Assembly: GCF_020042345.1 (NCBI RefSeq)
Contig: NZ_CP083387.1
Coordinates: forward strand, 1,116,001 to 1,180,000
Direction of reading: 5' to 3'
DNA: 64,000 nt
From: Arachidicoccus terrestris
GTDB lineage: Bacteria; Bacteroidota; Bacteroidia; Chitinophagales; Chitinophagaceae
Position numbers and translations under genes: made by a program. Positions 1 to 64,000 of this stretch are shown here, piece after piece (the stretch's first letter is position 1; each line of letters starts with the position of its first letter). The notes under the pieces are model-generated. The model was not told the origin of the DNA. It worked only from the letters and a program-made list of their open reading frames with translations, and ran no database searches.

Positions 1-1
1 T

Positions 2-274
2 CCAAAAGGCGGTGGCGAAGAAAAAACTGCAAAGGTGCTATATAAAGATCCGACGGAAAGCCAGCAAATTGGAAATACCGATTACGATGCACCGGGTTAT
101 ACAATGGAATATAAAAAGGGGGATTTTGAAGGTTTAAAAGAACGGGCCGACGACGGTATATTAGACACAGTTTCAATTGAACAAAGGGATGGGTCGTTTA
201 TTTCGTTTCTGATTCAAAATGTCAAATTGAAATACGACGGTCGTACAATGGTGGCAATATTACACATGAAATAA
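2..274 (+). CDS. Phage structural protein, C-terminal part only
   Basis: The frame is already open at the left edge of the window and stops at 274, so only about 90 C-terminal residues are visible. The first internal start-like codon is GTG at 35, but codons upstream of it continue in frame, so the gene probably begins outside the window. The visible part is acidic and has no motif I recognise. It ends one base before the next tail gene. In Mu-like tail modules this slot holds a small head-tail connection protein, which is a guess from position only. Confidence 0.55.
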   Translation, partial: PKGGGEEKTAKVLYKDPTESQQIGNTDYDAPGYTMEYKKGDFEGLKERADDGILDTVSIEQRDGSFISFLIQNVKLKYDGRTMVAILHMK

Positions 275-275
275 T

Positions 276-842
276 ATGAATTACGGAACCGCAGAAGAAG
301 AAATATCAGATCGGCTAAACGAAAAATTTATTGCGTATGCCGCTGATTTCTTGGACGAAGTTTCGCTGTCAGAAACTGGGTATAAAGGTCAACCGGTTAG
401 CGAATTTATGGAAGCCCTTCCAATCCCTGATACAGAAAAGGACTTCGACAAATTAAAGGCAAAATCAGACAGGGGTTTAGTCATTGCCGAATACATTGAC
501 GGAACATTTGATCCAGATAAGGGTAACGATACGGCTAGGATAATGGAGCGGGCCAGGTTTCGGATTATCTTTTCATCTCCACGGCGGAGGGGTCCCTACG
601 GCATTTATACGCTGATTGAATTGGTTAAGCTTTATTTGACTGGATTTGCCCCTTCAAATGCTGATCGTTTGACCCCTACAAAGCCGGGTAGAATTGAAAC
701 GGAAAACAATGCATTTCAATACTATTTAGAATTTGAATGTAGGACCTATAACATGCAGCAAGAATATACCGATCCAGAAGAAACTATCGGTGAGCAATTA
801 AAACGGGTCGCGGCGGAAGAAGAGTTCACATTCAATGATTAG
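276..842 (+). CDS. Mu gp37-like tail terminator candidate
   Basis: A 188-residue soluble protein directly upstream of the sheath gene. In Mu-like phages this position holds gp37 (DUF1834), thought to cap the tail tube and join tail to head. The N-terminal half has acidic helices and the middle has a basic SSPRRRG segment. There is no signal peptide or membrane segment. The assignment rests on gene order and size, since the family diverges strongly in sequence. It is followed by a 33-base AT-rich gap before the sheath gene. Confidence 0.45.
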   Translation: MNYGTAEEEISDRLNEKFIAYAADFLDEVSLSETGYKGQPVSEFMEALPIPDTEKDFDKLKAKSDRGLVIAEYIDGTFDPDKGNDTARIMERARFRIIFSSPRRRGPYGIYTLIELVKLYLTGFAPSNADRLTPTKPGRIETENNAFQYYLEFECRTYNMQQEYTDPEETIGEQLKRVAAEEEFTFND

Positions 843-875
843 AAACAAAACTTTTTAAAATAAAAATTAATAGAA

Positions 876-2318
876 ATGTCTGCAAACTTTTTACACGGAA
901 CGGAAACGATCGAAGTTAGCAACGGCGACGTTGTTGTTTCGGAAGTAAAAACCGCCGTCATTGGACTAGTAGGGGTCGCTCCCAAAGGGCCATCAAATAC
1001 CCTTCAATTGATCCGTAGCACTACAGATGCTGCAATATTCGGGGACCCAATCCCAGGGTTCAGCATTCCGCAGGCCCTTGCGGCGATCTTTGCCCACGGT
1101 ACCGGGACTATCTTGGTGGTGAATGTCTTTGATGATGCAAAACACACAGAAGCCGTAGTAGACGAAGCGCAGACTGTCACAAATGGCGCACTTAAGCTTG
1201 CGTCGGCGCCCATTGACCTGGCAGCCGTGACCCTCAAAGATGATGCTGGCGAAGCATCAACATACATTGCGGGTACTGACTATACATTAGATCAATATGG
1301 CCGATTTATAGTTATAAAGGGTAGAATTCCAAACGATACGGTTATTAAGTTTTCGTACTCCAAACTTAAAGCTCTATCTGTATTAAGTACTGACATAATA
1401 GGGACTGTGTCTGAAACAGGTGTGCGTACAGGTATGAAGCTTTGGGATCTTGCTTTCAATAGCTTTGGTTTTAAGCCGAAAATTCTTATCGCACCCAACT
1501 ACAGTTCAACGCCAGCCGTTTCCACTGCAATGTTAACCAATGCTATAGGACTTCGTGCAGTGGCCTTGATTGATTCTGTCGCCGGTGAGACTGTCCCAGA
1601 TGCATTAACCAATCGGGTTGGAGCCGCTGACAGTTCTTTCAATACCGCCGATAAGCGTGCAGTGTTGCTATATCCTTTCCTAAAAGCCTACGACGCTTCC
1701 AAAGATGATGGCGATCCGAACACCGATACAAACACAAACTACCCATTTTCCCAATTTTACGCCGGATTAATGGCCGCTACAGACCGCGATTTAGGGTATT
1801 GGTATAGCCCATCTAACCAGTTGCTTAAGGGAATCACTGGTATTGAAAGGGAGTTATCAGCAAGCCTGAATGATGAAAATTGCGATACTAATACGCTAAA
1901 TGCAGCCGGTATTACAACTGTCTTTAATTCATTTGGAACCGGATTTCTGGCATGGGGTAACCGAAACGCTTCTTTCCCATCCAATACCCAGCCTGATAGC
2001 TTTATCAGTATGCGTCGTATAGCCGATGTGGTCCATGAAAGTTTGGAATTGGCTTCCCTACCCTTCATTGATAAGCCATTAAATCAGGCTATCATTGACG
2101 AGATCCGAAATAGCGGAAACAATTTCATGAATGTACTGATTGGAAGGGGTGCGATTTTGGAAGGATCAAAGATCACATTTAACCGGGATCAGAATCCCCC
2201 TGCGGATCTTGCAGCCGGTAAAGTGAAATTTTCGATCAATTTCATGGGTGCAGTTCCAACCGAACAAATTACGTTCCTGTCTACGATCGACACGTCTTTA
2301 TATTCCGTATTGAAGTAA
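876..2318 (+). CDS. Contractile tail sheath protein
   Basis: A 480-residue tail sheath subunit of the Mu L / P2 FI type, which forms the contracting outer tube of a myovirus tail. Family-like features are the early segment VKTAVIGLVGVAPKGP (about residues 25-40), a central variable insertion, and a C-terminal domain ending in an EQITFL strand (near residue 470) of the kind that links neighbouring sheath subunits. Its length is normal for the family. The position between a terminator-like protein and the tube gene matches Mu. ATG start at 876 after an AT-rich spacer with no clear Shine-Dalgarno site. Confidence 0.9.
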   Translation: MSANFLHGTETIEVSNGDVVVSEVKTAVIGLVGVAPKGPSNTLQLIRSTTDAAIFGDPIPGFSIPQALAAIFAHGTGTILVVNVFDDAKHTEAVVDEAQTVTNGALKLASAPIDLAAVTLKDDAGEASTYIAGTDYTLDQYGRFIVIKGRIPNDTVIKFSYSKLKALSVLSTDIIGTVSETGVRTGMKLWDLAFNSFGFKPKILIAPNYSSTPAVSTAMLTNAIGLRAVALIDSVAGETVPDALTNRVGAADSSFNTADKRAVLLYPFLKAYDASKDDGDPNTDTNTNYPFSQFYAGLMAATDRDLGYWYSPSNQLLKGITGIERELSASLNDENCDTNTLNAAGITTVFNSFGTGFLAWGNRNASFPSNTQPDSFISMRRIADVVHESLELASLPFIDKPLNQAIIDEIRNSGNNFMNVLIGRGAILEGSKITFNRDQNPPADLAAGKVKFSINFMGAVPTEQITFLSTIDTSLYSVLK

Positions 2319-2369
2319 TATGAAGATCTGATCTAATTAAATTCAATACCCCTTTTAAAAATATTTGAA

Positions 2370-2888
2370 ATGAATATCACAACGAATAAAGTTACCAACT
2401 GTAACATATACATGGACGGTAAATCTTACATGGGGCGAAGCGAAGAAGTGACGTTGCCGGATGTGATGCCAAAAATGGCCGACCATAAAGGACTGGGCAT
2501 GTTTGGCGAAGCCGAAGTAACTGCCGGTCTTCAAAAAATGTCCGCAAAGATCAAATGGAATGCGATCTATCCGGAAGTAATGCGAAAAACCCATGATTTC
2601 TTTAATGCTACCAATCTGACAATCCGTGCATCCATTGAGACCTGGGACGGCGGAAGCCGTGTCGCTCAAACGCCCTGCATTATTTTCCTGCGTGGAACAT
2701 GGAAAATGGCCGGGGGATTAGGATTCAAGCCACAAGACAACGTAGAGAGAGAAGACGAAATGAACGTCACAGCCTATAAAATGGAAATCAATGGGGAAGA
2801 AATCGTAAATATCGACGTTCTGGCTAATATCTGGCGGGTGAACGGCGTCGATCAACTGGCCCAATGGCGACAGATTCTGGGAGCCTAA
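2370..2888 (+). CDS. Major tail tube protein (P2 FII type)
   Basis: A 172-residue tail tube subunit that stacks in hexameric rings inside the sheath and forms the DNA channel. The N-terminal pattern NIYMDGKSYMGRSEEVTLP matches the FII family, in which a short strand is followed by a 'DG..Y.GR.EEV.LP' turn. Length is close to that of P2 FII. It directly follows the sheath gene and is followed by a strong hairpin at 2902-2926 that probably limits read-through, fitting the high need for sheath and tube. Confidence 0.88.
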   Translation: MNITTNKVTNCNIYMDGKSYMGRSEEVTLPDVMPKMADHKGLGMFGEAEVTAGLQKMSAKIKWNAIYPEVMRKTHDFFNATNLTIRASIETWDGGSRVAQTPCIIFLRGTWKMAGGLGFKPQDNVEREDEMNVTAYKMEINGEEIVNIDVLANIWRVNGVDQLAQWRQILGA

Positions 2889-2901
2889 AGTAAAACTATT
2901 T

Positions 2902-2926
2902 AAACGCCCTGCATGGTAGGGCGTTT
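2902..2926 (+). terminator. Intra-operon terminator/attenuator after tube gene
   Basis: A perfect 9-bp inverted repeat (AAACGCCCT at 2902-2910, AGGGCGTTT at 2918-2926) with a 7-base loop is followed by CTTTTCT. It lies between the tube gene and the tail chaperone, inside the late operon. It probably lowers transcription of downstream genes relative to sheath and tube. Confidence 0.75.
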
Positions 2927-2954
2927 CTTTTCTAATTTAAAAATCAAAAACAAA

Positions 2955-3296
2955 ATGAGCAAAGCAGCGCAAGTAGATGAAGCAACCAATGACTGGCCAA
3001 CCGTGGACCATGATTACATGAAAGACAAAGTTGAAGTCAAAAGGACTGAAAACGGAGCCTGGGTAACCTACGTCAAATTATCTGATGATCGAATCGCTAA
3101 AATAAAAGAAGGTACAGGGGCGGATGTAGAAAAAGCGACCTTAATTTCGGGGAATGACCAAAGTAAATTCCTGTCCGCATTGATGGCATGTGCCATTGAA
3201 GTAGATGGATCACCGATTGTAATGGAAGATTTGTCTGGATTCAAAATGAAAGATTATTTAGCAATGCAAGTAGCCTTCGCAGACCTAAATTTTTAG
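2955..3296 (+). CDS. Tail assembly chaperone, short form (gpE-like)
   Basis: A 113-residue protein between tube and tape-measure genes, the position of P2 E and lambda G. It should coat the tape measure during tail assembly. I prefer ATG 2955 over the in-frame ATG 2913, because 2913 lies inside the terminator hairpin. It ends in L-N-F-stop at a slippery heptamer; a second, longer product is made by -1 frameshifting (separate entry). No membrane segment. The name rests on position, size and the frameshift, not on sequence similarity I could verify. Confidence 0.8.
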   Translation: MSKAAQVDEATNDWPTVDHDYMKDKVEVKRTENGAWVTYVKLSDDRIAKIKEGTGADVEKATLISGNDQSKFLSALMACAIEVDGSPIVMEDLSGFKMKDYLAMQVAFADLNF

Positions 3297-3490
3297 ATCC
3301 CGTCTCTGAACCGAAATTAGTCAGTGACGGAAAGAAATCGATAGTAACAGCCGATAACATGGCCTTTATAGCCCACTATCTTAATGTAGGGCTTGAAGTA
3401 TTATTCGGTTGGAAATTTCCCAGATTAAGAATGTGGCATGAGCGTGCAATTGGGCTTTATAAAGAAATAAATTCTACAGAAGAAAAATAA
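2955..3490 (+). CDS. Tail assembly chaperone, -1 frameshift extended form (E+E'-like)
   Basis: Ribosomes slipping back one base at 3287-3293 avoid the TAG at 3294 and continue from TTA 3293 through 65 further codons to TAA 3488-3490. The product would be about 178 residues. The added part contains a plausible helical segment around NMAFIAHYLNVGLEVLFGW and ends two bases before the tape-measure ATG at 3493. That geometry is the same as lambda G/GT and P2 E/E+E'. The extension frame has no independent good start; the only ATG, at 3359, would give 43 residues. In the known systems the extended form binds the tape measure and recruits tube subunits. Confidence 0.85.
3287..3330 (+). promoter_or_regulatory. 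Programmed -1 ribosomal frameshift signal
   Basis: Heptamer A AAT TTT (3287-3293) fits X XXY YYZ in the reading frame of the short chaperone and is followed at once by TAG. A 6-base spacer (3294-3299) leads into a hairpin: CCGTC (3300-3304) pairs with GACGG (3326-3330), and CTGA (3306-3309) pairs with TCAG (3321-3324). A single T-T mismatch separates the two stems, and the loop is 11 bases. Slip site, spacer and stem together are the canonical layout of bacterial and phage -1 frameshift signals. Confidence 0.85.
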
Positions 3491-3492
3491 TT

Positions 3493-5598
3493 ATGGCATT
3501 AGATACAACTATGAAAATTGCTGTCATCCTATCCGCATACGATAGGATGTCTTCTGTTATTAATTCATCTGTCAGCAATGCCCAAAAGAAACTTGCATCG
3601 TTTTCGGCCAAAACAAACCAGCTGGCCGAAAAATCATTTCAAACCGGACGGCAACTAGTTACTGCGGGATTGGCTATTGGCGCACCGATCTATAAGGCCG
3701 TTGATGCAGCAAAGGAGTTTGAAACAAAGATGATCGATATTCGCAAGCAAATGAACGTCGATAGTCCAGAAACCGTCAAGGCAATGACGGGTGATATATT
3801 CAGATTATCAAAAACTTTACCTATTGCCACAGGTCAAATACAAGACATGGTAGCTGCGGGCCTTCGTATGGGAATTGCCCAGGATAAAATTATAGACTAT
3901 ACTAAGCAGGTTACAAAAATGTCAGTCGCCTTTGATATGCCTGCCGCTGAAATTGCCGACAGTATGGGAAAAGTGGCCAATGTGTTCAAAATTCCAATAG
4001 ATAAGGTTGGTGAATTTGCGGACGCGATCAATTATTTGGATGACAATACAATAGCAAAAGGCCCCGAATTGATCAACGTATTACAACGGATTGGCGGATC
4101 CGCAAGAAATTTAAGTCCGAATACAGCAGCAGCCCTTGCATCGACTTTATTATCTGCTGGGGAAAGCGCAGAAAATGCCGGAACCGGTATAAACGCAATG
4201 CTAAATAGGCTTGGAGCGGCAACCATGCAAGCAAAGAAGTTTCAGGATGGCATGGAACTTTTAGGGTTGTCTTCCCAAAGAATCCAAAAACAAATGTCAG
4301 ACAAATCTACAGCCAAAAGTGCCATTCTGGAAGTTTTCGACAAAATATCTCAATTAAGGCCAGAAAAACAAACAGAAGCCTTGGTAAGATTATTCGGAAA
4401 TGAACAGGGGCCGAAACTTACAAAGTTGGCATTAAACGTTGGGGAGTTGCGCCGTGAAATGGAAATGGTTAACGGCCAACAAAAAGGGTCAATGGATAAG
4501 GAATATCAAAAGCGTCTTGCATCTAGCAGTGCCCAGATGCAAATATTTAGAAATAAAATATCCGAAGTCGCTGTCCGGGTTGGAACTGTATTATTGCCGT
4601 CGTTAAATAAATTAATGACATCTATCGGCGGCATAATGGAAAAAGTCAGCCGATTTGTCGAAATACACCCAACTTTAGTATCGGGATTAGTAAAGGCAGC
4701 GGCAGTCGCATCTGCATTAGCACTTGCAGGCGGCTATCTTTCCCTAGTTTTTGGAGGTATATTTAAATTATTTAGCATAGGTAGCCGTGTAATTAGCTTC
4801 CTTGTGAGTGCGTTTAATGTGCTAAAAACAACATTCATGGTCTTGCGGGTTGTCGTAATGGCATTCCCTATTGTTGGTTGGATAATGGCGATTGCTACTG
4901 CTGTTTTCTTTATCATCAAATATTGGACTCCAATAAGTAAATTCTTTGTTATGGTCTGGCAAAAGGTCAAACTGGCTTTTTCTGCCGCATGGCAATGGAT
5001 CAAGAAAATGTTTTTGAACTATACCCCCTATGGGCTAATAATTAAACATTGGTCCAAAATAACGGGATTCTTTTCCGGGATGTGGGGGAAGGTTAGAAAT
5101 ATATTTAATGGGGCTGTAAATTGGGTAATGGGGCTTGGAAAGACATTCTATAATGCCGGTGTGAATATTATCAACAGTCTATGGAAAGGCATTAAAAGCA
5201 TGGCCCACAAGCCTATAGAAGCCATGCACAAAGTAGTAAGCAAGATTCGAAAAATGCTACCGTTCAGCCCAGCAAAAGAAGGCCCGCTGCGGGATATTAA
5301 TAAGATCCGTCTGGTAGAAACAATTGCTGAAAACATCCGCCCAGCGTCAATGATTAATGCCATGCGAAATACGGCATTTGGCGTAATGAACTTCCTACGG
5401 AACCCAGGGACCGGAATGCCGCAACTTGCCGCATCAGGTGTTCATGCCGGTGGGGGATTTACAATGAATGTAACGGTTCACCTTTCCGGATCTGCCACGG
5501 CTGCCGATGGGAAGGCAGTAAGTGATGCAGTTAAAAAAGAATTTCCCAAATGGATCAGAGAATATGAGAGACAGAAAGGCCGAATATCATTTATTTAA
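3493..5598 (+). CDS. Tail tape measure protein (TP901 family)
   Basis: A 701-residue tape measure protein that sets tail length. The N-terminal third has the TP901-type core (AAKEFETKMIDIRKQM near residue 74, then alternating helices). The centre, about residues 399-478, is strongly hydrophobic with several membrane-spanning-like segments, as in tape measures that enter the host membrane. A tail with LPFSPAKEGPL (near residue 591) is typical of the family C-terminus. At about 0.15 nm per residue the length predicts a tail near 105 nm (inference). It starts 2 bases after the frameshifted chaperone stop. Confidence 0.92.
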   Translation: MALDTTMKIAVILSAYDRMSSVINSSVSNAQKKLASFSAKTNQLAEKSFQTGRQLVTAGLAIGAPIYKAVDAAKEFETKMIDIRKQMNVDSPETVKAMTGDIFRLSKTLPIATGQIQDMVAAGLRMGIAQDKIIDYTKQVTKMSVAFDMPAAEIADSMGKVANVFKIPIDKVGEFADAINYLDDNTIAKGPELINVLQRIGGSARNLSPNTAAALASTLLSAGESAENAGTGINAMLNRLGAATMQAKKFQDGMELLGLSSQRIQKQMSDKSTAKSAILEVFDKISQLRPEKQTEALVRLFGNEQGPKLTKLALNVGELRREMEMVNGQQKGSMDKEYQKRLASSSAQMQIFRNKISEVAVRVGTVLLPSLNKLMTSIGGIMEKVSRFVEIHPTLVSGLVKAAAVASALALAGGYLSLVFGGIFKLFSIGSRVISFLVSAFNVLKTTFMVLRVVVMAFPIVGWIMAIATAVFFIIKYWTPISKFFVMVWQKVKLAFSAAWQWIKKMFLNYTPYGLIIKHWSKITGFFSGMWGKVRNIFNGAVNWVMGLGKTFYNAGVNIINSLWKGIKSMAHKPIEAMHKVVSKIRKMLPFSPAKEGPLRDINKIRLVETIAENIRPASMINAMRNTAFGVMNFLRNPGTGMPQLAASGVHAGGGFTMNVTVHLSGSATAADGKAVSDAVKKEFPKWIREYERQKGRISFI

Positions 5599-5608
5599 TT
5601 AGCATGTA

Positions 5609-6454
5609 ATGTACGCACAGTTAGGAACCAATATATTTGAAAATCTGAAAAGCTTTACCGACTATTATCGGGGATCCGGTGTCACTTACGCCGAACAACC
5701 GTTAATAGACGATAAGCCAGATCTGCAATTTACGGGGGCTAATCTGGACGAACTTTCCTTGCGGATGCGGCTGCATGTCACTTTCTGCAATCCGGAAAAG
5801 GAATTACAGTCCCTTAAAGACAGCATGAACAATGGGGAAGTATTACCCTTGCTATACGGAAACGGGAAATTAGCCGGTAGCTTTGTTATTACCGACATTC
5901 GGGAACGGATAGAAGATGTTGACGGCGTGGGCAATGTATTTTCTTACTTGGTCGACGTTGAATTAAAAGAATATGTGGCAAAAGACAAATTGCAGAGCCA
6001 GCAAGCCGAAAACAGAAAAAATGCTACGGCCGTGGGCAATAAAAAGCCGGTGGCCCAGAAAAAGAACAACCCGTCCACGTGTGCGACTACTATTTCCGGG
6101 ATTATTACAAAGGTTAAAAACCATTCGGACGCAATAAACGGCACCGTTCTTTTGGGTGGTGGCTCCCTTACCACAGAGGGTAAATTTGAAACGTCTTCAC
6201 ATTTGACGGCAATTAAGCTATTATGCCAGGATCTTATTAAACGGACGGGTGATTCAAGTTCCTGCGCCTATGGATCGGATGGTTTGTCAGGATCAGCTGA
6301 AAGCACGTTGTCTGCCAGTGATTCCTTCACGGCTAGTTTACCGGTTATGCAGCCGGATATTATTTTACAAAAGAATTCCGATCTGGTTTCAGCCGTGGCG
6401 GACCTTAAACGGAATGGGCAATCATTTCTAACCAGTTCAATATTAAGGAAATGA
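5609..6454 (+). CDS. gpU-like tail completion protein with C-terminal extension
   Basis: A 281-residue protein. Residues 20-120 resemble P2 gpU: TYAEQPLIDDKPDLQFTGA, then a strand-rich stretch, and VLPLLYGNGKLAGSFVITDI. gpU joins the tail to the head connector end. P2 gpU is about 159 residues; this one has about 140 extra C-terminal residues rich in Ser, Thr and Ala with no clear domain. Gene order T-U-X-D agrees with P2. Its stop overlaps the ATG of the next gene (ATGA at 6451-6454), so translation is coupled. Confidence 0.72.
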   Translation: MYAQLGTNIFENLKSFTDYYRGSGVTYAEQPLIDDKPDLQFTGANLDELSLRMRLHVTFCNPEKELQSLKDSMNNGEVLPLLYGNGKLAGSFVITDIRERIEDVDGVGNVFSYLVDVELKEYVAKDKLQSQQAENRKNATAVGNKKPVAQKKNNPSTCATTISGIITKVKNHSDAINGTVLLGGGSLTTEGKFETSSHLTAIKLLCQDLIKRTGDSSSCAYGSDGLSGSAESTLSASDSFTASLPVMQPDIILQKNSDLVSAVADLKRNGQSFLTSSILRK

Positions 6455-6672
6455 GCAACGAAATACAAATAACCACACAAGGCGGTGAGCGATGGGACAA
6501 TATAGCTGTTTCAGCATACGGTGATCCTGCTAAAATGAATGCCATTCTGGCGGCAAATCCGGGCGTTCCGCCTTATGATATACTGCCGGAAGGGATTGTA
6601 ATTAATATCCCCATCATTGAAGCCGCAGAGGTAAAAACAAATGCGGAACAACTACCCCCATGGAAACGCTAA
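6451..6672 (+). CDS. gpX-like LysM-type tail protein
   Basis: A 73-residue protein of the P2 gpX family (a LysM-like fold in the tail baseplate region). The visible family pattern is an N-terminal 'GERWDNIAVSAYGD' segment followed by 'ILAANPGVPPYDILPEGIVINIP', as in LysM repeats: W-D-x-I-A, a helix, N-P and L-P-x-G-x-x-I-x-I-P. It overlaps the preceding gene by 4 bases and is followed 3 bases later by the gpD-like gene, so it is in the same translation unit. Confidence 0.85.
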   Translation: MSNEIQITTQGGERWDNIAVSAYGDPAKMNAILAANPGVPPYDILPEGIVINIPIIEAAEVKTNAEQLPPWKR

Positions 6673-6675
6673 ACA

Positions 6676-7689
6676 ATGAAGGTATTAAAAATACAATACG
6701 AGGTCCTTTATAATGGTAAAAATATAACAGCGGACATATCACCGAATGTTATCTATATTTCCTATACAGACCGGGCAAGTGGTGAAGCCGATGAGATTTC
6801 AATCTCTCTATCGGACGCGGCCGGATTATGGCAATATGCTTGGTATCCGACTAAGGGTGATACTATCACTCTAAATATCATTAAAAAGGGGCAGCCCCTT
6901 AACTGCGGGACCTTTACAATAGACGAAGTGACTGGCGATTTCTCCAAAGATAACGGCGATACAATAACGATCAAGGCCCTTGCAGCTGGCATAAATAAGA
7001 ATATCCGGACATGTAAATTTACAGCCCACGAAAAGAAAACATTAAAGGAAATTGCAAATACAATTGCCCAATCCCAGGGACTAACGGTTATAGGCAACAT
7101 CCCTGATATCATCATTGAACGGAAAACCCAATCCCTGAAAACAGATCTGCATTTCCTACAAGAACTGGCCGACGATTATGGATATACCTTTTCCATCCGG
7201 AACAATCAATTGATATTTACCAATATTTACGAACTGGAATCAAGGGAATCGGCATTAACGATCCAGCGAAATGAAGTTACGTACGTAAATATTACAGACA
7301 AAACAGCCAATACTTATGGATCAGTAAACATCAAATACCATCACCCGCGCAAGAAAAAAACTATTGTCTACGAACAAAAGGAAAACAACCCCGCATTATT
7401 AAATACCAAATCGGATATTTTAGTATTGCGCAAAAGGGTAGATAATGACCAGCAAGCGGAAGCAATGGCAAAAGCTGCGCTGTATCGGGCCAATAGTTTC
7501 CAGCAGGAAGGGTCGATACAAATGCCGGGGAACATCTTTATAGTTGCCGGTAATTCAATTGAATTGTCCGGCTTTGGGATGTTTTCAGGAAAATACTATA
7601 TCACTGAAAGCAGCCATGATATAGACAAAGATAATGGGTATAATGTCACAGCTACCATCAAGCGTGTGGGTCTAATCGAAAGAAAATAA
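6676..7689 (+). CDS. gpD-like baseplate hub protein
   Basis: A 337-residue protein of the P2 gpD / Mu gp44 / T4 gp27 hub family, the ring that joins tail tube to spike. Supporting features are its size, the N-terminal strand-rich half with 'VIYISYTDRASGEADEISI', 'GDTITLNIIKKGQPLNCGTFTIDEV', and a C-terminal domain with 'GNIFIVAGNSIELSGFGMFSGKYYI' that resembles the late part of gpD proteins. The position between gpX and gpV agrees. The next gene begins 4 bases after its stop. Confidence 0.85.
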   Translation: MKVLKIQYEVLYNGKNITADISPNVIYISYTDRASGEADEISISLSDAAGLWQYAWYPTKGDTITLNIIKKGQPLNCGTFTIDEVTGDFSKDNGDTITIKALAAGINKNIRTCKFTAHEKKTLKEIANTIAQSQGLTVIGNIPDIIIERKTQSLKTDLHFLQELADDYGYTFSIRNNQLIFTNIYELESRESALTIQRNEVTYVNITDKTANTYGSVNIKYHHPRKKKTIVYEQKENNPALLNTKSDILVLRKRVDNDQQAEAMAKAALYRANSFQQEGSIQMPGNIFIVAGNSIELSGFGMFSGKYYITESSHDIDKDNGYNVTATIKRVGLIERK

Positions 7690-7693
7690 TACA

Positions 7694-8407
7694 ATGCACC
7701 ACGGAACCATTTTAAAATACGGATTAGTTTGCGAAGTCAAACCGGGTTACGCAAAAGTAAATTTCGACGATGACGACGATCTAGCGACTGATTGGCTGCC
7801 GGTGTTAGTTCGCCGGTCCCAATCCGATAAAGAAAGCTGGCAACTCGAAATCAATGAACATGTTGTCTGCCTTATGATTAACGACGGGGATGACGGCGTT
7901 ATTATTGGTGCAATATACAGTGACGAAGACACCCCGGACAACGGCGAAGCGGCTGGAAAATTCCGGAAATTATTTTCAGATGGCACATTAATTGAATATG
8001 ATAAGACACTTCATAAATTAACTGCATCTGTTAAAGGAGATATCGCAATCAATGCCGCCGGAGATGCCCAAATTTCCGCTAAAAACATCCAAGCAGTAGC
8101 GACCCAAAAGGCGGCAGTTTCTGCCGCTGAAATCGAAGCGACTGGTTCTACATCGGCAAAAATTGTTTCGCCGGTAATCACACTGCAAGGTGCCGTTACA
8201 GTTACAGGCGCGTTAACTGCGGCGACCATAGCTACTACTGGCGGGGGCGCCATTACTTCCACAGGTGATATGAATATCACAGGCAAGATCGAAGCCGGTG
8301 GGGAAATCAAGGGCGGATCCGTTGTTGTTGGTGATATAGATTTGGGTACTCACACCCACAGCGGAGTTACCACTGGCGCTGGAACATCAGGCCCGCCAGT
8401 TCCTTAG
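7694..8407 (+). CDS. Baseplate spike protein (gpV-like)
   Basis: A 237-residue central spike protein. Residues 1-85 form an OB-fold-like domain (GTILKYGLVCEVKPGYAKVNF, then VLVRRSQSDK and CLMINDGDDGVIIG). Residues 100-220 are a low-complexity, Ala/Thr/Gly-rich strand repeat expected to form a trimeric beta-helix needle. The C-terminus has a T-H-T-H motif near residue 220; HxH in P2-type spikes binds an iron ion at the tip. It should puncture the outer membrane on tail contraction. Confidence 0.88.
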   Translation: MHHGTILKYGLVCEVKPGYAKVNFDDDDDLATDWLPVLVRRSQSDKESWQLEINEHVVCLMINDGDDGVIIGAIYSDEDTPDNGEAAGKFRKLFSDGTLIEYDKTLHKLTASVKGDIAINAAGDAQISAKNIQAVATQKAAVSAAEIEATGSTSAKIVSPVITLQGAVTVTGALTAATIATTGGGAITSTGDMNITGKIEAGGEIKGGSVVVGDIDLGTHTHSGVTTGAGTSGPPVP

Positions 8408-8468
8408 TTTTAAATTGTCTTTATGTTGTCCTAATCCCCCATCCTTTACAATCGAAATTAGCGGGGTA

Positions 8469-9479
8469 ATGGCAACACTGGATAACATAGACAGCCCCGT
8501 ATGGGGAATTTCAATATTAGGGTATGGAGCAATAGCCCAGGGGCTGGCATCTATACGCCAGTGCATTGATATTATCCTGCGTACTCGAAAGAATTCAGAT
8601 CCGTTGCGTCCCGAATTTGGTTCAGACATATTTAAGTACATCGATCTACCCGAAAACATCGCCATACCGAACATCAAAAAGGCTATTATAGACGCATTAG
8701 AAATTTGGGAGACCCGAATAAAGGTAACTGGTGTCAGTCATTATATAGAAAGCTACGGCAAGCCGGTGTTTACCATTGGGTACAAAGTAGTAGATCAAAA
8801 CGTAACTGATGCAGTAACCTTCAATATAGCAAAAGGGGTAACAGCAGAACAACAAGACGCGGAAGTTATTTTACAGGCATTTTTCCCGCCTAATCCTAAA
8901 GGGTATCGTTATCAAATTTCATTCTTAGAAAACGGAACGCAAGTCTTACCTGCCCCAATTGAATACGGTTATGAATCTTTAAGCGATCTATTTAACTGGA
9001 TCAAAACCAATTGGCTTTCGTTTGGAAGATGGTTTATGTTGGCAGACAGGATCATGTGTTATATTAGATCTGCTGACGTCGATTCTGCCAGTCTAGGGGT
9101 GTCCCTACTGCCGGTGAGGGAAATTAAAGCAGAATTCCCTTATTTGGCACCAACTGGCGTTTATTCGGTAATGTTTAAAGTTGCAGGTCAAGATATCATA
9201 CCCCAGATGCCGGGTTATGACAACTTTGGAGATATCCTTGATTTCGCAAAAGAAAATTGGTCACAATATGGCAAATGGTATATTAAATCAGATCTGGCCG
9301 TAGATGGGCAAACGCCGATCTACCAGTTAATCTGTGTTTCAGAAAATGAAGATTTTAATGCTGAATTAATTATTTCAACTCTCTATTACAAAGTACTTAT
9401 GATTCAGGCGTCAACAGGAAAGGCCCTAGGGGATTCTGCGCCATTTGGTCGAATTATAACAAGTGAATCACCGTTTTAA
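8469..9479 (+). CDS. gpW/gp25-like baseplate wedge protein with repeated extension
   Basis: A baseplate wedge protein of the P2 gpW / T4 gp25 family in its first 125 residues; the key pattern is 'ASIRQCIDIILRTRKNSDPLRPEFGSDI'. Family members are usually 100-140 residues. This one has about 215 extra residues containing two copies of a module of the form 'YES/DN..DLF/ILD...K.NW..FGRW/YGKW.I', roughly residues 165-210 and 250-305. An in-frame TTG at 8415, only 7 bases after the spike stop, would add 18 residues; I chose ATG 8469 because the alignable domain starts just after it. Confidence 0.75.
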   Translation: MATLDNIDSPVWGISILGYGAIAQGLASIRQCIDIILRTRKNSDPLRPEFGSDIFKYIDLPENIAIPNIKKAIIDALEIWETRIKVTGVSHYIESYGKPVFTIGYKVVDQNVTDAVTFNIAKGVTAEQQDAEVILQAFFPPNPKGYRYQISFLENGTQVLPAPIEYGYESLSDLFNWIKTNWLSFGRWFMLADRIMCYIRSADVDSASLGVSLLPVREIKAEFPYLAPTGVYSVMFKVAGQDIIPQMPGYDNFGDILDFAKENWSQYGKWYIKSDLAVDGQTPIYQLICVSENEDFNAELIISTLYYKVLMIQASTGKALGDSAPFGRIITSESPF

Positions 9480-9492
9480 TATTATTTAACAA

Positions 9493-12400
9493 ATGAGCAA
9501 TAGCACCGTTCCCGTTGGAACCGAAATAGAACTACAGTCAATTGAAGACACCGCCCAAGTAACGGAAGCTTTTGAAACCGATAGCGTTCCTATTGGAAGG
9601 GGTGGCGTAACTGTCCATATGCCATTTGGCGATTTTAAAGGTGATATAGTCAAAGAAGCTACAGAATCTTACATTGGCGAGATCGCATTAAACAGTGAGT
9701 TACCAGACAATCCGGATAATAAACCAATTTGGGGGGATGTTACCAATACAAAAATTGCCCCAACGCCTGATGATGGAAGTAGTGACGATATATATAATGA
9801 ATTCTTGGATAAGAATAATGAACCCCTTGTGGTCCCAGCAAGCACATCGGGCAAGTTCAGCTACAATGGCCAGTATTGGAGCTATATATTAATATACAAA
9901 AACCTTCTTTTACTGATTGAAAATTGGTCCCCTAGAAAATACAAAACAGGGGAGCAATGTGTTCATAATGGCGGATTATGGGCTGCAAAAGACTACACTA
10001 CCGCTGCTGCCGATGAACCTGGTGTTTCCCCTTTATGGCGTCCTATATCAGTTCCATCCATCAGATTAAATAAGATCACAGAAAATGCCGCAACAACATT
10101 CACCTATGGGGATACCCGTTATGCCGATTTAGGGAATACATTTCTTTCTATGGTTGATAAGGCCATTAGAGAAATTAACGTAATTAATAGCAATTATAAA
10201 TACGTTTCACTGAAAGCCTGGGCCAATACCATTAAAACTGACGGAACCAGTGCATTTAATTGTACGCTTACATTAAGCAATAACTTGACACCGGGAGATC
10301 CGGAAGACAAGGATATCTTATGTTATGTTCCATCTTTAGATGTACCGGATGATGGTATTGTTAAACTTTATTTCAAAGATAATTTATCTTCAACTGCCCT
10401 GGAGAATGTAGAAATTGTGTTTGATACGACAGGATTTATTAAAGATTTATTATATGCATGGACATTTGGTGAGAAAAAGCTGGGGGTATTGAATGCGGGA
10501 TTTATTAATAATATAACATCAACTGACGGATACCCAATTGGTCATGATACTTATAATGTATTTACTGGCGCTCCCTTTGTGATCCAAAGATCCCTGAAAA
10601 ATATAACATGTTGGGGTAATGTCGCCGACAAAACATTTAAATTCGTAAGGCTTATTAGAGATAACAATGACCGTGTGATATTCGATATTGCTGTTTATCA
10701 AAACGGGGCACAAATTTCACTGCTGCGATCTATACTTTTGCCGGAAAATTTTTCAGGTTTATATACTGATTCAATGCCGTGGGGTGGATCAGGATCCCCT
10801 AACAGGGACTATGGGCTGACACTGACATTAGATTGTGATGTTATTAAAAGCAACTTCCCAGCCGGGGCATTTACCATAGTTCCCTTGGGTGATGATGTTA
10901 TTTCTTTGAAAAAGGGGGATTATAAGAGGGCTCTACTAGCTGATTACTACGACATATCCAGCGGTGTTGGATATGCGGACTATCGCGGAATGTGGTACGC
11001 TCCGGGAACTTATAGACGAAATACAATCGGGATCCGGATCCCGGAAGGGACACAATCTTTGGAATACACTGGCGGCATGGATAAAAACGCCAATATACTA
11101 TTTGGCGACAAAAACGGGAAATTAATTGGTTACGGGTGGACAGATGAAGACGGCGTAAGTAAATATAGCGGTGATGAAATAAAAACATCAATGACTATCC
11201 CGGTGCCGGCAGGCGCAAAATTTGTACACGCTTCCACATTATATGCAAATGTAAACAGCTTCCGGTTATATGCTGTTGGCAATTTTAAGCATGAAGTTAA
11301 ATCGGACTATTATTCTATACAGGATGCAATTTTAGACCATACAGTTCCAGATGGGGTATATACAGCGCAAAAGTATCAATTCCGGAAGGTCGGCACGAAT
11401 ATTAATTATGTCCAGATTCTAGACGGAAACAATTTGGCACTTGCAGACGATTATAGCTATAAAGGCGAATTAATCCAAGGGCAACATACGGGGCAATTGG
11501 TGCATTACAAAAACGGCCTTTATTACTTTATTAATGGCCAAACCATCGAAGTTTATACACAGGATGAACAAGGGAACGTAACTTATCTGTTTAATCAGTC
11601 CATGTATCCAGATGTTTGGGCCTTATGCCCACAGCAACAGCAAGGAAGGGCTGTTTTAGAGGTTTTAGACGATGGATCTGTTTTATTTGCATTAATGATG
11701 GAGGTAGATGGAAATAGATTTTATTGTCTATTCAAGCGGAAGCCCGACGGAACACTTACTAAATGTTTCAAATATTCAAATGACTTCTACCACAAGGATT
11801 GGCTGGATCCATCAGATCCAGACTACAATAAAGTAGGGTTTGGTAACGGTGCACCGTTAGGTGAATGGTCCTTTGCTTATGGTGCAGGTCTGATCTTTGC
11901 CACGGAATACGGTGCCGGTACAAGTAAATATTGGGCGCAAAATAATACCGGTTTGGCTGGGAATGCCCGCGGGGTATCTTCCTGTGCCTGGGTAAGTCCA
12001 GACGACGGGGATACATGGTACAAAATGTTTGACCTTAACGACAAGAAAAATCCGCTTAATGGCGAATCCGACGACAATTGGGTGTATTTCACTTCTACCG
12101 AATATAGAAAATTAGCCCATATACATACAATTCGTTATGACAATTATGGAAGGCGAATTTTAATAACCAACGGCGACGGGCAGGATTATTTATGGCATTT
12201 AAGTATTGACGACCTCTTAGCTTTCCTTACAACAGCCACGGCCGTGGATCCGGAAGTATTCCCCACAGCAAATACACCTACGCCCGTTTGGTCGAGCTTC
12301 ATGTTTTGTATCAAAAATGAATTTGAACCCAACATGAACTACAATACAATGCGGCCACAGTATACAGCCATTTTCCCTATTCAACAAGGGTTATTGCTAG

Positions 12401-12810
12401 GTCATGATGCCCCCAGGGAGTTTATGTATTTAGTCCATCGTAACGGATATGAAACGAATGATGTGAATGTAGAGCCTACGTATATGTGGGAACAATCAAC
12501 CGATTTTGACACCGCGGAGCAATACCGCGTAAGTCAGACGTTAACAGATGGGTTTGTAATGAACATGGTTAGATTTGGTAAAGGGGAACCTGTGTTGATT
12601 GGACATTCCGCATCTGGAAAATATTGCAGAATCTGGGCCACTTACAATGGCGTCGAGCATCGGAAAGTGTTTGAAAGTGAAGAAAAAGTAATCAAATTTG
12701 GATGCAGAATTTTTAAGCACCCATCCGGGGACTTACTGGTTAGCACCGATGCCGCACTAGATAGCTGGCATTCGGGTTATTATATACTTAGAAAAAATAG
12801 ATTAGACTAA
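9493..12810 (+). CDS. Large receptor-binding protein with Asp-box propeller
   Basis: A 1105-residue putative adhesin. Near residues 145-185 there is a carbohydrate-binding-like module (W-S-P-R-K-Y-K-T-G-E-Q-C-V-H-N-G-G-L-W ... P-L-W), the aromatic pattern of ChtBD3-type modules. The C-terminal half is strand-rich; SPDDGDTW at residues 835-842 is a match to the Asp-box SxDxGxTW of sialidase-like beta-propellers. I saw no catalytic set for sialidase, so a binding role is more likely. Its place between baseplate W and J is unusual, since fibre genes mostly follow I. Confidence 0.65.
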   Translation: MSNSTVPVGTEIELQSIEDTAQVTEAFETDSVPIGRGGVTVHMPFGDFKGDIVKEATESYIGEIALNSELPDNPDNKPIWGDVTNTKIAPTPDDGSSDDIYNEFLDKNNEPLVVPASTSGKFSYNGQYWSYILIYKNLLLLIENWSPRKYKTGEQCVHNGGLWAAKDYTTAAADEPGVSPLWRPISVPSIRLNKITENAATTFTYGDTRYADLGNTFLSMVDKAIREINVINSNYKYVSLKAWANTIKTDGTSAFNCTLTLSNNLTPGDPEDKDILCYVPSLDVPDDGIVKLYFKDNLSSTALENVEIVFDTTGFIKDLLYAWTFGEKKLGVLNAGFINNITSTDGYPIGHDTYNVFTGAPFVIQRSLKNITCWGNVADKTFKFVRLIRDNNDRVIFDIAVYQNGAQISLLRSILLPENFSGLYTDSMPWGGSGSPNRDYGLTLTLDCDVIKSNFPAGAFTIVPLGDDVISLKKGDYKRALLADYYDISSGVGYADYRGMWYAPGTYRRNTIGIRIPEGTQSLEYTGGMDKNANILFGDKNGKLIGYGWTDEDGVSKYSGDEIKTSMTIPVPAGAKFVHASTLYANVNSFRLYAVGNFKHEVKSDYYSIQDAILDHTVPDGVYTAQKYQFRKVGTNINYVQILDGNNLALADDYSYKGELIQGQHTGQLVHYKNGLYYFINGQTIEVYTQDEQGNVTYLFNQSMYPDVWALCPQQQQGRAVLEVLDDGSVLFALMMEVDGNRFYCLFKRKPDGTLTKCFKYSNDFYHKDWLDPSDPDYNKVGFGNGAPLGEWSFAYGAGLIFATEYGAGTSKYWAQNNTGLAGNARGVSSCAWVSPDDGDTWYKMFDLNDKKNPLNGESDDNWVYFTSTEYRKLAHIHTIRYDNYGRRILITNGDGQDYLWHLSIDDLLAFLTTATAVDPEVFPTANTPTPVWSSFMFCIKNEFEPNMNYNTMRPQYTAIFPIQQGLLLGHDAPREFMYLVHRNGYETNDVNVEPTYMWEQSTDFDTAEQYRVSQTLTDGFVMNMVRFGKGEPVLIGHSASGKYCRIWATYNGVEHRKVFESEEKVIKFGCRIFKHPSGDLLVSTDAALDSWHSGYYILRKNRLD

Positions 12811-12824
12811 TATACGTATAATAT

Positions 12825-13931
12825 ATGTCAGAATTGATAAAAATTACCGACGAAGATTCAGGCCGAATAATATCCGAAATGAAGGCCGATCTGGAATTTC
12901 GTCTAAACCGTCAAATAGCACCAGCAGATGTTGAAATGTTAATCATCCAGGGTTTGGCGTACAGAGAAACTATTATCAGATCCCAGATTAACGATGCATA
13001 TAGACAAAGCCTAGTGGCTTTTGCCCGTGGTGCATCCTTGGAGTATTTAGGCGAGTTAGTCGGGGTTTATCGCCTTCCAGCGGCCCCCGCATACGTTGTT
13101 TTGACTTTCACGCTTGTAGATGGACAGACTGGCATTACTATTCCGGAAGGGCTTCGGGTTCAATCAACCGACGGTAAGGCAATTTTCCAGACAATAGAAA
13201 CAGTAATTGTCCCCGCTGGTGTAATCTATGTAAATATAAAAGCTGCATGTTCGGAAGCCGGAACTATAGGCAATAATTATTCTGCCGGTACGATTATTAT
13301 AATCTTGGATCCAAAGCCTTATCTGGTGGGAGCGCAGAACTTGGATCAGTCCTCTGGCGGTTCAGATGAAGAAAGCGACGACGATTTACGAGAGCGTATA
13401 AAACTTGCGCCAGCTTCATTCAGTGTGGCGGGGCCGTCAGAGGCTTATAAATTTTTTGCAAAAAGCGCTAGCCCCTCTATTGCAGATGTAGCGATTACCA
13501 ATCCGACGCCGGGGGAAGTTCACATTTTCCCGCTTTTGTCAGGTGGCGTTATACCAGGTCAGGCGTTACTTGATACTGTATATGCCATCTGCAATGGCGA
13601 AAAGGTCCGTCCCTTGACTGATACGGTTATCGTCTCCGCGCCGACAAAAATTGACTATGCCATTGAAGTGGAATTAACTATCCTGTCTAATGCAGTCAAT
13701 CTAGGTGCAGATTCTACAGTTCTGGACGCAATACAAAGATGGGTAGATTCAAAGAAAAACATATTGGGCGTTGATGTGGTTAGGAACAAAATAGCGGCAC
13801 TTTCCATGCTGGATGGAATAGTTTATAATGTTGACGTCATTAGTCCGGAAACTGACATCGTAGCTAACCCAGAAGATTATACAAATTGCACGGGAATAAC
13901 AGTAACAATTAACGGAACCCATGACCAATAA
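12825..13931 (+). CDS. Baseplate J-like protein
   Basis: A 368-residue member of the Baseplate_J family (P2 gpJ, Mu gp47, T4 gp6), the ring of the baseplate periphery. Supporting features are the N-terminal helix set ending in 'RQSLVAFARGASLEYLGELVGVYRLPA' (about residues 60-90), the 'FTLVDGQTGITIPEGLRVQSTDG' strand pair, and 'SGGSDEESDDDLRERIKLAP', a conserved acidic-arginine segment of the family. Its last 11 bases overlap the start of the gpI-like gene, which suggests coupled translation. Confidence 0.93.
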   Translation: MSELIKITDEDSGRIISEMKADLEFRLNRQIAPADVEMLIIQGLAYRETIIRSQINDAYRQSLVAFARGASLEYLGELVGVYRLPAAPAYVVLTFTLVDGQTGITIPEGLRVQSTDGKAIFQTIETVIVPAGVIYVNIKAACSEAGTIGNNYSAGTIIIILDPKPYLVGAQNLDQSSGGSDEESDDDLRERIKLAPASFSVAGPSEAYKFFAKSASPSIADVAITNPTPGEVHIFPLLSGGVIPGQALLDTVYAICNGEKVRPLTDTVIVSAPTKIDYAIEVELTILSNAVNLGADSTVLDAIQRWVDSKKNILGVDVVRNKIAALSMLDGIVYNVDVISPETDIVANPEDYTNCTGITVTINGTHDQ

Positions 13932-14571
13932 CGGGAGCATATTAGCAGATAGTATAGCACATATCACCCACATCGCAGCTTTTGATCTACTTATGAAAAG
14001 CAGGTTTAATAACATGCAATTAGATCAACTGTTGGTATATATCATTGATACAGTTGACGCGTCAGCAATTCCTTACCTGGCACAGCAATTTGACGTACTT
14101 GGTTATAAGGGGTTTCGATTAGCCAATACTGACGCAGATAAAAGAAATATAATAAAAAGGGCAATTGAATTACACCGTTACAAAGGTACTCTGTGGGCGA
14201 TCCGTGAAGCTTTAGTTTCCATTGGCTACGGGGACGCTGAAATAACGGAACATGTAGGGGAACATTGGGCTAATTTTCGTGTAACAATCGACCTGGGCGA
14301 AAAATCGTTAGGCGACGCCGAAGTTCAGGACATTGTAAAAATGATTAACGAGTACAAAAACGCAAGGTCGACATTAGTGGATGTAAGCTACATCATATCA
14401 ATTTCAGGTGAAAAGATAACCTTATCTGATTCTGAAACAGATGGTCAGGCAATTGAAGACGAAGACGAAGTGTCAGCCGGTGGCAATGTACTTCATAATG
14501 GTTTGGTGGTGCGTAATGGCACAAACAATTATGGACCTGACACTGATTTATTAATAATTGAAATTCAATAA
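13921..14571 (+). CDS. gpI-like tail protein
   Basis: A 216-residue tail protein I (P2 gpI), which links baseplate J to the tail fibres. The family pattern is 'YLAQQFDVLGYKGFRLANTDADKRNIIKRAIELHRYKGTLWAIREAL', split here over residues 48-105: an L-A-x-Q-F-x-V motif, a helix starting with D-A-D-K-R, and the H-x-x-K-G-T loop. The C-terminal 60 residues are acidic and variable. It overlaps gpJ by 11 bases; the next gene starts one base after its stop. Confidence 0.9.
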   Translation: MTNNGSILADSIAHITHIAAFDLLMKSRFNNMQLDQLLVYIIDTVDASAIPYLAQQFDVLGYKGFRLANTDADKRNIIKRAIELHRYKGTLWAIREALVSIGYGDAEITEHVGEHWANFRVTIDLGEKSLGDAEVQDIVKMINEYKNARSTLVDVSYIISISGEKITLSDSETDGQAIEDEDEVSAGGNVLHNGLVVRNGTNNYGPDTDLLIIEIQ

Positions 14572-14572
14572 C

Positions 14573-15046
14573 ATGAAATTAAAAATACTAAGAAAGTCCA
14601 AACCGTTGGTTAATGATGGCATATGTGCAACCGGTGCAGTTCATATTGATATATTTAACAACTGTCAATTAGTTGCATCTATACAAGAAAACAACTTAGT
14701 TGTAACCCTGGGAAAAACGAATATAGCAAAATTATTGGGTGGTAATTCCGCTGGAAAAGCCATTACTAAAATTGGCATCGGAACCAATGCTACAGTAGCA
14801 GCCCCAGGCGATTCAGCACTTACGGACATGTTTAGTAAGTCCGTCGACTCGGTGTCGTTTCCGGAAGCAAATAGCGTACAATTTAACTTTGATTTAAATA
14901 ATGATGAAGGGAACGGGATTACTATTCGAGAATTTGGCTTGCTGAATGCTGACAATATTCTTTGCGCCCGTAAGGTTAGAACGGGTGAAATAGAAAAGAC
15001 CGACGCAATTCGCATCGTCGGAAGTTGGAAAATCACAATTAATTAA
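14573..15046 (+). CDS. Tail fibre-associated protein
   Basis: A 157-residue strand-rich protein between gpI and the collar fibre gene. It contains 'KIGIGTNATVAAPGDSALTDMF' and 'GITIREFGLLNADNILCARKV', a layout seen in small phage proteins lying before or after fibre genes. Its exact role is unknown; a peripheral baseplate or fibre-attachment subunit is likely from position. I chose ATG 14573, one base after the previous stop, over the in-frame TTG at 14558, which would overlap the upstream gene. Confidence 0.6.
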   Translation: MKLKILRKSKPLVNDGICATGAVHIDIFNNCQLVASIQENNLVVTLGKTNIAKLLGGNSAGKAITKIGIGTNATVAAPGDSALTDMFSKSVDSVSFPEANSVQFNFDLNNDEGNGITIREFGLLNADNILCARKVRTGEIEKTDAIRIVGSWKITIN

Positions 15047-15052
15047 ATTACT

Positions 15053-16051
15053 ATGGCAACATATACAGGTAATAACGCTTGGGTTGATGAAATTTATAAT
15101 TTTGAAGAAACGGACATAGTCCAAGGTGGTCCGGACGGAATAGACAACTTACCTTTGCAGCAACTTGCAGATAGAACCCAATATTTATATGGAAGGTTAG
15201 GGTTAGCATCTCAATTGGTGGGGGAAATTATTTTATCGTCAAATGCGTTATTGGACGATTCTTTTGCAGGAAAACTTATTATTGCGAGATCGTCAAATAA
15301 TACTGCACTAACTATCACGCTGGCTGATTCAGATTCCTTTCCCGATTTTTCTATTTTACCTATTTCCAGTTTTTGTGCCGGGGCCTCTGTTATTAAAATC
15401 GTAAGCGGCAACGGCCAATATTTCTACGATACAGACGGCAACAGGTCGGAGGTATACATGCACCATAAAGAACATTTGTATTTAATGGCTTCTGGTGGAC
15501 ATTGGAAAATCGTAAATGCAATCGGTAATTTTTACTGTGTTGGAGAAGAAGTAAAGTCCAGGAAGCAGTTAATTAATACGCTTCCTGCTATGGGGCAGCT
15601 TATCAACCGGACTTTTTATCCGAGATTATGGGAATTTGTTGATTCCCTTTCGGTTGGGCATGAAGTCATTTCTGATTCGCTTTGGCTGTCTAGCCCTACA
15701 AAGTACCGTGGATTCTTTTCAACAGGTGATGGATCGTCAACCTTTCGTATGCCAGATGAAAGGGCCATGTTTGAACGTATGTTAGATTTGGGCCGGGGCA
15801 TCGAATTTAAGAGGGTGCCAAATTATGCTGGTGGTTACCAAGCGGATGAAATGCTGCAACATAACCATACAACTGAAAAAATCGCAGATCGTGGATGGCC
15901 TGATGCATCCGGGGACAGAAGCCCGCAACAATACTGGATGGATGCAATCAGGGATCCATCCGCAGCGCGTCTGATTCAGGTAAATAATGCTGGTACTGGA
16001 TCCGAAACAGTCGTCAAAAACATAGGTAAATTATTCCTTATAAAATACTAA
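15053..16051 (+). CDS. Tail fibre with tail-collar domain
   Basis: A 332-residue fibre. The N-terminus has 'VQGGPDGIDNLPLQQLADRTQYLYGRL' (about residues 24-50, here quoted in parts: GGPDGIDN then LADRTQYL), typical of gpH-like attachment segments. The C-terminal half has a Phage Tail Collar region with 'GDGSSTFRMPDERAMFERML' around residues 225-245, followed by His-rich 'LQHNHTTEK' where the receptor-contacting tip usually lies. It is 6 bases downstream of the preceding gene and is followed by a strong terminator at 16102-16145. Confidence 0.82.
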   Translation: MATYTGNNAWVDEIYNFEETDIVQGGPDGIDNLPLQQLADRTQYLYGRLGLASQLVGEIILSSNALLDDSFAGKLIIARSSNNTALTITLADSDSFPDFSILPISSFCAGASVIKIVSGNGQYFYDTDGNRSEVYMHHKEHLYLMASGGHWKIVNAIGNFYCVGEEVKSRKQLINTLPAMGQLINRTFYPRLWEFVDSLSVGHEVISDSLWLSSPTKYRGFFSTGDGSSTFRMPDERAMFERMLDLGRGIEFKRVPNYAGGYQADEMLQHNHTTEKIADRGWPDASGDRSPQQYWMDAIRDPSAARLIQVNNAGTGSETVVKNIGKLFLIKY

Positions 16052-16101
16052 TATTTCTATTCTGTCTATATGATGTTCATATAAGAATATCAATTGAAAC
16101 T

Positions 16102-16145
16102 AAAATTGCAGTTAGTAAGCATCAATCTTAACTAACTGCAATTTT
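16102..16145 (+). terminator. Terminator between tail and lysis genes
   Basis: A perfect 15-bp inverted repeat (16102-16116 with 16131-16145) has a 14-base loop and runs into further T residues to 16148. It ends only 6 bases before the first lysis-region ATG. It should end the tail transcript, or reduce read-through into the lysis cassette. Confidence 0.85.
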
Positions 16146-16151
16146 TTTATA

Positions 16152-16457
16152 ATGAAAGCAGGAGACATGACACCACTGGAACAAAAAGAAATTAAGGGAG
16201 TTACGGGCCGTCTTATGACAGCCATCATTATTGGCACCATTAGTATTTGCAGTTCAGTCGTGGGCGGTGTCTTTTCTATAAAATCGGAGATCCACAGCCT
16301 TAGTGATAAAACCGAATTACATGGCGAAGCCATCAAAGAAATAAAAGCGGACGCCAAAGGCCGTGATCTTCAAATACGTGCCTTGCAGATTCAAATTTCA
16401 ACACTGGAAATGCGGTTTAACGATTACGCTGCCGGTAGAGCATCTAAAACCAACTAA
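16152..16457 (+). CDS. Small membrane protein with coiled coil, lysis region
   Basis: A 101-residue protein with one membrane segment (about residues 21-43, TAIIIGTISICSSVVGGVF) followed by a predicted coiled coil (residues 45-95, regular hydrophobic spacing, many Glu, Lys and Gln). This N-terminal anchor plus coiled coil is common in phage lysis regions (holin-associated or Rz-like proteins). It is the first gene of a tight run of four, 3 bases from the next. Function is not proven by motif. Confidence 0.6.
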   Translation: MKAGDMTPLEQKEIKGVTGRLMTAIIIGTISICSSVVGGVFSIKSEIHSLSDKTELHGEAIKEIKADAKGRDLQIRALQIQISTLEMRFNDYAAGRASKTN

Positions 16458-16459
16458 TT

Positions 16460-16816
16460 ATGTTAAAGGATATTTTAGGGGTAGCCACTATTCAGGAATT
16501 TTTGACGCAAGCATTTTTTGCGTTCGTGGGTGTAGTTATTTCACTATTGATCCACGGCGCCACAAAATACAAAGAAGCTGTTGGGACGCCGGTTAAATTT
16601 TCTTTGTGGTTTTTATTGAAAGATAATGCTAAACGAATCTTATTAAATATCCTTTTAATATATGCAACTCTTCGTTTTTTCCCTGACATAACCGGAATTG
16701 ATATTACATTCTTTTGGTGCCTGATTATTGGACTTTGTTATGATCGTCTAGCCCAATTGCTTAAGTCAAAAACCGATATTCTGGATGTGCAAAGGAAAGC
16801 AGATCCCGACAAATAA
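16460..16816 (+). CDS. Putative holin
   Basis: A 118-residue membrane protein with about three hydrophobic segments (residues 14-33, around 55-70, and 78-96) and a charged C-terminus ending VQRKADPDK. Size, topology and position directly before a lipoprotein and an endolysin-like gene suggest a holin, which releases the endolysin across the inner membrane. Holins share little sequence, so the call is contextual. It could instead be a phage holin-like toxin accessory. Confidence 0.55.
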   Translation: MLKDILGVATIQEFLTQAFFAFVGVVISLLIHGATKYKEAVGTPVKFSLWFLLKDNAKRILLNILLIYATLRFFPDITGIDITFFWCLIIGLCYDRLAQLLKSKTDILDVQRKADPDK

Positions 16817-16826
16817 AAATAAAGCC

Positions 16827-17492
16827 ATGTCAAATGTAATTTACAAGTACGGAACTCGCCTTATGGGCATCCTAGCTGCTTTATTTATTGGACTAATACT
16901 GATTACCGCCACTTCCTGTAGCAGCGTAAAAAAGCTACGGAAATCAACGACAGTCAATATTGATAGTACAGCCACAAAGTCCCGTCAAGCGTCCCATGTG
17001 AATAAAAAAGACAGTGCTGCCCATTCCGATGTAACTGCTTCTCAAAAGTCAAAAATAGATAGTGGTTATAGCCGAAAAACTGTAGTGCGTGAATACTGGA
17101 CAAATGATTTTGATTTAGGGTCAGATACAAGACCCAATCCTGTAGTACCTACTCAAACTAAAAATGGAAAGGAAACATCAAATATAAGCCATACCAGCCA
17201 CAAAAAAGGTGGAAGCCATAAGATGCCGGGGAAGTTACTGTATCGGGAAACCACAACCTACGAAAAAGGAAATCTACAAAAGGAAACCGAAAATAATACC
17301 GGTACAAAACAGGGTGTCAGGCTCATTAATGCTGATTCGTTGGGGGTGAAAAATGCTGATTCCTTAAATGTTAACAAGGGCACGGTCGAAAATATAAAAA
17401 CGGTCGATCGTAAAAAGCTTTTATCCGGAATAATGATCGTTGCGGTAATTGCAGTGATTTGTTTTGGACTATATAAATGGTTGAAAAAATGA
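16827..17492 (+). CDS. Candidate unimolecular spanin (lipoprotein with C-terminal TM)
   Basis: 221 residues starting at ATG 16827. The in-frame ATG at 16785 lies inside the upstream gene and would put a charged stretch before the signal. The N-terminus is a lipoprotein signal: hydrophobic MGILAALFIGLILITATSC with a lipobox ending at Cys. The middle 130 residues are hydrophilic, rich in Ser, Lys and Thr. The C-terminus is a single membrane segment, SGIMIVAVIAVICFGLYKW, ending in KK. An outer-membrane lipid anchor plus an inner-membrane C-terminal anchor is the architecture of u-spanins such as T1 gp11. It overlaps the endolysin-like gene by 4 bases. Confidence 0.6.
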   Translation: MSNVIYKYGTRLMGILAALFIGLILITATSCSSVKKLRKSTTVNIDSTATKSRQASHVNKKDSAAHSDVTASQKSKIDSGYSRKTVVREYWTNDFDLGSDTRPNPVVPTQTKNGKETSNISHTSHKKGGSHKMPGKLLYRETTTYEKGNLQKETENNTGTKQGVRLINADSLGVKNADSLNVNKGTVENIKTVDRKKLLSGIMIVAVIAVICFGLYKWLKK

Positions 17493-18016
17493 AAGTAAGA
17501 AATTCTTACCCCGAAAAGCCCAAATTACCCTATGAACGCACATCTGTTGATATGGCAGATGTGACGCAATATATTAGGACTTTGCCAATATCATTGGCCC
17601 TAAAGGCTTCTTTATATACTGTATTCCGCAATGAAAGTGCTAACGGGAAGTCTGGCGTTTGTAATAACTACGGGGGGATTCAAGCCGATTCCGGCCGGTG
17701 GGATAAAAAATTTGACGATGCCATAACAGGGACTTGCGTCAAAAACGAAAACATGACGGGAAATGCCCGTCGTTTCGTTTGCTTTGCCAGCTGGCATACA
17801 AGTATAGACTTTCTGGCGGACCGGCTAAAGGATCGGGGGCTTTTTGTCGGGGGATATGCCGGTAAAATTGCTAAGATAGAGATTCACACAGTAGAAGACC
17901 TGGCGCGGGCCTATTGGAAAGAATGGGTTACTGGATCCAGAACGGCGGAACCGTCACAATCGGAAATCATGGATTTTGAAAGCATGCACCATAAAGGCGT
18001 TGCGCTTTTCTCATAG
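17489..18016 (+). CDS. Endolysin-like peptidoglycan hydrolase
   Basis: 175 residues from ATG 17489, which overlaps the preceding stop as ATGA; an in-frame ATG at 17477 is possible. The key region is 'YTVFRNESANGKSGVCNNYGGIQ' (residues about 50-72), where the Glu of N-E-S-A-N-G could serve as the general acid of a transglycosylase or lysozyme-like fold, and 'YGGIQADSGRW' follows. No signal peptide, so it would need the holin. This is the last gene before the bidirectional terminator. The enzyme class is inferred from context and the Glu motif. Confidence 0.6.
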   Translation: MKVRNSYPEKPKLPYERTSVDMADVTQYIRTLPISLALKASLYTVFRNESANGKSGVCNNYGGIQADSGRWDKKFDDAITGTCVKNENMTGNARRFVCFASWHTSIDFLADRLKDRGLFVGGYAGKIAKIEIHTVEDLARAYWKEWVTGSRTAEPSQSEIMDFESMHHKGVALFS

Positions 18017-18069
18017 ACATTGCTCTGTTTTAGGTTTGTTTTGATTTGGTTTTTAATTGGTGAAAGGGA

Positions 18070-18094
18070 AAGGCCCCATAATGGGGCCTTTTTT
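18070..18094. terminator. Bidirectional terminator, lysis genes versus integrase
   Basis: AAGGCCCC (18070-18077) and GGGGCCTT (18083-18090) form an 8-bp stem with an ATAAT loop, followed by TTTT on the plus strand. On the minus strand an A/G-rich stretch follows, giving a weaker U-run. It separates the plus-strand lysis operon from the convergent integrase gene, whose stop codon is at 18093-18095. Confidence 0.85.
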
Positions 18095-19346
18095 ATTGCG
18101 CTGCACCAACAAAGTTTGGCGACTTCTTTATTATTTCGTCCTGATATACGCCCTTTATTTGCTTGACATACGTTTCAGTCATTTTTTTATTTGTATGCCC
18201 GTATAGGGATCGCAAGGCGTCAAGATCCACGCCCGCTACGATCTTGTCATTGCCGCCGGTATGCTTTAAGGCATATAGGTGTTTATTGATCCCAAGTCCC
18301 TTTATTACAAGCTTTCCCCATAGATTAGTTACCGTGTCCCGCTTTACTCTGACAGTTGACGGAGATAGGAAATCAGGACGCATTGCCCCGCTGACACCTT
18401 TTAAACTGGATCCTTTTCCACGGTTTCCGGAAGTGCCGCAGTTGCTTCCAAACGCATAATGGGTGTGGGGGAATTTTGAAAGGCCCAAGCGCATAAGGTA
18501 ATTATATAGCTCATCATCAATAGGCACCCTGCGGACATTCTTTGTTTTACTATTTTCTGCCGCCAGATCCGGCCGAATGGTAATTACCCTTGACAGTAAA
18601 TCAATATCGCCGATTTTGAGGGCTAATACTTCTTTTGGCCGTATGCCCGCATGATACACTACCAGCGAAAAGACAAAAAAGTTAAAATGAATTCTTTCCA
18701 GATTTTCAGCAATTTTTTTCTTTTCCGCTTCCGTCAATGGGATATATTTACTTGATTCCACTTTCGCCCGTCCCCGGATATTTGCTGCCGGGTTAAATTC
18801 TATAATGTCCCAATCCAATAGTTCACCTAATAAGGCCCGAAGCGTGTCCCTGTATTTATTAAATCCGTGATTGCTTAGGCCCTTTGCCCGGTCCAGATCA
18901 TCTAAAATTGTCCGGATATGGATCCGTCGAACGTCCTTTATATTCAAAATATCATACCCACATCTTGAAATTGACTGCTCAATGAACTTTAATTGGTTGC
19001 CATAATCCTGCATTGTCTTGGAAGCAACTTTCTTTTTGGATAGCGAAAATTTGAGAGCCTGGGCGAACGTCATCGGCCGCCCCGAATCCGCCCGGATAAC
19101 ATGCCGGTTCTTAAAGTCTGGATCCAGAATCGGGTTCCATCCATTTTGCAGCCAGATTAACTTAGCTTTTTGAACCGCCTGTAGTTCCTGCATTTTAAAT
19201 GCTTTCATGTGATCCCGGTTCGCATCACCCCGGTATTTCTTTACATGCCATTTGCCGGCGTGGAAAAAACGAAAATAGACATAACAGTCTTTAGGGTTCT
19301 TTGTTACGATCTTAGGGGGTGTGTAGCATACTGTTTTTGCTTCCAT
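18093..19346 (-). CDS. Phage tyrosine integrase
   Basis: A 417-residue tyrosine recombinase that integrates and excises the prophage. It has an N-terminal arm-binding region, a SAM-like core-binding domain (residues about 100-200) and a catalytic domain. Visible catalytic parts are the first Arg in 'AGIRPKEVLAL', a Lys in 'SKTKNVRRVPI', the late His in 'YGHTNKK' and the nucleophile Tyr in 'TETYVKQ'. The central H-x-x-R box reads Y-A-L-K (residues 358-361, before HTGG), as in a divergent Bacteroidota group. Its 5' end faces the 3' end of a tRNA-Ser gene 91 bases away. Confidence 0.92.
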   Translation of the reverse strand: MEAKTVCYTPPKIVTKNPKDCYVYFRFFHAGKWHVKKYRGDANRDHMKAFKMQELQAVQKAKLIWLQNGWNPILDPDFKNRHVIRADSGRPMTFAQALKFSLSKKKVASKTMQDYGNQLKFIEQSISRCGYDILNIKDVRRIHIRTILDDLDRAKGLSNHGFNKYRDTLRALLGELLDWDIIEFNPAANIRGRAKVESSKYIPLTEAEKKKIAENLERIHFNFFVFSLVVYHAGIRPKEVLALKIGDIDLLSRVITIRPDLAAENSKTKNVRRVPIDDELYNYLMRLGLSKFPHTHYAFGSNCGTSGNRGKGSSLKGVSGAMRPDFLSPSTVRVKRDTVTNLWGKLVIKGLGINKHLYALKHTGGNDKIVAGVDLDALRSLYGHTNKKMTETYVKQIKGVYQDEIIKKSPNFVGAAQ

Positions 19347-19437
19347 GTGTTATTTTATTTGTGCCGGGTTTTGTACCGACTTTTTTATTTAATAACACAC
19401 AAACAATTGAGAAACAAGCAATTATAAGGAAATTAAG
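19347..19437. other. Probable attachment-site region between integrase and tRNA-Ser
   Basis: A 91-base AT-rich stretch between the integrase start and the 3' end of tRNA-Ser. The tRNA points its 3' end at the prophage, the usual orientation when a phage recombines into a tRNA gene and restores it. The att core should overlap the tRNA 3' half; its partner copy would lie at the left prophage end outside this window, so the core cannot be defined here. Integrase arm sites and the int promoter probably also lie in this stretch. Confidence 0.5.
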
Positions 19438-19522
19438 CGGAGAGTGAGGGATTCGAACCCCCGGACCTGTGACAGTCAACGGTTTTCAAGACCGCCGCAT
19501 TCGACCACTCTGCCAACTCTCC
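19438..19522 (-). tRNA. tRNA-Ser(UGA)
   Basis: A full 85-nt class II tRNA on the minus strand. It has a 7-bp acceptor stem GGAGAGT/ACTCTCC, discriminator G (complement of c19438), a D-arm with GTGGTCGAATGC, anticodon loop CTTGAAA with anticodon TGA, a long variable arm and T-loop TTCGAAT. CCA is not encoded. This gene is the likely integration site of the prophage on its 3' side. Confidence 0.95.
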
Positions 19523-19579
19523 GGGCGCAAAATAATATCTAATAAATTTAATAACCAAATTTTTTTGCCATTCTTCCCG

Positions 19580-19587
19580 TAATTTTG
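19580..19587 (+). promoter_or_regulatory. Bacteroidota -7 box for the ABC transporter gene
   Basis: TAATTTTG matches TAnnTTTG and lies 65 bases upstream of the ABC transporter ATG. No well-spaced TTG -33 box is seen. Confidence 0.5.
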
Positions 19588-19651
19588 CGATTCGATCCCT
19601 GTTTCCGGCACATCAAAGCATCTAATTTATCTGCAGGGTCACTCATTAACT

Positions 19652-21463
19652 ATGAAAGAATTATCAGTTCTCAATAAATACTTCTGGAAATATCGCTATC
19701 GTTTCATACTGGGTTTTTTGTTCATTACTGCCTCCAACTACTTTGCTGTAATGTCGCCACAGGTATTCCGCTATGTAGTCGGAAAACTGCAGGAAACATT
19801 ACCGGGTCCCCACCCTGAGGCAGGCACTCAGGTTGTCAAGGATGTTATACTAGCCCATTTTTTCTCCTGGATGGACAGCTTTCCGTATGGCAGAATGGTT
19901 CTGGTAAGCAGTATCGTTATAATCGTTCTTGCCTTAATCAGGGGCCTTTTTATGTTCTTTATGCGGCAAACCATTATTGTCATGAGCCGTCATATCGAAT
20001 ATGATCAGAAAAATGAGGTTTATGAACACTATCAGACCCTGGATGCAGGTTTTTACAAGACCCATTCAACAGGCGATCTGATGAACAGAATGGCCGAAGA
20101 TGTCAGCAGGGTTCGTATGTATACCGGACCTGCTATTATGTATTTTATTAATCTGACGACCCTGATCGCCTTATGCCTGATCAATATGTTACAACAGGAT
20201 GTCAGGCTGACTTTGATTGTCATTTCTCCTTTACCCATACTCGCCCTGACCATTTATTTTCTGAACATCAATATTCATAAAAGGAGCACAAGGGTCCAGG
20301 CGCTGTTATCTGATCTAACGACCAATGCCCAGGAATCTTTTTCTGGCATCCGGGTCATCAAATCGTATGTTCAGGAGAAGGCTATACTGGGTTTCTTCCG
20401 AAAAAGCAGTGAAGAATATCGAAAAAACGCGGTAGGCCTTGCCAAGATGGAAGCGGTATATTTTCCCAGCATGAACCTGATCATTGGCCTCAGCACATTA
20501 ATTACCGTGCTGATTGGTTGCCAGATCGTTTTGCATGACACGACTAAGGTAGGCCTGATCGTGGAATTCGTGATCTATATCTTACTGCTCATTTTCCCGG
20601 TGAGTGCCATTGGCTGGGTGGCGAGTATGACCCAGCGGGCCGCCGCCTCACAAAAAAGACTGAACGAATTTCTGGAACAGGTACCCGCCATTCAGGACAA
20701 ACCCGTTACGAAACCCGCCGAACTGGACGGAGATATTTTGTTTGAACACATATCCTTTACTTATCCCAATACGGGCATCAAAGCGATCAAGGATTTTAAT
20801 TTACGGGTAAAAAAAGGCGAAAAGGTGCTGATTTTGGGCAAAACAGGCAGCGGCAAATCAACCGTTGCTCATTTGCTGCTCAGGTCCTTTGATCCGGATC
20901 ATGGCAACGTCTACATTAAAGGCGTCAATATCAAAGATATGCCTTTCAGGCAGCTTAGGCACAATATCAGTTATGTGCCACAGGACGTCTTCCTGTTCAG
21001 TGATACGATTGCCAACAACATCAGCTTTGGCTTGAATGAAAAAGCGTCAAGAGAAAGCATTGAAGCCGCAGCCAGATCTGCCAGCATTCATAATGAGATC
21101 CTGGAGTTGGAGAACGGTTATGAGACCATGGTAGGCGAACGTGGAGTTATGTTAAGCGGAGGACAAAAACAGCGCGTTTCAATCGCCAGGGCGCTTATTA
21201 AAGAACCAGAATTAATGGTATTTGATGACTGCCTGAGCGCTGTAGACGCCAAAACGGAAAACCAGATCATCTCCCACCTTAACCAGTTTTTGAGCGATAA
21301 AACCGCTATTATCATTACCCATAGGATTTTCACCGTATTTAACTTTGATCAGATTATCATTATAGATGATGGAATGATCACAGAAAGGGGTACACATGAC
21401 CAGTTAATGAAACAGGGCGGCTATTATGCCGAACTCTACAGAAAACAGATCACAGAGGCATAA
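19652..21463 (+). CDS. ABC exporter, fused membrane and ATPase domains
   Basis: A 603-residue MsbA/multidrug-type half transporter that works as a dimer in the inner membrane. An exporter membrane domain with about six helices covers residues 15-320. The ATPase domain has Walker A GKTGSGKST (about residue 409), signature LSGGQKQR, Walker B followed by FDDCLSAVD, and the H-loop ITHR. The catalytic Glu after Walker B is Asp here (D-D instead of D-E), as in some heterodimeric exporters with one weak ATP site. Substrate is unknown; lipid or drug export are the usual options. It is a single gene. Confidence 0.92.
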   Translation: MKELSVLNKYFWKYRYRFILGFLFITASNYFAVMSPQVFRYVVGKLQETLPGPHPEAGTQVVKDVILAHFFSWMDSFPYGRMVLVSSIVIIVLALIRGLFMFFMRQTIIVMSRHIEYDQKNEVYEHYQTLDAGFYKTHSTGDLMNRMAEDVSRVRMYTGPAIMYFINLTTLIALCLINMLQQDVRLTLIVISPLPILALTIYFLNINIHKRSTRVQALLSDLTTNAQESFSGIRVIKSYVQEKAILGFFRKSSEEYRKNAVGLAKMEAVYFPSMNLIIGLSTLITVLIGCQIVLHDTTKVGLIVEFVIYILLLIFPVSAIGWVASMTQRAAASQKRLNEFLEQVPAIQDKPVTKPAELDGDILFEHISFTYPNTGIKAIKDFNLRVKKGEKVLILGKTGSGKSTVAHLLLRSFDPDHGNVYIKGVNIKDMPFRQLRHNISYVPQDVFLFSDTIANNISFGLNEKASRESIEAAARSASIHNEILELENGYETMVGERGVMLSGGQKQRVSIARALIKEPELMVFDDCLSAVDAKTENQIISHLNQFLSDKTAIIITHRIFTVFNFDQIIIIDDGMITERGTHDQLMKQGGYYAELYRKQITEA

Positions 21464-21554
21464 TTGTATGATTTTCACACTTACAGGTGTTTGTCTGCAT
21501 AAGTTTTAACGTGTAATATCTGCACGCGGCGAGGGATAAATAGGTATTTATAAT

Positions 21555-21562
21555 TACCTTTG
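21555..21562 (+). promoter_or_regulatory. Bacteroidota -7 box for ppa
   Basis: TACCTTTG, an exact TAnnTTTG match, lies 30 bases upstream of ATG 21593. It also argues against the longer reading frame beginning with TTG at 21560, which would start inside the promoter. Confidence 0.7.
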
Positions 21563-21592
21563 CACCCAAATTTCCTATTAAACAAAAAAGGC

Positions 21593-22150
21593 ATGATTAA
21601 AACTACGCAGGTTTTGCATCCCTGGCATGGCGTTGAGACTGGCAAAAATGCACCGGAATTCGTGAATTGTATTGTAGAAATCCCTCAGGGATCCCGTTCC
21701 AAATATGAAATCGACAAAGCCAGCGGCCTGCTGAAACTGGACAGAGTCATCTATTCATCCTTCCACTACCCTGCCAATTATGGCTTTATCCCCCAGACAT
21801 ACGGCGATGATAAAGACCCCCTGGACATTTTGATTATCTCCAGCATGACCATTCAACCCATGTGTATTGTCGAAGCCAAGGTTATTGGCGTTATGCAGAT
21901 GCTGGATGGCGGAGAAGGAGATGACAAGATCATCGGTGTAGCAGCCAATGATCCTGCCATCAACTATTATGAAAATATCGAAGAACTGCCTAAACATTTT
22001 TTCAACGAATTACGTCACTTCTTCGAGCAATATAAAGTACTGGAAAAGAAGACTGTTAAAGTCGAAGAGTTCGGCAACAAACAACAGGCCCTGAATATTA
22101 TTAAAGAAGCAATGGTCTCTTACAACAAACTGTTTACAGAAGAAAAATAG
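21593..22150 (+). CDS. ppa: Inorganic pyrophosphatase, family I
   Basis: A 185-residue soluble cytoplasmic enzyme that hydrolyses pyrophosphate and so drives biosynthetic reactions. Family I features are EIPQGSRSKYEIDKASG near the N-terminus, the metal-binding signature Y-G-D-D-K-D-P-L-D-I-L, and VIGVMQMLDGGEGDDKIIGV, which supplies further Asp ligands. Length is normal. I chose ATG 21593, downstream of a TACCTTTG box. A small membrane protein gene with its own promoter follows. Confidence 0.95.
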   Translation: MIKTTQVLHPWHGVETGKNAPEFVNCIVEIPQGSRSKYEIDKASGLLKLDRVIYSSFHYPANYGFIPQTYGDDKDPLDILIISSMTIQPMCIVEAKVIGVMQMLDGGEGDDKIIGVAANDPAINYYENIEELPKHFFNELRHFFEQYKVLEKKTVKVEEFGNKQQALNIIKEAMVSYNKLFTEEK

Positions 22151-22182
22151 GAGCCGGGCGCACTAATTTTTATTTTTTTACC

Positions 22183-22190
22183 TACATTTG
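22183..22190 (+). promoter_or_regulatory. Bacteroidota -7 box for the 60-residue membrane protein
   Basis: TACATTTG matches TAnnTTTG. The transcript would start about 10 bases before ATG 22207, giving a very short leader. Confidence 0.65.
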
Positions 22191-22206
22191 TAAAAATTTT
22201 ACTGAA

Positions 22207-22389
22207 ATGGAAGAAACAACATCACGTGGAAAATATTGGGTATGGTTTGTCATTTGGCTGGCAATTATTATCGGTCTGATGATCTGGGCCAGACAATGGT
22301 TCTGGTTGGCTTTACCTGGCGTTTTGACCTATTTTGTAAAAGCAATGGGGCTGATGGACGAGAACAAAAAAGAAGATCAGTTCTATTAA
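22207..22389 (+). CDS. Small membrane protein, 60 residues
   Basis: A 60-residue hypothetical protein with one long or two short hydrophobic segments (residues 11-26 and 30-45, rich in Trp) and a charged tail, DENKKEDQFY. It has its own promoter box directly upstream and a clear terminator directly downstream, so it is a real single-gene unit. No function is recognisable. Confidence 0.75.
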   Translation: MEETTSRGKYWVWFVIWLAIIIGLMIWARQWFWLALPGVLTYFVKAMGLMDENKKEDQFY

Positions 22390-22422
22390 GAAGCTGACTG
22401 ATATTATAAATAACATTAATAC

Positions 22423-22450
22423 AAGGGATAAATTTCGGTTTATCCCTTTT
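22423..22450 (+). terminator. Rho-independent terminator
   Basis: AAGGGATAAA (22423-22432) and TTTATCCCTT (22439-22448) form a 10-bp stem with a 6-base loop, followed by a T-run to 22453. It ends the small membrane protein transcript. Confidence 0.9.
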
Positions 22451-22500
22451 TTTATGCCTTCAGCGGCCGATTGCCCCTTTAAAAATACCCTGAAAATCGT

Positions 22501-22508
22501 TACCTTTG
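22501..22508 (+). promoter_or_regulatory. Bacteroidota -7 box for the SNF2 helicase
   Basis: TACCTTTG, an exact consensus match, lies 42 bases before the proposed TTG start at 22551 and supports a start close to that codon. Confidence 0.65.
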
Positions 22509-22550
22509 CAAATTGCTTTTTGGCAAACTAATATTTGAAAAAGACAAGCA

Positions 22551-25500
22551 TTGTTACCATTTTTTATAAAACAGATTTATAGTAACGGATCCGAAGAAAT
22601 CACAGCACGCGGCCGGAAGATTTTTAATAGTGGCAGAATTGAAGTCGCTCATCACGACACATTATCCAACACGATCAGCTTCCGGGTAAAGGATGATATG
22701 TATGCCAGCTGGTATAAAGTGCAGGTTCGTGGCTATAAAGACGAATCTACTTTATCTTTAAAGTGTAACTGTACTTATAATCTGGGAGAACTCTGCAAAC
22801 ATGAAGTAGCGGTGCTTTTCCAGTTGCAGCAAATGTCTGATCAGCATCTGTTGGCCAACGTTGAGGTTAATTATGATCAGCAACACACGACCTTGCGCAT
22901 GAACCGGTTGGATCTGAGGCAGATCCGGGCATTCGCTGCGACAGAGACCTATGAATCCGCAGAAGAATCCTTACGGATGAGCAAGCCATTATTGCTGGAA
23001 AGTGCTAATGAAAAGGTGGTCGCGGAAATCACGGTAGACAGGGAAGTATTTCCGGTCATTATACAGAAAAATACAGAAAGAAACTTTGATACAAGCTGTA
23101 ACTGCGGCAGTGAAACGCATCATCCGCTTTGTCTGCATAAGACAATATTGCTTTTACACCTGGTCAACATTGGAGGCGCCGATTATTTTGACACCATACG
23201 AAACTGGGATCGGGAAAAAAATCAATTATTAGGCCTATACGGTTTCTCACTGGAAGATGATCTTTCCGGCAAATTTGAGTTTACATATAAAAACGGCAAA
23301 CCCTTCTTACGCGTACTGGATCCCAATATCAAAAAGGTCGTTAACCCCAACAGCTTTAACCCGCAAACCAAGATCGTCAAACAGGAAATCGCCCCTGAAC
23401 CGGAAGTACTGGAAAAAGAAAACGGCGATTTCAGGGTGGGTATTGTTATAGCCGAAAATCAGCATCAATATCCTTTTGTGCAATTCATTCCTGTAAGGGG
23501 TGAGACAAATGAAGCAGGCACCAATTTTATCGATCAGATCGAAAAGCTCGATTTTGGCAAGACCATCGATTCGGAGAAAATAGCGGAAGAAGACTGGAAT
23601 ATTGTTCATACACTGAGAAAAATATCGACCAGTGAGGTCAACCGCTATCTGGATCGCAATTCTGAGTTTAGCGGCATATGGGATAATATCGTTCAGCAAA
23701 AAGGTCAGCCGTTAACTGAGGATACACGCAGACTTATTGTAGATTACCTCTACCAAAAGCTGAAACATTTATTTAATCTATCTATTGACAGTTACCTGAC
23801 GTTTTATCTTCCGAAAGGCAAAGCGTTGTCTTCTGCCAATATAGAACTGGCCAATTACTCTATCAATTATGTCAAACCCCATTTCGAAGTGGCCCATAAT
23901 GACGGAAAATACGAGGTCATCTGTAAGGTCGATACCCTGCTCGGCGAGAAGCTGATCACAGAAAACGAAATGGGCTCCAATTTGTTATTCCAGGTAGAGA
24001 ACCAGTTTTATCTGTGGAGTAAGGCCGAAGACGTTATTACCGTGGAAAAATTCCTGGATGACGGCCGCATCCTATATGATGAAGACCAGTGGGAGCATGC
24101 GCTATTTGACTTTGTCATACCCTTATCAAAAGACTACAAAGTTAATTTCACGAATATCCAGCAGGAAGAGATTTTCGATATGATTCCTGAATCCAGGATC
24201 AACTTAAAGGAAAGGGGCGATTATCTGGTATTCGACCCTATATTCATTTATCATAATCACCGCATTACAGATGAGCAGAATGATCAGATCATTTTGCCAC
24301 AGAAAGATAAATTACTGATCATCCACCGTAACCGTGAGGCTGAAAACGCGTTCTTTCAAAAAATACATAGTCTGCATTCAGGTTTTGCGGTCGTTAATAA
24401 AAACCAACTGGCCCTGAAAGGGCAGGACGTATTAAAAAATAACTGGTTTTTTCTCTTCGTAGACAGTATGAAGGAAATGAACGTACCCGTCTATGGTTTT
24501 GAAACCCTGAAAAAGTACCGGTTTAACACGGCTAAGCCGACGACCGTTATTAATCTCAGCACCCATACAGACTGGTTTGATGCAAAGGTGGATATCGATT
24601 TTAACGGGCAGAAGATCTCGGTCGCCGAGATCAAGAAAGCCCTGAATAATAAACAGCAATTTGTACAGCTGAAGGATGGCACGCTAGGCGTCTTACCGGA
24701 AGAGTGGCTCAAAAAATACAGTCTTTTATTTCAGGTGGGTGAAACAACGGATTCCTCACTAAAACTAAATAAATATCATTTTACCATCATCGATGAGCTG
24801 TACGCTCAAAGAGATGAAAAAGAACTGATTTTCCACCTGGAGGAGAAATATGAGAAGATACGCAGGGAACACGTCATTCATGAGCTCGAAGTTCCTCAGC
24901 ATCTAAAATCTATTCTACGCCCCTATCAGTCTGCAGGCTATCACTGGCTGAACTACCTGGATACCGTAAAATGGGGCGGTATACTGGCCGATGATATGGG
25001 TCTTGGTAAGACCATCCAGACGCTGACCTATCTTTATCATTTAAAGCAGGAGAAAGCTACTGCGTTCTCTGCTTTAGTCGTTTGCCCCACTTCTCTGCTG
25101 TACAACTGGGAAAACGAGATCCGTAAATTCACGCCTGGCATTACGTACTTTATCCATCACGGTGCAGGACGTAATCTGGCGAAGATCATATCCGGTGATT
25201 CAGATATTATTATTACTACCTACGGTACACTTCGTAGCGATATCAAGCATTTTGTCGAGAAGCGTTTCAATTATGTTGTGTTGGATGAAAGCCAGGCGAT
25301 CAAGAATCCGGTGAGTAAAATCGCCAAAGCCGTTAACCTGTTGCAGGCTGACAACCGGCTTTGCCTGAGCGGTACTCCCCTACAGAACAATACATTTGAT
25401 ATCTATGCACAGATGAACTTCCTGAATCCCGGGCTTTTAGGCAGTGTGGAATGGTTCAAGCAACAGTTTGCCATTCCTATTGATAAGTTCGGAGAAAAAC

Positions 25501-26303
25501 AGCAAAAAGAACAGCTCAGGAAGCTGCTTTTCCCATTTATCCTGCGCAGGACAAAAGAACAGGTAGCAAAGGACCTTCCGGAAAAAACTGAACAGGTACT
25601 TTTCTGTGAAATGGGTAAACACCAACGGGAAATATATGAAGCCTATCGCAATGATGTCAGGGATAAAATATTGGGAATGATCGATCAACAGGGCGTACAA
25701 CGCTCCCAGTTATCTATTTTGCAGGGCCTTATGCGACTGCGTCAGATCTGTGACAGCCCTGCCATTATAAAAGACGAGAACTTTCCGAATCACTCCATCA
25801 AGATCAAGGAGCTGACCAAAGAACTGGAAGAGAACCTCAGTAATCATAAGGCACTTATCTTCTCACAATTTTTGGGCATGTTGGGTCTTATCCGGGAAAA
25901 GCTGGATGAGATGGGCATTAAATACCAGTATTTTGATGGCGGCACCTCAGTAAAAGACCGGGAAGTGGCGATTCAAAACTTCCAGAATGACGATGATTGC
26001 CGCGTATTTCTAATCTCCCTGAAAGCCGGTGGCGTGGGTCTGAACCTGACCGCTGCTGACTATGTCTATATCGTTGATCCCTGGTGGAATCCAGCAATCG
26101 AGCAACAGGCCATTGACCGTACCCATCGTATCGGTCAGACCAAAAACATATTCGCTTACCGGATGATCTGTAAGGACAGCGTGGAAGACAAGATTTTGAC
26201 ATTGCAGGATCGTAAAAGGGCCCTCGCCAATGAGTTAATTGCAGAGGATAGTTCCTTTGTCAAGAGCCTGACCAAAGAAGATATTGAATATTTATTCAGT
26301 TAG
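22551..26303 (+). CDS. SNF2-family helicase with two SWIM zinc motifs
   Basis: A 1250-residue Swi2/Snf2 DNA translocase. SWIM zinc motif 1 is C-N-C...C-K-H (Cys72, Cys74, Cys82, His84) and a second C-N-C...C-L-H follows (Cys183, Cys185, Cys194, His196). The ATPase core is C-terminal: Walker A in GILADDMGLGKTIQT (about residue 807), DESQ in the DEAH position, SGTPLQNN, then QFLGMLG, KAGGVGLNLTAAD and DPWWNP...DRTHRIGQ. The start is TTG 22551; the next ATG would cut into the conserved N-terminus. The family remodels protein-DNA complexes or RNA polymerase; the target is unknown here. Confidence 0.9.
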   Translation: MLPFFIKQIYSNGSEEITARGRKIFNSGRIEVAHHDTLSNTISFRVKDDMYASWYKVQVRGYKDESTLSLKCNCTYNLGELCKHEVAVLFQLQQMSDQHLLANVEVNYDQQHTTLRMNRLDLRQIRAFAATETYESAEESLRMSKPLLLESANEKVVAEITVDREVFPVIIQKNTERNFDTSCNCGSETHHPLCLHKTILLLHLVNIGGADYFDTIRNWDREKNQLLGLYGFSLEDDLSGKFEFTYKNGKPFLRVLDPNIKKVVNPNSFNPQTKIVKQEIAPEPEVLEKENGDFRVGIVIAENQHQYPFVQFIPVRGETNEAGTNFIDQIEKLDFGKTIDSEKIAEEDWNIVHTLRKISTSEVNRYLDRNSEFSGIWDNIVQQKGQPLTEDTRRLIVDYLYQKLKHLFNLSIDSYLTFYLPKGKALSSANIELANYSINYVKPHFEVAHNDGKYEVICKVDTLLGEKLITENEMGSNLLFQVENQFYLWSKAEDVITVEKFLDDGRILYDEDQWEHALFDFVIPLSKDYKVNFTNIQQEEIFDMIPESRINLKERGDYLVFDPIFIYHNHRITDEQNDQIILPQKDKLLIIHRNREAENAFFQKIHSLHSGFAVVNKNQLALKGQDVLKNNWFFLFVDSMKEMNVPVYGFETLKKYRFNTAKPTTVINLSTHTDWFDAKVDIDFNGQKISVAEIKKALNNKQQFVQLKDGTLGVLPEEWLKKYSLLFQVGETTDSSLKLNKYHFTIIDELYAQRDEKELIFHLEEKYEKIRREHVIHELEVPQHLKSILRPYQSAGYHWLNYLDTVKWGGILADDMGLGKTIQTLTYLYHLKQEKATAFSALVVCPTSLLYNWENEIRKFTPGITYFIHHGAGRNLAKIISGDSDIIITTYGTLRSDIKHFVEKRFNYVVLDESQAIKNPVSKIAKAVNLLQADNRLCLSGTPLQNNTFDIYAQMNFLNPGLLGSVEWFKQQFAIPIDKFGEKQQKEQLRKLLFPFILRRTKEQVAKDLPEKTEQVLFCEMGKHQREIYEAYRNDVRDKILGMIDQQGVQRSQLSILQGLMRLRQICDSPAIIKDENFPNHSIKIKELTKELEENLSNHKALIFSQFLGMLGLIREKLDEMGIKYQYFDGGTSVKDREVAIQNFQNDDDCRVFLISLKAGGVGLNLTAADYVYIVDPWWNPAIEQQAIDRTHRIGQTKNIFAYRMICKDSVEDKILTLQDRKRALANELIAEDSSFVKSLTKEDIEYLFS

Positions 26304-26309
26304 CATTCA

Positions 26310-26583
26310 TGCGATAGTCGCTAACGTTCCATTCTTTTGATTTTTGCGCCAAAATAGTTATATAGAACGTCAAAAGCTTCTTCTTGAAAATTGATATTCG
26401 TTCTAATAATTGTATTTCACCTCTTTCACCCAAATGTGATTACATAACACTTCGCATTGGGAAGGGTGTGAATATTCACAGCCCATTTCTTGATCCCATA
26501 GCTAAAGAATATTCATAAAGCGAGATCCCACCTTGATTCAATTTTTTAATAATCTGTCTTTTGTCATCAATTGAAAATTCACC
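26310..26583 (-). pseudogene. Decayed IS transposase OrfA remnant
   Basis: Read on the minus strand from 26583, the sequence gives GEFSIDDKRQIIKKLNQGG, like the helix-turn-helix start of small IS transposase OrfA proteins. It then hits stops and frame changes; a later stretch, GEIQLLERISIFKKKL, resembles the leucine-zipper part of OrfA. No complete frame survives and no terminal repeats are visible. It fills the gap between the SNF2 helicase and the TlpA gene. Confidence 0.4.
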
Positions 26584-27447
26584 TTAACGCAGGCTTGTCA
26601 CCGCTGGTTGGGCCGGGCCGGTAAGTAATTTATTAAACACCCTTCTAATTGATTTAAAATTGCCGATTTTTATAATCTTACCATCCTTTCCAACCAAAAT
26701 CTTGGTAGGAAATTCGAATACGCCCAGCTTTCCTTCTATATATGCCTTCGCGTCAGGAACAATCTGAAAAGCGAAGCCCTGCCTTGTCAGGAATTTTTCA
26801 ATGGCAGCGCTGTCATCCAGACAAAGGCTCAAAAATACGACATCCTTCCTGTCCTTATATGGATACACCCACCGGTTCAGATCAGGCATCTCATTTACAC
26901 AAGCGGTGCATCTCACAAACCAGGTATCCAATACAAGAATCTTTCCTTTACAATTGGCATTTGTATAGTTTTTTCCTTCGATCGTTGTGAAATCAAAATC
27001 AGGCAGTGGTGTCCCTTCCTTTTCAAATTGCCATAACGCTGTGGCTGCCATTTGCCGGATGGTACCGGCGATATCAGTCACAATTTTCTCGGGCAATGGT
27101 ATGAGCTGATAAGTATATTGATCCTGGTTAATTCCTGTATTTACAGGCATAAACTTACCTGTATTTAATTTCTCCAAAAAGACTTTTTTAGAGATTTGTT
27201 GACTGTCCGTATTCAATGCAATAAAATTCCTTGAAAGGTCAACACTGTCATACCAATAATTCCAAAAGCTCTTAAAATCCTTGGTCAGTTTATTTACATC
27301 CGGATGAAGCGTTATGGCAACGGATGCCGGTTGATCAGCAGTAGCATGCACATTAACCCGGTCCGTTCGCGTATCACAGCCAATACTGAATAATCCAAAA
27401 CAGCAAACAGGCATCAAACATGTAGATAAAAGAAAATTTATACGCAT
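26584..27447 (-). CDS. TlpA-like thioredoxin lipoprotein
   Basis: A 287-residue exported lipoprotein with a thioredoxin-like domain. ATG 27447 is preferred over ATG 27489 because it puts a proper signal at the N-terminus, with lipobox FSIGC and Cys about residue 24. The TlpA/AhpC-like domain covers about residues 150-275, with the redox pair in 'WFVRCTACVNEMPDL' (CxxC) and the cis-Pro region 'VFEFPTKILV'. It should reduce or exchange disulfides at the cell envelope. Bacteroidota carry many such proteins; the client is unknown. It lies next to a decayed IS trace. Confidence 0.82.
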   Translation of the reverse strand: MRINFLLSTCLMPVCCFGLFSIGCDTRTDRVNVHATADQPASVAITLHPDVNKLTKDFKSFWNYWYDSVDLSRNFIALNTDSQQISKKVFLEKLNTGKFMPVNTGINQDQYTYQLIPLPEKIVTDIAGTIRQMAATALWQFEKEGTPLPDFDFTTIEGKNYTNANCKGKILVLDTWFVRCTACVNEMPDLNRWVYPYKDRKDVVFLSLCLDDSAAIEKFLTRQGFAFQIVPDAKAYIEGKLGVFEFPTKILVGKDGKIIKIGNFKSIRRVFNKLLTGPAQPAVTSLR

Positions 27448-27570
27448 ACAATGACTTTGATCAACGTACCGGCAATGAATATACAACAAATTCCCTTTAT
27501 ACCCCCTTTTTACGTAGCATAGATATATTCATCTATTGCTGAAATCATTTTAATCAAATGACGGACGCTC

Positions 27571-28905
27571 TCAGGATTGCAGCAGTCGTTCTATGGCTTT
27601 GTGATAAGTAATAAAATCAAAGCTGGAAAGCGCTTTATCCATATTGGCTTTAATCTGGGCGGTGCAAAGATTACCGATACTTCCTTCATGGGTATGATGC
27701 ACTTTAGTGGAATAGTCAAACTTACCGGCTTCAATATCCAGCCCCACTTTCTTGTACGCGTCCCGGAACGGCATACCGGCTAAAACCAGTTTATTGACTT
27801 CTTCTACACTGAAAATATATTTATACTTAGGATCTTCGACGATATCTTTATTAACTTCCATATGACTGATCATGAGTCCCGTCATTTCAATGCAGTTATG
27901 GAGGGTCTGGAAGGCCGGGAACAAGTGCTCTTTTAATAATTGCAGTTCCCTGTGATAACCCGAAGGCAGATTGGTAGTCATCATCATTATCTCATTCGGT
28001 AAGGCTTTCATCCGGTTACTATACCCCCTGATCAATTCAAATACATCCGGGTTCTTTTTGTGTGGCATAATACTGCTACCGGTGGTCAGTTCCGGCGGAA
28101 AAGAAATAAAAGAAAAGTTCTGTGACAGGTACAGGCAGCAATCCATCGCCAGCCTGGCCAGGGTCTCAGCAATGCCCGCCATTGCCATGGCAGTGACTCT
28201 TTCTGCCTTGCCTCTGCCCATCTGCGCATAGACCACATTATAATTTAAGTCAGCAAAACCCAGGAGCTCGGTAGTAAGTGTCCTGTTTACCGGAAAAGAG
28301 GATCCATATCCGGCCGCTGAGCCTAATGGATTTTTATTGACTACCTGATAGGCTGATTGTAATGTCAGCATATCATCAGCCAAGCCTTCTGCGTAAGCAC
28401 CCAGCCATAGTCCAAACGACGAAGGCATGGCGATCTGCAGATGGGTATAACCTGGTAATAACACATCTTTATATGCTTCACTCTTTTCTATCAATAAATC
28501 AAACAAAGAACGTACGTCCCTGGTGATTTTTTCTATTTCTGCTCTGAGAAATAACTTGAGGTCTACCAGCACCTGATCATTACGGCTTCTGGCCGCATGG
28601 ATCTTTTTGCCTGTATCCCCCAATTTCTTTGTTAGCAGAAACTCTATCTGGGAATGGATATCTTCCACCTCTTCCTGAATCGCGAATTTTCCTTGAAGAA
28701 TATCCTTATAGATATCCTTCAATGCCGCAAGCAGCTCATTTTTTTCAGCTTCCGTCAATAAACCAATAGTGGAAAGCATCGTGGCATGCGCCATATTGCC
28801 CAGAACGTCAAAAGGGGCCAACTGCGTATCAAACTCTCTGTCCCTGCCGACAGTAAAATTTTCTACTTCTTTCAATGCAGTTGTATTTTTCGCCCAGAGT
28901 TTCAT
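27571..28905 (-). CDS. argH: Argininosuccinate lyase
   Basis: A 444-residue enzyme that splits argininosuccinate to arginine and fumarate, the last step of arginine synthesis. The superfamily signature is GSSIMPHKKNPD, with the catalytic Ser loop; HSRNDQ-type residues appear in 'HAARSRNDQVLVD' and TxxxH in 'GYTHLQIAMPSSF'. Length is normal. It stands about 3 kb from the other arg genes, separated by four or five unrelated genes on both strands, although the direction is the same. Confidence 0.95.
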   Translation of the reverse strand: MKLWAKNTTALKEVENFTVGRDREFDTQLAPFDVLGNMAHATMLSTIGLLTEAEKNELLAALKDIYKDILQGKFAIQEEVEDIHSQIEFLLTKKLGDTGKKIHAARSRNDQVLVDLKLFLRAEIEKITRDVRSLFDLLIEKSEAYKDVLLPGYTHLQIAMPSSFGLWLGAYAEGLADDMLTLQSAYQVVNKNPLGSAAGYGSSFPVNRTLTTELLGFADLNYNVVYAQMGRGKAERVTAMAMAGIAETLARLAMDCCLYLSQNFSFISFPPELTTGSSIMPHKKNPDVFELIRGYSNRMKALPNEIMMMTTNLPSGYHRELQLLKEHLFPAFQTLHNCIEMTGLMISHMEVNKDIVEDPKYKYIFSVEEVNKLVLAGMPFRDAYKKVGLDIEAGKFDYSTKVHHTHEGSIGNLCTAQIKANMDKALSSFDFITYHKAIERLLQS

Positions 28906-29015
28906 CGATATCCTATTTTAAAATGATTGATATGCCGCCACTGCCGTATATACCGGCCCCTGCCGGAAGGCAATGATTTCCTATGCAAAGAAACAGTATT
29001 TAACGCGGATTATAA

Positions 29016-29023
29016 TATCTTTG
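29016..29023 (+). promoter_or_regulatory. Bacteroidota -7 box for gntK
   Basis: TATCTTTG matches TAnnTTTG, 20 bases before ATG 29044. It supports 29044 over the upstream in-frame start at 28927. Confidence 0.65.
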
Positions 29024-29043
29024 AAAGACAAAAACAGAAAAAG

Positions 29044-29562
29044 ATGCGGGGAAAATGTATAATCGTTATGGGTGTTTCGGGCTGTGGCAAATCCACCATC
29101 GCTAAAGCCATACAGCAGCAAACGGGTGCTATTTTTCTGGAGGGAGATGATTTTCATTCCCCAGAAAATATTGCCAAAATGCACAGTGGGCACCCTTTAA
29201 ACGACCAGGACCGCGCCGGATGGTTAAAAGCCATCCACGAAAAAGTGACAGCCCTTACAGAAGACAGTAAAGATGTCATCGTTTCCTGCTCAGCACTCAA
29301 AAAAAGTTACCGGGATATCCTGCGCCGTGATATTGACAATATGCTGTTTGTCTATCTGAAAGGGTCCTTTGCGTTAATCCATTCCTGGATGGTAGCCAGG
29401 AAGCACCATTTTATGCCGGCTGGGCTCCTTAAAAGTCAGTTTAATACCCTGGAAGAGCCGGGTTCTGCCGAAAAAGACACGATTACCATTCATATCCAGC
29501 CAAATCTTAAAAAAGAAATCCATCAGGTCTTTGAACGGCTGCGCGGCAGGGGGTATATGTAA
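29044..29562 (+). CDS. gntK: Gluconokinase
   Basis: A 172-residue kinase that converts gluconate to 6-phosphogluconate for the pentose phosphate or Entner-Doudoroff routes. Walker A is GVSGCGKST at residues 10-18, followed by family marks 'LEGDDFHSPENIAKM', 'GHPLNDQDRAGWL' and 'VVSCSALKKSYRD'-like (here IVSCSALKKSYRD). Length equals that of E. coli GntK. The start at 29044 is set by the promoter box and by the position of the P-loop. No other gluconate genes are nearby. Confidence 0.9.
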   Translation: MRGKCIIVMGVSGCGKSTIAKAIQQQTGAIFLEGDDFHSPENIAKMHSGHPLNDQDRAGWLKAIHEKVTALTEDSKDVIVSCSALKKSYRDILRRDIDNMLFVYLKGSFALIHSWMVARKHHFMPAGLLKSQFNTLEEPGSAEKDTITIHIQPNLKKEIHQVFERLRGRGYM

Positions 29563-29569
29563 TAACCCT

Positions 29570-30262
29570 TTATTTCCTGTTATTTTTTTTCTGCGGGCGA
29601 GGTTTTTCTCCTTCTTTATCTTTGACCAGCCTGAAGTAAAGCGGGATCAACATCAGTAAGTATCTGCCCCAAACCGCATCAAAAATCCAGCAGGCTAAAA
29701 AGGAAATCAGAAAGGCAAAAGGAAGGATGAGCGCCCTGATTTTGGCATTACGTACAAATCTTTTAGGAAAAACCTGCTTACAAACAGGATTACCGGGTTT
29801 AGTAATATAAACCCATATCCAGAAATTCGTCAATCCGCAAAAGATGATATTCAGGCTGTATATTAAAAATGGCCCCAGTAGATGCACATATTGCTCGGAT
29901 ACATATGCACTATAAACCTGGGTTGAGAAAGGCATCAGCACAATGGCCGCCAGCAGCAGTAAATTCAGGAAAATCAGCTTAGGCGAATAATCCGTAATAT
30001 AGCCAAAAACTGCATGATGTTTTGACCAGTAAAGCCCTATGAGCGCAAAACTCATAAAAAAGCCAATAAATTCCGGGACCATTTCCGCCATTTTCTCACT
30101 AAAAGAACGATTGGTAAGCGGAAGTCCTTCCAGACTGGGTGGATGAATTTCAATGATTAATAAAGTAATGGCAATGGCGAACACGGCATCACTGAACAAA
30201 ATAAGCCGGTCCACCTGGAATCTTTTTCTTTCTTCAGTCAGCAAATCATGCATACGTCGCAC
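29570..30262 (-). CDS. TMEM175/DUF1211-family membrane protein
   Basis: A 230-residue protein with about six hydrophobic segments. The first helix carries the family motif F-S-D in 'DRLILFSDAVFAIAITLLI' (residues about 19-37), which lines the pore in bacterial TMEM175 potassium channels. A second ATG lies at 30253. The C-terminal tail is basic (KPRPQKKNNRK). Ion selectivity is inferred from the family. It converges with gntK, 7 bases from stop to stop. Confidence 0.82.
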   Translation of the reverse strand: MRRMHDLLTEERKRFQVDRLILFSDAVFAIAITLLIIEIHPPSLEGLPLTNRSFSEKMAEMVPEFIGFFMSFALIGLYWSKHHAVFGYITDYSPKLIFLNLLLLAAIVLMPFSTQVYSAYVSEQYVHLLGPFLIYSLNIIFCGLTNFWIWVYITKPGNPVCKQVFPKRFVRNAKIRALILPFAFLISFLACWIFDAVWGRYLLMLIPLYFRLVKDKEGEKPRPQKKNNRK

Positions 30263-30452
30263 TTGAAGTTGGACAATAATGAAATAATTATCTAATATCT
30301 ATGCTAAAATTAAGGTGCGGTGCGAGAAATTTGGCAGGGTTTGTCTCTTTTTTTGTCAATATTTCCCGTTTTTTTTCTACTTTTAAAAGGAAGTCAAGGC
30401 AAAAACGCTGGATTTTGGGTATCTATTCCCCTCAACCCCTAAAAATTGACCT

Positions 30453-30713
30453 ATGATGGAAGATAAAAAAAATAAAGGTAAACACAATCTGTTCGATCTA
30501 AAGCATCTTAATAAAAGCAAGGTCATCTGGCTGAGTGTCCTATGGGTAATCGCCGTTGTTTGTTGCCTGATTTACATGAGTGATTTTTTTAGCCGATCGG
30601 TTTTTACCAGAAGGTCCTTTACCCTATGGGTTATTTTGATTGTCTCCGGGTATACCATTGTCAAGATTCATAGAAATTACAATCGCCAAAAAAGAGGCGA
30701 AGAAATATCATAG
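30453..30713 (+). CDS. Small two-helix membrane protein
   Basis: An 86-residue hypothetical protein with two hydrophobic segments (about residues 26-44, VIWLSVLWVIAVVCCLIYM, and 57-73, LWVILIVSGYTIVKI) and basic ends. Start is at ATG 30453 or the adjacent ATG 30456. No motif is recognised, and it is divergent from the TMEM175 gene. Its coding reality rests on the coherent two-helix pattern. Confidence 0.55.
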   Translation: MMEDKKNKGKHNLFDLKHLNKSKVIWLSVLWVIAVVCCLIYMSDFFSRSVFTRRSFTLWVILIVSGYTIVKIHRNYNRQKRGEEIS

Positions 30714-30981
30714 ACAGCCTTGCTTTTGACTTTCCAGCGCATCTGCCGGCACTGATTAAATGTCATAAACTATAGCCATACGTTGAATCCTGCAGTCAGG
30801 GTTATAGTAATAATCCTTTGTTTGCAGTTTTTATCCATTTGAAAAATTCCGGGTCGTATATACTTTCCGCTATATCTATAGCCTTCCGGGATAAAAGCTT
30901 ACTGCTCTTCCCCTTTGGCTTCAGCCTGATATGAAACTCAACCGTTTTGAAGAAGTCAACCTTAAAAAGAATAATATCGAC

Positions 30982-31010
30982 AAATATTTATTGTTTATCA
31001 ATAAATATTT
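30982..31010. promoter_or_regulatory. Operator-like 12-bp perfect inverted repeat
   Basis: AAATATTTATTG (30982-30993) and CAATAAATATTT (30999-31010) are perfect inverted repeats with a 5-base spacer. The palindrome covers the -33 TTG and most of the spacer of the downstream promoter, where a bound dimer would block RNA polymerase. The obvious candidate binder is the HTH protein encoded at 31587. Confidence 0.75.
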
Positions 31011-31020
31011 ATTACCTTTG
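30991..31020 (+). promoter_or_regulatory. Complete Bacteroidota promoter for the DUF2975-HTH operon
   Basis: TTG (30991-30993), exactly 19 bases, then TACCTTTG (31013-31020). This matches the -33/-7 consensus in both boxes and spacing and lies 25 bases before ATG 31046. Confidence 0.8.
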
Positions 31021-31045
31021 CATTAAACATCAAAACCTAAATGTT

Positions 31046-31582
31046 ATGGCAAAACGAGATAATCTGCTGTTCAAAGCTTTGCTGGTAGTAGCTTGGCTCA
31101 TCTTTACAGGCTTATGTATACAAACCGGAGGTCTGGTTGTCAATTTTATTTTTAGTATCTGCCGGCCAGACTATTTACCACGGCTATACCAGAAGCTGGA
31201 TCTGACTGATATGTACAGACATGGCAGGTGGGCTTTTTTCGGGATGTACACATTCATCCTTTTCATCTCCTTTCTAAAAGCTTATCTATTCTATATTGTC
31301 ATCAGACTTATGCACAAATTCGATTTATCAAAACCGTTTAATCACTTTGTTGCCACGCAGATAACTAAAATCAGCGCCTGCGCCTTTTCTATCGGAATTA
31401 TCAGCTATATCGGACATCAATCTGCCAGTAATCTGCAACATCATGGTTATATAACGGATACGCTTAACCCATTTTGGGCCGACAGTCACGCATTTATTTT
31501 AATGTCAGCCATCGTCTATATCATAGCCGTTATTTTCAAAAGAGGCATTGACATCCAAACCGAAAATGATTTAACCATATAA
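31046..31582 (+). CDS. DUF2975 membrane protein
   Basis: 178 residues with four hydrophobic segments (about residues 8-30, 61-83, 108-126 and 147-167). This layout fits the DUF2975 family, commonly encoded next to a small HTH protein, as in Bacillus yoaS-yozG. ATG 31046 was chosen because the promoter ends at 31020; an upstream in-frame start at 30947 lies before the promoter. The next gene starts 4 bases after its stop, forming a two-gene operon. The family may hold or sense for its HTH partner, which is inference. Confidence 0.8.
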   Translation: MAKRDNLLFKALLVVAWLIFTGLCIQTGGLVVNFIFSICRPDYLPRLYQKLDLTDMYRHGRWAFFGMYTFILFISFLKAYLFYIVIRLMHKFDLSKPFNHFVATQITKISACAFSIGIISYIGHQSASNLQHHGYITDTLNPFWADSHAFILMSAIVYIIAVIFKRGIDIQTENDLTI

Positions 31583-31586
31583 TTCC

Positions 31587-31841
31587 ATGCCGATAATAGT
31601 CAACTTAGATGTCATGATGGCCAAGCGTAAAATGTCGCTAAATGAGCTTTCCGATAAAGTTGGTCTGACGCTCTCTAATTTATCCATTTTGAAAACAGGG
31701 AAAGCAAAAGCCATTCGGTTCAATACATTAGAAGCAATATGCCAGGCACTCAATTGCCAGCCGGGAGATATTTTGGAATATGCCAATAGCTCCCCGGCAA
31801 CAGATAGGGCCGGTGAGAAGGATAAAACAGAAGCAGAATAA
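31587..31841 (+). CDS. Small XRE-type HTH regulator (YozG-like)
   Basis: 84 residues with one HTH domain over residues 1-66: 'MMAKRKMSLNELSDKVGLTLSNLSILKTGKAKAIRF' (quoted in part: LNELSDKVGLTLSNLSILK) followed by 'TLEAICQALNCQPGDILEY', typical of YozG-type Cro/CI regulators. The C-terminal 18 residues are hydrophilic. Translated directly after the DUF2975 protein. It most likely binds the palindrome at 30982-31010 and represses its own operon. Confidence 0.9.
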   Translation: MPIIVNLDVMMAKRKMSLNELSDKVGLTLSNLSILKTGKAKAIRFNTLEAICQALNCQPGDILEYANSSPATDRAGEKDKTEAE

Positions 31842-31896
31842 AATAACTTCTGTTATACTGTCCATTACCCCGGACATGCAGCCGATCCCAATAAAA

Positions 31897-31950
31897 AGCG
31901 GGCCGCCTCATCCTTATTGTCGATAAGAGATAAAGCGGCCCGCTGCGTTT
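31897..31950. terminator. Bidirectional terminator between HTH gene and argE-like gene
   Basis: AGCGGGCCGC (31897-31906) pairs with GCGGCCCGCT (31935-31944), with an inner CTTAT/ATAAG stem. There is an A-run on the left (31893-31897) and GCGTTTTA on the right. It ends both converging transcripts. Confidence 0.88.
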
Positions 31951-31988
31951 TATATTAACGTGTACCTATTATAGCATCTTAGGGATAC

Positions 31989-33098
31989 CTAGATAAACCG
32001 GGTGGTGTCCAGCATCTGAATATATCTTTCTATTCCTGATTTAATCTCATCCACATAAATAAACTCGTCGGCGGTGTGAGATCTGGCACTGTCGCCAGGC
32101 CCGCACTTCAGAGCCGGGAATGGCATTAATGCCTTATCAGAACAGGTAGGAGATCCATAAGGCTCCCCGCCCAGCCGGATAGCCGCCTGAACCAAAGGAT
32201 GCTCCACTTCAATACGGGTGGACCTCAGCCGAATGCTACGTTCTTTAAAATCGCTTTTGATATTGTCCTTTATAATAGCCAGGACCTCCTCATGGGTATA
32301 ACAGTCAGGTATACGGATATCTACAACAAAGCTACATTCTGCCGGCACGACATTATGGGCTTTATTCTCTGTTTCTATGACAGTAACAGTCTGGTGTACT
32401 TCGCCCAGCCACTCAGAGTCTTTAGGGTATTTAAAGGTTTCAAACCATTGAATATCTTTAAGTGCTGTATAGATCGCATTATCGCCTTCATTGCGGGCAG
32501 CATGTCCGGCCCGGCCCTGCGCCTTGGCATCCAGTACCATCAGGCCCTTTTCTGCGATAGCCAGGTTCATTTTCGTAGGTTCGCCTACGATCGCTGTAAA
32601 TCTATCCTGCTGCTTAAAATCCGGGTGATGAAGGCTCGACAAAAATTCATCGTGCTTAAGTAGCGCCTCAATACCATCTTTACCGGTAATCTCCTCTTCC
32701 GCGGTTGCCGCCAGTACCAGATTGAAGGACAAACCCGGATTGTCATAAAAATGTACAAATGCAGCGATCAGTGATACCAGGCATCCGCCGGCATCGTTGG
32801 ATCCCAGTCCGTATAATTTCCCGGCTTCTATATCAGGCACAAAAGGGGAACGGGTATATTTAGGATTCGGTTTTACCGTGTCGTGATGCGAGTTGAGTAA
32901 TATGGTAGGCTTAAGGGGATCAAAATACTTATTGATCGCCCAAACATTGTTCAGATATTGGCGGGCCGGAATATCTTTATTATGCAAGAAGGTTCTGATA
33001 ATGACTGCGGTCTTATCCTCCTGTCGGGAATAAGAAGGTGTGGCAATTAATTCTTTCAGCAAATTGACTGCGTCCTCAAATAGAGAATATTGTTCCAT
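31989..33098 (-). CDS. M20 deacylase of the arginine pathway (ArgE-like)
   Basis: A 369-residue zinc-dependent M20 amidohydrolase. Metal and catalytic motifs are LLNSHHDTV (His and Asp), LGSNDAGG (bridging Asp), ATAEEEITG (catalytic Glu pair), VGEPT and late His in SHTADEF. As the last gene of the arg operon, next to an acylornithine-type carbamoyltransferase, it should remove the acyl group from N-acylcitrulline and not from N-acetylornithine. ATG 33098 (MEQYSLF) is preferred over a start at 33164. Confidence 0.85.
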   Translation of the reverse strand: MEQYSLFEDAVNLLKELIATPSYSRQEDKTAVIIRTFLHNKDIPARQYLNNVWAINKYFDPLKPTILLNSHHDTVKPNPKYTRSPFVPDIEAGKLYGLGSNDAGGCLVSLIAAFVHFYDNPGLSFNLVLAATAEEEITGKDGIEALLKHDEFLSSLHHPDFKQQDRFTAIVGEPTKMNLAIAEKGLMVLDAKAQGRAGHAARNEGDNAIYTALKDIQWFETFKYPKDSEWLGEVHQTVTVIETENKAHNVVPAECSFVVDIRIPDCYTHEEVLAIIKDNIKSDFKERSIRLRSTRIEVEHPLVQAAIRLGGEPYGSPTCSDKALMPFPALKCGPGDSARSHTADEFIYVDEIKSGIERYIQMLDTTRFI

Positions 33099-33192
33099 GC
33101 GTTTTTGTTTTCCAGATAACCGGCCTGTATGGACATGCTCAGATAGGATCATCCTGATACCCACCAGCCGTTACCTGCGATTTATTTTTTGT

Positions 33193-33984
33193 TTAAAGAT
33201 GAATGAGCGTTCCTTTTGTGTTTATTGTGGTGTTGGCATAGAGGTCATTACTGTCACCTATCAGCACATCTTTTACACCACTGTGAATAGCGGCAAAGGC
33301 ATTATCAATTTTCGGGATAATGCCTTCAAATAATTTCTTATCTGTTAATAACTGCTGATAAAGCGCCTGATCAATCTGACCAATAACGGAATCTTCGTTC
33401 TCGATATCCATCAGTACGCCTTTCTTCTCAAAACAATAGATCAGGCGGACCTCAAAGGCAGCAGAAAGCGCCACAGCCAAGACAGAAGCGATAGTGTCAG
33501 CATTCGTGTTCAGCATATGCCCCTGACCGTCATGCGTCAATGCTGCAAATACCGGTGTAATATCTTGTTGAAGTAAAGAGGAGAGAAATACGGTGTTGAT
33601 AAGGCCATCGTGGACATCTCCAACCCAGCCAAAATCCACTTCTTTTACCGGTCTTTTTACTGCAGGGATTACATTGGCATCCGCCCCCGTAAGGCCGATG
33701 GCATTTACCTGCAAGGCCTGCAGGCTGGCCACTATCTTTTTATTGACCAGTCCTCCATAGACCATGGTCACCAGATCAATGGTCTGGTCATCAGTAATAC
33801 GTCGTCCCTGATGATAATTGGGTTCCATACCCAACTGCTGTCCTATTTTTGTAGCAATCTTACCTCCGCCGTGGACCAGTATTTTTTTACCCTTCACACC
33901 GGCGAATGTTTGGAGAAAACCTCGCAGTTTCTCAGGGTCATCAATCACGTTACCGCCAATCTTAATTACAAATAATTGTTCCAT
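33193..33984 (-). CDS. argB: N-acylglutamate kinase
   Basis: A 263-residue amino acid kinase-family enzyme that phosphorylates N-acetyl- or N-succinylglutamate. Motifs are VIKIGGNVID at the N-terminus, ILVHGGGKIAT (nucleotide binding), 'GRRITDDQTIDLVTMVYGG', GLTGADANVI and 'LNTNADTIASVLAVAL'. The length equals E. coli ArgB. The long N-terminal extension of arginine-inhibited hexameric enzymes is absent. Confidence 0.93.
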   Translation of the reverse strand: MEQLFVIKIGGNVIDDPEKLRGFLQTFAGVKGKKILVHGGGKIATKIGQQLGMEPNYHQGRRITDDQTIDLVTMVYGGLVNKKIVASLQALQVNAIGLTGADANVIPAVKRPVKEVDFGWVGDVHDGLINTVFLSSLLQQDITPVFAALTHDGQGHMLNTNADTIASVLAVALSAAFEVRLIYCFEKKGVLMDIENEDSVIGQIDQALYQQLLTDKKLFEGIIPKIDNAFAAIHSGVKDVLIGDSNDLYANTTINTKGTLIHL

Positions 33985-34045
33985 ATATTAAAAAGTAAAT
34001 TGAGTGGTAGGACCCCTCACCCACTGTCTTACCTTTTGATAGCTT

Positions 34046-34092
34046 TAGCCTTCTACAGGCCGGCTTATGGAAACCGGCCTGAGATAAGGCTA
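34046..34092 (-). other. Intra-operon stem-loop between argF' and argB
   Basis: Two stacked stems: TAGCCTT (34046-34052) with AAGGCTA (34086-34092), and CAGGCCGG (34056-34063) with CCGGCCTG (34074-34081). No U-run follows, so it may be a processing or stability element and not a full terminator. Confidence 0.6.
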
Positions 34093-34106
34093 CGCTGGAA
34101 CAAATA

Positions 34107-35138
34107 CTAAGAGCGTCGCAACAGTTCGCTGATAACCGCCTGGGCAGCCCAGACCCGGTTACCCGCTTCCTGTGTTACGATACTATGGGCACTATCCAGC
34201 ACCTCATCACTGAGTTCGACATTTCGCCGAACAGGTAAACAATGCATGACTTTCGCCTGGCGTGTCAACTGTAATTTTTCCAGTGACAACATCCAGGAAG
34301 GGTCGTTTTCAAATATCTTTCCGTAATCATTATATGTGCTCCAGTTCTTAACGTAGACAAAATCCGCATCTTTTAACGCCTGATCCTGATCATGTACAAT
34401 ACGGGCACCTTTGGTAAATTCAGGGGCCAGCTCATACTGTTCAGGATGCGCTATAACGAATTCACTCTTTCCCTGCCAGGCGCACATCCACTGAGAAAAA
34501 CTATTAGCCACGCACTGAGGCAATGGTTTTACATGGGGGGCCCAGGTAAGCACTACCTTCGGCTTACGACCCATGAAATCTTCCGGACGATCCCGCATCT
34601 GTTCAGTGATGGTGATCACGTCTGTCAGCGATTGCAGGGGATGTAGTGTCGCACTTTCCAGGCTGATTACCGGCCTGCCGCAATACTTAATAAACTCGCT
34701 TATATAAAGCTCACTATAGTCATCTTCCCTATTGACCAGAGAAGGAAACGTACGTATGCATAAAATATCAAAATAGCTTCCCAGAATAGGCGCTGCATCC
34801 TTTACATGCTCAGAGGTGCTCCCACTCATAATGGCGCCTTCCTCAAATTCTAACTGCCACCCTTCCTTATCCACGTTAAACACGATGGCTTCCATGCCCA
34901 GGTTCCTGGCAGCGATCTGTGTACTCAAACGTGTTCGCAGGCTCGGATTCAAAAATAACAACCCGATGCGTTTTCTATAACCCAACTGAGCATCTTTAAA
35001 AGGATCAGCTTTATATTCAAGCGCCCTTTTCACGAGTGTATCTATATCAGAGACATCCGTTGCTGTCGTAAACTTACCGGTTAACAGAGAGCCGGCTTCT
35101 TTTAAATTGACAGACCCCGCGGGAATTGATTCTTCCAT
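34107..35138 (-). CDS. argF': N-acylornithine carbamoyltransferase (succinyl-type likely)
   Basis: A 343-residue transcarbamylase. Carbamoyl phosphate motif is FLNPSLRTR (residues 63-70 region), late HCLPVRRNVELSDE, and 'LTWAPHVKPLP' in place of the ornithine DxxxSMG loop. These fit the AOTCase/SOTCase branch and not ordinary OTCase. In the loop aligned with X. campestris AOTCase Glu92 this protein has Ser109 (GSTSEH versus GDTEEH). Published swaps at that residue to Pro, Ser, Ala or Val give N-succinylornithine activity, so succinylornithine is the likely substrate (inference). Confidence 0.88.
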   Translation of the reverse strand: MEESIPAGSVNLKEAGSLLTGKFTTATDVSDIDTLVKRALEYKADPFKDAQLGYRKRIGLLFLNPSLRTRLSTQIAARNLGMEAIVFNVDKEGWQLEFEEGAIMSGSTSEHVKDAAPILGSYFDILCIRTFPSLVNREDDYSELYISEFIKYCGRPVISLESATLHPLQSLTDVITITEQMRDRPEDFMGRKPKVVLTWAPHVKPLPQCVANSFSQWMCAWQGKSEFVIAHPEQYELAPEFTKGARIVHDQDQALKDADFVYVKNWSTYNDYGKIFENDPSWMLSLEKLQLTRQAKVMHCLPVRRNVELSDEVLDSAHSIVTQEAGNRVWAAQAVISELLRRS

Positions 35139-35269
35139 TTTTCGAATTAATTAAAGCGATTAATTATTGACCAAAATACAAAAAATAAAAAAATATGTTT
35201 GTGCGCTACAGCCCTATGCTATGTACACAAAAACTATAAAAACAGTGATGTAAAGATACCATTTTACGC

Positions 35270-36427
35270 TTAAGCCTGCGCCTGCGCCTGGCTAAGCAAA
35301 CTTACTTCTTCGGTCAGTATTTCCACAAACTGGTCCAGTTCCCTCCGACTGATCGCCAGCGAAGGCAATAAGCGTATAACACTGGGTTTAGCCGTGCCGG
35401 TAAACACCTTTCTGTCAAAAAGCAGGTTCTTACGAAGGTCTTTTAAATGGCCTTCTGCATCGAAACCGATCATCAAGCCCCTGCCGCGTATATTTTTTAG
35501 ACCGGGAATCCCTGACAATGCCTCCACCAGATACTGTCCATTCTCTTCCGCCTGCCGGATCAGCTGATCCGACTCCATCACTTCCAGTACGGCCAGGGCA
35601 GCGGCACAGGCCAGATGGTTGCCGCCAAAGGTCGTCCCCAACATGCCAAACGAAGCCTTGATTTTCGGCGCAATCAAAATACCACCGATTGGGAAACCAT
35701 TACCCATACCTTTGGCCATAGAATAGATATCTGCATCTACCCCGCTGTAATCATGAGAGAAAAACTTGCCGCTCCTGCCATAACCACATTGTACACTGTC
35801 GGCAATAAAGACAGCACCGTGTTGGTCACAAAGGCTGCGGATCAGTTGTAAAAAAGATTCACTGGCCACCCTGATACCGCCTACACCCTGGATACCTTCA
35901 ACAATAACTGCAGCAATATCCTCTCCATTCTCTTTAAAGTAACCGGCCAGCGCACCTTCATCATTAAAGGGCAGAAAAGCAATGTTTTCTGTTTCATTAA
36001 CCGGAGCGACAATTGCGGGGTTATCGGTAGCAGCTACTGCCAGCGACGTCCTTCCATGGAAGCTCCCTTTAAAAGCAACGATCTTCTTTCTGCCTGTATG
36101 AAAGGATGCCAGTTTCAGGGCGTTCTCATTGGCCTCCGCCCCACTGTTACATAAGAAAAGCTGATAATCTTTTTTACCGCTAAGCAGGCAGAGCTTATCG
36201 GCCAATTGCTGCTGCAAAGGGATCTGAACGGAATTCGAGTAAAATGCAATCTGATGCAGCTGATCTTCAATACGCTTTACCCAATGCGGGTGCGTATGCC
36301 CGATTGAAATAACGGCATGACCACCATACATATCTAAATAGGCCTGGTCCTGATCATCCCAGACGGTTGACCCCAGGGCCTTAGTAATGGTAATGTCATA
36401 GAGAGGGTATACGGGAAACAGAGACAT
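35270..36427 (-). CDS. argD: N-acylornithine aminotransferase
   Basis: A 385-residue PLP-dependent class III aminotransferase. Visible motifs are 'LFLCNSGAEANENALKLA' (phosphate-binding), 'AFKGSFHGRTSLAVAAT', 'AAVIVEGIQGVGGIRVA', 'VFIADSVQCGYGRSGKF', and 'YSMAKGMGNGFPIGG' with the PLP Lys. It lacks the usual Glu in the D-E-x-Q position (ADSVQ instead of ADEVQ). The C-terminus ends in an Ala/Gln repeat, AQAQA. It makes N-acylornithine from N-acylglutamate semialdehyde. Operon member, 38 bases from argC. Confidence 0.93.
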   Translation of the reverse strand: MSLFPVYPLYDITITKALGSTVWDDQDQAYLDMYGGHAVISIGHTHPHWVKRIEDQLHQIAFYSNSVQIPLQQQLADKLCLLSGKKDYQLFLCNSGAEANENALKLASFHTGRKKIVAFKGSFHGRTSLAVAATDNPAIVAPVNETENIAFLPFNDEGALAGYFKENGEDIAAVIVEGIQGVGGIRVASESFLQLIRSLCDQHGAVFIADSVQCGYGRSGKFFSHDYSGVDADIYSMAKGMGNGFPIGGILIAPKIKASFGMLGTTFGGNHLACAAALAVLEVMESDQLIRQAEENGQYLVEALSGIPGLKNIRGRGLMIGFDAEGHLKDLRKNLLFDRKVFTGTAKPSVIRLLPSLAISRRELDQFVEILTEEVSLLSQAQAQA

Positions 36428-36465
36428 AATTTTTTGATTTTATCCGCTTATTTTAATAAGCGGGA

Positions 36466-37458
36466 TTAAAAATAATTGGCTTTTAAACCGAGCCCGGTAG
36501 ATTCATCCAGACCGAACATCAGGTTCATATTCTGAACAGCCTGCCCCGAGGCTCCTTTCACGAGATTATCCGTCGCCGAATGGACCACCAGTTTGGATCC
36601 GACTTTTTCCAGATAGATCACACAGAGATTGGTATTGACGACCTGTTTTAGGAAGATTGGCTGTTCGCTGACAAAAGTAAAACGGGCATCTTTATAGAAA
36701 TCCTGGTAAAGCTGAACCAGTTCAGACAATTCCTTCTCACAAGTGATCGTAGAACTGACGAATATCCCTCTGGGGAAATCTCCTCGCCAGGGCACAAAAT
36801 TGATCACTTCTTTATTCTCTGCCCAGGTAGGCAAATCAGGCTGCAATTGATGCAAAGACTGCTGGATCTCATCCAGATGCTGATGAGTCAATGTTTTATA
36901 CGCCTGGATATTATTCGCCCGCCAGCTAAAATGTGAAGTTGGGGAAAAGGACTGACCGGCACCGGTAGAACCGGTAATGCCCGTCGTATAGACTTCGCTT
37001 AATAATCCGGCTTTCGCCAGGGGTAATAAACCCAGTTGGATACAAGTGGCGAAACAGCCCGGATTGGCAACGTCCTTTGCTTTTTTAATGTCTTCTCTGT
37101 TGATCTCGGAAAGGCCGTATACAAAATCCCGGCCCTTGAACTGTTTATCTTTAATCAACCTGAAATCATTGGCCAGGTCAATGATCCGAATGGAGGGATC
37201 TATGTCATTTTCTTCCAGAAACTTCTTAGAGTTGCCATGTCCCAGGCAAAGGAACAATACATCTACGTCGCTGGATAGTTCTTTTGTGAAAACCAGTTCC
37301 GGATGACCGATCAGATCCTGATGTACCTTGGAAACAGGGTTGCCTCCGTTGCTGTTGCTATGCATAAAAGTCAGCTCCACTTCAGGATGTGTGATTAACA
37401 ATCTGATTAACTCTCCTCCGGTATATCCGGCTGCTCCAATAATGCCAACTTTTATCAT
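36466..37458 (-). CDS. argC: N-acylglutamyl-phosphate reductase
   Basis: A 330-residue NADP-dependent reductase. The Rossmann start is 'KVGIIGAAGYTGGELIRLL', the catalytic Cys is in 'VANPGCFATCIQLGLLPL', and 'GITGSTGAGQSFSPTSHFSWR' and 'FVPWRGDFPRGIFVS' are family segments. It acts between ArgB and ArgD. Confidence 0.95.
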   Translation of the reverse strand: MIKVGIIGAAGYTGGELIRLLITHPEVELTFMHSNSNGGNPVSKVHQDLIGHPELVFTKELSSDVDVLFLCLGHGNSKKFLEENDIDPSIRIIDLANDFRLIKDKQFKGRDFVYGLSEINREDIKKAKDVANPGCFATCIQLGLLPLAKAGLLSEVYTTGITGSTGAGQSFSPTSHFSWRANNIQAYKTLTHQHLDEIQQSLHQLQPDLPTWAENKEVINFVPWRGDFPRGIFVSSTITCEKELSELVQLYQDFYKDARFTFVSEQPIFLKQVVNTNLCVIYLEKVGSKLVVHSATDNLVKGASGQAVQNMNLMFGLDESTGLGLKANYF

Positions 37459-37510
37459 ATTAACTCCTTTCTTTTATGCTATTGTACGGTTCTGATTAAA
37501 ATCTTTTCGT

Positions 37511-38710
37511 CTATTTATCTTGCTGCGCTTCTTTAACGGATTCGTAAATGGCTACCTGGTTACCAAAGATCTTGCTGAACCCTCTGACATCCTCACCGGT
37601 CCAGCCACTGTTCATCTCACCGTATTTACCAAACTTGGCGCTCATCAGGTCATAAGGTGATTCAATACCCAGCACCTGAAACCGGTATGGATAAAGCTGA
37701 ATAAATACGTCACCGGTGACATGTTGCTGTGCGCTGGTCATCATGGCCTCCATGTCACGCATAACGGGATCCAGGATCTGGCCTTCATGCAGCCAGTTAC
37801 CATAAAAAGCAGCGATCTGATCCTTCCAGCTCAGCTGCCATTTGGTAAGGACATGTTTTTCCAGGCTATGGTGCGCCTTGATAATAATAACCGGCGCAGC
37901 CGCTTCAAAGCCTACCCGGCCTTTAATACCAATGATCGTATCGCCTACATGGATATCACGGCCGATGCCAAACGGCCCCGCGATCTGTTGCAGATACTGA
38001 ATGGCTTTGGTTGGGTGATCAAACTTTTTATCGTTCACCGCCCTCAGCTCCCCTTTTTCGAAACTGAGCTTCAGCGCTTCAGTTTCGGTTTTGGTCACCT
38101 GTGTCGGCCAGGCTTCATCCGGTAAAAATCCATTACTGGATAAAGTTTCCTTTCCGCCGACACTCGTACCCCAGAGACCTTTATTAATAGAGTAAGCGGC
38201 TTTTTCAAAGTTCATATCTACTCCTTTTTCCTTCAGGTAGCTGATCTCTTCCTCACGGCTGAGCTTCAAATCACGGATCGGCGTAATGATCTCGATACCC
38301 GGCGTCACTGTGTTAAGGATCATATCAAAACGTACCTGATCATTTCCGGCACCAGTGCTGCCATGAGCAACAGCGTCCGCACCCAGTTTTTTAGCGTGCT
38401 CTGCCATATGCAGGGCCTGAACCAGCCTTTCAGCACTGACACTTAAAGGATAAGTATTATTCTTTAACACATTACCGAATATCAGGTATTTGACGATTCT
38501 GTCATAATAATTTTCAATGGCATTTACTGAAGTGTGCGTTTTGACGCCCAGCTTATAGGCATGAGCTTCAATATTTTTCAATTCCTCTTCAGAGAATCCG
38601 CCGGTATTGACAATAATAGAATGGATCTCATAGCCTTTGTCCTGAAAATGCTTCACACAAAAGGTGGTATCTAGTCCACCGCTAAATCCGAGTACGATTG
38701 ATTTGGCCAT
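37511..38710 (-). CDS. argG: Argininosuccinate synthase
   Basis: A 399-residue ATP pyrophosphatase enzyme joining citrulline and aspartate. The PP-loop is in 'IVLGFSGGLDTTFCVKHF' at the N-terminus, with 'AHGSTGAGNDQVRFD' in the middle and 'HPTKAIQYLQQIAGPFGIGRD' later. It belongs to the branch used by Bacteroidota. It follows the GNAT gene by 80 bases in the same direction. Confidence 0.95.
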   Translation of the reverse strand: MAKSIVLGFSGGLDTTFCVKHFQDKGYEIHSIIVNTGGFSEEELKNIEAHAYKLGVKTHTSVNAIENYYDRIVKYLIFGNVLKNNTYPLSVSAERLVQALHMAEHAKKLGADAVAHGSTGAGNDQVRFDMILNTVTPGIEIITPIRDLKLSREEEISYLKEKGVDMNFEKAAYSINKGLWGTSVGGKETLSSNGFLPDEAWPTQVTKTETEALKLSFEKGELRAVNDKKFDHPTKAIQYLQQIAGPFGIGRDIHVGDTIIGIKGRVGFEAAAPVIIIKAHHSLEKHVLTKWQLSWKDQIAAFYGNWLHEGQILDPVMRDMEAMMTSAQQHVTGDVFIQLYPYRFQVLGIESPYDLMSAKFGKYGEMNSGWTGEDVRGFSKIFGNQVAIYESVKEAQQDK

Positions 38711-38790
38711 TGTTTTCTATTTCTTTTTGTTTTGCCCTTCCCGGCTGCCTTATGATATTTTTTTAGTAAGCCTGAAAGTGGTCATATAAG

Positions 38791-39546
38791 TTATAATCCG
38801 ATCTTTTCAAAAAATCCCATAAAGGGCTTATTATGCGGCTGTACAGCCTGAGTCTTCTTGGCAGAATTGTCTTTCTTACGAAAGGCCTGCAAAAATTTAT
38901 GCTGTTTGAGGCGCAGCAGCCTTTCATATATCTTTGACTTTTCTTTAAAGTGCTCCTGTGTCTCCTCGGGCTGATAATGGTCTTTCGGATCAAACAGCAT
39001 CGCCGTGCACATACAATTCTTACGGTCTTTGCTCATCAGAATGTCATAGTTGACGCAGCTTTTACAACCGGCCCAGAACGCCTCATCATCGGTCAATTCA
39101 CTGTAAGTAACAGGTTCATATCCCAGATCAGAGTTGATCTTCATGACAGCCAGCCCTGTCGTAAGGCCAAATATCTTGGCGTCCGGATATTTTTTTCTGG
39201 ACAACGCAAAGGTATTCTCTTTGATTCTTTTAGCGACACCACTCTTTCTAAAGTCCGGAGAAACGATCAGGCCGCTATTGGCGACAAACTTGCCGTGGCT
39301 CCATTCCTCAATGTAACAGAACCCTACCCACTGACCACTAACAGTCAGTGCAATAATAGCCTTGCCTTCCAGCATTTTACCGGCAACATATTCCGGTGAA
39401 CGTTTGGCAATACCGGTTCCGCGAACCTGGGCAGATGAGGCCATCTCATCTACAATCTCCTGGGCGTAGTGCGTGTCACCTTCACAGGCTACACGAACTA
39501 CAATATCATTATTGTTGTTGTTATTTTTCACGATTGATAGATACAC
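38791..39546 (-). CDS. GNAT acyltransferase at the head of the arg operon
   Basis: A 251-residue GNAT protein. Residues about 15-150 form the acyl-CoA domain; the pyrophosphate loop region is 'GLIVSPDFRKSGVAKRIKE'. The N-terminus has a run of six Asn (N9-N14) encoded by AAT/AAC repeats. A Cys group follows the domain (CKSC...CMC), and the C-terminus is basic. As the first gene before argG-C-D-F'-B-E it is a good candidate for the missing acylglutamate synthase of the pathway (N-acetyl- or N-succinylglutamate formation). No ArgA or ArgJ is otherwise visible. Confidence 0.75.
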   Translation of the reverse strand: MYLSIVKNNNNNNDIVVRVACEGDTHYAQEIVDEMASSAQVRGTGIAKRSPEYVAGKMLEGKAIIALTVSGQWVGFCYIEEWSHGKFVANSGLIVSPDFRKSGVAKRIKENTFALSRKKYPDAKIFGLTTGLAVMKINSDLGYEPVTYSELTDDEAFWAGCKSCVNYDILMSKDRKNCMCTAMLFDPKDHYQPEETQEHFKEKSKIYERLLRLKQHKFLQAFRKKDNSAKKTQAVQPHNKPFMGFFEKIGL

Positions 39547-39799
39547 TAATGGTATAACAATTAAACTCCACCGCCCTAAAAGGCGAAGTTTGTGGGTTTC
39601 AAAGTAAGGCTCTATATAGGGATATAGAAATTAAAGCCTCGGTCGTCGGCTTACAGGAAAAAATGAGCGGGGTGCATTAACAATAGAAATCTTCGCACAC
39701 ATAAAGACGATATGTGTGTCCGTCAGATTGTAGTATTTGTGATAATTTTTCAACTTATCTTAAAGATGAAATGTGAATCAAAATTGTTAATTTGCTTTA
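39547..39799 (-). promoter_or_regulatory. Structured leader of the arg operon
   Basis: The putative mRNA leader of about 250 bases contains successive hairpins: CACACATA/TATGTGTG (39696-39703 and 39711-39718), AAGCC/GGCTT (39634-39638 and 39648-39652), TCTATAT/ATATAGA (39611-39617 and 39622-39628) and a short CGCC/GGCG (39572-39575 and 39582-39585). No leader peptide rich in Arg is obvious. It could be an attenuator or protein-binding leader controlling arginine synthesis. Confidence 0.45.
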
Positions 39800-39805
39800 G
39801 CGCAG

Positions 39806-39834
39806 TAAAGGTACACTACATATATGGACTACAA
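39806..39834 (-). promoter_or_regulatory. Probable promoter of the arg operon
   Basis: On the minus strand, TTG (39834-39832) is followed after 18 bases by TACCTTTA (39813-39806), one mismatch from TAnnTTTG. It lies about 260 bases upstream of the GNAT start. Confidence 0.5.
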
Positions 39835-39939
39835 ACATTTTTGCCAAAAAATTTATGGATTTTTGGCATTAGAGGTAAAATTTAGGTAAAAACAGAGCTA
39901 TTACTAATGTTTGTTCGGCGAATTTCGTCCGATTATAGG

Positions 39940-40344
39940 TCAGAGATTGCCACTGAAGGTATATTTAAGATCTACCTTCCAGCCTTGATCGGTCTTGACA
40001 GACTTTAGTTTCCGGGTAATTTTATCGTAAGAGTTCTCATATGTAATAATCTCTTCTGTGGCGGAGACCACCTCATCATTTTTAATAATGATATTGGCGG
40101 TCCGGTATTCTATCCGCTGATCACTGTTGTTGTGATAATAGGCGTCTTTCAAATGGCCCAGTTGAGCCGTATTGACAGAATCGGTTATTATATAATTAGC
40201 CGCCTGTTTAAAATCTCCCTTCAGGCATCCGCCCAGAAACTGTTGCGCGGCTACCAGTGCATTATCTGCGGGAGCAAACTGCTGGTCCGAAGAACAGGAA
40301 CTAAACATAGCAAAAAGCAGTGCTAAGCAGACAGCATATTTCAT
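39940..40344 (-). CDS. Small lipoprotein, DUF4878-like
   Basis: A 134-residue lipoprotein with signal peptide and lipobox MFSSC (Cys at residue 17). The rest has an NTF2-like layout: 'AQQFLGGCLKGDFKQAANYI' followed by strands ending 'VDLKYTFSGNL', as in DUF4878 proteins of Bacteroidota. Function unknown; envelope-located. It is divergent from queG. Confidence 0.78.
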   Translation of the reverse strand: MKYAVCLALLFAMFSSCSSDQQFAPADNALVAAQQFLGGCLKGDFKQAANYIITDSVNTAQLGHLKDAYYHNNSDQRIEYRTANIIIKNDEVVSATEEIITYENSYDKITRKLKSVKTDQGWKVDLKYTFSGNL

Positions 40345-40394
40345 GACGATCTATTATGTGTTTAACTATAAATGGAATTCAGCAGAGGCTTTCT

Positions 40395-40402
40395 TAATTT
40401 TG
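40395..40402 (+). promoter_or_regulatory. Bacteroidota -7 box for queG
   Basis: TAATTTTG matches TAnnTTTG and lies 69 bases before the TTG start at 40471. Confidence 0.45.
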
Positions 40403-40470
40403 CACTCTGATCAACAGGAATCAAAAGTACCTACTTTGCGGACATTATTATCTAAAAGACCCCTTAATAT

Positions 40471-41409
40471 TTGATTTTGGATCTCGAGACCAGAACCCAT
40501 ATTATTAAATCCACTGCTGCAGCACTTGGCTTTGAGCACTGCGGGATCGCGAAGGCGACTCCGCTCAATGAAGATGCGCGAAGGCTTGAAGCGTGGCTGA
40601 ATAAAGGGATGCATGGCAATATGCAATATATGGAAAACTATTTTGAGTTACGCACAGATCCCACTAAACTCGTACCCGGGGCCAAATCTGTCATTACCTT
40701 ACTCAAAAACTATTATCCCGAAAAAAAACAAAAAGAAAATGCCCCCAAGGTCTCTAAATATGCCTATGGAAATGATTATCACGAGATTATCCGTGCCAGG
40801 CTCAATGCGTTCCTGCGTCAGTTGAAAGAGCAGATCGGAGACGTTAACGGACGGGGCTTTGTGGACAGTGCTCCGGTGCTCGAACGCACCTGGGCCAGCA
40901 AAAGCGGACTGGGCTGGGTCGGCAAAAATGGCATGTTGATCAATAAAGGATCAGGGTCTTTTTATTTTATTGCATCGCTGATCATTGACTGGGAACTGAT
41001 ATATGATACGCCCATGGCTAAGGATTTCTGTGGCAGCTGCACCAGATGCATCGATGCTTGCCCTACGGAGGCCATCCTGCCGGACAAAGTCATCCAGGGT
41101 AATAAATGCATCAGCTACTTTACTATTGAGCTCAAGGATTTACTGTTACCGGGCGAGCTCAAGTCTTCCTTTCAGGACTGGGCCTTCGGCTGCGATATCT
41201 GCCAGGATGTTTGCCCCTGGAACCGGTTTAGTAAACCGCACCATGATGCCGCTTTTACCCCCATCGCAGAAATCCTGGACTTTACCACGGAACAGTGGCT
41301 GGACCTTACAGAAGACGCTTTCAGAAAGATCTTTCGCCAATCTCCCCTCAAGCGCTCCAAGTATCAGGGGATTATGCGAAACCTGAAGTTTATTTCGACC
41401 GAAAGCTGA
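40471..41409 (+). CDS. queG: Epoxyqueuosine reductase
   Basis: A 312-residue enzyme that makes queuosine from epoxyqueuosine in tRNA, using cobalamin and two 4Fe-4S clusters. Cluster motifs are CGSCTRCIDACP (about residue 188) and CDICQDVCPWN (about residue 244). The catalytic-region segment 'VDSAPVLERTWASKSGLGWVGKNG' is typical, with Asp in VDSAPV. It starts at TTG 40471; no ATG occurs before residue 47, well inside the domain. It lacks the C-terminal HEAT repeats of longer QueG forms, as in other Bacteroidota. Confidence 0.9.
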   Translation: MILDLETRTHIIKSTAAALGFEHCGIAKATPLNEDARRLEAWLNKGMHGNMQYMENYFELRTDPTKLVPGAKSVITLLKNYYPEKKQKENAPKVSKYAYGNDYHEIIRARLNAFLRQLKEQIGDVNGRGFVDSAPVLERTWASKSGLGWVGKNGMLINKGSGSFYFIASLIIDWELIYDTPMAKDFCGSCTRCIDACPTEAILPDKVIQGNKCISYFTIELKDLLLPGELKSSFQDWAFGCDICQDVCPWNRFSKPHHDAAFTPIAEILDFTTEQWLDLTEDAFRKIFRQSPLKRSKYQGIMRNLKFISTES

Positions 41410-41547
41410 CAAAAGACAAAAAAGCATATCTTAGCTCTATGGGCGTGGAAGGCGTTTTAATAGGCGAAGTGATTGTACGCCACCTATCCCATATGACGGT
41501 TTGTTGGCATTTCTATCGTTCAGACACGTAATCTTAACTTAGTCTCT

Positions 41548-42702
41548 ATGGAAAAAAAGCGGTATTATTCTTTGGACGTTTTCCGGGGAATGACGGTGGC
41601 ATTAATGATCATGGTCAATAACCCGGGTTCCTGGTCGCATATCTATGCACCGCTTGACCATGCCACATGGGCGGGTTGCACACCTACCGATCTGGTGTTT
41701 CCCTTTTTCCTGTTTGTGGTAGGCAACGCCATGGCCTTTGTGGTTCCACGACTAAAAGAAGCGGGTGACAGGGCGTTTTTGAGTAAGGTGATCCGCCGGA
41801 GCCTGTTGATCTTCGCCATCGGACTCTTTTTGAACTGGTTTCCCTTTGTCAAATGGGACAATAATGCGCTGGTATTTAAAGCCTGGGAAAACATCCGGAT
41901 ATTCGGCGTATTGCAACGCATTGCCGTAGCCTATCTTTTTGCTTCGCTGATCGTCTACTACTGCCGTCCTAAGACAGCGATCATCATCGGTGTTATTATC
42001 CTTATCGGGTATTGGTGGCTTTGTTATGCACTGGGTACGCCCGGTGATGCATACAGCTTACAGGGGTGGTTCGGCACCCAGCGGGTAGATATCCCTGTCC
42101 TGGGGGCTAATCATCTGTATCACGGCGAAGGAGTGGCTTTTGATCCGGAAGGCATTGCCAGCTCCGCCGCACCGGTGGTACAGGTTATTATCGGTTATCT
42201 GACGGGCCACTACATCCGGCTTAAAGGCAAGAGCTATGAAATGGTGACGCATTTATTTGTAGCAGGGGCTCTTTTACTGTTTATAGGGGCATTCTGGGGG
42301 CAGTTCTTTATCATCAGTAAGAAGATCTGGACCAGTACTTTTGTATTGTTCACATCCGGATGGGCTTTGATCATCCTGGCTGTTGTCATTTATTTTATCG
42401 AACTCAGAGAAAAGCGCACCTGGTTGGATAGGTTCTTTAATGTGTTTGGCAAGAATCCGCTCTTTATTTTTGTCTTGAGCGGGTTATTACCGCGTATTTT
42501 ATGGTTGATCCGCATACCGGCTGGCACGGAAAACGGACAGCCCGTATATACGAATCCGCTCGGGTGGTTCTATGACCATATCTGTAAGCCCGTTTTTTCC
42601 AACGAAAATAACAGTTCCCTGCTCTATGCATTTTGTTTCATTATTTTTATGTGGGTGATTGTTTACTTTATGGACAAGAAAAAGATCTATGTAAAAGTCT
42701 AG
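41548..42702 (+). CDS. DUF5009/HGSNAT-like membrane acyltransferase
   Basis: A 384-residue membrane protein with about 10 helices. The N-terminus 'RYYSLDVFRGMTVALMIMVNN' and then 'TPTDLVFPFFLFVVGNAMAF' is the hallmark of the NagX / heparan-glucosaminide acetyltransferase-like family, with a conserved D-x-F-R-G and a polar D in a helix. In Bacteroidota these proteins often accompany amino-sugar use. The substrate is unknown here. The stop at 42700-42702 is followed by a long non-coding gap. Confidence 0.85.
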   Translation: MEKKRYYSLDVFRGMTVALMIMVNNPGSWSHIYAPLDHATWAGCTPTDLVFPFFLFVVGNAMAFVVPRLKEAGDRAFLSKVIRRSLLIFAIGLFLNWFPFVKWDNNALVFKAWENIRIFGVLQRIAVAYLFASLIVYYCRPKTAIIIGVIILIGYWWLCYALGTPGDAYSLQGWFGTQRVDIPVLGANHLYHGEGVAFDPEGIASSAAPVVQVIIGYLTGHYIRLKGKSYEMVTHLFVAGALLLFIGAFWGQFFIISKKIWTSTFVLFTSGWALIILAVVIYFIELREKRTWLDRFFNVFGKNPLFIFVLSGLLPRILWLIRIPAGTENGQPVYTNPLGWFYDHICKPVFSNENNSSLLYAFCFIIFMWVIVYFMDKKKIYVKV

Positions 42703-43166
42703 ATTATCGTGTTACGGTCATTCCTAATAGGTTTGGGGTTCCTTGCTGTAGGTAAATTTTAACAACAAACATACGCATTACAAATCAAATCTAGAGGACG
42801 CTGGGTAGGAGACGTTTTCTTCATACGCACGCAGCCACCTGGTCAATATACCCGGCGGACTTGCAAAATGATGTAATTTGAAAGTTTCACTTTCAAATTA
42901 CATCTATATATTTATAATGCTCAATATGCGTAAAAACCGTAGCGGCCCACTGTAAGGAGATTTCTGTTCTTTAATTTATTTTACTGTCCCATACCGCGAG
43001 GAATCATTCCTTAGGCATTTATAGAAAAAAAAGGCATTAAGTCAATTTTTTCCCGAAAAAACCTTAAATTTAGCTTACAAATAATCGTTAACAGTATAAT
43101 GACCAAAAGCACTCATTTGTAACCTCCGGAAGCCGTATCCCCTAAACCATTTAAATAGACACACAT
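42703..43166. other. 464-base non-coding gap containing a 16-bp palindrome
   Basis: No convincing frame on either strand. The only clear structure is the hairpin at 42870-42904 (separate entry). The right 200 bases are AT-rich and presumably hold the promoter of the CBS gene, though no exact TAnnTTTG was found. Confidence 0.5.
42870..42904. repeat. Perfect 16-bp inverted repeat with 3-base loop
   Basis: Arms 42870-42885 and 42889-42904 are exact reverse complements (GATGTAATTTGAAAGT and its complement) separated by TTC. The stem is mostly A/T and has no T-run, so it is not a typical terminator. It may be a transcript-end structure, a protein-binding site or the relic of a small inverted-repeat element. 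Confidence 0.8.
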
Positions 43167-43595
43167 ATGAAAACAGTCCAATTTATCCTGAATCAAAAAC
43201 CGGATGTATTATTCGCCGTCTCTAAAGAAAGTTCCGTATATAGCGCACTGGAACTCATGATGGCGAAAAATATAAGTGCGTTGCTCGTTATGGACGGCGA
43301 TCAGCTACAGGGGATATTTACAGAAAGAGACTATGCCAGAAAAGTGATTTTAAAGGGAAAGGCCTCCAAGACAACCGCTATGGAAGAGGTGATGACCAAT
43401 CAGGTTATTACAGTAAGCCCTTCAGAGCCAGTAGAAAAATGTATGGCTATCATGACCGATAAACATATAAGACACCTTCCTGTGGCTGAAAATGGTAAAA
43501 TTGTGGGATTTATTTCCATCGGGGACCTCGTCCGGCATGTTATCGAGGACCAGAAATCAACGATCGAACACCTGCAAAGCTATATAAGCAGTTAA
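43167..43595 (+). CDS. Two-CBS-domain protein
   Basis: A 142-residue cytoplasmic protein made of a tandem CBS pair (residues about 12-66 and 77-132): 'KNISALLVMDGDQLQGIFTERDYARKVIL' in the first, quoted in part (GIFTERDYARKV), and 'HIRHLPVAENGKIVGFISIGDLVRHVI' in the second (GFISIGDLVRHV). CBS pairs bind adenosyl ligands such as AMP, ATP or NADH and signal energy state. It is a stand-alone protein; its partner is unknown. Confidence 0.92.
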   Translation: MKTVQFILNQKPDVLFAVSKESSVYSALELMMAKNISALLVMDGDQLQGIFTERDYARKVILKGKASKTTAMEEVMTNQVITVSPSEPVEKCMAIMTDKHIRHLPVAENGKIVGFISIGDLVRHVIEDQKSTIEHLQSYISS

Positions 43596-43744
43596 AATCA
43601 GCGGTGGAGAACCTGTAATCTAGTCAGTCACCGCCGGCCGCCTTATGACAATAATGTAGTATACTATCAGAAACGGCCTATCGGCACTTTAAAAATCGGT
43701 ACAGTTACGGTCAGACCGTTTCTGAATAAAAGTCTTAATTTAAA

Positions 43745-44140
43745 TTACTGAGGATCAGCCTCCTGCTGCTCGTCATCAAAAAGTTCCCGCTCTATTTCAT
43801 CCATCTGAACGATATCCCAGGCCTCACTTTCAGTAGGCGTTAACTGGAATACATCGATCAGGTCCAGCCCTTGCATAGCTGATTTGACGGCCGGCTTAAC
43901 GGCAAAAAATACCAAAGAGGCTTTATTTTTCTGACAAAGCTGATGAAGTGTCGCCAGGTCAACAAGCGCCTGCTCATCCGCTTCCTTTACCTGGCTCATG
44001 TCTATGATTGCATTTTTGGTTTCAGTGCCAAAAGCGCCCGTAACAAGCCTGGTGAGGTCTTCTGCCATTATTACAGATAATTCGGGTAATTCAGGTCTTA
44101 AAACCTGAAATTTTTCTTTGGTATCAACTTTGATTTTCAT
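43745..44140 (-). CDS. STAS-domain protein (anti-sigma antagonist-like)
   Basis: A 131-residue protein with a STAS fold: strand, 'NAIIDMSQVKEADEQALVDLATLHQLCQK' with D-x-S-x-V in the position of the regulatory Ser, then 'ASLVFFAVKPAVKSAMQGLDLIDVF' (quoted in part: GLDLIDVFQLTPTESEA). The C-terminus is very acidic. A Ser follows the Asp (IDMSQV), but the usual phospho-Ser position after it reads ADEQAL, so phospho-control is doubtful. It converges with the CBS gene; no sigma-factor kinase lies nearby. Confidence 0.7.
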   Translation of the reverse strand: MKIKVDTKEKFQVLRPELPELSVIMAEDLTRLVTGAFGTETKNAIIDMSQVKEADEQALVDLATLHQLCQKNKASLVFFAVKPAVKSAMQGLDLIDVFQLTPTESEAWDIVQMDEIERELFDDEQQEADPQ

Positions 44141-44340
44141 TTGAGTGCAAAATTAAGTAACCTTCTTCGATTTTAAGAGTCAAAGATAAAATCTTAAAGA
44201 GAGTATTGAGTTCTATTTTTATTTCCGGCTATTAAATTATTTAAAATATTATAGCAAATTTGATCAAACCGCCGTACCTTACCAGTAGAAACCCAATGTT
44301 CTGGCATTTAACATATATTATGCATTAACAACCTACAATT

Positions 44341-46896
44341 ATGGACAGTAACTTCTCACCACAAGTAAAAGAAATAATCACCTTTAGTCGTGAGGAAGCC
44401 TTACGACTGGGCAATGATTTTATTGGCACAGAACATCTGTTATTAGGACTCATCAGAGAAGGCGACAATGCGGCCATCCGCATTCTCAAACAGCTGAATG
44501 TAGACCTTTTCGAACTCCGTAAAGAGATCGAACTGGCCGTCAAAGATAAAACAGGTAAAAACATTGGAGATATTAATAGCCTGCCGCTCACCAAACAGGC
44601 AGAAAAGGTCATCCGCATTACTGTTTTGGAAGCTAAATCGCTGAAAAGCCCGCAGATCGAAACCGAACACCTCATGCTCTCTATTCTTAAAAACAGAGAG
44701 AATATCGCTACACAGATCCTTAACCAATTTGATGTAGACTATGATCTTTTCCGCTCAGAGATCGGCATCGTTCGCGATCCCGATGCAAGGGCAGAGTTCG
44801 AAGAGCATGAAGAAGATTTTGATGATGAAAAACGCAGTTTCGGACCGCAACGTTCTGCAAGACCCGCAGCAGCCGGATCCTCCAAAAGCCGCACACCGGC
44901 TTTGGACAACTTTGGCCGTGACATCACCCGTCTTGCCGAAACCGGTCAGTTAGACCCTATCGTTGGCCGCGAAAATGAAATTGAAAGAGTCTCTCAGATC
45001 CTTTCAAGAAGAAAGAAAAACAATCCGATCCTGATCGGCGAACCGGGTGTGGGTAAGACCGCAATCGTAGAGGGCCTCGCCCTTCGCATCGTTCAACGAA
45101 AGGTTAGCCGGGTACTGTTTGACAAAAGAGTCGTTTCACTGGATCTGCCTGCGCTGGTCGCCGGAACAAAATATCGCGGTCAGTTTGAAGAACGCATGAA
45201 ATCCATCATGAATGAGATGGAAAAGAACAGAGATATCATTTTATTTATTGATGAGATCCATACGATCGTGGGCGCAGGCGGCGCCAGCGGTTCACTGGAT
45301 GCCAGCAATATCTTCAAACCGGCCCTGGCCAGAGGTGATCTGCAATGCATCGGCGCCAGTACCCTGGACGAATACAGAAATTATATTGAGAAGGATGGCG
45401 CTCTGGACAGAAGGTTCCAGAAAGTATTGATTGAACCGCCTAGTGTGGAAGAAACCATCCAGATCCTGAACAATATTAAACCGAAATACGAGGATTACCA
45501 TAGTGTCACATATGATCCCGAGGCTATTACCGCCTGCGTGAAACTGAGTGACCGTTACATGACAGACAGGCTCCTGCCCGACAAAGCCATTGATGTACTC
45601 GATGAAGTCGGTGCCCGTGTACACCTGAAGAATATCAATGTTCCGCAGAGTATGCTGGACCTGGAAAAGAAAATTGAAGAAATCAAGGTGGAAAAGAACA
45701 AGGTGGTCAAAAACCAACGCTTTGAAGAGGCTGCCACCTTAAGAGATAAAGAAAAGAAACTTGGTGAAGAGCTTGAAAAGGCTAAGGCCGATTGGGAAGA
45801 GGAAAGTAAAAACAAGCGCTATCCGATTACCGAAGATGCCATTGCAGAAGTGATCTCGATGATGACCGGCATTCCTGTTAAGCGCATGGTACAGGCAGAA
45901 ACAGAGAAGTTGCGTAAAATGCATGACGACATGAGCGAAATGGTCATCGGGCAGGATGATGCGATTACTAAAGTGGTCAAGGCGATCCAGCGTAACCGTG
46001 TCGGTTTGAAAGATCCACGGAAGCCTATTGGTAGCTTTATATTCCTGGGTCCTACCGGTGTCGGTAAAACCGAGTTAGCGCGCTCACTGGCCAGGCATCT
46101 GTTTGATTCAGAAGACGCGTTGATCCGTATTGACATGAGTGAATACATGGAAAAATTTTCTGTCAGTCGCCTGATCGGTGCTCCTCCCGGCTATGTTGGT
46201 TATGAGGAAGGCGGTCAGCTTACAGAAAAAGTACGTCGTAAACCCTACAGCGTCATTTTGTTGGATGAAATTGAAAAAGCACACCCGGACATCTATAATA
46301 TCCTGTTGCAGGTATTGGATGACGGCGTGCTGACAGACGGTCTTGGCCGCAAAATTGACTTTAAGAACACCCTGATCATCATGACTTCCAATATTGGCGT
46401 CCGCCAGTTGAAAGAATTCGGAGATGGCGTAGGTTTTGCCACTGCGGCAAGGATTCAGAGTCAGGAAGAAAATAATAAGGCTGTCATTGAAAAGGCCCTT
46501 AAAAGAACTTTCTCTCCCGAGTTTTTGAACCGTATCGATGATGTGATCATCTTTAATTCGCTGACAAAGGAGAATATCTTCTCTATTATCGATATACTGA
46601 TGAAAAAAGTATACGCCAGATTAGCCACCATGGGTCTTAATCTGGATATAACTGAAGAGGCAAAGACCTTTATAGCGGAAAAGGGCTATGACATCCAGTT
46701 TGGCGCAAGACCCCTGCAACGCTCTATCCAGAAGTACCTGGAAGATCCGTTGGCAGAGGAGATTCTCAACCACAGGGTGAGTGAAGGGGATCAGCTGGTC
46801 GCTCATTTTGACAAGGAGAAATCCGCCATCTATTTTGAGATCAAGAAGAAATCTAAATCCAAAACCGAGGGGAGCCAAAAAGAACCGAAAGCCTGA
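44341..46896 (+). CDS. clpC: ClpC-type AAA+ protease ATPase
   Basis: An 851-residue Hsp100 unfoldase that feeds substrates to ClpP. Two Clp_N repeats lie in residues 1-150, AAA-1 with Walker A GEPGVGKT at about 232, a middle coiled-coil domain around 420-470 (with UVR-like '[17 protein letters not shown]'), AAA-2 with GPTGVGKT at about 570, and a VGF loop in DGVGFA near 695 for ClpP docking. A Lys-rich tail ends the protein. Length fits ClpC. The following hairpin at 46954-47000 ends the transcript. Confidence 0.95.
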
Positions 46897-46953
46897 TTTT
46901 CAGCTTTTCAAAAATAAATAAGGCGATTGGTACAACTTAACTGACCACCCGCC

Positions 46954-47001
46954 AAAAAGGGAGAGACAACAACCGACAGGCCTACAGTCTCTCCCTTTTT
47001 T
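46954..47001 (+). terminator. clpC terminator
   Basis: A 14-bp stem, AAAAAGGGAGAGAC (46954-46967) with GTCTCTCCCTTTTT (46987-47000), has a 19-base loop and a T-run. It is a strong rho-independent terminator. Confidence 0.92.
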
Positions 47002-47149
47002 ATCACCTAACAGGTCACTTCCAGCCTTCACAGACCCTGTTATTTGTCATAAAATTATCACATCTCAATATTTGAGAGAGGATTAACAGAATTTCAGGTA
47101 GATTTTTCCTGCTTTCATTTATTTTTATCCCAGATAAGCACTTAAGCTA

Positions 47150-47449
47150 GTGAAATTGAAACTCGTATCTATATTTCTCACGCTGGTATTTATGGTCCAG
47201 ATTCTTCCTCTAAAGGAGGTGGCTTCACTATTGACCAGCGGCCAGATGACGGAGGATATACATGATATGGGCGCAAAAAAGCAAAACCCAAATGAGGAAG
47301 TCCATAAAAAGCTTTTCTTTTATGCGACCTTGCTTCCCACTGACAATAACGGCCTTCATAATAACAAAGCACAACGAGCCATCAGTGATGAGGCCCTGAT
47401 CAATAATCTGTTACAGGAAGTCTTGATACAGCCTCCAGATCTTGCCTAA
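47150..47449 (+). CDS. Small exported protein, hypothetical
   Basis: A 99-residue frame from GTG 47150 with a signal peptide-like start (KLKLVSIFLTLVFMVQILP). A hydrophilic region without Cys follows, ending NNLLQEVLIQPPDLA. It is not a lipoprotein. No domain is recognised and it is isolated between terminators and long gaps. The signal segment and the absence of a competing frame support it moderately. Confidence 0.45.
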   Translation: MKLKLVSIFLTLVFMVQILPLKEVASLLTSGQMTEDIHDMGAKKQNPNEEVHKKLFFYATLLPTDNNGLHNNKAQRAISDEALINNLLQEVLIQPPDLA

Positions 47450-47874
47450 CGAATGCAGTGCCTGATACTATACAGCACTTATCCTCTTCATCATTTTATG
47501 TATTATTCATTGTAGCTATTGTACCCGGTACATATGTTATTGCAATGATATGGTAAGACCGGTCTTTGAAGTCGTCTATGGACACTGTCAAATACGGAAT
47601 CTGCCGCTATGATATTATGGATAGGACGCGGCTCTAGGTGAAAAAGGTATAATAAATGGGCCTGCATTATCTATCTCCGATCATTTTATTTTTCCGCCCG
47701 TACAACAGTACAGCGATTTAAAAGATATACCGCCAATTGATACAACATACACGGGGTGGTACATAGAGGGGTAACTATACCGCTCAAGGGGATGCTGTTT
47801 TCATTACACAACACGAAATGACGGCGCGGAAACAATCATTTTATTTCTGAATTAATTTTCTAAGTATCTTATTT
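47450..47874. other. 425-base gap without recognised content
   Basis: I see no convincing frame, RNA structure or exact TAnnTTTG box. The promoter of the SulP-carbonic anhydrase pair should lie in its right end. Confidence 0.4.
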
Positions 47875-49530
47875 ATGACACAACATAAATCATCCATATT
47901 TGCCTTTCTGAAAAAAGACCTGGTCGCCGGGCTTATCGTTTTCTTAATTGCCTTACCTCTCTGCCTGGGTATCGCACAGGCGTCCAATGTTCCACTCTTC
48001 GCGGGGATCGTTTCGGGGATCATCGGCGGTATTCTGATTGGCATGATGAGCGGCAGCACATTTAGCGTGAGTGGGCCGGCCGCCGGGCTGGTCGCCATTA
48101 TTATCGGAGCGATGGAAGAATTAGGCGCTTTTGAGATTTTATTATGCGCCACCCTTCTGGCCGGAGTTATTCAATTGTTACTCGGCTTCGCCAAGGCGGG
48201 CACCTTTGCCAACTTCTTTCCCTCCAGTGTAATCGAAGGTATGCTGGCGGGTATCGGCCTTACAATTATTTTTAAACAACTACCGGACGCAGTAGGCTTC
48301 CATGGAGAAATGCTCGGATTGCAGGACGCGGAAAGAGGCATTAATTTTTCTCTGTTAACCGGTATCACGGACAACCTGCATTTCGGCGCTATTATAATTT
48401 CCGTCGTGAGTTTGCTGATACTTATCCTGTGGCAAACGAATATCCCAGGTAAGATCAAACTCATTCCCGCAGGCTTATTAGCCGTATTGATCGGCACAGG
48501 TTTGCACTTGGCTTTTCAGTCTTCGGGAAACAGTCTGGCGCTACAGGAAGAATACCTTGTACATTTGAGCATTCCTAATTCATTTAAGGACTTCATCGGT
48601 CAGTTCAGTACCCCTGACTTTTCCGGGTTCCAGAATCCGCAGGTATGGCGGTATGGCGCTGTAATCGCTGTCGTAGCCTCTATCGAGACACTGCTCTGCA
48701 TCGAGGCAACAGATAAGCTGGATCCCCTAAAAAGGAACACTTCCGGCAACAGGGAGCTTAAAGCTCAGGGCATCGGTAATATTCTCAGCGGGCTGATTGG
48801 CGGCCTGCCGATCACCTCTGTTATTGTGCGATCCAGCGCGAATCTTAACTCAGGGGCCAAGTCCAGATTGTCCACGATATTCCATGGCACCTTACTGCTG
48901 ATTTGTGTAGCGACGATCCCAGCCATTCTCAATCTGATCCCAAAGGCAGCATTAGCAGCTATTTTGATCTTTACCGGTTATAGACTGGCCAGGCCATCTA
49001 TCTTCCGGCATATGTATAAGGTAGGCCCGACGGAATTCATTCCCTTTGTGGTAACAGCCGTTGCGGTGGCCACACCTTTCCTTGGCTTACTCAAAGGGGT
49101 TGCTCTTGGATTTGTGATCAATATCTTTTACCTGCTGCGCGGCAATATGCGTATCCCCTATTATTACCGTCGCATACAATCTAAAAACGGTGACGCCATC
49201 ACGCTGAAGCTGGCCCAGGAGGTTTCGTTTCTTAATAAAGGAAGTATCAAGAAAACCCTGGACGCCTTCACGGAAGGCAGTACGATCATTATAGATGCTA
49301 CGGAAAGCGCCTATATTGATTATGATGTACTGGAAGTCATCCGTGAGTTCCATGATGTCAAGGCTAAGGAAAAAAATATTACCGTTTCGCTGGTAGGCTT
49401 TAAAAATAGTTACCGTATCCCAGAGGGCAGCAGGGTGAACTACCTGATGAATGAACTAGATCAAGACCAGGAGGCCAAACGCTCTGCCGGCAAGCACACC
49501 AAGCTGCTGGAAGAGCTGAAAATGGCTTAG
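47875..49530 (+). CDS. SulP-family anion transporter with STAS domain
   Basis: A 551-residue inner membrane transporter of the SulP/SLC26 family. The membrane part (about residues 15-410) starts with 'KKDLVAGLIVFLIALPLCLGIAQASNVPLFAGI' (key part: ALPLCLGIAQASNVPL) and includes GMMSGSTFSVSGPAAGLVA. A cytoplasmic STAS domain covers residues 430-545. The adjacent carbonic anhydrase suggests bicarbonate import (BicA/SulP-type), but sulfate or other anions are possible. The carbonic anhydrase gene follows after 53 bases. Confidence 0.92.
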   Translation: MTQHKSSIFAFLKKDLVAGLIVFLIALPLCLGIAQASNVPLFAGIVSGIIGGILIGMMSGSTFSVSGPAAGLVAIIIGAMEELGAFEILLCATLLAGVIQLLLGFAKAGTFANFFPSSVIEGMLAGIGLTIIFKQLPDAVGFHGEMLGLQDAERGINFSLLTGITDNLHFGAIIISVVSLLILILWQTNIPGKIKLIPAGLLAVLIGTGLHLAFQSSGNSLALQEEYLVHLSIPNSFKDFIGQFSTPDFSGFQNPQVWRYGAVIAVVASIETLLCIEATDKLDPLKRNTSGNRELKAQGIGNILSGLIGGLPITSVIVRSSANLNSGAKSRLSTIFHGTLLLICVATIPAILNLIPKAALAAILIFTGYRLARPSIFRHMYKVGPTEFIPFVVTAVAVATPFLGLLKGVALGFVINIFYLLRGNMRIPYYYRRIQSKNGDAITLKLAQEVSFLNKGSIKKTLDAFTEGSTIIIDATESAYIDYDVLEVIREFHDVKAKEKNITVSLVGFKNSYRIPEGSRVNYLMNELDQDQEAKRSAGKHTKLLEELKMA

Positions 49531-49583
49531 GGGCCATACAAGACCTGGGGTGCGCCTCATTTCTCACTAAAAAAAACAACAAA

Positions 49584-50258
49584 ATGAATAACAATAATAA
49601 TCAAGTAAATATCCCAAAGGATCCGCAGTCCATTTTGCATATCCTGCAGGCGGGCAACAAGCGCTTTATGGAAAATATACGGCAAAACAGGGATCATCAT
49701 AGTGGCATTGATGCGACCAAGGATGGACAAAAGCCTTTTGCGGCCATACTAAGTTGTATGGACTCAAGGGTTGCCGCTGAGTTGGTCTTCGACCAAGGCA
49801 TCGGTGACATTTTCAACATCCGGATCGCCGGAAATATCATCACACCTGAAGTCCTGGGCTCTCTTGAATATGCAGTTGAAGTCAGCGGCGTTCCCGTTAT
49901 CCTCATACTGGGGCATACCGGTTGTGGCGCGATTGGCGGCGCCTGCGATCAGGTGAGTCTGGGTAACCTGACCGGCCTTCTGGAAAAAATCCAGCCGGCC
50001 ATCCGGGCAGAAAAAACCGTGACGGACAACCGCAATAGCCAGAACCCGGAATTCGTCCGAAAGGTTACACTCTTGCACCTGGAAAATGTACTGAGTGACA
50101 TGCTGGAACAAAGCAGCGTTATCGCGAATGCTGTGCGTTCTGACAAGCTTCTGGTCGCGACGGCCATTTACGATGTGGCTTCCGGTGCTGTACAGTTTCT
50201 CAGCGGAACAACGGATCTGGAGGTGCTGGCATTAATACCACAAGGCGCTTCCGTTTAG
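49584..50258 (+). CDS. Beta-class carbonic anhydrase
   Basis: A 224-residue zinc enzyme interconverting CO2 and bicarbonate. Zinc and catalytic motifs are ILSCMDSRVAAE (Cys, Asp-Arg dyad) and ILGHTGCGAIGGA (His and Cys ligands). The N-terminus carries five Asn in a row from AAC/AAT repeats. It is downstream of a SulP transporter in the same direction and followed by a terminator, so the two probably act together. Confidence 0.95.
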   Translation: MNNNNNQVNIPKDPQSILHILQAGNKRFMENIRQNRDHHSGIDATKDGQKPFAAILSCMDSRVAAELVFDQGIGDIFNIRIAGNIITPEVLGSLEYAVEVSGVPVILILGHTGCGAIGGACDQVSLGNLTGLLEKIQPAIRAEKTVTDNRNSQNPEFVRKVTLLHLENVLSDMLEQSSVIANAVRSDKLLVATAIYDVASGAVQFLSGTTDLEVLALIPQGASV

Positions 50259-50300
50259 GGAATATTTGATTAAAATAGCGTTTAGGTGATTTTTAAATAT

Positions 50301-50335
50301 AGGGGTAGCCCGATAACATCTGGCTGCCCCTTTCT
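50301..50335 (+). terminator. Terminator after carbonic anhydrase
   Basis: AGGGGTAGCC (50301-50310) and GGCTGCCCCT (50322-50331) form a 10-bp stem with one G-T pair and an 11-base loop, followed by TTCTT. Confidence 0.82.
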
Positions 50336-50443
50336 TCAATAACAACATGTCGATTGACATCGGTGATTGTACTTTTAGATAGCTACCTCACACTGAATAT
50401 CAGCTATTATGAATAAAAATCAGTATATTTATAAAAAGACGTC

Positions 50444-51352
50444 ATGTTACTTGAAAAACGTATTCCTTTCCGCTATTTCTTCAAACAGGTTAAATATGAT
50501 TTGCTGTTTGTTCTGATTATGTCCCTGGTAACTTTTATGTTAAAAAAAATGTTTGGCGACCTGATGCCTAATATTCCTGTATCACTGCCTGCTTTCCTGG
50601 GAACCGCCATTTCTTTGCTGCTGTCTTTTAAACTCAGTCAGTCATACGAACGATGGTGGGAAGCAAGGATTGTTTGGGGAGCGATTGTGAATGACTCCAG
50701 AAATCTCGTCAATCAGGTATTACACTTCTCCAGTTCAGAAGCAGAGGACGATGCGTATTCAATAAGGAAAGCCATCTGCTATCGCCAGATCGCCTGGGTA
50801 CATTGCCTGGGTCAATCGCTTAGAAAGCTAAATCCACTGAAAAACACCATCGATTACATACCGGAAACAGAAGTTGATTATATTGAACGGCATATCAACA
50901 AACCTTTGGCTCTTCTGGATCTACACTCCAGGGATGTTGCGACACTGTATAAAAAAGGATGGATTAACTCGTTTCAGCAAGTCCAGATTAATAAAACCAT
51001 TGTTGAACTCTGTAATTCGATGGGCCGGGCAGAAAGGATCAAAAATACAGTCTTCCCGGTTACCTACCGGCAAATATTACACTACTTCATCTATGTTTTC
51101 CTGCTGATCATGTCTCTTGCTCTATTGGAAATTGACAGTTTATGGGAGGTTCCGCTGGATCTGCTCATCGCCATGCCTTTTTTCCTGATTGAGAAGACAG
51201 CAAAATATATGCAGGATCCATTTATGAATAAACCGACAGATACCTCTGTAACGGCTTTGGCCATTACAATAGAAACAAATATAAAACAGATTTTACAGGA
51301 CAAGAATCTTCCAAGGCCAAGCGACCTCGGTAATACCTTTTACGTCATGTAG
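50444..51352 (+). CDS. Bestrophin-like anion channel
   Basis: A 302-residue protein of the bestrophin/UPF0187 family, pentameric anion channels. The hallmark is 'LLLSFKLSQSYERWWEARIVWG' (about residues 60-82, here in parts: SYERWWEAR), a hydrophobic start and a second pair of helices around residues 205-255. Bestrophins conduct chloride and bicarbonate, so the place just after SulP and carbonic anhydrase fits anion or pH control. It has a separate transcript since a terminator precedes it. Confidence 0.88.
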   Translation: MLLEKRIPFRYFFKQVKYDLLFVLIMSLVTFMLKKMFGDLMPNIPVSLPAFLGTAISLLLSFKLSQSYERWWEARIVWGAIVNDSRNLVNQVLHFSSSEAEDDAYSIRKAICYRQIAWVHCLGQSLRKLNPLKNTIDYIPETEVDYIERHINKPLALLDLHSRDVATLYKKGWINSFQQVQINKTIVELCNSMGRAERIKNTVFPVTYRQILHYFIYVFLLIMSLALLEIDSLWEVPLDLLIAMPFFLIEKTAKYMQDPFMNKPTDTSVTALAITIETNIKQILQDKNLPRPSDLGNTFYVM

Positions 51353-51382
51353 CCGATGGCCTGTAAGACGGACTCCTAAGAA

Positions 51383-51420
51383 AGGGGCTAAGTCAGATTG
51401 ATTGGCTTAGCCCCTATTTT
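51383..51420. terminator. Bidirectional terminator, bestrophin versus methyltransferase gene
   Basis: A 13-bp stem (51383-51395 with 51403-51415, one G-T pair) has a 7-base loop and ATTTTT on the right; an A-containing stretch lies on the left. It serves the two converging genes. Confidence 0.9.
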
Positions 51421-51467
51421 TAACCAAAACAAAAAATGAAAAGAAAAAAAGATGTTTTAAATCTGTG

Positions 51468-51956
51468 TCAAAACCACCTGCGAACATTTCTCTTGTAGTT
51501 TTTATAGAGCTTCCCGAACCTTCGCTTAAGGTAGCGCTCTTCTCTTTTGATCACATATAGCTTCATGATCATTCCTAAAAAGGGCGATAATATAAAGGTC
51601 CACCAATTGCCCCAGAAAATCGCCGCTCCGAAATAAACAAAAAACAGGCTGACATAGAGCGGATTGCGGGAGTATGCATATACCCCTTTGGTTTGCAGGG
51701 AATGCGCGGATTTGATCGTCACAATCGTGTTACGGCTACGGATAAACTGAACCAGGGTCATCAGGCCCACGCCGATCCCAATCAAGCCCAACACCCAACC
51801 AATAAATTGGGTAGTGTACTTCCGCAGAAATTCCACGCCTAATGGAAAATCATGTTCCAGGATTATGGAGAAATAAAAAAAGGCAATGTAAAATAAGGGA
51901 GGGGGTATATAGACACCCGGATGATCCTTCTGATCTATTTGTTCACTGGTGGCCAT
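51468..51956 (-). CDS. Isoprenylcysteine methyltransferase-like membrane protein
   Basis: A 162-residue membrane protein with four hydrophobic segments. It has the PEMT/ICMT-type C-terminal motif 'GVYAYSRNPLYVSLFFVYFG' and 'REERYLKRRFGKLYKNYKRNVRRWF' (key parts: YSRNPLY and REERYL), which bind S-adenosylmethionine. The methyl acceptor in bacteria is unknown; lipids are likely. Confidence 0.85.
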   Translation of the reverse strand: MATSEQIDQKDHPGVYIPPPLFYIAFFYFSIILEHDFPLGVEFLRKYTTQFIGWVLGLIGIGVGLMTLVQFIRSRNTIVTIKSAHSLQTKGVYAYSRNPLYVSLFFVYFGAAIFWGNWWTFILSPFLGMIMKLYVIKREERYLKRRFGKLYKNYKRNVRRWF

Positions 51957-52070
51957 AAGTCTGTTTTTTTAACCTGAATACAAAGACCGAATATGCCTTT
52001 GTGATTGCAAGGTTAAGTTACGACATACAGCTTAGATTTCCAAGAGTTTTTTGGGCTTATCATATCCAGC

Positions 52071-52604
52071 TTACATCTCCAGATATATATCAAGCAACCC
52101 GTCCGGAAGGTCAACCAATACTTTACGCCCTTTCTGATCGACTTGTTTTAATGTCTCACTGTGAAGCGGTATTAATACCTCCTTTTCCTGGTAAGTTATT
52201 TTTAACAATATCTGATGAGGCTGTTCAATCACTTCCTCGACCTCTGATAATATCTGCCCATTGTTAATCACCATATAGCCTATCAGTGCGACTGGCTGAA
52301 ACCCATCCATCAGGCCATCAAAATCCTGGCGCGGCAACCACACATTTTTACGGATCAATAATTTAGCGGATTCTTTACTATCCGTCCCTTCCAGTTTAAC
52401 CAACCATTCTCCCTTCGACCTGGGGGTGACCTTTTCTATGAAATAGGGGATATAGGAATCCTTGACCGGTTCTATAAAAATAGCCTTAATGCGTTGCAGC
52501 GCACCCGATTTAATATGCTCCCCAACACCATGTTCCAGGATCAAATCCCCTTTAATACCGTGTGTTGCTACCAATCTTCCTATCTGGATGTATTCTGTCG
52601 CCAT
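52071..52604 (-). CDS. rimM: Ribosome maturation factor RimM
   Basis: A 177-residue 30S assembly factor. N-terminal 'IQIGRLVATHGIKGDLILEHGV' is the RimM start, and a PRC-barrel covers residues 95-170 (VWLPRQDFDGLMDGFQ... GYMVINNG, then EVLIPLHSE and LVDLPDGLLDIY). It follows rpsP in the same direction but behind a strong terminator, so its expression may depend on read-through. Confidence 0.92.
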   Translation of the reverse strand: MATEYIQIGRLVATHGIKGDLILEHGVGEHIKSGALQRIKAIFIEPVKDSYIPYFIEKVTPRSKGEWLVKLEGTDSKESAKLLIRKNVWLPRQDFDGLMDGFQPVALIGYMVINNGQILSEVEEVIEQPHQILLKITYQEKEVLIPLHSETLKQVDQKGRKVLVDLPDGLLDIYLEM

Positions 52605-52626
52605 GATTTTGCTGAATCGTTCTACT

Positions 52627-52665
52627 AAAAAAACAGGCTGTCAAAATTTGCATTCTGACAGCCTG
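52627..52665 (-). terminator. Terminator between rpsP and rimM
   Basis: On the minus strand, CAGGCTGTCA (52665-52656) pairs with TGACAGCCTG (52643-52634) and runs into seven T (52633-52627). It should end or reduce transcripts leaving rpsP before rimM. Confidence 0.9.
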
Positions 52666-52685
52666 CCACTAATAACATGCTAAGA

Positions 52686-53177
52686 CTATGCTTCAGCTGG
52701 TGCCTCTGCAGGTCCTTCAGCCGGAGCTTCGGGTGCCTGATTTTCAGCAGGAGCCGCCGCAGGAGCTGCTTTCTTGACAACTGGACGCTGACGGTTTGCA
52801 CGCTGTTGCTTTTTATGTTCCTCAGTACGTTTCTGTACTTTGGCTTCATGATCTGAATACCACGCCTGGAATTTTTCCATGGCAGCAGCTTCATCAAACA
52901 GACCTAATTTTACACCTCTTAATAAGTGCTTCAGGTATAAAACACCTTTAAAAGATAAAATCTGACGAACGGTGTCTGTAGGTTGAGCGCCTTTGTGTAA
53001 CCATTCTAAAGATTTTTGACGATCTAATTGAATAGTTGCCGGAACGGTTAGCGGATTATAAGTACCCAGCTTCTGGATAAACTTACCATCTCTGGGAGAG
53101 CGAGCGTCTGCTACTACGATAAAATAAAACGGACGTTTCTTGCTCCCGTGTCTTTGTAATCTAATTTTCACTGCCAT
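52686..53177 (-). CDS. rpsP: 30S ribosomal protein S16 with long C-terminal tail
   Basis: A 163-residue protein. Residues 1-80 are standard S16 ([21 protein letters not shown], then [13 protein letters not shown]). E. coli S16 has 82 residues; the extra 80 here form a helical, charged stretch ([21 protein letters not shown]) and an Ala/Pro/Glu tail. Extended S16 is usual in Bacteroidota. It is transcribed from a perfect promoter upstream. Confidence 0.94.
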
Positions 53178-53230
53178 ATTAAATAGAAATTTAAAGGCTA
53201 AAGGATTTGGTTAAAAAATATTTTGGAAGG

Positions 53231-53260
53231 CAAAGTTAACCAAAATATGCAGTAAACCAA
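53231..53260 (-). promoter_or_regulatory. Complete Bacteroidota promoter of rpsP
   Basis: On the minus strand, TTG (53260-53258), exactly 19 bases, then TAACTTTG (53238-53231); 53 bases before the rpsP ATG at 53177. Confidence 0.8.
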
Positions 53261-53316
53261 AAATTGTTGAATTCTTTAATTTTTTCTTTTTTGCCCCTCC
53301 GAAATTGTTAAAAAGA

Positions 53317-54507
53317 TTATGATTTAAGCACCCCCAAATCCTTACCCACTTTGACAAAAGCGGCAATTGCCTGATCCAGATGACGGATTTCATGTGCGGC
53401 ACTTAACTGTACCCTGATTCTGGCCTGCCCTTTAGGTACCACCGGGAAGAAAAAGCCTGTCACATAAATACCTTCCTGTTGCAAGGCAGCGGCAAATTGC
53501 TGGGCAATAACGGCGTCATATAACATGACCGGCACAATGGGATGGATACCTTCTTTGATGTCGAATCCGGCAGCCGTCATTTTTTCCCGGAAATACTTCG
53601 TGTTGGCTTCGAGTTTATCGCGAAGATCTGTTGTCTCACTCAGCATATCCAATATGGCAATAGAGGCTCCTACAATACTAGGGGCCAAGGTGTTGGAAAA
53701 CAGATAAGGGCGGCTGCGCTGCCGCAGCAGCTCGATAATTTCTTTTCTGCCCGATGTAAAACCGCCGCTGGCGCCTCCCAATGCCTTACCCAGCGTGCCG
53801 GTAATAATATCTACTTTACCCAACACATTTCTGTACTCATGGGTTCCTCTCCCCGATTTACCGATAAAACCGGTCGAGTGACTTTCATCACTCATGACGA
53901 TGGCATCATATTTTTCAGCCAGGGCAACTATTTTATCGAGCTGTGCGATCGTTCCGTCCATGGAGAAAGATCCGTCGGTAACAATAATACGGCTACGGTG
54001 TCCGGCGGCCTCCTTTAATTTGGTCTCCAGATCTGCCATATCATTGTGATTATAGCGATAACGGGCCGCTTTACATAGCCTAACTCCGTCGATAATAGAA
54101 GCGTGGTTCAAGGCATCACTGATAATGGCATCTTCCGCACCAAAAAGTGGTTCGAATACGCCGCCATTGGCATCGAAAGCTGCCGCATATAAAATCGTAT
54201 CTTCAGTGCCGAGGAACTCGGAAATTTTGGCTTCCAGCGTTTTATGAATATCCTGTGTGCCACAGATAAAACGGACACTGCTCATGCCATAGCCCCTTTT
54301 ATCAATCGTTGCTTTGGCAGCTTCCAGTACTTTGGGATGTGAAGAAAGCCCCAGATAATTATTGGCACAGAAATTCAATACCGTTTTACCACCGACTGAG
54401 ATTTCCGGGCCCTGAGGACTTTCAATGCTTCGTTCTTTTTTAAACAGACCCGCTGTTTCAATTTCCTGAAGTTCCTGACCGATACGCTGTACAAATGCTT
54501 CATTCAT
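53317..54507 (-). CDS. kbl: Glycine C-acetyltransferase
   Basis: A 396-residue PLP enzyme (2-amino-3-ketobutyrate CoA ligase) of the alpha-oxoamine synthase family. Family parts are 'VLNFCANNYLGLSSHPKV', 'GYGMSSVRFICGTQDIHKTLE', 'SDALNHASIIDG', 'IVMSDESHSTGFIGKSGRG' and the PLP Lys in 'ITGTLGKALGGASGG'. It splits 2-amino-3-ketobutyrate to glycine and acetyl-CoA in threonine breakdown. The usual partner tdh is not adjacent. Confidence 0.93.
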   Translation of the reverse strand: MNEAFVQRIGQELQEIETAGLFKKERSIESPQGPEISVGGKTVLNFCANNYLGLSSHPKVLEAAKATIDKRGYGMSSVRFICGTQDIHKTLEAKISEFLGTEDTILYAAAFDANGGVFEPLFGAEDAIISDALNHASIIDGVRLCKAARYRYNHNDMADLETKLKEAAGHRSRIIVTDGSFSMDGTIAQLDKIVALAEKYDAIVMSDESHSTGFIGKSGRGTHEYRNVLGKVDIITGTLGKALGGASGGFTSGRKEIIELLRQRSRPYLFSNTLAPSIVGASIAILDMLSETTDLRDKLEANTKYFREKMTAAGFDIKEGIHPIVPVMLYDAVIAQQFAAALQQEGIYVTGFFFPVVPKGQARIRVQLSAAHEIRHLDQAIAAFVKVGKDLGVLKS

Positions 54508-54592
54508 AATGATATACTGTTTATTTTTTTAAAGGTATAAAAGTTGGGCAACAAAGTGCTGTTAAATCGTTTGCGGAAAATTTAAGGACAGG

Positions 54593-55900
54593 TTATAATA
54601 CTTCGACCAGCTTTTCCAGGCCGTTGCTTCTGGAGCCTTTCACCAGTATATAACTGTTCCGGAACGGCGTGTTTTCAAGCGCCTCAGCCGCTGCATGCTG
54701 GTCTTTAAACCAGCTATATTCCGGCGCGATGCCCTCGAATTCCGGACCAATTAAAATGACTTTATCCCAGCTGCCGCTTTGATCGATCAATGCCTTTAGC
54801 TTCAGGTGCTCCGCGGGACTTTCCTGGCCCAGCTCTTTCATGCCGCCCAAAATCAATACTTTATTATCCGCCTTCATTTTGCTAAAATTGAGAATAGCCG
54901 CCTGCATACTGGAGGGATTTGCATTATAGGCATCCAGTATGATCTGATTACTGTCTTTATGGATCAACTGAGACCTGCTGTTAGAAGGCGCATAGGCTGC
55001 AATGGCCTTCTGTATCGTGTCATCGGGGATATCAAAATATCTGCCAAGCGCAACAGCGCAGAGCACATTAGGCAAATTATAGGCGCCTACCAACTGTGTC
55101 TCAATAACCCGGTCGGCCCTGTGCGCTGCCTGAAGCCGGATCTCCAAAAAAGGGTCACTTTTGTATATATCACCGGCTGCGATCAGATTTTCTTTAGTAC
55201 TATTCGCGTTTTCACTATACCAGAACTGATGAGCGATGCCCCTGGTCATATTCTCAAAATAAGGATAATCCGCATAGGCAAAACTGGTACCATTATGCGC
55301 TCTGAGAAAATCAAAAAGTTCTCCTTTGCCTTTTCGAACCCCTTGCTCGCTTCCAAAGCCTTCCAGATGCGCCTTGCCGCAGTTGGTAATAATACCGATT
55401 GTCGGTTCGGTATAAACACAATAGCCGGCGATCTCTCCCAGGTGATTGGCCCCCATCTCTATAACGGCCACATCCGCATCTCTTTTTATTGAAAGCAGGG
55501 TCAGCGGAACACCGATATGATTATTCAGATTGCCCTTGGTCGTATACGTTGTATATTGCGTACTTAATACTGCATGGACCAGCTCTTTGGTCGTTGTTTT
55601 ACCATTGCTGCCAGTAATGGCAATAAACGGGATATCGAAAGTCTTGCGATGATAATGTGCCAGTTGCTGCAGGGAGCTAAGCACATCTTTCACCTGAATT
55701 AAACGGACGTTATCCGAAGCCACCGCTTCATCTACGATGGCATAGGCAGCACCGTCTCTGATAGCTTGTTCAGCATAAAGATTTCCATTAAAATTGGGGC
55801 CTTTTAAGGCAAAAAACAGGTCCCCCTTTTGTATTTTTCTGCTATCTGTCTGTATAGAGGGATACCGGGTATATAATTCGTATAGTTCAGCTATTGACAT
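54593..55900 (-). CDS. murF: UDP-MurNAc-tripeptide D-alanyl-D-alanine ligase
   Basis: A 435-residue Mur ligase that adds D-Ala-D-Ala in peptidoglycan synthesis. The ATP loop is in 'FIAITGSNGKTTTKELVHAVL', 'GNLNNHIGVPLTLL' and 'VIEMGANHLGEI' follow, and 'ILDAYNANPSSMQAAI' is the MurF mark. ATG 55900 (MSIAELYELYTRYP) is preferred over 55954 because alignment to MurF starts there and the preceding residues are low complexity (NNN). Confidence 0.94.
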   Translation of the reverse strand: MSIAELYELYTRYPSIQTDSRKIQKGDLFFALKGPNFNGNLYAEQAIRDGAAYAIVDEAVASDNVRLIQVKDVLSSLQQLAHYHRKTFDIPFIAITGSNGKTTTKELVHAVLSTQYTTYTTKGNLNNHIGVPLTLLSIKRDADVAVIEMGANHLGEIAGYCVYTEPTIGIITNCGKAHLEGFGSEQGVRKGKGELFDFLRAHNGTSFAYADYPYFENMTRGIAHQFWYSENANSTKENLIAAGDIYKSDPFLEIRLQAAHRADRVIETQLVGAYNLPNVLCAVALGRYFDIPDDTIQKAIAAYAPSNSRSQLIHKDSNQIILDAYNANPSSMQAAILNFSKMKADNKVLILGGMKELGQESPAEHLKLKALIDQSGSWDKVILIGPEFEGIAPEYSWFKDQHAAAEALENTPFRNSYILVKGSRSNGLEKLVEVL

Positions 55901-56016
55901 AGAAGCAATAGTTTTAATATTGTTATTATATTGTTGAGAGCGATCTGCCAACAAAAATAGCGATAGAATTGATTCCTACCGCTATTAAATCTGAATTTGG
56001 TATGTGTGAATATTAT

Positions 56017-56406
56017 TTAATTGATACGCACCGTTACAATGGAGGTTGTGGAGCCGCTCGTCTTAAGCATCAGCGTAATGTTATAGCTTTTTGCATCCGC
56101 TTTCAGTTTGCCTGTCAGATAACCTGTTCCCCCCATTTCTCTTTTAGAGGTAAGATCGAACCCTTTGACATTTTGCTCGGAGTAGAAGTTCTTCAAAATC
56201 AGGGTCGCCTGATTTTTGCTGACATTTTTTACTTCGTCTTTTCCCGGCAGTTTAATATCCACCGCGCTATCAAAAAATTTACTAACCTGTGTTGCGTTAT
56301 TACCCTTCAATGCCTCTACGATTTCAGATATATCCCCTGAAATACGCGTAAATGAAGTGAGCAACAGCAAACAGGTCACAATCGCTAAAATTCTTTTCAT
56401 CATCAT
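56017..56406 (-). CDS. DUF4783 exported protein
   Basis: About 129 residues from the first of three consecutive ATGs (56406, 56403, 56400). The signal peptide is MKRILAIVTCLLLLTSFTRI, followed by an NTF2-like domain: 'EIVEALKGNNATQVSKFFDSAVDIKLPGKDEV' (key part: SKFFDSAVDIKLPGK), ending in a Ser/Thr-rich strand. This matches DUF4783 of Bacteroidota, periplasmic, function unknown. It lies between murF and gpmI on the strand opposite gpmI. Confidence 0.8.
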   Translation of the reverse strand: MMMKRILAIVTCLLLLTSFTRISGDISEIVEALKGNNATQVSKFFDSAVDIKLPGKDEVKNVSKNQATLILKNFYSEQNVKGFDLTSKREMGGTGYLTGKLKADAKSYNITLMLKTSGSTTSIVTVRIN

Positions 56407-56590
56407 TTTTTTAGTACACAAACACTTAGGGTGCAAAGAGTGCGCCAAAATGCATCTCTCTCATGCTAAGCGATTTCCAAGCCTTAAAATACTGGTAACA
56501 GTTAGAATTACTAACACCGGAAAGGTTTAATTTCTTTAATTTTACAGCTTTAGTGCACAAATATAAAAGAAAATATTAAAACAAAATATC

Positions 56591-58117
56591 ATGCAAGCAA
56601 AAAAAGCCATTCTACTTATTATGGATGGATGGGGACTGGGGAAAAGTAAACAAACAGACGCCATTCAAGCCGCAAATACGCCATTTGTCGATGCTCTGTA
56701 TGATAAATACCCACATACGACTCTTGTCACCTATGGAGAATCCGTCGGACTGCCGGACGGACAGATGGGCAACAGCGAAGTCGGGCACTTGAATCTGGGG
56801 GCCGGCAGGATTGTCTATCAAGAGCTGCAACGGATCAATGTCGCGATCAGGGAAAAAACATTTCACAAAAACGCCGCGCTTTTAGACGCTATACATAAAG
56901 CAAAAAACGGCGGCAAACCGCTGCATCTGCTCGGGCTGGTCAGCGACGGTGGGGTGCATAGCCATATTAACCATCTGAAAGCCATTATAGATGTTTGTAA
57001 AGAGCAGGGGCTCAAAAATGTATTTGTGCACGCTTTTACAGACGGCAGGGATTGTGATCCCCATAGCGGCAAGGGCTTTATTAAAGAACTTCTGGACCAT
57101 ATGAAAGCTACCGGTATCGGTCAGATCGCCTCTATCACCGGCCGTTACTATGCGATGGACAGGGATAAACGCTGGGAAAGGGTCAGACTCGCCTATGATG
57201 CTATCGTTCATGGGAAAGGCGAACTTACCGGCGACCTTCTCCTTGCCATTGACCAGTCTTATAAAAATGAGGTGACCGATGAATTCATTAAGCCCATTAT
57301 TAATCAAGACTTGCAAGATAATCCGGACAGCCGTTTAAGTGACGGCGATGTAGCCATCTGCTTTAACTTCAGAACGGACCGTTGCCGTGAAATCACCCAG
57401 GTACTGACGCAGGAAGACTTCCCGGATTTTGGGATGCAAAAACTTGACATTGATTATACGACCATGACCGAATATAACAAGGCGTTCAAAGGTGTTCACG
57501 TGATCTTTCAAAATGAAGATTTAAATAATACCATTGGAGAGGTCCTGGAAAGCAACGGCAAAAAGCAGATCCGCATCGCGGAAACGGAGAAGTATCCGCA
57601 CGTAACGTTCTTTTTCAGTGGCGGACGCGAGAAAGAATTTGAAGGTGAAAAGCGTATCATCGCTGCTTCGCCAAAAGTGGCTACCTACGATCTTCAGCCT
57701 GAGATGTCAGCGGGTGAGATCACCGCTAAGATCTTGCCGGAAATTAACGAAGAAACAGCGGACTTTATTTGCCTGAACTTTGCCAACACCGACATGGTGG
57801 GCCATACGGGCGTATTCTCTGCTGTTGTCAAGGCCGCTGAAACCGTTGACAATTGTGTTGCCCAGATCGTTCCGGCAGCCTTGGCCCATGGCTACAATAT
57901 CTTCCTGACAGCTGACCATGGTAACGCAGATAATATGGTAAATCCGGACGGCACACCCAACACCCAACATTCCGTAAACCTGGTACCACTCTTTTTAATC
58001 ACGAATGATTATAAAGGGCCACTCAAAGCAGGAAAACTGGGAGATGTGGCACCATCTATTTTAAAATCAATGGATATCGCTATTCCAAAAGAAATGACAG
58101 GTACGCCTCTATTCTAA
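56591..58117 (+). CDS. gpmI: 2,3-bisphosphoglycerate-independent phosphoglycerate mutase
   Basis: A 508-residue Mn-dependent glycolytic enzyme. The metal-binding start is 'LLIMDGWGLG', followed by 'GQMGNSEVGHLNLGAGRIVYQ' with the phosphorylated Ser in NSEVGH. 'VHAFTDGRDCDPHSG', 'RYYAMDRDKRWERV' and the second metal site 'ICLNFANTDMVGHTG' / 'LTADHGNADNM' complete the family pattern. Length is normal. Confidence 0.95.
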   Translation: MQAKKAILLIMDGWGLGKSKQTDAIQAANTPFVDALYDKYPHTTLVTYGESVGLPDGQMGNSEVGHLNLGAGRIVYQELQRINVAIREKTFHKNAALLDAIHKAKNGGKPLHLLGLVSDGGVHSHINHLKAIIDVCKEQGLKNVFVHAFTDGRDCDPHSGKGFIKELLDHMKATGIGQIASITGRYYAMDRDKRWERVRLAYDAIVHGKGELTGDLLLAIDQSYKNEVTDEFIKPIINQDLQDNPDSRLSDGDVAICFNFRTDRCREITQVLTQEDFPDFGMQKLDIDYTTMTEYNKAFKGVHVIFQNEDLNNTIGEVLESNGKKQIRIAETEKYPHVTFFFSGGREKEFEGEKRIIAASPKVATYDLQPEMSAGEITAKILPEINEETADFICLNFANTDMVGHTGVFSAVVKAAETVDNCVAQIVPAALAHGYNIFLTADHGNADNMVNPDGTPNTQHSVNLVPLFLITNDYKGPLKAGKLGDVAPSILKSMDIAIPKEMTGTPLF

Positions 58118-58148
58118 GGGGTCCTTATAAACGACAGCTATTTTTTTT

Positions 58149-58181
58149 GACAAGCCCCCGGTTATAGGGGGTTTGTCGTTT
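58149..58181 (+). terminator. gpmI terminator
   Basis: An 11-bp stem (58149-58159 with 58167-58177, one G-T pair) has a 7-base loop and GTTTTCC after it. The stop region of the converging 58162 gene lies inside this hairpin. Confidence 0.7.
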
Positions 58182-59526
58182 TCCGGTCAGAGGGTTGATC
58201 TATTGCATATCCGTAGAGTATAATATAGATCACAATTACAAAACCCGCGTAGACATATTGTGTCAGAGATACACCCACCCCATAAGGGAAATAGATGCCA
58301 GGCAAAAGGTGCAGTAAAGCAAACTCCCTGGCAAATAACCCGACAGACAATAATATTACTGCCAACAGCCCCAACCATTTTTTTTGCGGCTGCTGAATGA
58401 TGCCTCCGCAGACAATCAATACCAGTAAAGCAAGAAAAAGATAGCGGATATAAGTCGTCAGATTCTGAAAGAAATCATGATCCGCAAGCCCTGTCGTCCA
58501 GGCGAGCCCTAAAAACGCGGCGCAAATATAAAGAATAGTAAGAGCGGATACCAGCCACGGGATCCTGCCAGGCAATCTGGGCTGGTACCAGTGCCACCAG
58601 GCCGTCAGCCAGCTTCCCAAAATCATCGGCCTCAGTAACACAGTAGAGATTACGTCATAGGCATGTGTGGATTCGATCTGAAACCAGGTATAGACGGCCT
58701 GATTTACCCTATATAAGCCCAGAAGAATCAGACCAACAATCAACCATTTACGCAAAAGAAATTGTTCTTTGCTTTTTAAAACAGAAAACACGCCAATGGC
58801 CAGTAAGACAAAAATCACCGGTTCAACGACTTCCACGATATAGCCCTTGATGCTTTGGCTCCATTGGAATCTGTATGCAGATTCAACCGTATCTTTTACG
58901 CCAAGTACAGGCGCAATATGGATCCCACCGAGGTCCGGCGCCTGACCTAACGTGCCCGGGCTCATCCAGACCCTAAAGGCCAAAGTGACCTGTCCATCCT
59001 TAGATAAGGAGTCGGGCAGCAAAAAAAAACTCGGCCGGATGCTATAGGCCAATGGGATTTTTTTTGAAAAGTCTCCGGCACTGCCCAATAAGTTTCCATT
59101 GACGTATAACTGATAGGCATCATCAACGGCCGGAGGTGCCAAAAGAGCTAATTTTCCAGCCGGCACACTATCCGCAGGAATTTTGTATCTATACCAACCG
59201 TATCCCGCATAATCCGCATGTCCCTGAGAAGTCCAGCCAGGCATATAGCCCGATAAGCCGACATCACCATCATGCGCACCTGGCGGCGCTGTCAGGTCGA
59301 CCACCTCCCAGCCATCATCATTATACGCTGGGTTGCGCCAGGATAGATCATCTCCGGTCTGAAACCGCCAGGGCTTATTCAGTATTTTGTAATGATCTCC
59401 CTGACCGCCAGGGGCATGACCATTGCTGTAATGTTTCAAAAACAACAAGGTACCAGCCATCAGACAGACCGAAATAAGGAACAGCGTCATGACGACGGAC
59501 CTTTTAGACGTTGCTGAAGTTTGCAT
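58162..59526 (-). CDS. Jelly-roll plus multi-TM membrane protein (7TM-DISM-like)
   Basis: A 454-residue protein with an N-terminal membrane anchor (residues 13-30) and a periplasmic beta-jelly-roll domain (about 40-215) containing W-R-N-P-A-Y-N-D-D-G-W, the galactose-binding-like turn. 'AGYGWYRYKIPAD' and 'YQLYVNGNLLGSAGDF' follow. About seven membrane helices cover 235-435. This is the sensory half of 7TMR-DISM proteins, but no kinase, cyclase or phosphatase domain follows, so it may signal through a partner. It converges with gpmI. Confidence 0.75.
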   Translation of the reverse strand: MQTSATSKRSVVMTLFLISVCLMAGTLLFLKHYSNGHAPGGQGDHYKILNKPWRFQTGDDLSWRNPAYNDDGWEVVDLTAPPGAHDGDVGLSGYMPGWTSQGHADYAGYGWYRYKIPADSVPAGKLALLAPPAVDDAYQLYVNGNLLGSAGDFSKKIPLAYSIRPSFFLLPDSLSKDGQVTLAFRVWMSPGTLGQAPDLGGIHIAPVLGVKDTVESAYRFQWSQSIKGYIVEVVEPVIFVLLAIGVFSVLKSKEQFLLRKWLIVGLILLGLYRVNQAVYTWFQIESTHAYDVISTVLLRPMILGSWLTAWWHWYQPRLPGRIPWLVSALTILYICAAFLGLAWTTGLADHDFFQNLTTYIRYLFLALLVLIVCGGIIQQPQKKWLGLLAVILLSVGLFAREFALLHLLPGIYFPYGVGVSLTQYVYAGFVIVIYIILYGYAIDQPSDRKTTNPL

Positions 59527-59719
59527 AAAATTATAATAATTGTGCGTGAACCTCTTTTCCCGAAATTAACCGATTTTTACCGAACTGCCACACACCTGAA
59601 TAGTGGTTCTCTCATCAATAAAACATTGTATTTTTAATGGCGGGTCAACCTTTTTCAATACTTTATAAGACAACTTTTTGCGTTGATCCCAAGTTCAGGG
59701 CGAAAGGACGGTCTGTGGT

Positions 59720-59762
59720 AAAAAAAAATCCTGATACCGATGATTTATCAATACCAGGATTT
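59720..59762 (-). terminator. Terminator of tRNA-like RNA copy 1
   Basis: On the minus strand AAATCCTG (59762-59755) pairs with CAGGATTT (59733-59726), and the T-run continues to 59720. It lies 11 bases after the end of the tRNA-like core. Confidence 0.85.
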
Positions 59763-59772
59763 AACGACGATG

Positions 59773-59935
59773 CTGTAGGGGTAGGAGTCGAACCTACACG
59801 GGGCAGTTGGCTTAGGTACAAAATCCGGTGGTCAACCCCGGTCTCCCTTGCGGAAGGCTCTATACCAAGTTTATCCTGTGATCCCCCACCCCCGAGACGA
59901 GAGGGCATGTCTGCCAAAAGTTTCATCACCCCACA
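59773..59935 (-). ncRNA. tRNA-like RNA with giant variable arm, copy 1
   Basis: A 163-nt core. Acceptor TGTGGGG (59935-59929) pairs with CCCTACA (59780-59774), 7 bp with one G-T. After TG come a 3-bp D-stem ATG/CAT with a 14-base loop containing GG, and an anticodon-type arm CCCTC/GGGGG with loop TCGTCTC. A long insert then occupies the variable region, and the T-arm is GTAGG-TTCGACT-CCTAC. The loop triplet is GTC, but position 33 is C. The variable region (about 90 nt) is itself structured (CCTTCCGCAAGG hairpin, CCGG stem, CTTGGTA-type stem). Transcript would run from about 59988 to 59720. Not a known family to me. Confidence 0.75.
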
Positions 59936-59988
59936 ATGTTTAAGATCTTCCGAAAGTTCCTTATGTTTTAACCAGGTTTCTTTCGTTG
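59936..59988 (-). other. Leader hairpin of tRNA-like RNA copy 1
   Basis: Between promoter and acceptor stem, about 50 nt include CGAAAG and CTTTCG that can form a 6-bp stem. In copy 2 the first arm is CGAGAG, which keeps pairing by a G-U. This supports a conserved fold in the leader. Confidence 0.6.
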
Positions 59989-59994
59989 ACAAGG

Positions 59995-60002
59995 CAAAGA
60001 TA
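59995..60002 (-). promoter_or_regulatory. Bacteroidota -7 box of tRNA-like RNA copy 1
   Basis: TATCTTTG on the minus strand, an exact TAnnTTTG match, 60 bases before the tRNA-like core. The same box stands in the same place before copy 2. No TTG -33 box was found for this copy. Confidence 0.75.
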
Positions 60003-60305
60003 AAGAAATAGCCTTTTCTTTTATTATTTTCTAAATAATATTTATAAAATATAGAATTTAATCAATAAAATATAAATTTTAATAGATTTTATTAATTTAC
60101 CTATCTATATATGCCACTTCTTTAGAGAATATCTAAGATCATACTGAAAGCGTGGGTCACCTGTTTGTTCTTGTGGATCCGTGATTGGATTTTCCATCCA
60201 TCGGGTTTTCCTGTAAATATTTGATTAAAAATAGCATAACGAATGTTCACTCGGCAAATAAGGAGAATAATTGCGCTAACTTTGCGGCCTTAAAACAGAT
60301 CTGTC
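60003..60305. other. AT-rich gap before the MFS gene
   Basis: The left half is extremely AT-rich (60030-60110), just upstream of the copy 1 promoter, like an UP element or a nucleoid-protein site. No frame is convincing. The MFS promoter is at its right end. Confidence 0.45.
60277..60284 (+). promoter_or_regulatory. Bacteroidota -7 box for the MFS gene
   Basis: TAACTTTG matches TAnnTTTG, 22 bases before ATG 60306. Confidence 0.65.
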
Positions 60306-61523
60306 ATGTCTTTTCTTAATGGCTCCGGCGCCTTCAACACTTCTCTAAAACTGAAAATAGCCAGTTATGTGCTGTTTACTTTTTTTGGATACCTGTGTAT
60401 CGGATTGCCATTAGCTATCCTGCCCATCTTCATTACCAAGACCCTGGGCTATTCTACCATCATGGCGGGTATCGTTATCAGTCTGCAATACGTTGCGACT
60501 TTTTTAACCAGAGGCTGGTCGGGAACACTGATCGATAAATACGGTCCGCGTCTGTCGGTGTATATCAGCATGAGCTGCCTTGCATTAAGCGGGGTTTTAC
60601 TGTACCTTACCTATCTTTCCCGCTCCCAGGCTTTTCTAAGCCTGCTTATATTGATTATCGCCAGATTGATCACCGGTTGTGGCGAAGGCTTTATCGGCGC
60701 CTCTCCTATCACTTGGGCCATGCTGGTTGCAGGAGAAAAACAGACTGCGACCATCATTTCCTATAATGGTATTGCGTCCTATGGAGGTCTGGCTTTGGGA
60801 GCTACCCTGGGCGTATATCTAAACCAGCATATCGGGATGTATGCCATTGCATTTTTAACCTTATTAATGGGTGCGTTAGGTTATTTCCTGGCCGCGAGGA
60901 GACCTAACGTCATTGCACCGGCCTCTGACCAGACCACCGCCAATCCAACTTCCTTTCTGACGGTGCTTATCAAAGTAGCGCCGTATGGCATCTGCCTGAT
61001 GCTGGCCGGCTTGGGCTTTGGCACCATTTCCAACTTCATTACACTTTATTATGACCATTTCCACTGGGATCATGCCGCACTCTGTCTGACAGTTTTCAGT
61101 GTCTTATTTATCGTGGGCAGGATGTTCTTCTCGAACGCCATTAACGATTACGGCGGCGTTAAAGTTGCAATGGCCTGTCTGGCCTGTGAAACCATTGGTT
61201 TGCTTGTATTGGCCTTATTTCAGCAACCTTATTTTGCCCTGGCAGGAGCAGCCATTACCGGCTTTGGTTTCTCACTTATGTTCCCTTCATTGGGCGTAGA
61301 GGCGGTCAAATTGTTTTCATCTGATCGTAGCGGAGCCGCCATCGCAGCCTACGGATTATTTATTGATATCTCTCTTGGGATAACCGGCCCGCTGATTGGA
61401 GGTCTGATTGAGTCCTTCGGCATCGAATATATGTTCAGCTTTACAACAGTAATCGTATTTGCGGGCCTTATTGTTTGTTCTTCCCTCAATAGAAAAATAG
61501 TCAGGCAACTGGCCACCAGATAG
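60306..61523 (+). CDS. MFS transporter (YhhS-like)
   Basis: A 405-residue major facilitator protein with 12 predicted helices. The first-half loop 'GWSGTLIDKYGPRLSVY' is the MFS loop 2-3 motif (G-x-x-x-D-x-x-G-x-R), 'GCGEGFIGASPITW' marks helix 5, and 'FSLMFPSLGVEAVKLF' fits the UPF0226/YhhS group. Substrate unknown; some relatives export toxic compounds. It lies exactly between two direct copies of the tRNA-like RNA gene and has its own promoter. Confidence 0.85.
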   Translation: MSFLNGSGAFNTSLKLKIASYVLFTFFGYLCIGLPLAILPIFITKTLGYSTIMAGIVISLQYVATFLTRGWSGTLIDKYGPRLSVYISMSCLALSGVLLYLTYLSRSQAFLSLLILIIARLITGCGEGFIGASPITWAMLVAGEKQTATIISYNGIASYGGLALGATLGVYLNQHIGMYAIAFLTLLMGALGYFLAARRPNVIAPASDQTTANPTSFLTVLIKVAPYGICLMLAGLGFGTISNFITLYYDHFHWDHAALCLTVFSVLFIVGRMFFSNAINDYGGVKVAMACLACETIGLLVLALFQQPYFALAGAAITGFGFSLMFPSLGVEAVKLFSSDRSGAAIAAYGLFIDISLGITGPLIGGLIESFGIEYMFSFTTVIVFAGLIVCSSLNRKIVRQLATR

Positions 61524-61563
61524 ATGCGTGAATATCGCCACCCGGAAGGATCAGGTAATTGAA

Positions 61564-61610
61564 CAAAAACAAAAAGGAACAATTGGATAAGATAATCCGC
61601 CTGTTCCTTT
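61564..61610 (-). terminator. Terminator of tRNA-like RNA copy 2
   Basis: On the minus strand AAAGGAACA (61610-61602) pairs with TGTTCCTTT (61581-61573), with an inner GGAT/ATCC stem, and is followed by a T-rich tract to 61564. Its sequence differs wholly from the terminator of copy 1, so only the function is kept. Confidence 0.88.
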
Positions 61611-61626
61611 ATAGTTTTAAAGCTGG

Positions 61627-61788
61627 CTGTAGGGGTAGGAGTCGAACCTACACGGGGCAGTTGGCTTAGGTACAAAATCCGGTGGTCAACCCCGGTCTCC
61701 CTTGCGGAAGGCTCTATACCAAGTTTATCCTGTGATCCCCACCCTCGAGACGAGAGGGCATGTCTGCCAAAAGTTTCATCACCCCACA
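61627..61788 (-). ncRNA. tRNA-like RNA with giant variable arm, copy 2
   Basis: A 162-nt core with the same outline as copy 1: acceptor 61788-61782 with 61634-61628, D-stem 61779-61777/61762-61760, D-loop with GG, anticodon-type stem CCCTC (61758-61754) with GAGGG (61746-61742) and loop TCGTCTC. The variable region is 61741-61652, with base stem GGGG/CCCC. The T-stem is GTAGG/CCTAC and the T-loop TTCGACT. The discriminator G (61627) is followed by CCA in the DNA; copy 1 has CA there. Differences between copies keep pairing (U-A versus U-G in the anticodon stem). Own promoter and terminator. Confidence 0.75.
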
Positions 61789-61841
61789 ATGTTTAAGATC
61801 TTCCGAAAGTCCCTTGTGGTTTTACCAGGTTTCTCTCGTTG
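61789..61841 (-). other. Leader hairpin of tRNA-like RNA copy 2
   Basis: CGAGAG and CTTTCG pair with one G-U, and an inner TGGT-AAA-ACCA hairpin may form. In copy 1 the outer stem is CGAAAG/CTTTCG, a change that keeps pairing. Confidence 0.6.
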
Positions 61842-61847
61842 ACAAGG

Positions 61848-61878
61848 CAAAGATAAAACATTGGCCGATTTCTTTCAA
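61848..61878 (-). promoter_or_regulatory. Promoter of tRNA-like RNA copy 2
   Basis: On the minus strand, TTG (61878-61876), 20 bases, then TATCTTTG (61855-61848). It is divergent from the Lrp gene promoter at 61930. Confidence 0.7.
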
Positions 61879-61929
61879 ATTATTCAAAATAATTTTTAAA
61901 AGTTTAGATACTATTTAAAATCTAATTGC

Positions 61930-61937
61930 TATATTTG
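61930..61937 (+). promoter_or_regulatory. Bacteroidota -7 box for the Lrp/AsnC gene
   Basis: TATATTTG matches TAnnTTTG, 26 bases before ATG 61963 and about 75 bases from the divergent box of RNA copy 2. Confidence 0.65.
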
Positions 61938-61962
61938 AATATTAATTAAAATCAGCTAGAAA

Positions 61963-62445
61963 ATGAGTCATAAATTAAATTTAGACAAATTGGACTATCA
62001 GATCATACAGGTCATGATGGAAAATGCAGAAATTTCCTATGCAGATCTGGGAAAAAAGCTATTTGTGTCTGGTGGCACTATTCATGTAAGGATAAAGAAG
62101 CTTCAGGAATATGGTATAGTCACCGGATCCAGACTCAATATCAATACCAAGGCCCTTGGTTTTGATGTGATCACTTTTGTCGGGATTTATCTGGAAAAAA
62201 GCTCTATGTATGAAGATGTCGCTAAGGAGCTTAAAAAAATCCCGGAAATTGTCCGGCTTAATTATACAACCGGTACGTACAGCATGTTTGCAGAGATCAT
62301 TTGCAAGGACATCCAGCAGTTAAAGCATGTCCTGCATGATGAATTACAAAACATAAAAGGTATAGAGCGCACAGAAACGCTTATTTCTCTGGAAGAGAGC
62401 TTTAGTCGCAATGTGCTGGTGTTGGATGAAGAAGAGATTAACTAA
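61963..62445 (+). CDS. Lrp/AsnC-family regulator
   Basis: A 160-residue regulator with N-terminal HTH (LDKLDYQIIQVMMENAEIS, then ADLGKKLFVSGGTIHVRIKKL) and a C-terminal RAM ligand-binding domain (residues about 68-145, 'VITFVGIYLEKSSMYEDVAK', 'RLNYTTGTYSMFAEI'). It probably senses an amino acid. Targets may include its own promoter and, since divergent, RNA copy 2. Single gene, 53 bases before the DUF2157 gene. Confidence 0.92.
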   Translation: MSHKLNLDKLDYQIIQVMMENAEISYADLGKKLFVSGGTIHVRIKKLQEYGIVTGSRLNINTKALGFDVITFVGIYLEKSSMYEDVAKELKKIPEIVRLNYTTGTYSMFAEIICKDIQQLKHVLHDELQNIKGIERTETLISLEESFSRNVLVLDEEEIN

Positions 62446-62498
62446 TCTCTCTCACGCTTTATGTGCTTCCAATATAAGTTTTAATCTAAAGATCAGCT

Positions 62499-63551
62499 AT
62501 GCAGTTAAATCGACCCCAGGCAGAAACACTTCATAAAGTCATCACAGAATGGGAAACCGGCGGGCTTATATCCGCTGAAAAAGCCAGTGAATTAAAAGCC
62601 AGTTATAGTGTACGCAGTTTTGACTGGAAGATGATGGCCCGCTATTGTTTTATTATCGCCATACTGCTGGGTGTCGCCGGAGTGGTAGCTACTTTTGCCG
62701 ACAGGGCCCTGATCCGCTTTTTTCAATCGCTGGTAGACCGGATCTATAATGCACCTAATTTTATCCTGGCTGTTATTTGCGCAGTCATTAGTGCGGTATT
62801 TTTCTATTTCGGGGAGAAAAATAAACAGGCCCAGCCCACCCGGATATTTACCAACGAAGGCTTTATTCTCCTCGGCGCTACATTCACCGCTTTCACGGCA
62901 GCCAATATTGCCGCTATGGCAGGCACAGGCGACATTTATTATACTTGTGTCTTTATCGTCGCCACCCTACTCTATCTGGGCCTTAGCCTCAAATTTAAAA
63001 ACGCACTGCTGTGGCTTTTCACGCTGATTTCATTTACTGTCTGGCTAGGCGTTCTAACGGGCGTGCTGACACATTGGGGGCCTTATTTTCTAGGCATGAA
63101 CTTTCCGGTAAGATACATTCTGATTGGCGCTATTCTGATGGCAATGTTCTGGCAGACCCGGAAGTTCTCCTGGTGGAAGGGCTTCTACCCTATTAGCCGG
63201 TTTTATGCTTTATTGTTGTTATTTGTAGCCTTGTGGACAAGCTCCGTATTTGGGAATACCGGCAGTTTTGAGCTTTGGTCCAAAACCCCGCAATGGCATT
63301 TTTGGCCCTGGGCATTACTGTCCACACTGGCTGCTTTAGGCGCTACCTATCAAGGCAGTAAAAAAAATCTGCTGCAATTACGCAGTTTTGGTATTGCCTT
63401 TCTGTTTCTGAATATCTATACGCGCTGTTTTGAGTATTTCTGGGATAGCACCCCCAAAGCCATATTCTTCATTGTACTGGCGATTTCTTTCTGGCTCATC
63501 GGCAGAAGAGCGGAAAACATCTGGCACCTGGATCCCCGAAAAAAGAAATAG
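62499..63551 (+). CDS. DUF2157 membrane protein
   Basis: A 350-residue membrane protein. The N-terminal soluble part (residues 1-45, 'WETGGLISAEKASELKASY') matches the DUF2157 start, in which a short helix pair reads 'G.I...qa..l...y'. About nine to ten hydrophobic helices follow. The end is basic and hydrophilic (HLDPRKKK). Function unknown; possibly co-transcribed with the Lrp-type gene. Confidence 0.8.
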   Translation: MQLNRPQAETLHKVITEWETGGLISAEKASELKASYSVRSFDWKMMARYCFIIAILLGVAGVVATFADRALIRFFQSLVDRIYNAPNFILAVICAVISAVFFYFGEKNKQAQPTRIFTNEGFILLGATFTAFTAANIAAMAGTGDIYYTCVFIVATLLYLGLSLKFKNALLWLFTLISFTVWLGVLTGVLTHWGPYFLGMNFPVRYILIGAILMAMFWQTRKFSWWKGFYPISRFYALLLLFVALWTSSVFGNTGSFELWSKTPQWHFWPWALLSTLAALGATYQGSKKNLLQLRSFGIAFLFLNIYTRCFEYFWDSTPKAIFFIVLAISFWLIGRRAENIWHLDPRKKK

Positions 63552-64000
63552 TTCCATAACGAACAATCCAACGGCGCAAATTATCTATTTTCTCAACCTG
63601 TTGATCAGGCAACTTTTAATCAAATAAACTTAAACAGAGCGTCCGCTAACATCCAAAAGATGACATCTCCAACCGGAGTCCCATTTTAGGGGATTCTTTT
63701 CATCAATAACCAAATGGGAGAAAGCGCCATCAGAAGCATTCCCCACCCAAAAGCCCATACGACCGTTACCGATTGTATTTAATGGCCTGACAACCAAGGC
63801 AGGCGTATTATTTCCATTCGCAAAAACACGAAAATTTCTTCTGCAATCTCCACTTTTACGTGAATCCAACTGTCTGGATCAATCTTTACTCCCAAACCAT
63901 TTCAAGTTCGCCTTTAAATAGATGAAATTATAACTAATGAGATCCCTCCTTGATATAATGCAACGCTAGTGCCTGTTAAAATAAATCTGAATAGTCGCGG
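63552..64000 (-). pseudogene. Frameshifted LamG/DUF1080-like gene remnant
   Basis: On the minus strand, one frame near 63870-63910 reads NGLGVKIDPDSWIHVKVEIAEE. The homologous continuation RVFANGNNTPALVV...GNGRMGFWVGNASDGAFSHLVI is in another frame (63830 down to about 63700). Joined, the two pieces look like the C-terminal strand set of a LamG/3-keto-disaccharide hydrolase (DUF1080)-type domain. A frameshift, upstream stops and a degenerate end indicate a broken gene. The rest of 63910-64000 shows nothing recognisable. Confidence 0.5.

Follow-up and report, generated by a model that had tools for sequence, protein, structure and literature searches.

The window analysed here, a stretch of 64,000 nucleotides from Arachidicoccus terrestris (contig NZ_CP083387.1), encodes two near-identical RNAs with the outline of a class II tRNA and an oversized, structured variable arm. 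This raises the questions of whether they belong to a known class of RNA and what role such molecules might have.

Architecture of the two loci and the RNA family

Both RNAs lie on the minus strand where the initial annotation had placed them, as confirmed by matches of R1, which in both copies are counted from base -1 to C74 (Table 1). The tRNA outline described there holds for each copy: the acceptor stem has 7 bp, the D-arm carries GG and the T-arm TTCGACT, and the 7-base loop of the anticodon-type arm sits on a genuine 5-bp stem, whose strands change together in homologues (e.g. CCCGC/GCGGG and CCGCC/GGCGG). The interval between the anticodon and T-arms, put at about 90 nt, was counted as 90 nt in copy 2. 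The two RNAs are 97% identical and are the only copies in the whole genome of 4.9 Mb. Since a C is encoded after base 73 in all 43 ordinary tRNA genes examined (out of 47 in the genome, the remaining four being taken as repeats), the trailing GC of the RNA can be read as G73 and C74. An 8-bp acceptor like that of tRNA-Sec was considered, as 143 of 153 host RNAs have C or U at base -1, which could pair with G73, but was set aside in view of the C74 encoded by those ordinary genes.

Each locus has, as first proposed, a promoter-like element of its own, TATCTTTG, at about 58 nt from the RNA in both copies, followed by a putative leader whose sequence is variable beyond the genus. More widely, 44 of 88 homologues have TTG-N17..24-TAnnnTTG in the 130 nt that precede them, where base shuffles would give 2.5, and 52 of the 88 have T6 runs in the first 80 nt downstream (11.7 in base shuffles). 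The two-copy alignment bears out that the terminators of the two loci are unrelated in sequence.

Table 1. Features of the two RNA loci, in window positions
Feature	Position	Strand	Details
Terminator hairpin and T-run, copy 1	59719..59762	-	Hairpin -18.4 kcal/mol, then T-run
RNA copy 1, tRNA-like body, nucleotide 1 to C74	59772..59935	-	R1 match 59936..59772, 184.5 bits; two-copy alignment
Anticodon-type arm, copy 1, loop TCGTCTC	59889..59905	-	G34-U35-C36 at 59898..59896; C33, U37, C38; stem changes in homologues two-sided
Putative leader, copy 1	59936..59994	-	
Promoter-like element TATCTTTG, copy 1	59995..60002	-	Read as 60002..59995
Terminator hairpin and T-run, copy 2	61571..61610	-	-15.8 kcal/mol; sequence unrelated to copy 1 terminator
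RNA copy 2, tRNA-like body, nucleotide 1 to C74	61626..61788	-	R1 match 61789..61626, 190 bits
Anticodon-type arm, copy 2, loop TCGTCTC	61742..61758	-	G34-U35-C36 at 61751..61749; stem changes in homologues two-sided
Putative leader, copy 2	61789..61847	-	
Promoter-like element TATCTTTG, copy 2	61848..61855	-	Read as 61855..61848
AsnC-like regulator of the Lrp/AsnC family (divergent from copy 2)	61963..62445	+	PF01037, 2.4e-17

The RNAs of the window are members of a new RNA family with a conserved, covarying structure. That they are more than a chance resemblance follows from their restriction to two copies in the genome, taken together with matches in related genomes and with covariation. 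BLAST recovered an RNA match at E <= 0.01 in 205 of 294 genomes of the same taxonomic family, and the RNA family ranges over several orders of Bacteroidota and phage contigs. All four arms of a tRNA (acceptor, D, anticodon and T) recur in its members, together with a structured variable arm whose length ranges from about 40 to about 125 nt, for RNAs of 109 to 201 nt overall; the large arm of the window copies is one form of this length-variable arm. Covariation was scored on alignment A2, which has 43 rows after omission of nine near-identical loci (L010, L014, L024-L026, L028, L029, L031, L035), of four short paralogues, and of L011, L046:201-395 and L062:200-390 (from 46). The score over these 43 distinct sequences is 0.287, against 0.145 for shuffled alignments and 0.053-0.085 for slid structures. 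On a weaker measure, 15 of 42 pairs are changed on both sides against 12.2 in shuffles, with 10 of 500 shuffles reaching 15. The acceptor, variable-arm and T stems covary in A2 and the anticodon-type stem does so in a wider set, while the D-stem shows no variation in A2. By folding energy alone the RNA is not exceptional (z -0.98).

Neither window copy has a relevant match in Rfam 15, at the gathering score or up to E = 10. This includes the tRNA model (RF00005), at the gathering score or E <= 10, and the tmRNA model (RF00023), up to E = 10; ARAGORN likewise does not detect the RNAs. The likeness to a class II tRNA is evident in the four arms with tRNA loop sizes, the GG of the D-loop, the TTCGA of the T-loop and the encoded C74, but the size of the structured arm and the absence of a conserved U33 or purine 37 set the RNA apart, as does its escape from these tools. 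A tmRNA similarly joins tRNA-like ends to a further structured portion, whereas the RNA described here is shorter and has full D and anticodon arms; the possibility of a tmRNA variant was dropped, as the genome has a separate tmRNA gene at C1:3810858-3811236. The suggestion that the RNA is under selection and might form a new class is thus supported by the want of an Rfam match and by homologues with covarying stems in Bacteroidota. A search of titles and abstract openings in open-licence PMC returned no description of this RNA among the matches listed.

At least 120 stretches in IMG/VR contain the RNA pattern, and all 80 of those listed are confirmed by R1; 46 weaker R1 hits beside them are ordinary tRNAs and a second phage family, and were not counted as members. 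Phages also have other RNAs whose tRNA-like ends enclose a hypervariable middle. The phage copies often lie among tRNA genes or in tRNA arrays, 7 of the 60 phage loci that were scanned have a tmRNA gene in the same stretch, and neither GatB nor AspRS is encoded in the 80 loci. No match was obtained with blastn against INPHARED phages or PLSDB plasmids.

Identity bases for AspRS and GatCAB

The conserved bases were counted in 153 distinct host RNAs, one with a masked stretch. U1-A72, G2-C71 and G73 are each found in all 153, and nucleotide 20a is absent from all 153 (a count anchored to the D-arm). The plain loop pattern NNGTCTC is present in 136; a caller favouring that loop gives G34 in 148, U35 and C36 in 152 each and C38 in 150, while bases 33 and 37 and acceptor pairs 3-7 vary. 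Among 64 distinct full-length phage copies U1-A72 and G2-C71 are each seen in 63 and G73 in 64, with pairs 3-7 again variable. Since the anticodon arm and part of the D-arm are set by the phage search pattern, those phage positions were left uncounted, counts at fixed-pattern positions being drawn from alignments A2, A3 and A5 only.

The near-invariant G34-U35-C36, C38, G73 and G2-C71 make up the identity set of AspRS according to the rules set out in excerpts of PMC6523644 and PMC9976931. G10, the lesser determinant for AspRS, is not shared by the family (A10 in 122, U10 in 18 and G10 in 13 of the 153; A10 in both window copies). The U1-A72 pair and the lack of U20a are in turn the marks by which GatCAB recognizes its substrates, which it selects against G1-C72 and U20a (excerpts of PMC9976931 and PMC4206432). 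Among the 43 tRNAs examined from the same genome, the combination of GUC, C38, G2-C71 and G73 is confined to tRNA-Asp, and U1-A72 to tRNA-Asn and tRNA-Gln. A serine identity, suggested by G73 and the long arm, was dropped once the pattern of GUC, C38 and G2-C71 had been counted. A missing decoding tRNA was also rejected, as on visual inspection the anticodons of the 43 appear to serve the whole codon table, two tRNA-Asp genes being among them. The features expected for decoding are not conserved: U33 is present in 104 host RNAs and replaced in 49, with C33 in both window copies, and a purine occupies position 37 in only 8.

The AspRS of this genome has F at the position of the H of RRDHGG in the Asp/Asn enzyme of Pseudomonas aeruginosa, where alignments give L in Escherichia coli and Thermus thermophilus. 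We take this site to bear on Asp/Asn discrimination, and the observation is suggestive only.

Association with GatB and an AsnC-like regulator

Of the 294 genomes of the window's family, 192 have both RNA and GatB and 85 have neither, with RNA only in 9 and GatB only in 8; after a BLAST check five of the last remain without RNA. One genome (G281), with a borderline BLAST match (E 0.0098), is counted as having neither. GatB, by which alone the presence of GatCAB was judged, is thus found in 192 of 201 RNA-positive genomes of the family and in 68 of 68 in the class (RNA-positive there meaning at least 60 bits and at least 108 nt), the latter figure resting on one and the same list of GatB results and on zero overlap with its 20 listed negatives. 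Shorter hits, of 72-90 nt and scoring no more than 58 bits, were taken as ordinary tRNAs and excluded. GatB is also present in 238 of the 327 class genomes that lack a true RNA match, which implies that it has other uses there or that the RNA was missed; R1, having been trained on the window's family, is biased towards it. The link is in part one of shared ancestry: on an AsnRS tree of 40 genomes, chosen as concordant, the RNA/GatB state needs 6 changes, 3 of them forced by well-supported branches. The genes around GatB, inspected in 20 genomes, offered no clue to function.

AsnRS and GlnRS both score above cut-offs in all 30 genomes tested with RNA and GatB (the AsnRS of G256 being read in two frames), so GatCAB seems dispensable for tRNA charging in them. 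Why bacteria with both enzymes keep GatCAB is a question posed in an excerpt of PMC4206432.

The gene divergent from copy 2 encodes a regulator whose best solved relative is the regulatory protein AsnC (2cg4, 1.4e-34, against 5.9e-10 for Lrp, 2gqq) and whose best NCBIfam model is also AsnC (4.8e-48; 162.9 bits, under the cut-off of 227). Of 80 named loci, 54 have an AsnC-like gene beside the RNA, always in divergent orientation and at a median gap of about 159 bases; none was found in the other 26. We infer that the RNA is the target of this regulator. In E. coli, asnC is divergent from asnA; the arrangement is reminiscent of this in placing an AsnC-type regulator opposite a gene with a proposed role in forming asparagine, except that the inferred target here is an RNA and there an asparagine synthetase.

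A proposed role in asparagine formation

The identity bases, the co-occurrence with GatB and the AsnC-like neighbour converge on a function related to asparagine. Judged from these sequence-level observations, the RNA is probably a non-decoding tRNA-like molecule under AsnC-type control, which receives aspartate from AspRS and is then turned into Asn-RNA through amidation by GatCAB. It would mature like a tRNA, the ordinary AspRS would load it with aspartate, and GatCAB would convert the Asp-RNA to asparaginyl-RNA; the missing U33, the non-purine at 37 and the large arm would exclude it from decoding, and the divergent regulator would couple its expression to asparagine. The Asn-RNA might then provide a route to asparagine, which would be released or passed to a putative acceptor, in bacteria where AsnRS and GlnRS relieve GatCAB of its textbook task; the phage copies may sustain asparagine supply. 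It is conceivable, though somewhat short of an even chance, that AspRS, GatCAB and the RNA together constitute an RNA-dependent asparagine synthetase under AsnC control, with the RNA as a reusable cofactor from which asparagine is released, and that Bacteroidota phages carry the RNA for their own protein synthesis.

A related pathway, tRNA-dependent asparagine synthesis by a non-discriminating AspRS and GatCAB on tRNA-Asn, has been proposed for bacteria, some Bacteroidetes among them, that possess AsnRS and GlnRS as well (excerpt of PMC4206432); the same source reports a growth rescue of an asparagine-auxotrophic E. coli strain. The route proposed for the RNA resembles this pathway in the succession of AspRS and GatCAB and in the U1-A72 mark; the known pathway, however, uses the decoding tRNA-Asn as carrier and requires a non-discriminating AspRS, whereas here the RNA is separate, has its own Asp anticodon and seems unfit for decoding. 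Non-decoding tRNAs of cell-wall synthesis and viral tRNA-like structures are likewise tRNA-like acceptors outside decoding, but with different amino acids and enzymes, and we know of none linked to GatCAB.

Several observations weigh on the other side. Charging by AspRS is disfavoured by the absence of G10 and by U1-A72 in the place of the G1-C72 of tRNA-Asp, which helps AspRS to place the acceptor end (excerpt of PMC9976931). The class II arm could impede docking onto AspRS or GatCAB. The GatB line is weakened by the partly shared ancestry, the frequency of GatB in RNA-less class genomes and the discordant genomes of the family (five with GatB only after the BLAST check, nine with RNA only), and the AsnC line by the loci without the neighbour and the sub-threshold NCBIfam score.

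The identity bases and the GatB link would also fit an RNA that binds AspRS and GatCAB in the manner of a transamidosome and holds or regulates them, or reports asparagine status, with no production of asparagine. The AsnC-like neighbour agrees with such a scaffold or sensor, and the conserved internal loop and hairpin exceed the needs of a tRNA. However, a scaffold would have no need of the invariant G73 and C74, which, C74 being encoded as in the ordinary tRNA genes, suggest a chargeable CCA end, and we regard this alternative as unlikely. The variable inner domain, the existence of short forms and the other phage RNAs, tRNA-like at their ends and hypervariable in between, might instead point to a regulatory small RNA whose ends serve processing and stability only; this appears quite improbable, as it explains neither the GatB link nor why GUC, C38, G2-C71, U1-A72 and the lack of 20a are nearly invariant amid varying neighbours. 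An unusual decoding tRNA-Asp with anticodon GUC would account for the Asp identity set and for the phage copies amid tRNA genes, but is very improbable given C33 in both window copies, a base other than U at 33 in 49 and non-purines at 37 in 145 of the 153 RNAs, the two ordinary tRNA-Asp genes, and a U1-A72 pair that would expose it to amidation and hence to misreading. An origin in phages as a decoy or anti-defence RNA, with later retention by hosts, is consistent with the many IMG/VR stretches, often with tRNA arrays, yet has very little probability in view of the wide presence in host genomes, the promoter-like and terminator-like flanks, the steady divergent AsnC-like partner and the joint absence of RNA and GatB.

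A structured RNA present across several orders of Bacteroidota and in many of their phages has been overlooked by the annotation tools tried. If the role in RNA-bound asparagine formation is correct, it would offer a reason for the retention of GatCAB in bacteria with AsnRS and GlnRS, the question raised in the PMC4206432 excerpt, and would make this RNA a dedicated carrier in amino-acid synthesis, apart from decoding.

A conserved tRNA-like RNA family of Bacteroidota

Both minus-strand RNAs of the window possess the tRNA-like outline described in the initial annotation, as seen in the sequence and in their matches to R1, a covariance model built from members of the family, and no further copy was found in the genome, a single contig of 4.9 Mb. 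With respect to the suggestion that they might represent a new class, neither RNA has a match at the gathering score in Rfam 15, and up to E = 10 the sole match is a weak miRNA on the opposite strand. ARAGORN called no tRNA at either RNA, and the genome has its tmRNA, as well as 47 tRNA matches, at other places. In the 43 tRNA genes of this genome that were examined (L357-L399) the C after base 73 is always encoded; the whole CCA is encoded in four (L373, L396, L398 and L399) and is absent from the other 39. A homologue of the MFS transporter gene lying between the two copies also adjoins the second RNA copy in genomes G001 and G002 (loci L011 and L010).

Features of the window associated with the tRNA-like RNAs
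Feature	Position	Strand	Basis
RNA copy 1, including base -1 and C74	59936..59772	minus	R1 match
MFS transporter gene, between the two RNA copies	60306-61523	+	
RNA copy 2, near-identical to copy 1, including base -1 and C74	61789..61626	minus	R1 match
Lrp/AsnC regulator, divergent from copy 2	61963-62445	+	domain match

The RNA defines a conserved family: DNA searches recovered it in all six genomes of the genus and in 205 of 294 genomes related at the family level (E <= 0.01), with many of the latter matches spanning acceptor end to acceptor end. The R1 matches in 137/198 order and 153/395 class genomes include ordinary tRNAs, i.e. hits 72-90 nt long that score no more than 58 bits and are not family members; true matches (at least 60 bits and 108 nt) are present in 68 of the 395 class genomes. 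A pattern scan found at least 120 named loci, and the 80 listed are all from Bacteroidota as judged by record titles, representing Chitinophagales, Sphingobacteriales, Cytophagales, Saprospirales and a few labelled Flavobacteriales. The closest to the window RNA among the named matches listed is a Terrimonas copy (L142; 83.5%).

In 43 aligned sequences the 42-pair structure showed 96.8% paired cells versus 89.5% in shuffles, a covariation score of 0.287 versus 0.145, and two-sided changes in 15 pairs versus 12.2, with 10 of 500 shuffles reaching 15. The base of the long arm is a 4-bp stem (GRRG/CYYC) followed by a 3-bp extension, and its other elements are an internal loop that is conserved (GGATAAAC / GCTAAC), a stem of 11 pairs and inner hairpins. 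In paralogues from the same genomes the arm may be much shorter. Tandem arrays also occur, with three or more copies at L191, L540, L541, L542, L536 and L044, and in L541 long and short forms alternate. Locus L096 contains two truncated minus-strand repeats of the RNA 3' half (976-1043 and 1294-1361), the T-arm of each being split by an insert.

Identity bases of the RNA

The identity set of E. coli AspRS is given as the GUC anticodon, G73, G2-C71, C38 and G10 (PMC6523644), with G73, G34, U35, C36 and C38 reported elsewhere as its five strong determinants (PMC9976931). According to the latter review, U1-A72 confers amidation of Asp-tRNA-Asn, and G1-C72 and U20a prevent that of tRNA-Asp (PMC9976931). 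We pooled 153 distinct host RNAs from alignments A2, A3 and A5, which had been found by similarity and R1 without use of the loop pattern. U1-A72, G2-C71 and G73 are present in all 153, with acceptor pairs 3-7 being variable, and exactly one base always lies between GG and A21, and therefore there is no 20a. The loop fits the plain pattern NNGTCTC in 136 RNAs; a hairpin caller biased to this type of loop recovered G34 in 148, U35 in 152, C36 in 152 and C38 in 150. Position 33 carries U in 104 RNAs, C in 39, G in 8 and A in 2, and position 37 carries U in 141. G10 is the sole member of the printed AspRS set missing from the RNA. Among the 43 tRNAs of the window genome examined, the Asp set is found in tRNA-Asp alone and U1-A72 is confined to tRNA-Asn and tRNA-Gln. 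Taken together with the printed rules for AspRS and GatCAB, these bases indicate that the RNA unites the identity for charging with Asp and the mark recognised by GatCAB. In three of the five exceptions to G34 (L526, L527 and L529) the anticodon-type triplet is a Glu anticodon, CUC or UUC, and it is possible that these are glutamate, and hence glutamine, forms of the RNA.

Association with GatB and an AsnC-like regulator

The GatB_N domain is present in 306 of 395 class genomes, including all 68 with the RNA (one-sided Fisher p 4e-9, ancestry ignored). Of the family genomes, 192 have both RNA and GatB, 85 neither, 9 the RNA only and 8 GatB only (p 2.4e-53, ancestry ignored). BLAST matched the RNA in three of the GatB-only genomes (G041, G129 and G234), and completeness of the remaining five is 79-93%. 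Among the RNA-only genomes, seven have a completeness of 63-90%, and the last two, G082 and G192, consist of 510 and 730 contigs. Genomes with both and with neither coexist within each of the genera g34, g93 and g101. On an AsnRS tree of 20 genomes with both and 20 with neither, picked as concordant, the RNA/GatB state requires 6 changes, 3 of them forced by well-supported branches. Thus, support for the link comes from a few independent events and not from 294.

In the GatB of the window genome the catalytic domain is accompanied by a GatB_Yqey domain. AsnRS and GlnRS each passed the respective cut-off in 58 of 60 genomes tested, and both did so in all 30 tested that have RNA and GatB (in G256 AsnRS is in two frames); the genomes in which one did not pass (G060 and G096 for AsnRS, G010 and G096 for GlnRS) all lack RNA and GatB. 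The combination of AsnRS, GlnRS and GatCAB is reported from 67-68 of 547 genera, 18 of these being without asparagine synthetase and including Bacteroidetes, and the same source describes a Bdellovibrio AspRS that charges tRNA-Asn for GatCAB (PMC4206432).

The best solved relative of the product of the divergent gene is the regulatory protein AsnC (2cg4, 1.4e-34), with Lrp (2gqq) at 5.9e-10, and AsnC is likewise its best NCBIfam model, with a score under the model cut-off. A homologue adjoins the RNA in all six genus genomes and in 54 of the 80 named loci listed from the scan (at least 120), and is divergent from it in each of these 54, with a median gap of about 159 bases. In the 26 listed loci without a hit the sequence stops near the RNA in some and extends further in others. 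In E. coli, asnA and the asparagine-responsive asnC are arranged divergently.

Phage copies and a proposed mechanism

A pattern scan of IMG/VR recovered at least 120 loci with the pattern of the RNA, and R1 confirmed all 80 listed. Of 60 scanned for tRNAs, 18 have at least five tRNA or tmRNA genes and 7 a tmRNA. In 24 of the 80 listed loci the RNA has close to it a protein from a single cluster, of which the member tested is a terminase, and no GatB or AspRS gene was found in the sequence stretches around the 80. Of 64 distinct full-length phage copies, 63 have U1-A72 and G2-C71 and all have G73, with acceptor pairs 3-7 again variable. Phage contigs also carry another RNA family, in which a hypervariable middle is flanked by tRNA-like ends (TAGTCAGGTGGCGGAATTGGTAGACGC ... 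ACAGGTTCGAATCCTGTCCTGACTAC) (L258, L267, L270, L274, L304 and L400-L479). Its exact 3' end, the constancy of which is preset as it is the search pattern itself, occurs 98 times in the 80 loci listed of at least 120 found, with a maximum of 5 per contig (L407), and for 76 of these 98 a matching 5' end lies 72-213 nt upstream.

The conserved RNA, its identity bases, the co-occurrence with GatB and the divergent regulator are the four observed steps from which a mechanism might be proposed. The RNA would be matured in a tRNA-like manner and loaded with aspartate, the Asp-RNA would then be amidated, and the RNA would be excluded from decoding; of all steps, the fate of the Asn-RNA is the most tentative. 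Asparagine would be the product that matters, and phages might benefit from carrying the RNA.
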